DNA from: Oceanobacillus luteolus
GTDB lineage: Bacteria > Bacillota > Bacilli > Bacillales > Amphibacillaceae
Length of the DNA: 34,022 bases
Assembly: GCF_023715655.1 (NCBI RefSeq)
Contig: NZ_JAMBON010000036.1
Coordinates: 1 to 34,022 of the forward strand
Direction of reading: 5' to 3'
Shown: positions 1 to 34,022 of the stretch, in pieces
Position numbering within the stretch: position 1 is the first letter of the stretch
Layout: every line of letters starts with the position of its first letter
Notes under the pieces: generated by a model
Seen by the model: only the letters and a program-made list of their open reading frames with translations
The model's database searches: none
What the model was told of the DNA's origin: nothing
Made by a program: the position numbers and the translations under genes

Positions 1-21
1 ATCTCGCTTTGACTTAGTCAA
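1..21 (-). CDS. N-terminus of a transposase, probably IS256 family (partial)
   Basis: Only seven codons are present, reading MTKSKRD from a TTG start at 21. GGGAGG lies 8 bases upstream, which is why this start was chosen. Several IS256-group (Mutator-like) transposases begin with a similar short basic stretch, but seven residues cannot prove the family. The rest of the gene lies left of the window. Confidence 0.35.
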
Positions 22-63
22 TAGAATAACCTCCCAATCTTATATGTTTATTCTAACAATAAA

Positions 64-117
64 AAAATAAACTGCGAAGCAAGAGCCGTACGCTCTCTCA
101 CTTACACAGTTTATTTT
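64..117 (-). repeat. Long hairpin in the IS leader
   Basis: Perfect 11-base inverted arms (AAAATAAACTG at 64-74 and CAGTTTATTTT at 107-117) enclose a partly self-complementary middle with GAGC/GCTC pairing around GTAC. It lies between the IS end and the transposase start at 21. Such leader hairpins often limit transposase expression from outside transcription; that role is inferred here. Confidence 0.5.
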
Positions 118-124
118 ACACTCC

Positions 125-919
125 CTACTTATGTAAATAATACTCTTCACATTTGAGGGTTCCCCAAAACGATTCCATCGGTCCATTATCAATACATTTT
201 CCTACTCTTGACATACTGTGAGTCTTTTTTGCCTCGTCAATTCTACGTTTAAACCCATGTGAAGTATATTGGAAACCACGGTCACTATGAATGAGTGGGC
301 GGTCAGTTTCTAATTGATCTGTAGCTTGATCCAGGGTCTTAAATACTAGATTATTATTATTGGAATGTCCTAAAACATAGCTAATAATTGAACCATCATA
401 TAAATCTAGAATCGCACTTAAATAAGCTTTCTTTGAAGTACCGTATTTAAACTCGGTAACGTCAGTTACCCATTTTTCATTAGGTTTTTCAGCATGAAAT
501 TCCCGATTTAATAAATTTTCTGCAACGTGCTGAGGTTTTGAACGCTTATATCGTGTCTTCTTCCTCCTAATAACAGATTGTATCCCGGCAATTTTCATTA
601 GCCTATAAATTCGTTTATGATTATAACTCTTGCCAAACTTTCGATTGATATTTATCAGCATTCGACGGTAACCATATATACGCTTAACATTCTTATGGAT
701 AGCTTTCATTTCCTTAATAATTTCTTCGTTTTCAAGTTCTCGAGAGGAAGGCTTACGGTTTAACCATTTATAATAAGCAGCTCTTGAAACACCTGCAATT
801 TCGCATAACATGACAATGCTGAGTTCCTCATTTTCATAAAGTTCTTTAATTGCAATATATTTATCTTCAAATCTTACTTGACTTATTTTCGCCTCCTTTC
901 GATCTCCTCTAACTTTTTT
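125..919 (-). pseudogene. IS3/IS150 transposase OrfB, C-terminally truncated
   Basis: This is the catalytic half of the transposase. It is read after a -1 frameshift at 913-919, giving a continuous frame KVRGDRKEAKISQVRF that joins the segment beginning MLCEIAGVSRAAYYKWL at 811. The HTH_21-like region is followed by an rve integrase core. The DDE residues are visible in WVTDVTEF, HSDRGFQYTS and ESFWGTLKCE. The frame ends 13 residues after that glutamate at CEEYYLHK-stop. Family members continue for about 35-40 residues with a YN..R.Q..L...P..YR motif, which is absent. The loss coincides with the junction to the IS256-like end, so the gene is most likely broken by insertion. All three catalytic acids remain. 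Confidence 0.8.
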
Positions 920-1563
920 AAGAATGCATTCTCGGCACGTAATCGTTCATTTTCTTTTTCAATTCGGCGAATCTCTAACTTCATTTTTTCTTCAGAAGTT
1001 AATTCTTCTTCGTTCTTCGAACGCCCTCTACGATCCTTCAACGCATCCCAACCGCCATCTTCATATTTACGTACCCATTGATAAACTTGTTGATATGATA
1101 CTTGATGTTTTTCAGCTGTATCTTGATAATTCTTTCCGTTACCTAATGCATCTTGTACTATCTCAATACGTTCATTCAAAGTCGTTTTTCGTCCTTTAGT
1201 CATAGAGCTTGTCCTTCCTTTTCCTGTATCTTTTAATTCTCTATGACCATTATACTTTTTAATCCATCGGTGGAATACCCCACTACTAGATATGTCATAC
1301 TTTCGAAGGACTTCATTTTGAGAGTACTCCCCTGACAAATAATCTTTAACTGCAGCTACCTTTAATTCCTTTGAATACCGTTTCCAAGTTCTTGAATCAG
1401 CTAATCCTTCCTTTCCATATCTATCAAACTTTTCAATCCACCTATACAAGGTATTCTTATTAATTTTATAGTTTGAAAATATTTCTGAAAAAGAATATTC
1501 TCCAGATTTATAAGCCATGATTACTTCATATTTAAATTCAACTGAATAGTAAATATTGGACAT
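883..1563 (-). CDS. IS3/IS150 transposase OrfA
   Basis: The product (226 aa) is the DNA-binding half of the transposase. It is longer than the ~100-170 aa common for OrfA because it carries three successive helix-turn-helix units: about residues 5-50 (ending NTLYRWIEKF), 65-105 (GVFHRWIKKY) and 130-170 (QQVYQWVRKY). A C-terminal leucine-zipper stretch (IEKENERLRAENAFLKKL) supports oligomerisation. The ATG at 1563 has GGGGGAG 7 bases upstream. The end overlaps the OrfB frame, with the slippery heptamer A_AAA_AAG fifteen codons before the stop. Repetition of the HTH unit is known in the IS150 group. OrfA itself looks intact although OrfB is truncated. Confidence 0.85.
   Translation of the reverse strand: MSNIYYSVEFKYEVIMAYKSGEYSFSEIFSNYKINKNTLYRWIEKFDRYGKEGLADSRTWKRYSKELKVAAVKDYLSGEYSQNEVLRKYDISSSGVFHRWIKKYNGHRELKDTGKGRTSSMTKGRKTTLNERIEIVQDALGNGKNYQDTAEKHQVSYQQVYQWVRKYEDGGWDALKDRRGRSKNEEELTSEEKMKLEIRRIEKENERLRAENAFLKKLEEIERRRK
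913..919 (-). promoter_or_regulatory. -1 ribosomal frameshift site A_AAA_AAG
   Basis: The minus strand reads TTC TTA AAA AAG in the OrfA frame. This is the canonical slippery heptamer of IS3-family elements. Slipping by -1 moves ribosomes into the OrfB frame, which stays open to the stop at 125. It would make the OrfAB fusion transposase. Confidence 0.8.
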
Positions 1564-1570
1564 AAAAAAA

Positions 1571-1623
1571 CTCCCCCAAAGTAAACAGATTTTTATTTTT
1601 TAATCTGTCTACTTAAAGGGGAG
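1571..1623 (-). promoter_or_regulatory. Hairpin that can hide the orfA ribosome binding site
   Basis: On the minus strand CTCCCC (1623-1618) can pair with the orfA Shine-Dalgarno region GGGGAG (1576-1571). GTAGACAGATT (1612-1602) pairs with AATCTGTTTAC (1591-1581), with one G-U wobble in RNA. The upstream arm lies at the extreme end of the element. Only transcripts entering from outside, such as read-through from the sensor kinase gene, would carry both arms. Confidence 0.6.
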
Positions 1624-1654
1624 CATATCACTATGTTGGATGTCTCTTTCATAG

Positions 1655-3727
1655 TTATTCTATATGGTATGTCTTTAATCGGATGACTGCTTTAAACAAG
1701 TCACCATCGATGTGAAGAGAAAATATTCCACCTTGCAGCTCGATTAAACTTCTTGCAATCGACAATCCGAGGCCGCTGCCTTCAGTAGTCCTAGATTCAT
1801 CTCCTCGTTTGAACCTTTCCATCAACTCGTCGGCTTTGATGTTCAATTCTGTAGCGGAGATATTTTTGAATTCAATTTGAATTTCTTCTCCCACATCTTC
1901 AATATCAATATACACCCTGGAACCTTTCAGCGTATATTTAAATATATTTGATAGTAAATTTTCAATGGAACGCCAGAGCAATCTTCCATCTGCTGTAACA
2001 TATACTTTATCTTCGGGATGGTTCATTTTAAATGTTAGGTTGTTTTCTTCAATTTTATCCGCTACTTCTCCTAATCCTTGGGTGAGCAGGGATAAGACAT
2101 CAATCTTTTCAAGCTGTACGGGAATATCACCACTGGATGCTTTCGCTGCATCAAATAAATCATCTGTTAAACCTTTTAGCCTTTTCGCTTTTTGGTCGAG
2201 AACCTCCACATAATCTTTCGCTTTCCCGGGATCTTCTTCCTGCTTTAACAGATCCACATACGTAATGATCGAAGTGAGTGGAGTTCGAATATCGTGGGAC
2301 ACATTTGTAATCAGCTCTGTTTTTAACCTTTCGCTTTTCAGCTCATTATCCACAGCGTTCTTTAATCCATCTGTGATGGTGTTGACATTTTCCGCTAACC
2401 TCGCAAATTCGCCTTTACCTTCCACATGAATACGATGATGGATATTACCTGCTTTAACTGCTGCAACACCATCTTGAATGGTTTGGAATTCTTTTACTTT
2501 CTTATAAGCGAACCAAGCTGCAATTCCAATGGTTACAGGGAACATGAAGAATGTGGCGGCAATCAGCACAGGGTATCCGATGACGATGAGTACGGTCTTG
2601 ATTCCAATATTGCCACTTCGATACACATTGGCTATGAATTGGGCTAAACGATAGATGACTTGATAAAATAATGTGTGCTTAATCAACGTATGGTTTTTAA
2701 AGTGTTTAACAAGTGACAAGATGAGTACGAAACCAATTACTGCAATTAGAATAATCATCGGAATGATGGATTGATGATTGATTTCAAGTAGAAAGTCCAA
2801 TAATACGACGAATAACGAGATTAGTGAAAAGCAGAATATAACATTCAAATCGTTGTATAATTTATCGACAAAATGAAAGTGGATCTCCTTGTCTTTAAAG
2901 GATCTTCTGCCAATTACTAAAGCAAGATATATGAATGAAAAGATAAACCCGGGCATGAACAATGTAAGTTTAAATAAGTTTTCTGCAGCGATTTCACTAT
3001 TTGCTTCCCATTGTGCTAATCGTGGAGCTAAAAATTCTTCGGTGTAGCCAAAATAAATAACCGTATTTTCCGGATTTAGTTGGTCTGTCCGTTCTGTAAG
3101 CCAGTGTATATATTGGCTTTTATTCGTTTCTCTAGGATAGGCTTCCAAGTTGTAATCCTCATAAATAAAGTACGAAGGGAGCGCTTCGAAATCATCAGAA
3201 CCTTCCAGTTTTGTGTTACTGAATTCTTTTGCACCATCTGTAGCATAGAAAAGTGGTTCCTCCACATTTTTTAGACGCTGCAATATTTTATGATATTCTC
3301 TCAGCTCATCCTGGATGAGTTGTTCTCTTGTAGATGAGATTTCTTCAGCATATTCTTTTTTGAATGTTTCATACTGCTGTTTTTCTGATTGAAAATCATC
3401 TTCATTTGAACGGTTTAAATACAGGTATTCTGAGAATAGCTCATCTTCTACTTCTTTCCATTCGTATTTATCAATCGATCCTCCATCTAAAATATGTTCC
3501 TCATTTTTATATTCCGTCATAAGACTGGTTAGGTCGTCGATCGACTGTAAACTTTCCTCCATATATGCACCACTTTGGAAATAACTCTTCTGCAGTACAC
3601 TACTATATGGAACGGTCACTATATTGACTAGTGAAGCGATGACTCCTGTAAAAAAAGCAATCATAATGAAAAAGACGATTACTTTTGTAGTATTAGAATG
3701 ACTATATTTTTTCAACTTTATATCCAA
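1655..3727 (-). CDS. Membrane sensor histidine kinase
   Basis: The product (690 aa) is a two-component sensor kinase that should phosphorylate the regulator encoded just upstream. A transmembrane segment at about 15-40 is followed by a large extracytoplasmic region (about 45-245, charged, partly coiled). A multi-span membrane block follows (about 248-270, 290-312, 318-338, 370-410). Then come a HAMP-like linker (about 415-465), the HisKA H-box VSHDIRTPLTS with His at about 478, the N-box ENLLSNIFKYT and the G-box GSGLGLSIA near the C-terminus. Its start overlaps the regulator gene by 26 bases, indicating translational coupling. The overall build resembles long VanS-like kinases of Bacillus relatives, but the signal is unknown. 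An IS3 element sits about 25 bases after the stop without damaging the gene. Confidence 0.9.
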   Translation of the reverse strand: MDIKLKKYSHSNTTKVIVFFIMIAFFTGVIASLVNIVTVPYSSVLQKSYFQSGAYMEESLQSIDDLTSLMTEYKNEEHILDGGSIDKYEWKEVEDELFSEYLYLNRSNEDDFQSEKQQYETFKKEYAEEISSTREQLIQDELREYHKILQRLKNVEEPLFYATDGAKEFSNTKLEGSDDFEALPSYFIYEDYNLEAYPRETNKSQYIHWLTERTDQLNPENTVIYFGYTEEFLAPRLAQWEANSEIAAENLFKLTLFMPGFIFSFIYLALVIGRRSFKDKEIHFHFVDKLYNDLNVIFCFSLISLFVVLLDFLLEINHQSIIPMIILIAVIGFVLILSLVKHFKNHTLIKHTLFYQVIYRLAQFIANVYRSGNIGIKTVLIVIGYPVLIAATFFMFPVTIGIAAWFAYKKVKEFQTIQDGVAAVKAGNIHHRIHVEGKGEFARLAENVNTITDGLKNAVDNELKSERLKTELITNVSHDIRTPLTSIITYVDLLKQEEDPGKAKDYVEVLDQKAKRLKGLTDDLFDAAKASSGDIPVQLEKIDVLSLLTQGLGEVADKIEENNLTFKMNHPEDKVYVTADGRLLWRSIENLLSNIFKYTLKGSRVYIDIEDVGEEIQIEFKNISATELNIKADELMERFKRGDESRTTEGSGLGLSIARSLIELQGGIFSLHIDGDLFKAVIRLKTYHIE

Positions 3728-4388
3728 CTCCCCAAACGACTTTTAAATATTTCGGCTCTTTCGGATTGATTTCGATTTTCTCTCGGATTTTCCGGATGTG
3801 CACGGCTACGGTATTCTCTGGTTGGTAGGCTGGCTCGTTCCAGACTTTTTCATAAATTTCTTCAATGGAAAATACCCGTCCAGCATTTGCAGTAAGCAGT
3901 GTCAGGATCTTGTATTGGACAGGTGTAAGATGAACTTCTTTTCCATCTGCCGTAATGCTTTTTCTTTCGTCGTCAATCACAAGGCCACCCGTTTGATAGA
4001 CGTTGTCGTTCTGTTCGAGACTTCCTAAAGTAGTGTATCTTCTTAAGTTTGCTTTTACCCTTGCAATCAGCTCCAACGGATTAAATGGCTTCGTAATATA
4101 ATCATCTGCACCTAAATTCAACCCAAGGATCTTGTCTGTATCCTCCGACTTTGCTGATAACATGATGACAGGTATATTTTTTTCTTCGCGAATTTTTCGT
4201 GTGGCCTTCATACCATCCATTACTGGCATCATGATATCCATAATAATTAAATGAATTTCATTACTTTCGATGATTTCGATAGCTTCTCCACCATGAAAAG
4301 CTTTAAAAATCGTATATCCTTCATTTTCTAAATAAATCCCAATTGCCTCAACGATTTCCTTATCGTCATCACAAATTAAGATGTTCAT
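3702..4388 (-). CDS. OmpR/PhoB-family response regulator
   Basis: The 228-aa product is a DNA-binding response regulator paired with the overlapping kinase. The receiver domain (1-~120) has acidic pocket residues D7-D9, phosphoacceptor D51 in LIIMDIMMP and K100 in YITKPF. The winged-helix Trans_reg_C domain (~130-226) ends GVGYKVEKI. The start ATG at 4388 has AGGAG 8 bases upstream. A GTG three codons earlier is too close to that site. The upstream region contains a phased series of TCTTA repeats typical of what this family binds. These probably serve autoregulation, control of the divergent gene at 4601, or both. Confidence 0.92.
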   Translation of the reverse strand: MNILICDDDKEIVEAIGIYLENEGYTIFKAFHGGEAIEIIESNEIHLIIMDIMMPVMDGMKATRKIREEKNIPVIMLSAKSEDTDKILGLNLGADDYITKPFNPLELIARVKANLRRYTTLGSLEQNDNVYQTGGLVIDDERKSITADGKEVHLTPVQYKILTLLTANAGRVFSIEEIYEKVWNEPAYQPENTVAVHIRKIREKIEINPKEPKYLKVVWGVGYKVEKI

Positions 4389-4453
4389 GAACGTCACTCC
4401 TACATCAATTTTCAGGGGCCTTTTCTCGAGCTGTCATCATCATAACAACTAAA

Positions 4454-4553
4454 TCTTAATAATCAACGAATCTATTTCTTAAGGTTTTCTTATCATTCTG
4501 CTCCTACTTCAATCTTAAGGATTTATTAAGAATTGTATACAGCTTTTCTTAAG
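4454..4553. promoter_or_regulatory. Helically phased direct-repeat array, likely response-regulator operator
   Basis: Copies of TCTTA(AG) start at 4454, 4477, 4488, 4513, 4524 (TATTAAG) and 4547, with intervals 23, 11, 25, 11 and 23. Eleven-base spacing within pairs is typical for tandem binding by OmpR/PhoB regulators. The array fills the space between the regulator gene (minus) and the peptidase-like gene (plus). Binding by this particular regulator is inferred. Confidence 0.6.
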
Positions 4554-4600
4554 TATTGTTCTCTATGCTTATTTTAACAATAGTTAAGGGGAATGAAATC

Positions 4601-5179
4601 ATGGAAGGAAAACAAATATATCTTTTATTAACGGATACAGGAACTATATTTACGAGGTTAATCAAAGCTTTTACGAAAGCACCATATAATCATGCCTCGA
4701 TTGCTTTGGATAAAGAATTAAGAGAGGTATATAGTTTTGGCAGGAAGCAGCCCAGAAATCCATTCCGTGCTGGACTTGTCAAAGAAGATACTTCTTCAAT
4801 TCTGTTTCGTCGTGCGAAATGTGCCGTCTATTCTTTAACAGTAACGGTGGAACAGTTTGAAAGGATTCAAGATTGTATTCAAAAAATGTACAAACAAAAG
4901 GAGGACTATCACTATCATCTGGCAGGATTATTTGGTGTTATGCTTAACAAGCCCATCAAAAAGAAAAATGCGTTCTTCTGTTCTCAATTTGTTGCAACTG
5001 TCTTAAAGGAATGTGGAATAATTGAAGTCGAGAATGACCTATCCCTAATCAAACCGTCGGACTTACCATTCACTGTTACATTCGAGGTGGTGTATCAAGG
5101 AAGGTTGTCGAACTATACGAATGGGTTCGATACAGAATTTGTGGCGAAGCATCGGCTTGCAACTACGATGGAAGCCTGA
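4601..5179 (+). CDS. YiiX/YebB-like NlpC/P60-superfamily cysteine hydrolase
   Basis: The 192-aa product resembles the circularly permuted papain-like (YiiX/YebB, NlpC/P60-related) group, in which a histidine precedes the cysteine. Here the His lies in APYNHASIAL near the N-terminus and the Cys in AFFCSQFVATVL in the middle. Members are thought to cleave amide or ester bonds in cell-envelope or lipid substrates, but the substrate here is unknown. There is no signal peptide. The ATG at 4601 has AAGGGGA 8 bases upstream, so an in-frame upstream ATG (4556) is less likely. The gene diverges from the two-component system across the TCTTA array, which makes it a plausible target of that regulator. 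Confidence 0.7.
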   Translation: MEGKQIYLLLTDTGTIFTRLIKAFTKAPYNHASIALDKELREVYSFGRKQPRNPFRAGLVKEDTSSILFRRAKCAVYSLTVTVEQFERIQDCIQKMYKQKEDYHYHLAGLFGVMLNKPIKKKNAFFCSQFVATVLKECGIIEVENDLSLIKPSDLPFTVTFEVVYQGRLSNYTNGFDTEFVAKHRLATTMEA

Positions 5180-5228
5180 TCGAGAAGTGATAATCAAGAT
5201 GGAATTTCTATTAGTAGAAAGAAAAATA

Positions 5229-5256
5229 GGACCTCCAGTCTTCTGAGGGTCCGTTT
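5229..5256. terminator. Terminator between convergent genes
   Basis: GGACCTC (5229) pairs with GAGGGTCC (ending 5252) with a one-base bulge. A GTTTTACTT tail follows on the plus strand and A-rich sequence lies on the other side. It separates the gene ending at 5179 from the DMT gene ending at 5265. Confidence 0.65.
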
Positions 5257-5264
5257 TACTTGAT

Positions 5265-6194
5265 TCAATCAGCTAAAACTTGTTCTTTCTCTTTACTCAT
5301 TGCCATAAACAATATCATTGCGATAATACATGCTGTCCCAATCCATTGGAAACTTCCGAAAGGCTCTTGCAGCCAAAAAACAGTCGTCAAAACAGCAGCA
5401 ACTGGCTCCAAACTACCGATTAAACTCGTTTCCTTCGGTGATAGGCTATGTAAACTTTCGATAAAAAACCAAAAGGCGATCATCGTACCAAAGATGATGA
5501 CAAAAATTAAATACACATAACCTTCAAGTGGCAAACTGAGGAAGTCCATTTTCCACGGTGGATGTACAAAACTCAATGACATCCCTCCAATGATCATCGC
5601 CCAGCCAACAATCACCAGCGAGTCAAAATAGGCGAGGAGGGAAGCGGCGTATAATGTATAGAATGCTAATGCCACGCCTGATAAAATCCCCCATATAATC
5701 GCGGGAGCAGGAACTGATAGAGTGGATAGAGATCCATTCGTTAACAATAGGAAGCAGCCGCTTAATGATAGAAATACGGTGATGAAGTCCTTTTGCCTTA
5801 GTTGCATTTGTTTCCTTATCAGTAAGTACACGATAATCATTATTGGTGCTTGATATTGCAACAGGGTGGCTACAGCTGCATTTCCATGATTAATCGAAGC
5901 CATATAGGTATATTGGACCGCCAGCATGCCAAATAGGCCAAATACTAACAATTGAAAAGCATTACGTTTATTTTTCCACACCTCAACTATTTGTTTGCGG
6001 TCCCTAGTCAAGTACTGTATGAGTAAAAGTAAAGAGCCGGCAATTAAAAGCCGTGCAGTGACTAGCCACTCCACGTCAATCTGGAAGTCTTGAAAAAGCT
6101 TTTGTGCGACTGTCCCCCCGACTCCCCAAAATGTTGCCCCTGTAATAACAAAGAAAAACCCGATATTTCTATTCTGTCTTTTCACTTTGCGCAT
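5265..6194 (-). CDS. EamA/DMT-family transporter
   Basis: The product (309 aa) has about ten hydrophobic spans arranged as two EamA repeats, the usual size and layout of drug/metabolite exporters. The first repeat begins with [19 protein letters not shown]. The second carries a conserved [33 protein letters not shown] block split around residues 235-265, typical of the family's repeat ends. The substrate cannot be read from sequence. The start is uncertain: ATG at 6194 has GGAGA only one base upstream, while an in-frame GTG at 6185 has it at normal distance. It lies tail-to-tail with the 4601 gene and is followed upstream by the thioesterase gene on the same strand. Confidence 0.85.
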
Positions 6195-6249
6195 TCTCCA
6201 TTACTTTATATTGGGACAAGTAAAATTTGAATCTATCCCTGAAAACCAA

Positions 6250-6630
6250 CTATTGTTTATTGTCGATAATCGCTATGGTGCAGCGTGAGACACAGATCAA
6301 CTTTCCTGTCTCTTCATCTGTGATTTTAATGTCCCACACATGTGTCTTTCTTCCAAGATGTAAAGGTGTACCAACTGCTTTCACTTTTCCTTCCCGCATG
6401 CTTCGAATATGATTCGCATTGATTTCCAATCCAACTGCCGCCTTATTCTCTGCTTTTACCAGGTTGAAGCTTCCGACACTTGCAACGGTCTCTGCGAGTA
6501 CAACCGATGCACCTCCATGGAGCAGTCCATATGGCTGTCTCGTCGGTCCATGGACAGGCATGGTTGCGACAACCTTTTCTTCGGTAATTTCCACAACTTC
6601 AATTCCAATTGCTTCCATGATCGTCTCCAT
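6250..6630 (-). CDS. PaaI/MenI-type hotdog thioesterase
   Basis: The 126-aa single-hotdog protein should hydrolyse an acyl- or aroyl-CoA. The signature GLLHGGASVVLAETVAS (about 36-52) contains the HGG loop and the acidic residue used by this thioesterase subgroup. The C-terminal strand region KLICVSRCTIAII completes the fold. Length and motif fit the YuxO/MenI-like group, which removes CoA from 1,4-dihydroxy-2-naphthoyl-CoA in menaquinone synthesis. No men genes are nearby, so the substrate is open. GGGAGG lies 6 bases before the ATG. The gene diverges from the response regulator at 6783. Confidence 0.8.
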   Translation of the reverse strand: METIMEAIGIEVVEITEEKVVATMPVHGPTRQPYGLLHGGASVVLAETVASVGSFNLVKAENKAAVGLEINANHIRSMREGKVKAVGTPLHLGRKTHVWDIKITDEETGKLICVSRCTIAIIDNKQ

Positions 6631-6782
6631 AATAAGCCTCCCATTATTATATTTATACTAATATTAACCTTTGAAATCGATATAGTAAAACATTTAGAAA
6701 GTTCAATTAAATAATCTTGTTTAATATGGAAACTACATTCGTTATACTTAGGTAAATGACATATTAAAAAGGACGATTGCCA

Positions 6783-7487
6783 ATGGCGAAGATTTTAATT
6801 ATAGAGGATGACTCCAAAATTGCATCTCTATTACAGAACCATTTAAAGAAATATGGATATGATGCGATAGTCGCGAGGAATTTTGATGGAATTACTGAGG
6901 AATTCAAGCAGGCACAACCGGACCTTGTTCTACTCGATATCAATCTGCCGAGTTATGATGGATATTATTGGTGCAGGCAAATCAGACAGTTTTCAACATG
7001 TCCTATTCTATTCCTCTCTGCCCGTTCAGGAGAAATGGACCAGGTGATGGCGTTAGAGAATGGCGGAGATGACTTTATTACGAAACCTTTTGCGTATGAA
7101 GTAGTCATCGCAAAGATTCGGAGCAGCTTACGCAGGGCATACGGAGAATATGCACCAAAGATCGAAGAACGTACAATCGAAATGGATGGTTTGACTCTAT
7201 ACATGGAAAGACTGGAACTAGAAAAAGAAGATCATGTTATTACATTGACAAAAAAAGAGGCGGTGCTCCTTGAGATGTTGATGAATCGTTTTCCACGGAT
7301 CGTCTCAAGAGAACTGCTGTTGGAGAAATTATGGGATGACCAGTCCTTTGTTGATGAAAATACATTGAATGTGAATGTTACTCGAGTGAGGAAGAAGCTT
7401 CAGGAGTTAAATATTCACAATGCAATTGAAACGATTCGTGGAGCAGGATACCGTCTTGTTCCGAACTGGAGAACCCACCATGATTAA
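6783..7487 (+). CDS. BceR-like response regulator
   Basis: The 234-aa product is an OmpR-family regulator with an N-terminal receiver (D9, D10, phosphoacceptor D52 in LVLLDINLP, lysine in FITKPF) and a C-terminal winged helix (ending AIETIRGAGYRLV). It is the first gene of a four-gene module with a short BceS-type kinase and a BceAB-type transporter. This matches systems that sense bacitracin or other lipid-II-binding peptides. ATG at 6783 is preferred over TTG at 6777 because AAAGGA is then 9 bases away. It overlaps the kinase gene by 8 bases. The intergenic site TTACA-N4-TGTAA at 8459 is the known binding motif of this subfamily, so the regulator probably controls the transporter genes. Confidence 0.9.
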   Translation: MAKILIIEDDSKIASLLQNHLKKYGYDAIVARNFDGITEEFKQAQPDLVLLDINLPSYDGYYWCRQIRQFSTCPILFLSARSGEMDQVMALENGGDDFITKPFAYEVVIAKIRSSLRRAYGEYAPKIEERTIEMDGLTLYMERLELEKEDHVITLTKKEAVLLEMLMNRFPRIVSRELLLEKLWDDQSFVDENTLNVNVTRVRKKLQELNIHNAIETIRGAGYRLVPNWRTHHD

Positions 7488-8466
7488 GCTATTTCTCCGC
7501 GATCAGTTTCCGCTTATTTTAATAAATGTACTTCAACTTGTTATTATCCTGATAGTTCTTTGGGTTAGTGGGTTCCAAGAACGCTCACTGATCTTTTATA
7601 CTCTCTTTTTAGGAACTTTCTTTTTAACGGTTTACTTAGTTTATCGTTATGTAACGTTACAAGCTTTTTACCGGCGCTTGGCAAATCCAATCGGACATCT
7701 GGACGAAGTCTTTGAAACGTTGGACGGGGCACCACTTTCAACAGCACTCGGGCGGTTGCTTAAAGCACAGCATCGCTTGTATATCGAGGAAATTGAGCGG
7801 GCAGAGATAAAGCGGAACGAACATGTAACTTTTATCAATCAATGGGTGCATCAAATGAAGACACCACTATCAGTCATTGAGTTAATCATCCAGGACTATG
7901 ATGACGACCAGCTACTGAGTATAAGAGAAGAAACCGACAAACTCGAAAAGGGTTTGGAAATGGTTCTATATGCTGCCCGATTGGAAGTATTTGAACAGGA
8001 CTTCCATGTAAAGCCTGTACCGCTGAAGAAAGTGGTTGAACAAGTAATACATGAAAATAAACGGTTGTTTATTAAGAACAAAGTATATCCAGAAGTGCAT
8101 ATCTCAGATCTCACTGTTGAATCTGACGAGAAATGGTTAGTCTTTGTGGTGAATCAAATTATAACGAATGCAGTAAAGTATTCAGCTGGAATAGGGGATA
8201 AGGTCTATATATTTGAAGAACAACATTCTAATGGGACACGATTAATTATTAAAGATAATGGGATAGGTATTCCTAATTTCGACTTGAAACGTGTGTTTGA
8301 TCCGTTCTTTACCGGTGAAAATGGAAGAACCTTTAAAGAATCGACAGGAATGGGCCTGTCACTGGTTCGAGATGTGTGTGATAAGTTGGGACATGATGTA
8401 GTCATTGACTCTATAGAAGGAGAAGGAACAAGCGTAATTTTAACATTCAGCAACAACCTTACATAA
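7480..8466 (+). CDS. BceS-like intramembrane-sensing histidine kinase
   Basis: The product (328 aa) has two N-terminal membrane helices (about 11-31 and 37-57) separated by only about five residues. Kinases of the BceS group lack an extracellular sensor in this way and take their signal from the partner transporter. The H-box is NQWVHQMKTPLSVI with His124. The N-box VNQIITNAVKYS and G-boxes DNGIGIP and TGMGLSLVRDV follow. ATG at 7480 overlaps the regulator's stop (ATGATTAA) and has GGAG 8 bases upstream. The stop codon lies inside the operator for the next operon. By family knowledge it would form a complex with the BceB-like permease at 9293. Confidence 0.92.
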   Translation: MIKLFLRDQFPLILINVLQLVIILIVLWVSGFQERSLIFYTLFLGTFFLTVYLVYRYVTLQAFYRRLANPIGHLDEVFETLDGAPLSTALGRLLKAQHRLYIEEIERAEIKRNEHVTFINQWVHQMKTPLSVIELIIQDYDDDQLLSIREETDKLEKGLEMVLYAARLEVFEQDFHVKPVPLKKVVEQVIHENKRLFIKNKVYPEVHISDLTVESDEKWLVFVVNQIITNAVKYSAGIGDKVYIFEEQHSNGTRLIIKDNGIGIPNFDLKRVFDPFFTGENGRTFKESTGMGLSLVRDVCDKLGHDVVIDSIEGEGTSVILTFSNNLT

Positions 8467-8472
8467 GTGTAA
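8459..8472. promoter_or_regulatory. BceR-type operator TTACA-N4-TGTAA
   Basis: TTACATAAGTGTAA is an exact match to the TNACA-N4-TGTAA motif described for BceR-like regulators. It sits inside a perfect 7-base inverted repeat (8457-8474). It overlaps the kinase stop codon and lies 76 bases upstream of the ATPase start. A candidate -10 (TACACT) lies near 8517, but no convincing -35 was found. Confidence 0.8.
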
Positions 8473-8547
8473 GGTAAATGAAAGCTTGACCGATGTTTAA
8501 ATTTCCTCTTTTCTTTTACACTAGTTGTAGAAGGAAGGGGTTTTTTT

Positions 8548-9318
8548 ATGGATATACTAAAAATGAAAAATATAAGTAAGGTGTATGATGGAAAAGTTGC
8601 CCACAAGGCATTGGAAGATATTGATTTGTCCATTGAGGAAGGTGAATTTGTTGGTATTATGGGGCCTTCAGGAAGTGGGAAGTCAACTTTATTAAATATG
8701 GTTGCCACAATCGATGAACCTACATCGGGGTCTATTCAAGTGAACGGCAAGGACCCACTTCGTCTCAACCACAATGAACTGGCTGTATTCCGCCGAAGAG
8801 AGTTGGGATTCGTTTTTCAAGATTTTAATTTATTGCCTACTTTAACCGTTGAGGAAAATATTGTACTTCCACTTACTTTGGAAGGTGTACGTATAAAGGA
8901 AATGGAGAAACGTGTAGTTGCCGTAGCGGAAAAGTTAGGCATACATCCGATATTAAAAAAACGGACATATGAAATATCTGGAGGTCAAGCACAGCGTGTG
9001 GCAATTGCTCGTGCCATCATTCATCGGCCGAAAATGGTACTTGCGGATGAACCGACGGGAAATCTAGATTCTAAAGCGTCCAGGACGGTGATGACAATGC
9101 TGGAGCGGATAAATAAGGAAGACCAGACAACGATGATGATGGTAACTCATGATCCGGTTGCCGCAAGCTATACAGAACGTGTCGTCTTTATTAAAGACGG
9201 TAAGCTATTTAATGAGATTCATCGTGGAGATAATCGTCAAGCATTCTTCCAGAAAATCATTGATGTGTTATCGCTGTTGGGAGGGGATGCAAGTGACCTT
9301 TCGTCAATTCGCGTTTAA
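8548..9318 (+). CDS. BceA-like ABC transporter ATP-binding protein
   Basis: The 256-aa product is the ATPase of a Bce-type (MacB/LolD-class) transporter. Walker A GPSGSGKST is at 39-47, with the Q-loop in GFVFQDFNLLPTLT. The signature is ISGGQAQRVAIARA (Ile instead of the usual Leu, common in the group). Walker B plus D-loop is VLADEPTGNLDS and the H-loop lies in MMVTHDP. AGGAAGGGG precedes the ATG by a normal spacing. Its end overlaps the permease gene by 26 bases. Bce transporters confer resistance by freeing lipid II-cycle intermediates from peptide antibiotics and also drive signalling through the kinase. The actual peptide here is unknown. Confidence 0.92.
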   Translation: MDILKMKNISKVYDGKVAHKALEDIDLSIEEGEFVGIMGPSGSGKSTLLNMVATIDEPTSGSIQVNGKDPLRLNHNELAVFRRRELGFVFQDFNLLPTLTVEENIVLPLTLEGVRIKEMEKRVVAVAEKLGIHPILKKRTYEISGGQAQRVAIARAIIHRPKMVLADEPTGNLDSKASRTVMTMLERINKEDQTTMMMVTHDPVAASYTERVVFIKDGKLFNEIHRGDNRQAFFQKIIDVLSLLGGDASDLSSIRV

Positions 9319-11206
9319 TAATGTATTACGGAATAAACGGATTTATGCAGCGTATTTCCTGAGTAGTTTATTTTCTGTCCTAGTTTTCTTCGTTTATGCG
9401 ATTTTCGCTTTTCATCCAGGGTTGACGGAAGTACATCCAGGAGTGGCTACAGGATTGCATTTCGCCGAGGCGATCATTTATATATTCTCCTTTATTTTTG
9501 TTCTAATATCGATGAGTGCCTTTCTTCATTCCAGGAAGAAAGAATTCGGTCTCATGGTAATGCTTGGCATGACGAATCAACAATTGAGAAAGATGGTCTT
9601 TTTAGAAAACGTGTTGATTGGATTCGTCGCAACTATCGGGGGAGTTGGAATCGGTCTCGTTTTTGCGAAGCTTATTTTGATGATGGCGGAGTCTGTGCTG
9701 GAATTAAGGGCTCCCTTGCCGTTTTATATGCCATGGCAAGCAATGCTCTTAACATGTGTAGCTTTCTTGTTGTTATTTGTAGTAATCTCCTTTTGTACGG
9801 TTTGGATTCTGAAAGGAAATAAATTAATAGATTTAATTAAAGGTAGTGCAGTACCTAAAAAAGAGCCAAAAGCGTCTGTATTATTGTCTGTTTTAGCTGC
9901 TCTATTATTGGCGGTAGGATATGGAGTTGCATTATCTGTAAAAGGTGAAGCTGTAATCTTCGCGATGATTCCGGTGACTACTATAGTGATTATTGGTACG
10001 TATTTCCTGTTTACACAGTTAAGTGTATTTATCATTCACCGGTTAAAAAATCGTAAGTCACTGTTTTGGAAAAAAACGAACCTCGTTTTATTCTCTGATT
10101 TGTCAAACCGCATGAAGGATAATGCACGGACTTTCTTTTTCGTAGCTATTGTTTCTACAGTTGCTTTTACTGCCATTGGCTCTCTTGTTGGTTTTCGGTT
10201 TATGTTTACGAATTCTCTTGTCGAAGAGCGTATCTTTGCATTGGAATATTACTCTGCATCGGGAAATGAACAAGAGATAGAGCACCTTCAAACAATAACT
10301 TCAGAGTTGGAAGGGACGCCATACACTAATGCCTCTCTTCAAATTAAAAACGTCGAAATACCTAGTTTGGCTACAGAGTATCAACCTCTAACTGGCATCA
10401 TCTCTGAATCTGAATTCAACGCATTAGCAAAAGCGGGAGGTCAGACAGAAGTACAGGTGGAATTAGATGGAAATGAGGCTGTTTATTATTATTTTGAACA
10501 TCCTGTAGTGGATGCGAACAGGGAGATTGAGGTAGAAAATGAACGAACCGTAGATTTAATCGACACGGAAATACATCAAATATCTACCCTAGGTTCTACT
10601 TTAATCCGTACGTACGACGATTACTTTATTGTGGATGATCAATTTTTCAATGAAATAACGGAGTACGAAAGAGAAAGTTATCATGTGTTTCATGTGTCAG
10701 ACTGGAAAGCTACAGCAGATATCGGTATGAACTTGCTGAATGAATTTGAAGTGGATGAAACGCGTGGTTATGGTGATAATTTTTACATTCAAAGTTTAGG
10801 TCATGACTGGAGTGTAATGAACCAATCCCTCGGAGCAACATTATTTATTGGGTTATTCATCGGAGCCGTATTTTTCGTAGCAGCCGGCAGTTTCTTGTAC
10901 TTCCGATTATATGCTGATTTGGAAAGTGAACAACAGAAATTCGCAATGATCAATAAAATAGGTTTGACGGAAAAGGAATTATCAAAAGTATTGACGATAC
11001 AGTTGGCTTTGCTGTTCTTTATTCCGATTTCGGTTGCATTGATTCATGGTGCAGTGGCTCTCACTGCCCTTAAAAATATGTTTGATTACAGCATGCTTCA
11101 AAGCTCAGTCCTTGTATTAGGAAGCTTTACTCTAGTTCAAATTATTTACTTTATCTTTATCCGTCACAATTATATTCGAAGGATAAAAAGCTATATAACG
11201 AATTAA
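9293..11206 (+). CDS. BceB-like ABC transporter permease
   Basis: The product (637 aa) starts MTFRQFAFNNVLRNKRIYAAYF and has about ten membrane spans with FtsX-type segments. Between spans seven and eight lies a large extracellular domain of about 200 residues (about 303-510). That domain is the hallmark of BceB proteins and the presumed peptide- or lipid-binding part. GTG at 9293 is preferred: GGAGG lies 8 bases upstream, whereas the ATG two codons earlier abuts the same site. The start overlaps the ATPase gene, so translation is coupled. Specificity cannot be predicted because the extracellular domain is the least conserved part. A strong terminator follows. Confidence 0.9.
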   Translation: MTFRQFAFNNVLRNKRIYAAYFLSSLFSVLVFFVYAIFAFHPGLTEVHPGVATGLHFAEAIIYIFSFIFVLISMSAFLHSRKKEFGLMVMLGMTNQQLRKMVFLENVLIGFVATIGGVGIGLVFAKLILMMAESVLELRAPLPFYMPWQAMLLTCVAFLLLFVVISFCTVWILKGNKLIDLIKGSAVPKKEPKASVLLSVLAALLLAVGYGVALSVKGEAVIFAMIPVTTIVIIGTYFLFTQLSVFIIHRLKNRKSLFWKKTNLVLFSDLSNRMKDNARTFFFVAIVSTVAFTAIGSLVGFRFMFTNSLVEERIFALEYYSASGNEQEIEHLQTITSELEGTPYTNASLQIKNVEIPSLATEYQPLTGIISESEFNALAKAGGQTEVQVELDGNEAVYYYFEHPVVDANREIEVENERTVDLIDTEIHQISTLGSTLIRTYDDYFIVDDQFFNEITEYERESYHVFHVSDWKATADIGMNLLNEFEVDETRGYGDNFYIQSLGHDWSVMNQSLGATLFIGLFIGAVFFVAAGSFLYFRLYADLESEQQKFAMINKIGLTEKELSKVLTIQLALLFFIPISVALIHGAVALTALKNMFDYSMLQSSVLVLGSFTLVQIIYFIFIRHNYIRRIKSYITN

Positions 11207-11210
11207 GTAA

Positions 11211-11248
11211 AAGAACATGGAAGAGTACAACTCTCCATGTTCTTTTTT
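11211..11248 (+). terminator. Rho-independent terminator after the Bce module
   Basis: AAGAACATGG pairs with CCATGTTCTT. A further AGAGT/ACTCT stem sits inside, closed by an ACA loop, and a run of six T follows. It is one of the strongest hairpins in the window. Confidence 0.9.
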
Positions 11249-11268
11249 ATATAGGCAAATGAATGGCA

Positions 11269-11297
11269 TTGTGAAAACAGTATACTATACTTGATAT
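11269..11297 (+). promoter_or_regulatory. Candidate sigma-A promoter for the flavin oxidoreductase
   Basis: TTGTGA (11269-11274), a 17-base spacer and TGATAT (11292-11297) lie 70 bases upstream of the gene, after the previous terminator. The match is moderate. Confidence 0.35.
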
Positions 11298-11367
11298 AAG
11301 GCAGCTTTTATATAGTTTCTGTAAGATGAAGGTGATTTATTTTTTTATAGGAAAGGGATAGATATAA

Positions 11368-12360
11368 ATGAAATTAAGTATATTAGATCAAGCCCCAATC
11401 ACAAAAGGAAATAAAGCAGCGGACGCATTGAAAAAGTCGGAAGAATTGGCTGTGTTGGGCGATGAGCTGGGGTATCATCGTATGTGGTTGGCTGAACATC
11501 ATAGTACGAATACTTTAGCAAGTTCTGCCCCTGAAATCATAGCTGCCCACTTAGCGGCAAAAACGAAAAATATCCGGATTGGTACAGGTGGCGTCATGAT
11601 GATGCATTATTCGCCTTTGAAGCTTGCAGAAGTATTTAAGACGTTGAGCGGTTTCTCACCAGGGAGAATTGACTTTGGTGTTGGACGTGCACCAGGCGGT
11701 GATAATTATTCTATGTATGCTTTATCGGAAGGCCGTCAGCCGATGGTACATAATATGTATGAGAAATTTGATACTGCATTACAGCTGATTAACGATGAAA
11801 TCCCGGAAGATCCGTTATACCACAACATCATTGCAACTCCATACGATATCACTCTTCCAGAAGCTTGGATGCTCGGTTCTACAGGTAATAGTGCCAGAGA
11901 AACAGGGTTAAGGGGAGTAGGTTATTCTTATGCCCAATTTTTCACTGGAGAAATGTCAAAAGCAATTTTTGATCTATATAAAAGCAGTTTTGTCCCTTCC
12001 AGTTTTATGGAAAAGCCACAAATTAATGTTTGTTACATGGTTACTACTGCTGAAACGAAGGAAGAAGCGGAATATGAGGCAAAACCACAAGATATATGGC
12101 GTCTTCTATTTATGAGAGGGAAAAATATGCAGGTGCTTACACCGGAAGAAGCAAAGGACTATCCTTTAACGGAAATGGATAAAATGACGATTCAAGAAAA
12201 TCGAAAACAGCATATTGTCGGTGAAGTGAAGGAAGTTGCAGCATTTTTACAACAACAGCAAGAAGAATATGGGTTTGATGAAACGATGATTGTAAGTATT
12301 CCACACTCGCAAGAGAAGCGGCTGGAAGTGTATCGATTGTTGGCGAGGGAATTATTATAA
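11368..12360 (+). CDS. LLM-class flavin-dependent oxidoreductase
   Basis: The product (330 aa) belongs to the bacterial luciferase-like monooxygenase superfamily, MsnO8-type branch (YceB/YwcH/YvbT-like in Bacillus). These are TIM-barrel enzymes that use reduced flavin from a separate reductase. Family blocks visible are the N-terminal LSILDQAPI, the segment MWLAEHHS (about 45-52), IRIGTGGVMMMHYSPLKLAE (about 68-87) and GRIDFGVGRAPGGD (about 102-115). Substrates of this branch are mostly unknown, so no reaction is claimed. It has AAAGGGA before the ATG, its own likely promoter and a shared terminator with cadA, and appears monocistronic. Confidence 0.85.
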   Translation: MKLSILDQAPITKGNKAADALKKSEELAVLGDELGYHRMWLAEHHSTNTLASSAPEIIAAHLAAKTKNIRIGTGGVMMMHYSPLKLAEVFKTLSGFSPGRIDFGVGRAPGGDNYSMYALSEGRQPMVHNMYEKFDTALQLINDEIPEDPLYHNIIATPYDITLPEAWMLGSTGNSARETGLRGVGYSYAQFFTGEMSKAIFDLYKSSFVPSSFMEKPQINVCYMVTTAETKEEAEYEAKPQDIWRLLFMRGKNMQVLTPEEAKDYPLTEMDKMTIQENRKQHIVGEVKEVAAFLQQQQEEYGFDETMIVSIPHSQEKRLEVYRLLARELL

Positions 12361-12380
12361 AAGTAGTGAACATCATTATA

Positions 12381-12422
12381 AAAAGGTAAGCTGTGCAAAA
12401 ATGGCAAACAGCTTACCTTTTT
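12381..12422. terminator. Bidirectional terminator between LLM gene and cadA
   Basis: AAAAAGGTAAGCTGT pairs with ACAGCTTACCTTTTT. A and T runs on the two sides make it functional in both directions for the convergent genes ending at 12360 and 12427. Confidence 0.88.
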
Positions 12423-12426
12423 ACCC

Positions 12427-14946
12427 TTACTCCCTCAAAAGTCTGAGGGAGTTTAAAATCACGATAAGCGCAGCACCTGTATCGCTGAGAACGGCCATCC
12501 AGAGTGTCAGCCAGCCTGGAAAAATAAGAGTCAAAGCAATAAATTTTACAATTAGAGAAAACCAGATGTTTTGCTTAATAATCGTTAATGCTTTCCTACT
12601 TAATTTAACGGTGTGTGGCAACTTTTCCAGATTATCTGCCATAAGGACAATATCTGCTGTCTCCATTGCTGTGTCGGTTCCTGCGCCACCCATAGCAATC
12701 CCTAAATCAGCGGTTGCGAGTGCGGGAGCATCATTGATTCCGTCACCAACCATAGCGACTTCATGACCTTCTTTTTGTAATTGATGAATGGCATCAACTT
12801 TATCCTCCGGTAATAGTTCTGCAAAGTAGCGATTGATACTCGATTCTTTTGAAATCACTTTGGCAGTACCTTCATTATCACCTGTTAACATCACAAGTTG
12901 ATTCACTCCAACTTGCTTCAAACCATGTAATGCTTTAACAGTAGTAGATCGAATCGTATCAGCAACAGAGATGATTCCCATTATTTCATGTTCTGTACCT
13001 ATCATTACTACTGTTTTTCCTTGTGTTTGTAGATGCTCTACCTGCGTCCTAACATGGTGGATAGGTACATTCATTTCTTCAAACAGTTTTATATTACCTG
13101 CATAATGGAATTCTCCATTGATTATTGCTTGCACACCTTTACCAACGATGTTTTTGAATGATTTTCCACTTTTAGCCTGGACTCCACTATCTTCGGCATA
13201 TTCAACAATAGCTTTTGCGATTGGGTGTGTGGAGTGATTTTCTAATGTAAAAGCTAGTGATATTAATTCATCTTCAGAAGTAGTTAGCGTTATAATATCA
13301 GAGACTTTTGGTTTACCTTCTGTTAATGTACCTGTTTTATCAAATGCAATTGCATCAATTGCACCAGCTTTCTCAAGAAAGGTCCCACCTTTGATTAAGA
13401 CACCGTTCTTTGCAGCATTTCCAATCGCCGAAACTATGGCGACTGGGGTAGAGATGACAAGTGCACACGGACAGGCGACTACCAATAATGCTAAACCTTT
13501 ATAAAACCACTCTCCCCAAGTCCCAAAGCCGAATAGGGGTGGTAGCACAATCACTGCTAATGCCAATAAAAAGACAATCGGAGTATAAATACTGGCAAAC
13601 TTATCGACAAATGCTTGGGTAGGTGCCTTTTGCTCCTGAGCTTCTTCAACTAAGTGAATGATTTTTGATAGACTTGTATCTTCAACTAGCCTAGTGACTT
13701 TCACCTCAATTGAACCACTTTCATTAATCGTACCTGCATATACCGAATCTCCAGCTGATTTATCAACGGGTATGGATTCCCCGGTGATAGGCGCTTGGTC
13801 CACACTTGTCTCGCCTTCAATGATCTCACCGTCTAAAGGGATTCGATCTCCAGGCTTAATGACAATAATCTGACCGACAGATACTTCTTCTACAGGCTTT
13901 TTAACCATATCAGATCCGATCAAAACCCATGCTTCGGATGGTGCCAAATCCATGAGGTTACGGATAGAGCTTCTAGTTTGCTCGATGGATCTGGTTTGCA
14001 GTGCATTACCTAAGGCAAATAGCCAGACGACAGTTGCACCTTCAAACCATTCTCCAATCAAAGCAGCACCAATAACAGCTGCAGACATTAAAACGTTCAT
14101 ATCCAGTGAACCGCTTTTTACCGCGTAATAAGCACTTCTTACAGGTTTATAGCCGCTTACAACAATGGCAATTGAGTATAAGATAGTGGTGATAAATGCG
14201 GATACACCGCTATAAGAGCCAATAAAGCCAAGTGCAATCAATATACCAGAGAAAGCTATTAAGCCATACCCCTGATTATTATTTGTAGTATCCCTAGTAT
14301 CACTGCTTTTTCTGATTGGTGATGCTTTAAATCCAATTTTAGCAACCTCGGAAATAATATCATCAACACTGTTCTCATGCTCCACCTTCATTTTTCCAGT
14401 GGAAAAATTGACCGTAACACTATTCACTGCAGGGACGGTATGTAAGTGATTTTCGATACTTTTCGCACAACTGCTGCAATCCATTCCAAGTACATCGTAT
14501 GTTCTGATATTACTTTTTTCAATCAGCGGTTCCGCAGAAAAACCTAACTTTTGGATTTCATTTTCCACTCTATCAAGAGAAAGGGCGTTGCTTCCTATGA
14601 TCTGTAATTTTGCAGTGTTGTAATTTACTTTAGCTTCTTGAATATCATTAAGGCGGTTAAGGCCTTTTTCAATCGTTAAGGCACATGAAGGACAATCCAT
14701 TCCATAAATCCGGTATTCAATCTTTTCAGCTTCTGTAACCGATGGGCCGTTGTTTGATGTTTTTTCAACCTCATTGTTGCAACAATCCATTGGGCCCGGA
14801 ATACCATCATTGTCAGTACTACTACAACACGATGAATTTGTTGCAGTAACAGCTATTCCATTGACCGACTTTTGACTGCTGCAACAACTATTTTGATCTT
14901 CCATGGTCTTCATTTCATTGTTTGTACCACAGCATTTATCCGCCAT
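12427..14946 (-). CDS. cadA: CadA-type Cd2+/Zn2+/Pb2+ exporting P-type ATPase
   Basis: The product (839 aa) is a P1B heavy-metal ATPase that pumps soft divalent metals out of the cell. Two HMA domains carry GMDC-x-x-C sites at C85/C88 and C157/C160. The membrane metal site is the CPC in LLVVACPCALVIST (about 490-495), the phosphorylation motif is DKTGTLT (about 535), and the hinge motif is GDGINDAPALA. The CPC plus two GMDCxxC domains fit the Cd/Zn/Pb class. The first 60 residues are unusual, with four Cys-Cys pairs at 5-6, 21-22, 40-41 and 55-56, which could form an extra metal-binding tail. AAGGGTGA precedes the ATG. The ArsR-type regulator ends 14 bases upstream, so the two form an operon. 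Confidence 0.93.
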   Translation of the reverse strand: MADKCCGTNNEMKTMEDQNSCCSSQKSVNGIAVTATNSSCCSSTDNDGIPGPMDCCNNEVEKTSNNGPSVTEAEKIEYRIYGMDCPSCALTIEKGLNRLNDIQEAKVNYNTAKLQIIGSNALSLDRVENEIQKLGFSAEPLIEKSNIRTYDVLGMDCSSCAKSIENHLHTVPAVNSVTVNFSTGKMKVEHENSVDDIISEVAKIGFKASPIRKSSDTRDTTNNNQGYGLIAFSGILIALGFIGSYSGVSAFITTILYSIAIVVSGYKPVRSAYYAVKSGSLDMNVLMSAAVIGAALIGEWFEGATVVWLFALGNALQTRSIEQTRSSIRNLMDLAPSEAWVLIGSDMVKKPVEEVSVGQIIVIKPGDRIPLDGEIIEGETSVDQAPITGESIPVDKSAGDSVYAGTINESGSIEVKVTRLVEDTSLSKIIHLVEEAQEQKAPTQAFVDKFASIYTPIVFLLALAVIVLPPLFGFGTWGEWFYKGLALLVVACPCALVISTPVAIVSAIGNAAKNGVLIKGGTFLEKAGAIDAIAFDKTGTLTEGKPKVSDIITLTTSEDELISLAFTLENHSTHPIAKAIVEYAEDSGVQAKSGKSFKNIVGKGVQAIINGEFHYAGNIKLFEEMNVPIHHVRTQVEHLQTQGKTVVMIGTEHEIMGIISVADTIRSTTVKALHGLKQVGVNQLVMLTGDNEGTAKVISKESSINRYFAELLPEDKVDAIHQLQKEGHEVAMVGDGINDAPALATADLGIAMGGAGTDTAMETADIVLMADNLEKLPHTVKLSRKALTIIKQNIWFSLIVKFIALTLIFPGWLTLWMAVLSDTGAALIVILNSLRLLRE

Positions 14947-14960
14947 CTATATCACCCTTT

Positions 14961-15281
14961 TCAATCGATGTGACTATCACAACAAGCAATATCTTTATGA
15001 ACATCTTCAAGCACTACATCAAACATCGTTAATAAATCACGTACTAATTGATTACGCACACGATAGTGTACATATTTTCCTTCTTGTCTTCCGACAATAA
15101 GTCCGCACCCTCTTAAACATGCGAGATGTTGGGATATATTTGACTGATTGCCTTCAAGCTCCTCAACAATTTGGGAAACTGTTTTTTCCTCTTCTTTAAT
15201 ACTTTCAAGTATCTGAACTCTTGTCTTATGAGAAAAGCCTTGCAGAAACTTCATCTTTGTATCTATATCAACTTTTAACAT
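14961..15281 (-). CDS. CmtR/CadC-type ArsR-family metal-sensing repressor
   Basis: The 106-aa winged-helix ArsR-family protein should repress the cad operon and release DNA on binding Cd/Pb. It lacks the ELCVCD metal motif of classical CadC. Instead the recognition region reads HLACLRGCGLIV with C55 and C59, the same Cys-x3-Cys arrangement used by mycobacterial CmtR (alpha-4C site). A C-terminal ACCDSH (C100, C101) can supply the third thiolate, as CmtR's C-terminal Cys does. GGAGG lies 6 bases before the ATG. The promoter and two identical palindromes lie immediately upstream (15296-15359), consistent with autoregulation. Metal specificity is inferred from motif and context. Confidence 0.88.
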   Translation of the reverse strand: MLKVDIDTKMKFLQGFSHKTRVQILESIKEEEKTVSQIVEELEGNQSNISQHLACLRGCGLIVGRQEGKYVHYRVRNQLVRDLLTMFDVVLEDVHKDIACCDSHID

Positions 15282-15295
15282 CTACATCCTCCATT

Positions 15296-15317
15296 CATAT
15301 TAGAACTTACTAATATG
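15296..15317. promoter_or_regulatory. ArsR-family operator 1 (22-bp palindrome)
   Basis: CATATTAG-N6-CTAATATG is a perfect 8-base inverted repeat between the promoter and the ribosome binding site of the repressor gene. It is identical in arms and spacing to the site at 15330, with centres 34 bases apart. Confidence 0.78.
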
Positions 15318-15329
15318 TTTTGTTAGTAT

Positions 15330-15351
15330 CATATTAGTAAATTCTAATATG
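15330..15351. promoter_or_regulatory. ArsR-family operator 2 (22-bp palindrome)
   Basis: This is the second perfect CATATTAG-N6-CTAATATG. It covers the -10 box and most of the spacer of the minus-strand promoter, an ideal place to block RNA polymerase. Confidence 0.8.
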
Positions 15352-15359
15352 TAAGTCAA
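15331..15359 (-). promoter_or_regulatory. Promoter of the repressor-cadA operon
   Basis: On the minus strand TTGACT (15359-15354), a 17-base spacer and TAATAT (15336-15331) form a near-consensus sigma-A promoter. Operator 2 overlaps it, and operator 1 lies just downstream of the expected start point. Confidence 0.78.
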
Positions 15360-15380
15360 ACTTCTATTTTTGAACATGCT

Positions 15381-15409
15381 TTGAACAATCCCTTTTATAA
15401 AGCTATAAA
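15381..15409 (+). promoter_or_regulatory. Candidate promoter of bdbDC
   Basis: TTGAAC (15381-15386), a 17-base spacer and TATAAA (15404-15409) lie 53 bases before the bdbD start. The promoter lies about 30 bases outside operator 2, so bdbDC may escape direct repression by the metal sensor. Confidence 0.55.
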
Positions 15410-15461
15410 TAAAAGTTTGATGGTAAAATTAAGATTATCTAAAGAATGGAGAGGTGTTCTA

Positions 15462-16133
15462 ATGAAAAAATCACCGTTTAAATTAATTGTGATTGCAACA
15501 TTGATCATTGTTGCATTAGTTGTTGCTTTAGTCGTCATCAATAATAATAAATCTGATTCAAATGAAGAAGTGACATTTGAAAAACAACCATCAATCGAAG
15601 GGCAACCTACATTAGGTGATGAGAATGCACCTGTAACAGTAGTAGAATTTGGAGATTATAAGTGTCCTGCATGCAAGGCTTGGGGAGACAGTGTTTTCCT
15701 TCAGTTAGTAAATGACTATGTTCATACTGGAAAGGTGAAATTTTCTTTTATTAACGTGCTATTCCATGGAGAAGAGTCTGAATTGGGGTCCTTAGCAGCT
15801 GAAACGATTTATAAACAAAACCCGGATGCCTATTGGGAGTTTCATTTAAAACTTTTCGACGCACAACCAAGCGATGATCATAATAGCAAATGGCTTACGA
15901 TGGAAAAAGTAATGGAAATAGCAAATGGAATTCCTGAAATTGATGCAGAGGATTTAGAAGCACAGATTGAAAACAATTCCGAAATGGATGAAGTGAATAA
16001 AGACACTGAATTAGTAACCGAATTCAACGTGGAACTTACACCTACTATCATGGTAAATGAAACGATGATAGAAGATCCATTCGACTACGAGGCAATTAAA
16101 GAAGCAATAGAAAGCGAACTAGAGGAAAATTAA
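15462..16133 (+). CDS. bdbD: BdbD, extracytoplasmic thiol-disulfide oxidase (DsbA-like)
   Basis: The 223-aa membrane-anchored thioredoxin-fold protein introduces disulfides into exported proteins. An N-terminal membrane helix (about 7-27) is followed by a DsbA-type domain. The active site is C68-P-A-C71 in EFGDYKCPACKAW, and a cis-proline loop reads ELTPTIMVN. ATG at 15462 has GGAGAGG 7 bases upstream; the longer in-frame reading from 15381 has no such site and overlaps the promoter. bdbC follows after one base, its expected redox partner. The same neighbours (bdbC, bdbD, cadA) occur together in Bacillus subtilis. Confidence 0.92.
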   Translation: MKKSPFKLIVIATLIIVALVVALVVINNNKSDSNEEVTFEKQPSIEGQPTLGDENAPVTVVEFGDYKCPACKAWGDSVFLQLVNDYVHTGKVKFSFINVLFHGEESELGSLAAETIYKQNPDAYWEFHLKLFDAQPSDDHNSKWLTMEKVMEIANGIPEIDAEDLEAQIENNSEMDEVNKDTELVTEFNVELTPTIMVNETMIEDPFDYEAIKEAIESELEEN

Positions 16134-16134
16134 G

Positions 16135-16554
16135 ATGATGAAAATAGACTTGTCACAGTATACACTTTATACAGCTTGGCTAGTGTCTATCGTAGCTACA
16201 CTCGGCAGTCTTTACTTTAGTGAAATTCGAGGCTTTATTCCATGCGAACTTTGTTGGTATCAGCGGATATTGATGTACCCTTTGGCGGTGATTCTCGGAA
16301 TAGCAACATTCCAAAATGACCGTTCGGTTAAGAAATATATATTGCCACTGGCAGTGATTGGCTGGTCCATTTCGCTCTTTCATTATTTACAGCAGAAAGT
16401 TCCGGGTTTTGCAGCAATAAAGCCATGCGCTAGTGGTGTGCCATGCAGTGCTGAATACATTAATTGGCTAGGATTTATTACGATTCCGTTCTTAGCATTA
16501 ATCGCATTCACCTTAATTGTAGTGTTCATGCTATTAACTCGAAAAGCGCGATGA
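16135..16554 (+). CDS. bdbC: BdbC, quinone-linked disulfide oxidoreductase (DsbB-like)
   Basis: The 139-aa protein with four membrane spans reoxidises BdbD and passes electrons to quinone. Both essential cysteine pairs are present: C37-E-L-C40 in the first outer loop and C98/C104 in KPCASGVPCS in the second. Length is typical of the family. GAGGAAAA precedes the tandem ATGs at 16135 and 16138; either may be used. It is translationally coupled to bdbD. Confidence 0.92.
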   Translation: MMKIDLSQYTLYTAWLVSIVATLGSLYFSEIRGFIPCELCWYQRILMYPLAVILGIATFQNDRSVKKYILPLAVIGWSISLFHYLQQKVPGFAAIKPCASGVPCSAEYINWLGFITIPFLALIAFTLIVVFMLLTRKAR

Positions 16555-16616
16555 AATTCGTTTATCCTTAACTAAACTGTAAGTGTCACATAGAGTAAAC
16601 TGGGAGGGGGAAGTCT

Positions 16617-17063
16617 ATGAAAGAGTGGCAAGGTTCCGCTGGTATTTGTCTTAATGAGATGGGAGAACTATTAATGGTGCTACAAGGGACTCCCGAAGAG
16701 GAAAAAACTTGGTCTGTCCCATCCGGAGGTAAGGAAAAAGACGAAACGTACGAAGAATGTTGCATGAGGGAAATTGCGGAAGAGACAGGATATGAAACAG
16801 AAATCATTGAAAAGATTAAGGTGAAAAAAGAAAAATATCCTGAGTTTGATATTTCCGTTGAAGTCCATTATTTTTTGGTTAACATTATTGGCGGAAGAAG
16901 AATAATCCAAGATCCGGACCATCTGATTCACGACATTGCTTGGAAGAGCGTACATCAGCTAGAGACGTTGAAATTATCCTTTCCTGAAGATAAAGACTTT
17001 TTGAGAGATTACATCAAGAGACATTCGACTTTAAGGGGAAAGCAAAGTAGAGAACAGGCATAA
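16617..17063 (+). CDS. Nudix hydrolase
   Basis: The product (148 aa) carries a complete Nudix box (G-x5-E-x7-REUxEExGU) from the glycines of PSGGKEKDE to REIAEETGY (about residues 38-60), with both catalytic glutamates. Such enzymes hydrolyse nucleoside diphosphates linked to another moiety. The substrate cannot be deduced, and there is no extra domain. GGGAGGGGG precedes the ATG. It converges with the serine hydrolase gene, and the two stops share a hairpin. Confidence 0.85.
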   Translation: MKEWQGSAGICLNEMGELLMVLQGTPEEEKTWSVPSGGKEKDETYEECCMREIAEETGYETEIIEKIKVKKEKYPEFDISVEVHYFLVNIIGGRRIIQDPDHLIHDIAWKSVHQLETLKLSFPEDKDFLRDYIKRHSTLRGKQSREQA

Positions 17064-17075
17064 ATGGCCTGTTCT
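17051..17075. terminator. Hairpin at the convergent gene ends
   Basis: AGAACAGGC pairs with GCCTGTTCT across a 7-base loop that includes the Nudix stop codon. A T-run is poor on both sides, so terminator function is only likely. Confidence 0.5.
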
Positions 17076-18145
17076 CATTTCCATGAAGGAAAAAGCTGTT
17101 CCCTCACGAATGCGCGAATCGAATGGATACTGGAATTATCCCTGCTCGGATGCACTCGGTTGGTCAGAAGGATCATATACATGTTTTGCTTTATATCCAT
17201 CCAGATTGTTGTGCCTGTAAATCCATAGTGGCCAACAATAATACTTTCTTCACATTCGTGATAGATTTGCCATGCCAAACCTCTAGCTTCGTTCAATCCT
17301 CTTGTATAATTGAAAAATGAGCTGGCAATCAAATCTTTGGGAATAATGGATTTTTCATCATGTTTTAAGGCATCTAAGATCATGCTGCACATTTTACCAA
17401 GATCTTTTGCTGTAGAGAAAGTCCCGGCATGACCTGCAATTCCTCCCAGTAGTTCTGCATTTTCATCATGGACAATTCCCCGCTTAACCATTTTTCGATC
17501 AGGAAGATATTCTGTTGCAACGACACGGTCAATTAAACTGCTGTCAGGATTAAAAGTGGTATCCATCATTCCTAGAGGCTTCCATATTTCTTTTTTGAGA
17601 AATGCATCAAGACTCATTCCAGCAGCCTTTTCAATCATGTCCCCCAACAATACAAAGCCACGGTTACAATATTTCACTTGTTCGTTTGGAGGATAAGTTA
17701 AGCCATCAGCCAATATTCCTTTTAAGATGGTTTCTTTATCTTGACCGTATTGTATCAGATAGGTCCGTTCAGAGAGACCTGAAGTGTGGGTCAATAACTG
17801 TAAAAGGTTGGTATCTTGAAGTGTTGCATTAATATGGTAATCGTAGAAGTGGGGTATTCGATGTTGGAGTGTAATTAATTTCTGATCTAATAAAAGCATG
17901 GTTGCCGGCCAAGCAGCGATTATTTTAGTTAGAGAAGCAAGGTCAAAAATTGAATCTTTCTTCATCGGAACTTGAACAGGGGTAATTTGGGCATAGCCGT
18001 ACTCTTTATGAAAAAGCACGTTTTTATCCTTTGCAACTAAGATGACAGCTCCAGGGATTTTCTTTGATTCTATGGTCTCTTTCAGGAAGGAATCAATGCT
18101 TTTCATGGTTTCATCCATGTTCATTTCAGACTCATTGCTAACCAA
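17075..18145 (-). CDS. Beta-lactamase-family serine hydrolase
   Basis: The product (356 aa) has the class C beta-lactamase/PBP-like fold (Pfam Beta-lactamase type). The catalytic S71-L-T-K74 is in FDLASLTKI, the second motif is Y-C-N in VKYCNRGFVLLG (about 160), and an H-x-G motif in GHYGFTGTT (about 318) takes the place of KTG. Such proteins act as esterases, D-amino-acid peptidases or wall-modifying enzymes. There is no signal peptide, so it is probably cytoplasmic. The TTG start at 18145 is supported by AGGAGG 7 bases upstream. It follows the YuxK-like gene by 17 bases, probably in one transcript. Confidence 0.85.
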   Translation of the reverse strand: MVSNESEMNMDETMKSIDSFLKETIESKKIPGAVILVAKDKNVLFHKEYGYAQITPVQVPMKKDSIFDLASLTKIIAAWPATMLLLDQKLITLQHRIPHFYDYHINATLQDTNLLQLLTHTSGLSERTYLIQYGQDKETILKGILADGLTYPPNEQVKYCNRGFVLLGDMIEKAAGMSLDAFLKKEIWKPLGMMDTTFNPDSSLIDRVVATEYLPDRKMVKRGIVHDENAELLGGIAGHAGTFSTAKDLGKMCSMILDALKHDEKSIIPKDLIASSFFNYTRGLNEARGLAWQIYHECEESIIVGHYGFTGTTIWMDIKQNMYMILLTNRVHPSRDNSSIHSIRAFVREQLFPSWK

Positions 18146-18162
18146 TGTTAGTCCTCCTAGTA

Positions 18163-18558
18163 CTATAAAAATCGTTTTCTTATTTCAGGAGATGGTATGG
18201 CACAGTTGTCTTTTCTCCCAAACCATTTGTATCGATTTTTAGCGAATTTGTCATAGAAAAAGTCCCGAATTGGACGAGGCAGAATAATGAAGATATAACA
18301 TAGTTTCCATAAACCCTTTAACTGTTTAGCAATCTGTAAGGTGGCAGTCGATTTCTGATAAGCTCTTTCTCCTGAGATAAGTACAATGCTATCGTTATCT
18401 TCAGGAATAAGGTGTGATGCTAAAAGTTCTTTGCCTGTTTCACTTTGTAGAGAAGCAAAATTAAAAACAGCTTGAGGATCCCGCTTTATAATGAATTGCA
18501 CACTACGATCGCAAAAATTGCATTCTCCATCAAATAGGATAATCTGTTTGATTGGCAT
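18163..18558 (-). CDS. DCC-family (DUF393, YuxK-like) thiol-disulfide protein
   Basis: The 131-aa product shows the family signature IILFDGECNFCDRSVQFI with C13-x-x-C16 next to the DGxC motif. The conserved middle FASLQSETGKELL and the PRPIRDFFYDKFAKNRYKWF segment near the end follow. DCC proteins are thioredoxin-like and of unproven function. The start at 18558 has AAAGGTGG 7 bases upstream and fits the family length; a longer frame from 18591 lacks such a site. It leads a two-gene operon with the serine hydrolase. Confidence 0.85.
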   Translation of the reverse strand: MPIKQIILFDGECNFCDRSVQFIIKRDPQAVFNFASLQSETGKELLASHLIPEDNDSIVLISGERAYQKSTATLQIAKQLKGLWKLCYIFIILPRPIRDFFYDKFAKNRYKWFGRKDNCAIPSPEIRKRFL

Positions 18559-18695
18559 CGAACATCCACCTTTATGATTTGTTATTTCCATTATATGTTT
18601 TTTACATTATTTCTACAATGGGTTATTCACCATATTATCACTTGTAAAAGCTGTACTACTCATTTATTATTGTATATATATAACACTTCTTTTGT

Positions 18696-18723
18696 TTGAC
18701 CGGCAAATTAATTGCGATATAAT
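18696..18723 (+). promoter_or_regulatory. Promoter of gnd
   Basis: TTGACC (18696-18701), a 16-base spacer and a perfect TATAAT (18718-18723) lie about 106 bases before the gnd start, leaving a leader of about 100 bases. No obvious riboswitch fold was seen in the leader. Confidence 0.65.
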
Positions 18724-18829
18724 AAGGTGAAACAAAAGCTATGTTGAATACATGGCAATTTAATGGAAACGCTGTTAATAAAGAACTTTTATAATATAAA
18801 AAACCTATGTATGAGAGGAATGGAATGAT

Positions 18830-20236
18830 ATGGCACAACAAATTGGTGTAATCGGCTTAGCGGTAATGGGTAAAAACTTGGCTTTAAATATTGAAAGCAG
18901 AGGGTATTCTGTATCGGTGTTCAACCGAACATTTGCAAAAACCGAGGAATTCTTGGCAAATGAAGCAAAAGGCAAGAATTTCGTTGGAGCGGAGACAATT
19001 GAAGAATTTGTTAACTCCCTTGAAAAGCCGCGTAAAATCATGTTGATGGTGAAAGCAGGCCCGGCTACCGATGCAACAATTGAGTCGTTGCAACCTTATC
19101 TAGAAGAAGGCGATATCCTGATTGATGGCGGGAATACGCTTTATGAAGATACAATGCGCCGTAATAAAATGCTTGACGAAACAGGTATCCACTTTATCGG
19201 TACGGGAGTATCAGGTGGGGAAGAAGGTGCTTTAAATGGACCATCCCTTATGCCTGGCGGACAAAAGGAAGCATATGAACTTGTTGCTCCTATCTTTGAA
19301 GCAATCTCCGCAAAAGTAGATGGAGATCCATGTGTTACTTACATTGGACCAAATGGTGCGGGACATTTTGTGAAAATGGTACATAACGGAATTGAGTACG
19401 GTGATATGCAACTCATTGGTGAGTCATACTTCATCTTGAAATATGTTCTTGGTATGGAAGCGGAAGAGCTTAGTGAAGTATTTACAGAGTGGAATAAAGG
19501 CGAATTGGATAGTTATCTGATTGAAATTACTGCAGATATTTTCACGAAGAAAGATGAAGAAACTGGTCAGCCATTAGTGGAAGTCATTATGGACAAGGCT
19601 GGTCAGAAAGGTACTGGTAAATGGACTAGTAAAAATGCACTTGATTTAGGGGTTCCACTTCCATTGATTACGGAGTCAGTATTTGCACGATTCATTTCAT
19701 CTTTGAAGGACGAGCGTGTAGCGGCAAGTAAAGTATTATCTGGTCCATCAGCAACGAAATACGAAGGTGACCGTACAGAGTTGATTGAAAAAGTCCGTAA
19801 AGCTCTTTACATGAGTAAAATCGTATCCTATGCTCAAGGATTTGCCCAAATGCGTGCAGCATCTGAGGAGAATGATTGGAATCTTGAGTTTGGTGACATT
19901 GCGATGATTTGGCGTGGAGGATGTATCATCCGTGCAAACTTCTTGCAAAAAATCAAAGAAGCGTACGACCGTGAGCCGAACTTAGCTAACTTGATGCTAG
20001 ATCCTTACTTTAAAGAAATTGTAGAAGGTTATCAAGAAGCATTACGTGAAGTAGTTGCTTTGGCTATCCAACACGGAATTGCTGTGCCGACATTCTCAAG
20101 TGCAATTGCATACTATGACAGCTATCGTGCTGCTGATCTGCCAGCAAATCTTATCCAAGCACAGCGTGATTACTTTGGTGCACATACGTACGAACGAAAA
20201 GATAAAGAAGGTACATTCCATACAAACTGGTTTTAA
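18830..20236 (+). CDS. gnd: 6-phosphogluconate dehydrogenase (decarboxylating)
   Basis: The 468-aa enzyme oxidises and decarboxylates 6-phosphogluconate to ribulose-5-phosphate in the oxidative pentose phosphate pathway. The N-terminal Rossmann motif is [21 protein letters not shown]. Substrate-site blocks are [12 protein letters not shown] and [16 protein letters not shown], which contains the catalytic lysine. The C-terminal tail is [19 protein letters not shown]. Length and wording match the Bacillus GndA/GntZ type. It has its own promoter and strong terminator. Because the neighbouring cluster ends in gluconokinase, whose product is this enzyme's substrate, the location is probably functional: it would drain gluconate carbon into pentose phosphate metabolism. 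Confidence 0.97.
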
Positions 20237-20238
20237 TT

Positions 20239-20278
20239 AAAAAGTGAGTCAATCATACGTTGATTGGCTCACTTTTTT
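20239..20278 (+). terminator. Terminator of gnd
   Basis: AAAAAGTGAGTCAATCA pairs with TGATTGGCTCACTTTTTT apart from one mismatch, with a short loop and a run of six T. Confidence 0.9.
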
Positions 20279-20285
20279 GTGAAAG

Positions 20286-20321
20286 TAAAAAGCATGAATC
20301 GGTGTTTGCTGATTCATGCTT
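20286..20321 (-). terminator. Terminator of the first ROK gene
   Basis: On the minus strand AAGCATGAATC pairs with GATTCATGCTT, followed by TTTTTAC. It lies 48 bases after the stop of the gene ending at 20369. Confidence 0.75.
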
Positions 20322-20368
20322 GATTTTAATGAAAATGCTTGAAATCCCTGATTCTCTTCAATTAACAT

Positions 20369-21541
20369 TTACGCTATAACTTTTTCTTTTGGAAATATTA
20401 CTTCATCGACTTCAAAGAAGTTTTGAATGGCGAGTGCGCATGCACCTAGTACACTTGCATCTTTTCCTAAATCGGACAGGACAATTTGTTGATAAACACT
20501 TACTGAAGAGCGTAGATTTTCTTCAATTTCCTGAATTGCGTTTGGATATAGCTTTAACAATTCACTATTTATAATCAACATCTCCGGGTTATATGAATTG
20601 ATCATATTATTTAGTCCGATTGAAACATATAGAATAAAAGTTTTCATTATGTCAATGGTGGTGGAATCATTTGCTTCGATTAATTGTCTAATATCTTCAT
20701 AGCTTAAATTCGGACGGTCCAGTCTTTCCATTAACTGAGAAAAGGCGACAGGTTCCGCGGCGTAAAGTTCCCAACATCCTTGGTTTCCACACTTACACTC
20801 GCCTCCGTAAGGGGAGATAATCATATGTCCAATTTCCCCAGCATACCCATCACGTCCTTTAATGAGTTTTCCATCATTTATAATTCCTGCACCAATACCT
20901 GAGCTGAGCACGATTCCTAATATATTATCGCTTTCTGGAAATTGGTAAACCCTTTCGGCGTATACAGATAGGTTAGCGGTATTTTCGATTGAAATATTCA
21001 TATCGATAACACGTTCAAGATCCGCTTTTAAATCCTTATTCGTCCATTCCAGTCTCGGAATAAATTGAATCCATTCGTCATTATTTACAGTACCATGAAC
21101 ACCGATGATTGTTTGAACAAGCCCAAAATGACATGCGGAATATTTTTGTTTGTACTTTTGAATGTGTTCACTGAGGATTTCAACGATTTCCTCATAAACC
21201 TCAGTATCTATTATTTCTATTTCTGTTTCGATTAGATTTCCTTGTAGGTCAGATATACGATATTTAATTTCCTTATAATCAAGATCGATGCCTAAAACAT
21301 AGCCGGCACTACCATTAATCGATAGCATGATTGGTCTTCTTCCAACAGTATGGTGTTCCATCTGTGTTTCGGTTATTAGCTTTTCATCGATCAATTCAGC
21401 AACTTGGGCTGAAATGGTAGCTTTGTTTAAACCGGTAATTTTAGAGATTTCCGCTCTTGAAATCAGTCCATGTTGAATAATCTTTTGTAAAATAAGTCCT
21501 CTATTTAGTTTTTTTATGTATGCACTATCCCCTGTAACCAT
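20369..21541 (-). CDS. XylR-like ROK-family transcriptional repressor (copy 1)
   Basis: The product (390 aa) has an N-terminal winged helix (about 10-65, ISRAEISKITGLNKATISAQ) and a ROK sugar-sensing domain with the zinc-binding CKCGNQGCWELYAAE motif and phosphate-loop-like GIVLSSGIGAGIIN. Non-enzymatic ROK proteins of this layout (XylR, NagC) repress sugar operons until a sugar or sugar acid binds. ATG at 21541 has GGGGG 7 bases upstream; a longer frame to 21613 would run through the operator. A TTTGTTTAGCGAACAAA palindrome lies in its own leader and recurs before uxaC, suggesting autoregulation and control of the hexuronate genes. It is a close paralogue of the next gene. Confidence 0.88.
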   Translation of the reverse strand: MVTGDSAYIKKLNRGLILQKIIQHGLISRAEISKITGLNKATISAQVAELIDEKLITETQMEHHTVGRRPIMLSINGSAGYVLGIDLDYKEIKYRISDLQGNLIETEIEIIDTEVYEEIVEILSEHIQKYKQKYSACHFGLVQTIIGVHGTVNNDEWIQFIPRLEWTNKDLKADLERVIDMNISIENTANLSVYAERVYQFPESDNILGIVLSSGIGAGIINDGKLIKGRDGYAGEIGHMIISPYGGECKCGNQGCWELYAAEPVAFSQLMERLDRPNLSYEDIRQLIEANDSTTIDIMKTFILYVSIGLNNMINSYNPEMLIINSELLKLYPNAIQEIEENLRSSVSVYQQIVLSDLGKDASVLGACALAIQNFFEVDEVIFPKEKVIA

Positions 21542-21581
21542 GTTGTATCCCCCTTTTATGTATGACAATATTCTATCTCCC

Positions 21582-21606
21582 ATTATTTGTTTAGCGAACA
21601 AATAAT
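21582..21606. promoter_or_regulatory. ROK/XylR-type operator upstream of copy 1
   Basis: Ten-base perfect arms ATTATTTGTT and AACAAATAAT enclose TAGCG. The core TTTGTTTAGCGAACAAA matches the uxaC site (TTTGTTTGGCAAACAAA) at 15 of 17 positions and resembles the Bacillus xylose operator. It lies downstream of the promoter at 21623-21651. Confidence 0.72.
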
Positions 21607-21622
21607 ACAACATGCCATTTTA

Positions 21623-21651
21623 AATTTATCACTATGATAACAGGTTGTAAA
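21623..21651 (-). promoter_or_regulatory. Promoter of ROK copy 1
   Basis: On the minus strand TTTACA (21651-21646), a 17-base spacer and TAAATT (21628-21623). A cre-like site covers the -35 and the ROK operator follows the expected start point. Confidence 0.5.
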
Positions 21652-21659
21652 GGCTTTCA
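21646..21659 (-). promoter_or_regulatory. cre-like catabolite control site
   Basis: The minus strand reads TGAAAGCCTTTACA, 13 of 14 positions of the CcpA consensus TGWAANCGNTNWCA (C instead of G in the central CG). It overlaps the -35 box of ROK copy 1. Confidence 0.45.
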
Positions 21660-21828
21660 AACTGTAACGTTATTTACTAATACCATTATAGCAAATAATG
21701 AACTATGTAATGTGGAATCAAGTGAAATAATAGTGGAACATTAGATTAGTTTATTATTATATTCCAAACAAAGTAATTCAGAAAATATGGTGCAAAGGGC
21801 ATCTCCTTGTTTGAACCTACTATTATAT

Positions 21829-22983
21829 TTATTGAAATATAACCTCTGATACATCAAGGAAGTTTTGAATAGCTAGCGAACATGCTCCTAATACACTCGC
21901 ATCTTTGCCTAGATTAGATAAGACGATTTTTTGATAAATACTAACAGATGAACGGAGGCTTTGTTCTATTTCTTTAATTGCATTCGGGTAAAGCTTTAAT
22001 AATTCGCTGTTAATAATTAATTTTTCAGGATTATAGGAATTAATCATATTATTTAATCCAATCGATACATAATGAATAAAGTTTTTCATGATTTGTTTTG
22101 TTGTAAGGTCGTTCGCCGCAAGTAATTTCTTTATATCAGCATAGTTTAGATATTGTCGATCAAGCTTCTTCATTAACATATGGTACACCGCAGGTTCTGC
22201 AGCATAAAGTTCCCAGCAACCGTGGTTACCACAACTGCATTTATTCCCATAAGGGGAAATGATCATATGACCAATTTCTCCAGCATAACCATCATGGCCT
22301 TTGGTTAGGCTCCCATCACTAATGATTCCCGCACCTATCCCGGAACTGAGTACGATTCCTAATAGGTTATCACTCTCTGGATATTGATAAACTCTTTCAG
22401 CATATACGGAGAGATTGGCAGTGTTTTCGATAGAAACAGTTATGTCAATTGCACGCTCAATATCTGCTTTCAGATTCTTATCGGTCCATTGTAATCGAGG
22501 GATAAATTGAATCTGTTCATTATTATTTACGGTACCGTGAACGCCGATAATTGTCTGCACAAGTCCGTAAGTACAATCGGCATAATCATCTTTATATTGC
22601 TTGATTTCTGCTATAAGGATATCGACAACTTCTTCATACCGCTCTGTGTCCAATTCAGCGGTTTTCGTCTCTATTAAATTGCCTTGCAGACTGGAAATGC
22701 GATAAATAATTTCTTTATAGTCAAGGTCGATTCCAAGTACATAACCGGCTCTGCCATTAACTGAAAGCATAATAGGCCTTCTGCCTACTGAATGATGCTC
22801 CAGTTGGGTTTCCTTAACGAGATTTTCATTGAGCAAATCAGAAACTTGTACGGATACAGTCGCTTTATTCAGACCTGTTATTTTAGCAAGTTCCGCTCGA
22901 GAAACAAATCCGCGCTCAATAATCTTTTGTAAAATAATCCTTCTGTTTAATTTCTTTATGTATGCGCCATCCCCTGTAACCAT
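21829..22983 (-). CDS. XylR-like ROK-family transcriptional repressor (copy 2)
   Basis: The 384-aa paralogue of the preceding gene shares long identical blocks from the start (MVTGDGAYIKKLNR) through the HTH (SRAELAKITGLNKATVS), the ROK core (GIVLSSGIGAGII) and the zinc motif CSCGNHGCWELYAAEP. Differences concentrate in the middle linker and the C-terminal helices. GGGGGAGG precedes the ATG. The gene diverges from uxaC, the classic position of a local repressor. The two copies have the same orientation, pointing to a tandem duplication. Whether they share ligand and operator is not visible. Confidence 0.88.
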   Translation of the reverse strand: MVTGDGAYIKKLNRRIILQKIIERGFVSRAELAKITGLNKATVSVQVSDLLNENLVKETQLEHHSVGRRPIMLSVNGRAGYVLGIDLDYKEIIYRISSLQGNLIETKTAELDTERYEEVVDILIAEIKQYKDDYADCTYGLVQTIIGVHGTVNNNEQIQFIPRLQWTDKNLKADIERAIDITVSIENTANLSVYAERVYQYPESDNLLGIVLSSGIGAGIISDGSLTKGHDGYAGEIGHMIISPYGNKCSCGNHGCWELYAAEPAVYHMLMKKLDRQYLNYADIKKLLAANDLTTKQIMKNFIHYVSIGLNNMINSYNPEKLIINSELLKLYPNAIKEIEQSLRSSVSIYQKIVLSNLGKDASVLGACSLAIQNFLDVSEVIFQ

Positions 22984-23018
22984 GTTGTTCCTCCCCCATT
23001 TAATAAAAATGCCCCTTT

Positions 23019-23034
23019 TATTGATCGCTCAATA
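23019..23034. promoter_or_regulatory. Short palindrome upstream of ROK copy 2
   Basis: TATTGA-TCGC-TCAATA is a perfect 6-base inverted repeat 36 bases upstream of the copy-2 start. It differs from the TTTGTTT operator, so it may bind another regulator or be a chance palindrome. Confidence 0.3.
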
Positions 23035-23056
23035 CAAAAGAATAAGCACAATAATT

Positions 23057-23070
23057 TGCAAAGGCTTTCA
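23057..23070 (-). promoter_or_regulatory. cre-like site upstream of ROK copy 2
   Basis: TGCAAAGGCTTTCA on the plus strand matches 12 of 14 cre positions and almost repeats the site before ROK copy 1 (TGTAAAGGCTTTCA). This suggests the promoter regions were duplicated together with the genes. Confidence 0.35.
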
Positions 23071-23095
23071 TTTCGTTTAAAAGTTGCAAATCAAC

Positions 23096-23124
23096 TTGAA
23101 AAGTAAAGCGTTTACATGTACTAT
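23096..23124 (+). promoter_or_regulatory. Promoter of uxaC with embedded cre-like site
   Basis: TTGAAA (23096-23101), a 17-base spacer and TACTAT (23119-23124) form the promoter. The spacer contains GTAAAGCGTTTACA (23103-23116), 12 of 14 positions of the cre consensus and nearly palindromic, placed where CcpA would block transcription. Confidence 0.6.
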
Positions 23125-23142
23125 GAATATAGAACATTTTTG

Positions 23143-23159
23143 TTTGTTTGGCAAACAAA
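23143..23159. promoter_or_regulatory. ROK/XylR-type operator of uxaC
   Basis: TTTGTTTGGCAAACAAA is a perfect 17-base palindrome about a central G, 18 bases after the -10 box and before the ribosome binding site. Position and sequence resemble the Bacillus xylose operator. Confidence 0.78.
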
Positions 23160-23206
23160 TAAGACGTTTTGAAAAATAAATGGCTATAAGGAAAGGCAGG
23201 AGAACA

Positions 23207-24619
23207 ATGAAAACGTTTATAACCGATGATTTTTTATTGTACAATGATACCGCCCGTAAGTTATACCACGATACTGCTAAGGATTTGCCTATTATTGATT
23301 ATCATAACCATTTAAACCAACATGAAATACTTGCAGATAAAAATTATGAAAACTTAGCTGAAATTTGGTTGGGTGGAGATCATTATAAATGGAGAGCAAT
23401 GCGTGCGAATGCAATTTCCGAAGATTACATAACTGGTGATAAGCCCGCTTATGAAAAGTTTCTTGCTTGGGCAAAAACAGTACCTAATACACTAGGTAAT
23501 CCGCTATATCATTGGACACATTTGGAACTGCTCCGCTATTTTGATATTGATGAATTACTAAATGAAAAGTCAGCTCCAGCCATTTGGGAAGCGGCTAATG
23601 CAAAACTATCGACTCCGCAAATGTCTGCAAGAAACCTACTGAAAAACAAAAAAGTGGAATTTGTTGGAACAACGGATGACCCAACAGATGATCTAAAGGC
23701 GCATCAGGCACTCGCAAAAACGGATTATTCTGTAACAGTCTCTCCTTCCTTCCGCCCGGATAAAGGGTTAGCGATTGAAAATGAAGACTTCCTTCCATGG
23801 GTGGAAAAGTTGGAATCTGTAACAAATCAATCCATTGAAAACTATGATGCATTTCTCGATGCTCTATCCAGTCGTGTCGATTACTTTGATAAGCATGGCT
23901 GCCGTAGTTCTGATCATGGAATTAATGTGATATTTTATGAGAATGCAACGAAAGATGAAGTAGCCGGAATCTTTACGAAACGATTGAAGGGTGAATCCTT
24001 AACAGCTGCTGAAGTTGAACAATACAAAACGTATACCTTAGTATTCCTTGGAGAATTATATGCTGATAAAGGCTGGGCAATGCAGCTGCATATTAATCCA
24101 CTGAGAAATAACAGCACACGTATGTTTAAGTTGTTAGGACCAGATACTGGCTTTGACTCCATTGGAGATCACTTGCTGGCAGATAAGCTTTCAAACTTAC
24201 TTGATGCGATGGACGTTAAGGACAAACTTCCTAAAACGGTTCTATATAGTTTAAACTCTCGTGACAATAATATACTGGCTGCCATGGCTGGAAACTTCCA
24301 AAGTGATGAGGTCCCTGGAAAGGTTCAATTTGGAACTGCATGGTGGTTTAATGACACCATCGATGGAATGGAAGATCAAATGAAAACATTAGCGAATATT
24401 GGACTTATTAGTAACTTTATCGGAATGCTTACTGATTCTAGAAGCTTTCTTTCTTTCCCAAGACACGAATACTTCCGAAGAATTTTATGTAATATCTTAG
24501 GGGCTTGGGTAGAGGAAGGCAAGGCGCCGAATGATTTAGAACTATTGAGTACATACGTGCGCAATATCTGCTATGAAAATGCAAAGCGCTATTTCAACTT
24601 CGAACCTAAAAGCAACTAA
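23207..24619 (+). CDS. uxaC: Glucuronate (uronate) isomerase
   Basis: The product (470 aa) converts D-glucuronate to D-fructuronate, and D-galacturonate to D-tagaturonate, the first intracellular step of hexuronate use. It shows the amidohydrolase-like metal motif LPIIDYHNHLNQHEI (H33, H35). Family blocks GTTDDPTD, FRPDKGLAIEN, GWAMQLHINPLRNNSTRMF and DSRSFLSFPRHEYFRRILC are all in the expected order, and full length is typical. ATG at 23207 follows GGCAGGAG closely. It has its own promoter, operator and terminator, so it is transcribed separately from the genes at 24987-28853 although they likely serve the same pathway. Confidence 0.97.
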   Translation: MKTFITDDFLLYNDTARKLYHDTAKDLPIIDYHNHLNQHEILADKNYENLAEIWLGGDHYKWRAMRANAISEDYITGDKPAYEKFLAWAKTVPNTLGNPLYHWTHLELLRYFDIDELLNEKSAPAIWEAANAKLSTPQMSARNLLKNKKVEFVGTTDDPTDDLKAHQALAKTDYSVTVSPSFRPDKGLAIENEDFLPWVEKLESVTNQSIENYDAFLDALSSRVDYFDKHGCRSSDHGINVIFYENATKDEVAGIFTKRLKGESLTAAEVEQYKTYTLVFLGELYADKGWAMQLHINPLRNNSTRMFKLLGPDTGFDSIGDHLLADKLSNLLDAMDVKDKLPKTVLYSLNSRDNNILAAMAGNFQSDEVPGKVQFGTAWWFNDTIDGMEDQMKTLANIGLISNFIGMLTDSRSFLSFPRHEYFRRILCNILGAWVEEGKAPNDLELLSTYVRNICYENAKRYFNFEPKSN

Positions 24620-24682
24620 AATTGGTCAAGAAGTTGCGTTTATTTCAATACGTAAACAAAGTGAATAGTTTTTTACTATCTG

Positions 24683-24726
24683 AACAAGGACCAATGCATC
24701 GTTTGAATATGCGTTAGTCCTTGTTT
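24683..24726 (+). terminator. Terminator of uxaC
   Basis: AACAAGGAC pairs with GTCCTTGTT. Further pairing of AATGCAT with ATGCGTT occurs inside, and TTTT follows. Confidence 0.75.
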
Positions 24727-24797
24727 TGAACTCGAATGCAGCATCTAAGTCCTATACTTTACGTCTTTTGTTTGTTGCGATAAATGCCAATTTTTAA

Positions 24798-24826
24798 TTG
24801 ACGATATATGTATAAAGTGTTAAGGT
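24798..24826 (+). promoter_or_regulatory. Candidate promoter for the LarA-like gene
   Basis: TTGACG (24798-24803), 17 bases and TAAGGT (24821-24826). The -10 is weak. The degenerate operator follows at almost the same distance as in uxaC. Confidence 0.35.
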
Positions 24827-24840
24827 ATATTTGTAATTAA

Positions 24841-24857
24841 TTTATCCGGTAAACAAA
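24841..24857. promoter_or_regulatory. Degenerate ROK-type operator before the LarA-like gene
   Basis: TTTATCCGGTAAACAAA keeps the right half (AAACAAA) and outer TTT of the uxaC operator, with AATTT/AAATT flanks, but the left arm is changed. It would place the second transcription unit under the same repressor with lower affinity. Confidence 0.4.
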
Positions 24858-24986
24858 TTAAATGAGCTCAAAATTCACTTTTTTGAGAGAAATGAAAGGG
24901 ATTACAATAACCCCTTATAAAATACCCGATGTAAGGGTATACGATTATAATAAGATTAATGAATGATAAACTGGAGGTCGTGAAAA

Positions 24987-26255
24987 ATGGGTATTCTCCA
25001 TGAATTACTGAAAGATATTCCGATACCAAAGATGGCGAAGGTCCGTCAATCGTTTTCAGACGAGAAAATTGAAGATGTACCGGGAACTCTGAAACAGGAA
25101 TTGGAAAAAGAAGGCGTCGCTGAATTTGTGAAGCCGGGAATGGAAATCGCAATTGCTGTTGGTTCAAGAGGAACTGATAGATTAGTGGATGTCACACGAG
25201 TAACGGTTGAATTCTTAAAAGAACTTGGTGCAAAGCCATTCATCGTTCCGTCAATGGGAAGTCATGGCGGTGCTACAGCTGAGGGCCAAAAGGCAGTGCT
25301 TGAGCATCTTGGTGTGACAGAAGAGACGGTGGGAGCGGAAATCCGTTCATCAATGGAAGTCATCCAGATTGGGCAATTGGAAAATGGATTACCGGTATAT
25401 ATTGATAAATTTGCATCCGAAGCAGATGGAATTGTTGTCATTAACCGTGTTAAGCCTCATACGGCATTCCGTGGTCCGGTTGAAAGTGGAATCATGAAGA
25501 TGATCAGTATTGGGCTAGGAAAGCAAAAAGGTGCAGAAGCCTGCCACCAAATGGGCTTCAAGTACATGGCGGAAAACATTCCAAAGATGGCGAGGATTGC
25601 TTTGGAAAAAATGCCGATATTATTTGCTGTAGCAACGGTTGAGAATGCTTTTGACAAAGTGGCGGAAATTGCCGTGCTTAAACCAGAGGAAATTGAAGAG
25701 CGGGAAATTGAATTGCAGAAGCTCGCGAAAAAGCTATTACCGAAACTGCATTTTGATAAAATAGACGTCCTGATTATCGATGAGATTGGAAAAAACATCA
25801 GTGGGGATGGAATGGATCCGAATATTACGGGGAGATATCCGACACCATACGCTTACGGCGGACCTGAAGTAACGAAAATGGCAGTTCTCGATCTTACTTC
25901 TGCATCAGAAGGAAATGCGAATGGAGTTGGGACTGCTGACTTTACAACAGAACGACTCGTGAATAAAATGGATCGCCACGGAACATATGCAAATGGTTTA
26001 ACATCAACAGTTGTTGGACCTACCCATATCTCAACTACATTGGAAAACGATAAGCAAGCCTTCCAGGCGGCAATCAAAACGGCGAATATCCTCGATTTTA
26101 CAAAGGTGACCGTTGTCCGAATCAAGAATACGTTGGAATTGGCTGAAATAGAAGTATCCGAAACACTGCTTGACCATGTGAAGGACCATCCGGAACTTGA
26201 ACAAATTTCTGATGTATATGAATTGGAATTTGATGAGAACGGAAACCTATTTTAA
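24987..26255 (+). CDS. LarA-family (DUF2088) nickel-pincer racemase/epimerase homologue
   Basis: The product (422 aa) has the size of lactate racemase LarA and its LarA_N/DUF2088 organisation. Residues matching known LarA cofactor and catalytic positions are present at nearly the same spacing: R61 (GSRG), H93 (MGSHGG), H158 (VKPHTAFRG), K171 (GIMKMISIG) and H187 (EACHQ), aligning with LarA R75, H108, H174, K184 and H200. The nickel-pincer nucleotide, bound through the lysine and second histidine pair, should therefore be usable. LarA homologues racemise or epimerise 2-hydroxyacids, and D-gluconate 2-epimerisation has been described for some. Between uxaC, a UxuB-like reductase and gluconokinase, interconversion of D-mannonate and D-gluconate is the most economical proposal. 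No larB, larC or larE is in the window. GGAGG lies 9 bases before the ATG. Confidence 0.82.
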   Translation: MGILHELLKDIPIPKMAKVRQSFSDEKIEDVPGTLKQELEKEGVAEFVKPGMEIAIAVGSRGTDRLVDVTRVTVEFLKELGAKPFIVPSMGSHGGATAEGQKAVLEHLGVTEETVGAEIRSSMEVIQIGQLENGLPVYIDKFASEADGIVVINRVKPHTAFRGPVESGIMKMISIGLGKQKGAEACHQMGFKYMAENIPKMARIALEKMPILFAVATVENAFDKVAEIAVLKPEEIEEREIELQKLAKKLLPKLHFDKIDVLIIDEIGKNISGDGMDPNITGRYPTPYAYGGPEVTKMAVLDLTSASEGNANGVGTADFTTERLVNKMDRHGTYANGLTSTVVGPTHISTTLENDKQAFQAAIKTANILDFTKVTVVRIKNTLELAEIEVSETLLDHVKDHPELEQISDVYELEFDENGNLF

Positions 26256-26365
26256 TTCATAAAACTCTTTCATGCTTCATTGGAGCGGGTTGTGGCTGCG
26301 CTAAAAAGATTCGTGAAATTTTTATCTAAATGATCCGAGAAAAACTAGAAAAGGTGAGGGAAACG

Positions 26366-27136
26366 ATGACAAACTTATTTGATCTAACAGGAAAAACGGC
26401 AGTTGCTTTTGGTGGAAACAGTACATTAGGCAGCGCAATCGCGAAAGGCTTTGCGGAACAAGGAGCACGAGTTGCAATCGTAGGAAGAAACCTTGAAACT
26501 GCAAAAGAAGTTGCTGAAGAAATTAATGCAGCCGGTGGAGATGCAGCTGCTTTCTACGGAGACGTAAGCAAACTTGAAACAGTTACAGAAGCTGCTAATC
26601 AAATTGAAGAGTGGGCTGGTGGCTGGGATATTCTCTTGAATGCCCCGGGGAAAAATAGCTCTACACCATTTTTCGATCTTACTCCTGAAGAATGGGATGA
26701 CATCATGTCCGTCAACTTGAAAGGCCTTGTATTTACAACACAAGTCTTTGCTAAGAAAATGATTGAACAAGAAAGACCAGGAAGCATCATTAATATTTCT
26801 TCTGTATCTTCTGGTCCACCATTATCACGCGTGTTTACGTACTCTACTTCAAAAGCTGGTGTAAACAGTGTGACACAGTACTTGGCTCGTGAATTTGCTC
26901 CACACGGTATTCGGGTTAATGGAATCATTCCAGGTTTCTTCCCGGCTGAACAAAACCGTAAAATCTTGGATGAAGAACGAATTGAAAACATTATGCGCCA
27001 TACACCAATGAACCGTTTTGGTGAAGCGGAAGAGTTAAAAGGAGCTGCCATTTACTTAGCTTCTGATAAAGCATCATCTTTCGTAACAGGAACCTTCGTA
27101 CGTGTAGATGGCGGTTACGGAAGCATGACAATCTAA
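26366..27136 (+). CDS. SDR-family oxidoreductase, probable D-mannonate oxidoreductase (UxuB-like)
   Basis: The product (256 aa) is a classical short-chain dehydrogenase. The nucleotide motif is FGGNSTLGSAIAKGFAEQG (G16-x5-G22). LLNAPGKN replaces the usual NNAG. The catalytic residues are N117, S146, Y159 and K163 (YSTSKAG). In Bacillus the hexuronate pathway uses an SDR (UxuB/YjmF) to reduce D-fructuronate to D-mannonate, and this protein has the same character. ATG at 26366 follows GGTGAGGG; an upstream frame from 26330 lacks a site. It lies 110 bases after the LarA-like gene with no terminator between, so co-transcription is likely. Specificity is inferred from context. Confidence 0.8.
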   Translation: MTNLFDLTGKTAVAFGGNSTLGSAIAKGFAEQGARVAIVGRNLETAKEVAEEINAAGGDAAAFYGDVSKLETVTEAANQIEEWAGGWDILLNAPGKNSSTPFFDLTPEEWDDIMSVNLKGLVFTTQVFAKKMIEQERPGSIINISSVSSGPPLSRVFTYSTSKAGVNSVTQYLAREFAPHGIRVNGIIPGFFPAEQNRKILDEERIENIMRHTPMNRFGEAEELKGAAIYLASDKASSFVTGTFVRVDGGYGSMTI

Positions 27137-27371
27137 TAAAGCGTACGAAAACGGGTCTTTTCAATCCATACTTCGTTACGTAGACGATTTCCAACCCCTG
27201 ACCACAAAGGGTTTAGAAGAAAGGTTTTGAGGGAGGCGTAACTTCTTCAAAGCCTTTTCTATTGCGGCGATATGAAAATCATCAACTATATCATGTAATA
27301 TTTATATGAATACAAATTTACGTGGGGTAGCTCCTCGAATAACGTATCCCACAATCTAAAGGATGAGGACA

Positions 27372-28853
27372 ATGAAAGAAAAACTAGTTATTGGTTTAGA
27401 TATAGGAACAACTAGCGCAAAGGCTGTTGTTTTTGATAAAAAAGGTAAGCTGATCACGGAAGCGGAAGAGCTTGTAACTACATATTATCCGAAACAAGGT
27501 TATGCAGAACAAGACCCTAAGGAAGTTGAGGCAGCTGCAAGAAAAGTGATGAAGCAAGTCATTGGCTCTGTGGATGAATCCAACTATGAATTGGTGGCAA
27601 CAGGTTTTTGTACTGCTATGCATTCCTTGATTTGTGTGGATGAAAAGGGAGAGCCCTCATCCAATATGCTGATTTGGTCGGATGGCCGCGCGAATGCACA
27701 GGCAGAACGACTAGAAGCTGAAAAAGGCAAAGAGATTTTTTCGCGGACTGGAACTCCAATCCACCCAATGACTCCACTAACAAAGTTAATATGGATGCGG
27801 GAAAATAAAGATTCTGCTTACGAACAAGCAACGTATTTCATGACAATGAAAGAATATCTAGTTTATCATTGGTTCGGAGAGCGTGTGATTGATTATGCAA
27901 TGGCTTCTTCGACAGGTTTCTTCGATGTTAGTAACAGAGTATGGGATGCTGAGGCATTGGAGCTCGCTGGAATAACTGAATCCCAGTTAGCGGATGTTGT
28001 AGAGCCGACATGGGAGTTATCCGAGCTAGTCCCAGAATTGAAGGATGCTTTGGATGTACCGGATGGTCATCGATTTATTATCGGCTCTGCGGACGGCCAG
28101 CTTGCGAATCTTGGAAGCGGTGCAACATCAACAGGTGAGGTTAATATTTCTGTCGGTACGAGTGGAGCGATTCGACAATTTGTCGAAGGTGCACCAATCA
28201 ATGAGAAAATGGAGACATTCACCTATGCATTTTCCAAGGATACATCGATTATTGGCGGACCTACTAATAATGGCGGTATTGTACTGCAATGGTTTAAGGA
28301 CGTAATCAAGTTTCCTGGTGACTATACAGAACTGATTGAAGAAGCTAAGGATGTGCCGGCGGGAGCAAACGGTATACTTTTTCTTCCATATGTTAATGGA
28401 GAGCGTGCACCACTATGGAATCAGCAGGCGTCAGGGAACTTTTATGGGCTTCAAGTCGAGCATACTCGTGCTGAAATGACACGTGCAGTCTTGGAAGGGA
28501 TTGCTTTTAACATTTACCAAATCAACCGTTCATTGGAGACATTGGCCGGAAAACCGAAGAAGGTTACAGTGAATGGTGGTCTGACCCGTTCTTCAATCTG
28601 GGTACAAATACTAGCTGACATTCTCGGTGAAGATCTCTACTTCTCAGAAACTCACCACAATGCAGCTTGGGGTGCAGCGTGGGTAGCGCTTGTCGCCATT
28701 GGAGAAGCGTCATCGTTCCGTGCGATTAAAGAGAACCTACCTGGAGAAATAAAAATCACCTCCAATAAACAAAATCATGAGCTATACCAAAAAGTTTATC
28801 AAAGATATGAAAAGCTTGGCCAAGCTGTCACTGCTTTATTTGATGAAATCTGA
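27372..28853 (+). CDS. gntK: Gluconokinase (FGGY family)
   Basis: The 493-aa product phosphorylates D-gluconate to 6-phosphogluconate. The N-terminal FGGY motif is IGLDIGTTSAKAVVFD. GntK-like blocks include GFCTAMHSLICVDEKG, FSRTGTPIHPMTPLTKLIW, VIDYAMASSTGFFDV, NISVGTSGAIRQF and GGPTNNGGIVLQWFKD. The C-terminal block is GERAPLWNQQASGNFYGLQ. These match Bacillus gluconate kinase better than xylulokinase, which it might be mistaken for. The ATG at 27372 has GGATGAGG at suitable distance. It ends the putative LarA-like/SDR/GntK transcription unit and is closed by a strong terminator. No gluconate permease is adjacent, so its gluconate may be generated internally. Confidence 0.9.
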   Translation: MKEKLVIGLDIGTTSAKAVVFDKKGKLITEAEELVTTYYPKQGYAEQDPKEVEAAARKVMKQVIGSVDESNYELVATGFCTAMHSLICVDEKGEPSSNMLIWSDGRANAQAERLEAEKGKEIFSRTGTPIHPMTPLTKLIWMRENKDSAYEQATYFMTMKEYLVYHWFGERVIDYAMASSTGFFDVSNRVWDAEALELAGITESQLADVVEPTWELSELVPELKDALDVPDGHRFIIGSADGQLANLGSGATSTGEVNISVGTSGAIRQFVEGAPINEKMETFTYAFSKDTSIIGGPTNNGGIVLQWFKDVIKFPGDYTELIEEAKDVPAGANGILFLPYVNGERAPLWNQQASGNFYGLQVEHTRAEMTRAVLEGIAFNIYQINRSLETLAGKPKKVTVNGGLTRSSIWVQILADILGEDLYFSETHHNAAWGAAWVALVAIGEASSFRAIKENLPGEIKITSNKQNHELYQKVYQRYEKLGQAVTALFDEI

Positions 28854-28865
28854 TGGATTTATGGG

Positions 28866-28900
28866 GAACCAGCTTCTTATGAGAAGAGCTGGTTCTTTTT
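28866..28900 (+). terminator. Terminator after gntK
   Basis: GAACCAGCT and AGCTGGTTC form a perfect 9-base stem with inner CTTCT/AGAAG pairing, followed by TTTTTATT. Confidence 0.9.
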
Positions 28901-29021
28901 ATTAATCATAAGGACTACTTTCCTATTATTTAGAAAAATTGCTACTTTACATAGAAATTCCTCTGTATTTCAGTTAAAATGTAAGTCATACACTAATTTA
29001 ACTGAAAAAGGAAGTCGAAGC

Positions 29022-29696
29022 ATGCCTTATCATGTTCAGCTATTCAAATTTTTTACTTCAATTTACGATCATATTTTCCGTATCAAGCGTGCGGAAAAGA
29101 TAACGAATCTATGGAAAACGAGTTTATTACTTATTCTCGCCTCAGCGTTAATCTATGGTTGGATGGCTTATTTAGGAATTGGATCAACCTTTCTTTCGAG
29201 CAGTATGGCATATCTAAGTTCTGGCGAATATGAAACTAGCAAACTATGGTTTTTGCTTGGAAGAGTAGTGTATGGTGCGTCGTTTGCTGCAGCAGTACTC
29301 TTTGTTCCCAGTATGATTTATCAACTTATAACAGGAATACCATATCAGAAGCTAATCATCATGCAACAAATTGTTCTAGCTGTCTTGCTGTTGGAGCGCT
29401 TGATTTGGATTCCGATTGCAATATTTATTGGTTTGGATTGGTATGTGTCACCTTTATCCTTTGGAGTAATAGCGTCGTATATCTTTGAAATTGAATGGTT
29501 TATTTATTTCTTTGGAGCGATTACCCTTTTTCAATTGTGGACTATTTGGTTTCAGTTTCGTTTCTTGCACGCTATGTCTGAAAATGAGAAGCGAACGATC
29601 TGGATATTTATTATCTTGTTGCATTTGTTAGGCTGGGTCCTTGCAGCAACCATTTCTTTTACGGATTCTTATATGATAAGTAGGTGGTTCGAATGA
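29022..29696 (+). CDS. Yip1-like multi-span membrane protein
   Basis: The product (224 aa) has five hydrophobic spans after a cytoplasmic N-terminal segment of about 45 residues (HVQLFKFFTSIYDHIFRIKRAEKI). Size, span count and pairing with an HlyD-type adaptor recall Bacillus YknW, a Yip1-family protein that works with the YknXYZ exporter. The assignment is by layout only. AAGGAAG precedes the ATG. The stop overlaps the next start (ATGA), so the two proteins are made together. No ATPase or permease gene follows. Confidence 0.6.
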   Translation: MPYHVQLFKFFTSIYDHIFRIKRAEKITNLWKTSLLLILASALIYGWMAYLGIGSTFLSSSMAYLSSGEYETSKLWFLLGRVVYGASFAAAVLFVPSMIYQLITGIPYQKLIIMQQIVLAVLLLERLIWIPIAIFIGLDWYVSPLSFGVIASYIFEIEWFIYFFGAITLFQLWTIWFQFRFLHAMSENEKRTIWIFIILLHLLGWVLAATISFTDSYMISRWFE

Positions 29697-31024
29697 GGAA
29701 AAATCGGTGGCTTCAGTTAGGAATCATCTTATTTATAGCAGTTAATTTATTCCTCGTGCTCCAGGATGACGAAATGAAAATTGACCGTATTTCATATGTA
29801 AATGATTGGTCAGCGAGTTTTACAGCAGACCTGAAAAACGAGATGTACAAGCCGGTTGTTTTGTCTGCGGCAAATGAAGAACAAATTTATTTTGATCGTA
29901 GTAAAGGGATATTTCAAGAGTTTCTCGTCTCTGAAGGAGATGAGGTGACGGAGGGAACGGGCCTATATACGTATCGGGTGGAAAATTATTATGAAACCGA
30001 GGCGGATTTGCTTCAACAAATAGAGCGGGTAAACGGAGAGATTGAAGCACTTGAGTCGGCAATTTCTCAAATTGAGAACTATGCAATCCCTTCCAATGAA
30101 TTTAATCCTTCCAGTTCCGTGTTAATTACTGAAGAGGATATTTTTGTTGAAATCCCTGAGTCGCAATTGGAAGCCGAGTTCATGAAAGAACAGTATTTGG
30201 TAGAAAAAGAGCATGAATTGACTGCGAAAAATCTGGAACTTACCTCGTTGGAGAATCAGTTGAGTGAACTCCGGTCAACAGGTGACATGCTGACTGTTGA
30301 AAGTCCATATGCGGGAATAATCAAGCATATTTCGACCGAACTTGCAGATCCCCTCATTATCATCGAGAGTGTCGAACTCCAAGCTTCTGGGAATCTGACC
30401 GAGGTGGAAAGGACGGAGGTAAAAGAGGGAATGCCAGCAGTATTACAGCTCGAAAAATCGGCCGTAATGCTGGAGGGTGTCGTAGATTCACTGGCTCATT
30501 CCCCTGCATCTTTAGAGGTTGATGAAGAGAGTAATTATAAGTTTACTGCGACCTTCACAGAAGGGCTTGAAGATGAGGAAACAGATGAAGACACAGATAC
30601 AAATGAAGATGAGGAAACGGATGAAGACACAGATACAAATGAAGATAAAGAAACAGATGAAGATACAGAAACTGATGTAGAGTTGTTGCCGGGCTACCAC
30701 GGGACATTGATGATTACGTTAGAGGAATCCATTGGGGCTGTTGCAATTTTTGAAAATGCATTCATTGATCACGGTGTCTGGCAAATGAATAATGATGGAA
30801 CGTTGCAACGACGTGAAATAGAAACTGGTCTATTTGACGACCATCAAGTCGAGATCATAAATGGACTCGAATCAGGCGTAAATGTTGCCGCTGGACCTGT
30901 GAAGCAATTACGGAATGGGGCAACTTTTATTACGCCAATTCAATGGCGAGAGCTGAATCGAGGATCTCTTTCACCAGATCGACCAGAGTGGAAATCGTTT
31001 GTAAGTGGCATATTATCCAGATAA
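29693..31024 (+). CDS. HlyD/RND-type membrane-fusion (adaptor) protein with acidic repeat
   Basis: The product (443 aa) has a short cytoplasmic N-terminus and one membrane helix (about 5-22). A lipoyl-like half domain follows (ending GIFQEFLVSEGDEVTEGTGL), then coiled-coil arms (about 100-130 and 165-200) and the returning lipoyl half (VESPYAGIIKHIS). Beta-barrel regions complete the usual adaptor architecture of MacA/YknX-type proteins. A low-complexity Asp/Glu/Thr tract of 2.8 repeats of DEETDEDTDTNE (about 294-327) interrupts the C-terminal part. ATG at 29693 overlaps the previous stop. Its partner transporter is not encoded here; it may use one from elsewhere, or the operon may have lost yknYZ-like genes. 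Confidence 0.75.
   Translation: MRKNRWLQLGIILFIAVNLFLVLQDDEMKIDRISYVNDWSASFTADLKNEMYKPVVLSAANEEQIYFDRSKGIFQEFLVSEGDEVTEGTGLYTYRVENYYETEADLLQQIERVNGEIEALESAISQIENYAIPSNEFNPSSSVLITEEDIFVEIPESQLEAEFMKEQYLVEKEHELTAKNLELTSLENQLSELRSTGDMLTVESPYAGIIKHISTELADPLIIIESVELQASGNLTEVERTEVKEGMPAVLQLEKSAVMLEGVVDSLAHSPASLEVDEESNYKFTATFTEGLEDEETDEDTDTNEDEETDEDTDTNEDKETDEDTETDVELLPGYHGTLMITLEESIGAVAIFENAFIDHGVWQMNNDGTLQRREIETGLFDDHQVEIINGLESGVNVAAGPVKQLRNGATFITPIQWRELNRGSLSPDRPEWKSFVSGILSR
30572..30673 (+). repeat. 36-base tandem repeat coding an acidic 12-residue unit
   Basis: Two nearly identical 36-base units and a partial, more diverged third unit encode DEETDEDTDTNE. The high DNA identity of the first two (one base difference) suggests recent expansion and a possible copy-number polymorphism that keeps frame. 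Confidence 0.85.
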
Positions 31025-31027
31025 TTA

Positions 31028-31060
31028 CCCCATTGACAAGTGCAATGGGGTTGGCTTTTT
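31028..31060. terminator. Terminator between adaptor and YihY genes
   Basis: CCCCATTG pairs with CAATGGGG across a 7-base loop, followed by TTGGCTTTTT. It closes the plus-strand operon and lies just beyond the stop of the minus-strand gene. Confidence 0.75.
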
Positions 31061-31063
31061 CTA

Positions 31064-31915
31064 TTAAATGTTCGCAGCTTTATGCAACTCAGCGGAACTT
31101 CTGATTTTATAACGGTGATAGATAACAGTTAGACTCGCGCCTAGCATTAAAATCAGTCCCGTTAAGAAGAACCAGACCATTAATATAATCACTCCTCCGA
31201 GTGTGCCGTAGGTGGCAGAGTAATTTCCAAAGTTGCTGACATAGATGGAAAAACCGAATGAAATAACTTGCCAGAGTAAGCTGGCAATGATAGCCCCTGG
31301 TAGAATATGTTTGAAGGAGATTTTTTTATTCGGGGCAAAACGATACAACATCACGATGAATGTTGTCAGGACAACGATACTGATTATCCAGCGGAGGACT
31401 TGTAACAGGATCCCCATGCCGACTGTAATACCGGTAATGTCGCTTACCAGCTGTAAAATAACATCACCCAAAACTGGTAATGCTATAGCTACCACAACAG
31501 CTACAATTAAACCGATGGTGAGTCCTAAAGAGATGAGGCGAACGACGATAAAAGAACGGGTCTCTTCAACATCAAAAGCTTCATTGGAGGACTTAATAAA
31601 GGCGTTGATTCCATTGGATGCTGACCAAAGTGCACCAATAATCCCGATGGTAAGTAACCCTCCCCGAGGTGTTTGAACGAGACTAACAATATTTTCTTCA
31701 AACAGAGAAGCGATTTCCGCTGGTAGAATGGTTGAGAAGACTTCCATCGCATCATCAGGAGAAATATTAAAATAAGGGATAATTGCAAATCCTACAATTA
31801 ATAATGGAAAAACCGCCAATAAAAAATAATAAGCTAAAGCAGCTGCCAAAAGAGTGATATTATCTTCTTTAATTTTTTCCGAAATAACTTTTCCATAACG
31901 TTTAATCTTATTCAT
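31064..31915 (-). CDS. YihY/BrkB-family integral membrane protein
   Basis: The product (283 aa) has six predicted membrane spans and the family's conserved opening LLAAALAYYFLLAVFPLLI. Further blocks are SNGINAFIKSSNEAFDVEETR and, near the end, YSATYGTLGGVIILMVWFFL with the conserved Tyr/Gly-rich segment. Once annotated as ribonuclease BN, the family is now regarded as membrane proteins of unclear transport role. ATG at 31915 follows GGAGG by 11 bases; a GTG three codons earlier is only 2 bases away from it. It is monocistronic and converges with the adaptor gene. Confidence 0.88.
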   Translation of the reverse strand: MNKIKRYGKVISEKIKEDNITLLAAALAYYFLLAVFPLLIVGFAIIPYFNISPDDAMEVFSTILPAEIASLFEENIVSLVQTPRGGLLTIGIIGALWSASNGINAFIKSSNEAFDVEETRSFIVVRLISLGLTIGLIVAVVVAIALPVLGDVILQLVSDITGITVGMGILLQVLRWIISIVVLTTFIVMLYRFAPNKKISFKHILPGAIIASLLWQVISFGFSIYVSNFGNYSATYGTLGGVIILMVWFFLTGLILMLGASLTVIYHRYKIRSSAELHKAANI

Positions 31916-32033
31916 GATTATCACGACCTCCAGTTAGCTCTTGCCCTCGTATGTTATAAACTATATACCCTGCCTCGTCTAAAATAATCTTTTTCTTTAC
32001 AGGGGATAAAAGAGTTCTGTTCCATCGTTAAAC

Positions 32034-32062
32034 GTTTTATTTAATTAATCTAGTGGTATAAT
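32034..32062 (+). promoter_or_regulatory. Promoter of the YtxG-like operon, possibly sigma-B type
   Basis: GTTTTA (32034-32039) is followed by TGGTAT (32054-32059) after 14 bases, close to the sigma-B pattern GTTT-N12-15-GGGTAT. The same hexamer is 17 bases from a perfect TATAAT (32057-32062) that sigma-A could use. Related ytx genes in B. subtilis are general-stress genes. Confidence 0.45.
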
Positions 32063-32116
32063 ATCTCTATAAATATGTGTCGATGTATTTGGATGCTAAA
32101 GGAGGGAATAGTACTT

Positions 32117-32593
32117 ATGGGACTAATTTACTTAAGTGTTTTACTAGTAGCCATCGCATTTCTAATCGTAGTTATTTATCTCTGCTTTGTCCTGAAGCGT
32201 GTAACGAATACAATGAAATCACTTAGTGTGACATTAGGTGAGGTTGAAAAGCAAGTGCAAAAGATTACTCCTGAGCTTTCCGCAACGCTAAAGGAAACGG
32301 ATTCCTTAATGGATGATGTGACAGAAAAGGTTCAAGCTACCGACAGTGTGTTTGATTCTGTTCAATTATTGGGCGAGTCCATTCAATCGGCTAATACAGC
32401 ATTTCAAAATAGTTTTGGCAATTTAACGGATGAAGAAATGGATAAAAAGGTGAAGCCGTTTATTGAAGGAATCAAATGGAGCGAGGTAGGCTTAACATTA
32501 TTCAATCAGTGGAAAAGTAAAAAACCAAATGATAGAAATGAACTGATGATCCGAGATGACAATGAAATAGCAGTAACAGGGAGAGAGGGATAG
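32117..32593 (+). CDS. DUF948 (YtxG-like) membrane-anchored protein, first copy
   Basis: The 158-aa product has an N-terminal membrane helix (about 3-25) followed by a long amphipathic helical region rich in regularly spaced hydrophobics (VEKQVQKITPELSATLKETD). This is the DUF948 pattern of Bacillus general stress protein YtxG. ATG at 32117 has GGAGGG 10 bases upstream; the longer frame from 32075 has none. Its stop is two bases before the second DUF948 gene, whose ribosome binding site lies inside this gene. Function is unknown; a structural or envelope-stress role is only inferred. Confidence 0.8.
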   Translation: MGLIYLSVLLVAIAFLIVVIYLCFVLKRVTNTMKSLSVTLGEVEKQVQKITPELSATLKETDSLMDDVTEKVQATDSVFDSVQLLGESIQSANTAFQNSFGNLTDEEMDKKVKPFIEGIKWSEVGLTLFNQWKSKKPNDRNELMIRDDNEIAVTGREG

Positions 32594-32595
32594 AA

Positions 32596-33054
32596 ATGAC
32601 ATTAGTAGGTATCGGAGTATTATTAATCGGAGTAGCATTTTTTATCTTAGCGATTTTCTTAGGGCATACATTAAATAATCTGGCTGGTGTCCTCGGTGGC
32701 ATTGACAAGACAATGAAGCAGCTTCCTGAAAAATTGGATGATGTGATGATGGAAACGACTAATATGATACGTGAAAGTAATAATACACTAGCAGATGTAA
32801 ATGAGAAAATGACTCAATTAAGTCCGCTATTCTACATCGTAGGAGATGTAGGGAACGCGACAAGAAAATTCACTTCTTCTTTAGTTGATGTAACGGAAAC
32901 GATGAAACAAAAAACAGAAGAAGGTAAAGGAATTGCTGATAAAAATAAAATTGGAGGACTGTACGGTTCTTTTGCATTAGGCTATTATCTGTTGAAACGT
33001 CGTCAGCAGTTCGCGGGAGACCGTACTAAAGGGGAATTCACAGGTGGAAATTAA
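32596..33054 (+). CDS. DUF948 (YtxG-like) membrane-anchored protein, second copy
   Basis: The product (152 aa) repeats the layout of its neighbour: a membrane helix (about 4-24, GIGVLLIGVAFFILAIFLG) and then a helical stalk (MKQLPEKLDDVMMETTNMIRESNNTLADVNEKM). The primary sequences have diverged, so this is an old duplication or a heteromeric pair. The C-terminal third (YLLKRRQQFAGDRTKG) is basic. GAGAGG precedes the ATG. It overlaps the next small gene by 11 bases. Confidence 0.8.
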   Translation: MTLVGIGVLLIGVAFFILAIFLGHTLNNLAGVLGGIDKTMKQLPEKLDDVMMETTNMIRESNNTLADVNEKMTQLSPLFYIVGDVGNATRKFTSSLVDVTETMKQKTEEGKGIADKNKIGGLYGSFALGYYLLKRRQQFAGDRTKGEFTGGN

Positions 33055-33274
33055 AGGCCGTATTTTTTCTCTTGTTGGCGGACTTCTCAGTGGTATAGCC
33101 ATTGGAGTTTTTTCGAATTATCGAGATCGCAAAACCGTTGAACCGTCTATCCTCGATAAAGCTAGAGCGTTGGAAAATAAGATTTATCAAGATGGTGAAA
33201 AGCAGGCATTGTTGCTTGCAAAAATAAAACAAGAAGCAAAGCTTAAAGCAGCAATGAATGCAGAGCGTGAATGA
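33044..33274 (+). CDS. Small YtxH-like protein
   Basis: The 76-aa product begins with a short hydrophobic, glycine-rich helix (GRIFSLVGGLLSGIAIGVFS) followed by a charged helical tail (KQEAKLKAAMNAERE). Position after DUF948 genes and this shape fit a shortened YtxH-type protein, though the typical YtxH phrase APKSGKE is missing. GTG at 33044 follows AGGGG by about 9 bases and overlaps the upstream stop. A strong terminator follows, so the three genes form one operon. Confidence 0.65.
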   Translation: MEIKGRIFSLVGGLLSGIAIGVFSNYRDRKTVEPSILDKARALENKIYQDGEKQALLLAKIKQEAKLKAAMNAERE

Positions 33275-33280
33275 AGTATG

Positions 33281-33313
33281 AAATGCATGGTGATTACACC
33301 ATGCATTTTTTTG
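33281..33313 (+). terminator. Terminator of the ytx-like operon
   Basis: AAATGCATGGTG pairs perfectly with CACCATGCATTT around an ATTA loop, followed by a T run. Confidence 0.92.
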
Positions 33314-33365
33314 TGTTTACGAGAGGGCGCTTCCTAGAATAATCACTGGAGTTGTATTAAATGTA

Positions 33366-33417
33366 ATTTATATATTGCATTATTCCATATATATGTTATA
33401 TAATGTAATATATAAAT
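33366..33417. promoter_or_regulatory. Promoter and inverted-repeat operator of the XRE gene
   Basis: ATTTATATATTGCA (33366-33379) is inverted as TGTAATATATAAAT (33404-33417), 13 of 14 bases matching. The arms coincide with the -35 (TTGCAT, 33375-33380) and -10 (TATAAT, 33399-33404; 18-base spacer). A repressor bound to both arms would close the promoter, so autoregulation by the downstream XRE protein is likely. Confidence 0.6.
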
Positions 33418-33439
33418 GACATTCGAGAGGAAATCACAT

Positions 33440-33658
33440 GTGGAGAATAATGTAAAAGTGGCGAGGGTGCAAGCTGATCTTACGCAGCAACAGTTGGCAG
33501 ATAAAGTTGGTGTCACTCGTCAGACCATCAGTTTAATTGAAAAAGGGAAGTATAATCCAACCTTGAAATTATGTTTGGCAATCTGTCATGCAGTTGATAA
33601 GACGCTGGACGAAATTTTTTGGTTAAATAAGGAGAGTGAGAAAGATGGAAAAAATTAA
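33440..33658 (+). CDS. XRE-family transcriptional regulator
   Basis: The 72-aa product is essentially one Cro/CI helix-turn-helix: RVQADLTQQQLADKVGVTRQ, then TISLIEKGKYNPTLKLCLAI, ending DKTLDEIFWL. GTG at 33440 has AGAGG 9 bases upstream; the longer frame from 33416 would start inside the operator. Such mini-XRE genes are commonly coupled to a small membrane protein in Firmicutes, as here (14-base overlap). It probably represses its own promoter. Confidence 0.88.
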   Translation: MENNVKVARVQADLTQQQLADKVGVTRQTISLIEKGKYNPTLKLCLAICHAVDKTLDEIFWLNKESEKDGKN

Positions 33659-33908
33659 AGATGAACGGTTAAAGTTAAAAAATCTGGAAAACATTCGTAT
33701 CGCTTTTATTATTCAGACCTTTGGTATTGTCGCTATTTTAGTGTTTGACTTCGTTTCAAAAGGGATGGAGGAAATGACTGGTAATCCCTTGTGGATTGTA
33801 TTTCTAATAACGATGGTTGCATTTTCCTACCTGTCAATGAATATTAGTATTGAATACGAAAAGCCGAGGAAATCACCTAAAAAGAGCTTAGGTATTAGAC
33901 TGACATAG
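33645..33908 (+). CDS. Small two-span membrane protein, unknown function
   Basis: I do not recognise a named family. The product (87 aa) has a charged N-terminus (MEKIKDERLKLKNLENIR), two membrane helices (about 20-38 and 49-67) and a basic tail (EKPRKSPKKSLGIRLT). AGGAG precedes the ATG at 33645, and it overlaps the XRE gene's end. Coupling to the XRE gene suggests that the pair acts together, for example with the membrane protein modulating the regulator. Confidence 0.7.
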   Translation: MEKIKDERLKLKNLENIRIAFIIQTFGIVAILVFDFVSKGMEEMTGNPLWIVFLITMVAFSYLSMNISIEYEKPRKSPKKSLGIRLT

Positions 33909-33936
33909 CAATTTGAGACAATAATAAAACACCTTC

Positions 33937-34022
33937 TTAGGCTGCCATTCCACGAAATTCTATTGGAGATTGGTAGCCTAATTTTTCTTGAATACGCTCT
34001 TCATTATAATGCTTCATAAATA
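33937..34022 (-). CDS. C-terminus of an IS3-family transposase OrfB (partial)
   Basis: The minus strand reads HYNEERIQEKLGYQSPIEFR followed by GMAA and a stop. This is the characteristic end of IS3-family OrfB proteins (YN..R.Q..L...P..YR). The rest of the gene lies right of the window. It is a different element from the one at 125-1630: its flank (33905-33936) lacks the TGATATGCTCCCC terminal sequence seen there. The element's end probably lies within 33908-33936, right after the small membrane protein gene. Confidence 0.85.
   Translation of the reverse strand, partial: FMKHYNEERIQEKLGYQSPIEFRGMAA

Follow-up and report, generated by a model that had tools for sequence, protein, structure and literature searches.

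A putative hexuronate route in Oceanobacillus luteolus with a group 22 LarA-family protein at the mannonate-to-gluconate step

Genes and features of the locus

The window, i.e., the entire stretch of 34,022 nucleotides of Oceanobacillus luteolus DNA that was analysed, carries uxaC, a LarA-like gene, an SDR gene and a kinase gene, with gnd nearby, all at the positions that the initial annotation had assigned to them (Table 1). Its family assignments stand for uxaC, LarA and gnd, which score above the family cut-offs (uxaC also passes the NCBIfam glucuronate isomerase family NF002794, with 644.2 bits against a cut-off of 387), whereas those of the UxuB-like SDR and the gluconokinase fall below theirs. 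Because both scores lie under the cut-offs, these two labels are to be taken as best guesses by score rather than as passed memberships. As also annotated, the cluster holds no genes for mannonate dehydratase (uxuA), KDG kinase (kdgK) or KDPG aldolase (kdgA). The start of the ROK gene at 20369..21541 was placed at an inner ATG (MVTGDSAY...), its ORF opening at 21613. Promoter and terminator scans of the window were no richer than those of shuffles (22 vs 26.9 and 5 vs 6.6, respectively), and the hairpins downstream of uxaC and of the kinase gene are absent from the terminator-scan output.

Table 1. Features of the locus, with family scores and remarks
Feature	Position	Strand	Evidence and remarks
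gnd, decarboxylating NADP-dependent 6-phosphogluconate dehydrogenase; would catalyse the final step of the proposed route	18830..20236	+	TIGR00873 774.9 bits (cut-off 426.7); NF006765 792.6 (cut-off 413)
Strong hairpin 3' of gnd	20290-20321		
ROK-family repressor	20369..21541	-	PF00480 174.4 bits; HTH_24 match slightly below cut-off
Second ROK-family repressor, divergent from uxaC	21829..22983	-	PF00480 180.7 bits
17-base palindrome TTTGTTTGGCAAACAAA, possible ROK operator	23143..23159		Between ROK gene and uxaC
uxaC, uronate isomerase (glucuronate to fructuronate)	23207..24619	+	PF02614 712.8 bits; ATG at 23207, stop at 24619
Hairpin 3' of uxaC, possible terminator	24679..24729	+	Fold -21.7 kcal/mol, z -4.4
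LarA-superfamily group 22 isomerase, proposed D-mannonate/D-gluconate 2-epimerase	24987..26255	+	
SDR, proposed fructuronate reductase (UxuB-like)	26366..27136	+	Best family D-mannonate oxidoreductase
FGGY kinase, proposed gluconokinase	27372..28853	+	Best family TIGR01314; second ATG at 27363
Hairpin and U-run 3' of kinase, likely terminator	28865..28896	+	Fold -16.6 kcal/mol, z -4.6

A distant LarA group and its cofactor genes

The product of 24987-26255 matches Lar_N (42.5 bits, cut-off 23.3) and is a member of NF052515, the nickel pincer cofactor-dependent isomerase family of group 22 (559.4 bits against a curated cut-off of 400), whose name gives no substrate and whose members occur in two or more types of genomic context (clades A and B, see below). 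A direct sequence search against solved structures returned no match at E 0.001, and a profile search returned one lactate racemase at E 0.21 amid chance matches. Fold comparison, however, shows that the structure model has the LarA fold, which settles membership of the LarA family. A global profile alignment of LarA with group 22 failed (7 columns), whereas a local one gave an E value of 1.2e-5 and a probability of 81.

In the profile alignments, the catalytic His108 and His174 of LarA correspond to H93 and H158 in all 102 group 22 sequences, and the cofactor residues Arg75, Lys184 and His200 correspond to R61, K171 and H187, likewise kept in 102/102; the spacing from the second histidine to this lysine is three residues longer than in LarA. 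K171 would thus be the cofactor-binding lysine and H187 the nickel-binding histidine. Asp72 of LarA, which contacts the cofactor ribose, has no counterpart by alignment. Lys298 and Gln295, which hold the carboxylate group of the substrate in a relative of known structure (PMC11851776), have Pro285 and Gly282 at the aligned positions of clade A, in a stretch of uncertain alignment close to residues 270-275, where the model has a pLDDT below 50. Arg/Lys283, present in 101/102 sequences, might stand in for the missing carboxylate binders. In GntE (LarA groups 18-20), the second histidine is followed by E and then V/S (PMC7583248 and PMC11770544, in the portions available); T159 and A160 replace the E and V in the LarA-like protein. 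GntE proteins further carry A and H where LarA has Trp358 and Thr359, a part of the sequence in which the group 22 alignment is unreliable.

The initial annotation had made its reading depend on larB/C/E, and these genes are present: LarE, LarC1, LarB and LarC2 all score above their cut-offs on one other contig (C165), and the window protein is the sole Lar_N match of the genome. In relatives, lar genes lie within the same cluster at many clade-A loci. In L009, larE is found between the SDR and kinase genes, followed by larB-larC1-larC2 and a transketolase gene (larE named by family scan, larB and larC by likeness to named genes of L055, and transketolase by eye), and other loci have a comparable layout.

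Absence of uxuA and recurrence of the gene set

A PF03786 search of the whole genome gave no uxuA match, an outcome in favour of the reading in the initial annotation; the same search did find uxuA in the Thermotoga control. To see whether an enolase-superfamily enzyme could serve as mannonate dehydratase instead, the genome was searched for MR_MLE, with three matches: the one that was scanned is menC, and the other two, judged by eye, are a shorter menC-like copy and enolase, neither of them a mannonate dehydratase. The supposed absence of kdgK and kdgA did not extend beyond the cluster, as genes of both types occur on contig C184. The aldolase there is above the eda (KDPG aldolase) cut-off, and the kinase best matches KDG kinases, at 229.4 below a cut-off of 400; the same cluster holds HxlA and, by eye, HxlB, RpiA and TRAP transporter genes. 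Since uxuA is missing, these kdgA-type and kdgK-like genes would receive no mannonate.

The comparison covered 159 genomes of the family and, for gene neighbourhoods, 77 group 22 loci of clade A and 25 of a paralogous clade B. Clade A occurs in 23/23 genomes with uxaC and without full-length uxuA, in 21/54 with both and in 2/82 without uxaC, counts that lean on related genomes; Fisher tests of clade A against uxaC/uxuA gave 9.7e-8 and 9e-16, uncorrected for kinship, and 1.3e-4 by genus. Clade B is unlinked to uxaC (10/77 genomes with uxaC vs 9/82 without). A same-strand SDR gene lies downstream in 72/77 clade-A loci and a same-strand kinase gene in 69/77, vs 0/25 clade-B loci in either case. 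The set of uxaC, larA-like, SDR and gntK genes recurs, a point that the initial annotation had proposed to check, and because it does so in dozens of loci, the arrangement is more than chance. As 21 genomes keep uxuA along with clade A, clade A is not solely a uxuA replacement. LarC tracks clade A as well, being present in 45/46 clade-A genomes vs 5/113 of the remainder.

Proposed route and alternative readings

The analysis shows to which families the genes belong, that the modelled protein has the LarA fold and keeps the residues for catalysis and cofactor binding, that the genome has the genes for the cofactor and no uxuA, and that the set recurs in genomes lacking uxuA; from this we infer substrates, step order, cofactor loading and regulation. 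The cluster probably encodes hexuronate breakdown leading into the pentose phosphate pathway via a mannonate-to-gluconate step of the group 22 protein. UxaC would convert D-glucuronate to D-fructuronate, which the SDR would reduce to D-mannonate. The group 22 protein, loaded with the nickel-pincer nucleotide that LarB/C/E produce, would then invert C2 of D-mannonate, with transfer of hydride to the cofactor and back, to give D-gluconate, which the FGGY kinase would phosphorylate to 6-phosphogluconate for conversion by Gnd into ribulose-5-phosphate, CO2 and NADPH. The epimerase reading of this glucuronate cluster is supported, with the catalysis itself predicted from sequence. Further in its favour, L030 has the uninterrupted order UxaE-LarA22-kinase-SDR-Gnd. 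Points against it are the SDR and kinase scores below cut-off, the unmatched Asp72, Gln295 and Lys298 of LarA, the T159 and A160 in place of the GntE residues, G033 (see below), the 21 genomes with both uxuA and clade A, and L029 and L105, whose clade-A genes lack SDR and kinase neighbours.

The SDR bears on the order of these steps. Its best family is D-mannonate oxidoreductase (PRK08277, 265.3-265.7 bits), below the cut-off of 281, which its counterpart in L009 exceeds (290.8); the SDRs adjoining uxuA in L034 and L036, 42-43% identical to it, score far higher (458.7 and 440.3). With the second-best family, gluconate 5-dehydrogenase, the window SDR reaches 219-220 bits vs 165-167 for the uxuA-adjoining SDRs. 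These lower mannonate-oxidoreductase and higher gluconate 5-dehydrogenase scores set the window SDR apart from an ordinary UxuB. As fructuronate, too, belongs to the 2-hydroxy acids, the LarA protein could instead epimerise D-fructuronate (5-keto-D-mannonate) at C2 to 5-keto-D-gluconate, which the SDR, as a gluconate 5-dehydrogenase, would reduce to gluconate. The position of larA22 immediately 5' of the SDR gene in most clade-A loci would also suit this order. We nevertheless consider it unlikely, given that D-mannonate oxidoreductase remains the better match in both the window and L009, that the stretch PGFFxxEQNR is common to the window SDR and the uxuA-adjoining SDRs (the proteins compared for it), and that clade A occurs in L029 and L105 without SDR or kinase.

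The window kinase scores 430.5 bits with the gluconokinase family TIGR01314, far under its cut-off of 648.55, the next family being XylB (341.8); kinases of four relatives reach 439.8, 451.6, 482.5 and 625.5, all below the cut-off. This shortfall would be consistent with a kinase that acts first, on mannonate, followed by a LarA protein acting as a 6-phosphomannonate 2-epimerase, both activities being known from Lactobacillus suebicus extracts (PMC6978723, in part). Such an order appears rather improbable. Gluconokinase is still the best family, with the highest of these scores, 625.5, in L030; the LarA substrates named in the available portions of the literature compared are unphosphorylated; and L024, L122 and L129 have no downstream kinase. 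Additionally, in L029 the clade-A protein is encoded among sugar-acid dehydratases (with galactonate dehydratase adjoining), a KDG-type kinase and KDPG aldolase, without an FGGY kinase, a neighbourhood that points to an unphosphorylated hexonate substrate.

UxaC also isomerises galacturonate, and the LarA protein could act on another sugar acid of the operon (e.g., altronate/allonate or galactonate/talonate), with mannonate handled elsewhere. The galactonate dehydratase of L029 would fit this, as would the UxaE homologues found in 8 compared loci but absent from the window; these loci include L002, whose homologue supplied the identity (PF16257, 671.6 bits), and L030. This is very unlikely, however, since mannonate would be left without a known exit in the 23 genomes that lack full-length uxuA, and since the kinase and Gnd require gluconate. 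Finally, a group 22 protein without the nickel-pincer cofactor and with different catalysis would accommodate six clade-B-only genomes and one clade-A genome (G033, with uxaC, SDR and kinase and without uxuA) in which no LarB, LarC or LarE scores above cut-off, but is barely plausible in view of the near-constant LarC, the invariant lysine and histidine and the clustered lar genes.

Relation to known systems

The preferred reading, i.e., epimerisation of free mannonate, is not new as an idea. The same route was proposed in 2012 for Thermotoga maritima (as cited in PMC6978723 and PMC7583248), measurements in 2020 showed that other LarA groups epimerise mannonate to gluconate (PMC7583248), and the Thermotoga gntE is reported between the genes for fructuronate reductase and gluconate kinase (PMC6978723, in part). 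The novelty would lie in the use, at this step, of a far-removed LarA group that had no substrate assigned to it in the literature searched. GntE2 of T. maritima (LarAH20, PDB 4NAR) is a D-gluconate 2-epimerase within that proposed route, but it belongs to group 20 rather than 22, is 14% identical to the window protein and does not share with it the GntE residues after the second histidine; Thermotoga, unlike the source genome, has uxuA as well. The L. suebicus mannonate kinase and 6-phosphomannonate 2-epimerase likewise join UxaC-type hexuronate breakdown to 6-phosphogluconate, although there, according to the portions of PMC6978723 available, epimerisation follows phosphorylation and the genes are unknown, whereas here it would precede it. 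With the canonical UxaC-UxuB-UxuA-KdgK-KdgA route, the proposed route would share the first two steps, and would differ by the lack of dehydration and by ending in ribulose-5-phosphate, CO2 and NADPH.

Functional predictions covering roughly half the LarA family are given in PMC11770544. No group 22 substrate is named in the available portions of PMC7583248, PMC11770544, PMC6978723, PMC3750489, PMC3245297, PMC12611868, PMC11796402 and PMC11851776. Our reading would provide these nickel-cofactor enzymes with a function open to experiment and would explain glucuronate use by many Bacillaceae that have uronate isomerase and no mannonate dehydratase: the set of uxaC, larA22, SDR, gntK, gnd and larBCE would send hexuronates to the pentose phosphate pathway, bypassing the Entner-Doudoroff exit. 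More tentatively, and with rather less confidence, group 22 as a whole may comprise sugar-acid 2-epimerases apart from GntE, with clade A acting on hexonates (so that many Bacillaceae do without mannonate dehydratase) and subclade B1 interconverting D-erythronate and D-threonate, one four-carbon-acid pathway then serving both. The neighbours of B1 are a gluconate-type permease, a D-threonate-kinase-like gene and a PdxA-type dehydrogenase.

Regulation

ROK genes lie near many clade-A loci, and ROK repressors probably control the cluster. In addition to the palindrome in Table 1, an operator-like site with one mismatch is found at 21586-21602, just upstream of the first ROK gene. Allowing up to one mismatch and a spacer of 0-8, the palindrome pattern occurs within 350 bases upstream of larA in 39/77 clade-A loci, vs 7/222 control pieces and 0/25 clade-B loci; the window's own site lies upstream of uxaC, not of larA. 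The contig with larB/C/E has no copy of the operator pattern, even when up to two mismatches are allowed. A candidate cre-like (carbon-catabolite) site may lie near 23103-23117.

Gene content and predicted route

In the window, gnd is followed in order by two genes for ROK repressors, uxaC, and genes for a LarA-like protein, an SDR and an FGGY kinase; the coordinates initially annotated for the cluster genes were correct. The LarA-like product belongs to LarA-superfamily group 22 (NF052515; hereafter LarA22), is 88% identical to that of Oceanobacillus alkalisoli, the nearest named relative, and probably acts on mannonate and gluconate. In a family profile scan, UxaC and Gnd score well above their cut-offs, and the top families of the SDR and the kinase are D-mannonate oxidoreductase (265.7, below the cut-off of 281) and gluconokinase (430.5, below 648.55). 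Among related loci, the SDR of L009 exceeds the former cut-off (290.8), those of L002 (265.7) and L030 (264.1) do not, and the latter is reached by none of the four relatives' kinases scanned (439.8, 451.6, 482.5, 625.5).

Features of the window and of one related locus, with the steps that each product would catalyze
Feature	Coordinates	Strand	Proposed step or remark
P-type ATPase gene	12427-14946		Heavy-metal type, HMA domains
gnd	18830-20236		6-phosphogluconate to ribulose-5-phosphate
Two ROK repressor genes	20369-22983		Similar neighbours; apparent tandem duplication, judged by eye
uxaC	23207-24619		Glucuronate to fructuronate
larA22	24987-26255	+	Mannonate to gluconate
SDR gene	26366-27136		Fructuronate to mannonate
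FGGY kinase gene	27372-28853		Gluconate to 6-phosphogluconate
larC1, larB, larC2 (locus L055)	1590-4779 of L055		larC1 and larC2 separate genes, larB in between

A mannonate-to-gluconate route was proposed in 2012 for T. maritima, and the reaction was measured for the LarA-family enzymes GntE1 and GntE2 and later for LarAH15 and LarAH10, all of other groups (PMC7583248, PMC11770544); this kind of system is therefore already known. In the passages of the literature examined, no substrate is assigned to group 22. The enzyme group appears to be new, and so do its host lineage and its taking the place of uxuA, the mannonate dehydratase gene.

Probable replacement of mannonate dehydratase

Group 22, UxuA and UxaC were sought in 159 genomes of the family: group 22 scored above cut-off in 54, UxuA matched in 76 (full-length in 70) and UxaC in 77. 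Group-22 loci were divided at 62% identity to the window protein into clade A, a single branch (SH-aLRT 97; tree of 56 rows, 23 of them clade A including the window), and clade B, the remaining loci, which form more than one branch. The initial annotation had proposed looking for the uxaC/larA-like/SDR/gntK arrangement in genomes lacking uxuA. Clade A occurs in 23/23 genomes with uxaC and without full-length uxuA, in 21/54 with both genes and in 2/82 without uxaC, of which one (G059) is 73% complete and the other (G096) has the gene without SDR and kinase. Removal of three poor genomes (G052, broken genes; G055, 83% complete; G184, frameshifted copy) leaves 20/20. The 23 genomes are spread over 9 genera, giving a genus-level p of 1.3e-4 in a table where one genus may occupy more than one cell. 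Clade B is unlinked to uxaC (10/77 with versus 9/82 without). The 21 genomes that retain uxuA beside clade A count against pure replacement. A further 31 genomes were examined, comprising that of the window and 30 reached via the loci (that of L002 was not among them); LarC was found in all 31 and a UxuA match in 11, two of these partial.

Neighbourhoods and substrate

The expected recurrence of the larA-like/SDR/gntK arrangement is borne out. Counting same-strand downstream genes (SDR within 3 kb, kinase within 6 kb; window excluded), 72/77 clade-A loci have the SDR and 69/77 the kinase, compared with 0/25 for each in clade B. Three of the five clade-A loci without SDR stop at a contig edge (L013, L028, L152); in the other two (L105, L029) no SDR was found in the locus DNA examined. 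In L030 (Paenibacillaceae), the genes for UxaE (tagaturonate epimerase, named from its L002 homologue, with homologues in 8 of the loci compared), LarA22, kinase, SDR and Gnd are consecutive. According to a paper on L. suebicus (PMC6978723), gntE of Thermotoga is flanked by the genes for fructuronate reductase and gluconate kinase, so L030 has the same kind of gene set, but with a different LarA group.

It is unlikely that LarA22 instead acts on fructuronate/5-keto-gluconate. The window SDR scores 219-220 for gluconate 5-dehydrogenase, as opposed to 165-167 for SDRs beside uxuA, as such a substrate would favour; however, D-mannonate oxidoreductase is its top family, and it shares PGFFxxEQNR with the SDRs beside uxuA. 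As those SDRs score 458.7 and 440.3 for D-mannonate oxidoreductase versus 265 for the window's, evidence on its identity is mixed. Slightly less likely still is 6-phosphomannonate/6-phosphogluconate. Extracts of L. suebicus contain the corresponding pair of activities, mannonate kinase and 6-phosphomannonate 2-epimerase (PMC6978723). In L029 (Clostridia), the clade-A gene lies amid those for an altronate/galactarate-type dehydratase, an IlvD-type dehydratase, galactonate dehydratase, KDPG aldolase and a KDG-type kinase, and these sugar-acid neighbours favour an unphosphorylated hexonate as the clade-A substrate.

Upstream of larA22 in L005, L009, L012 and similar loci lie two genes for Gfo/Idh/MocA-type oxidoreductases, two for TIM barrels resembling xylose isomerase and one of AraC type. 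Beside the cluster they recur in 9-12 of 32 loci, identified by scanning for three of the five and by eye for the rest, and perhaps serve glucuronide release.

Cofactor supply and regulation

The larB/C/E genes for the nickel-pincer cofactor, on which the initial annotation had made the route depend, are present: LarE, LarC1, LarB and LarC2 all score above cut-offs in the window's genome (99.94% complete), on another contig, and the window protein is that genome's only Lar_N match. In relatives such as L009 they lie inside the cluster (larA22-SDR-larE-kinase-larB-larC1-larC2-transketolase). Across the 159-genome set, LarC occurs in 45/46 clade-A genomes versus 5/113 others. G033 has clade A, SDR and kinase, plus uxaC on a separate contig, and a search for LarB, LarC and LarE gave none above cut-off; the same holds for 6/8 clade-B-only genomes. 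Thus, group 22 may in some cases function without cofactor made by its own host. In G033, G124, G126, G128, G132, G133 and G177, genomes without LarB, LarC or LarE above cut-off, the group-22 LarA retains its nickel and cofactor residues.

Lactobacillus LarC is made by a frameshift that joins neighbouring halves. With larC1 and larC2 separated by larB in L055 and kilobases apart in L092, L098 and L131 (tblastn), LarC cannot arise there by such joining of adjacent halves.

A perfect palindrome lies upstream of uxaC in the window and recurs upstream of larA22 in 39/77 clade-A loci versus 7/222 control pieces, suggesting that the ROK repressors control the cluster.

Other group-22 branches and sugar-acid loci

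In six loci (clade B1: L090, L100, L115, L117, L118, L120), the group-22 gene lies downstream of genes for a GntP-type permease, a PrpR_N regulator, a D-threonate-kinase-like protein and a PdxA-type dehydrogenase, families scanned on L090, where the kinase-like protein scores 345.5 bits (cut-off 450, not reached); these neighbours suggest a D-erythronate/D-threonate 2-epimerase. The sister branch to clade A (L093, L139, L180, L181, L183, L186, L188) spans several families of the class; L093 and L139 share 55% and 51% identity with the window protein, and the neighbours of both differ from those of clade A. Elsewhere in the window's genome, on contig C184, genes for a KDPG aldolase, a protein resembling KDG kinase and HxlA cluster (L157) with TRAP transporter, HxlB-like and RpiA-like genes read by eye, a putative further sugar-acid route separate from that of the window.
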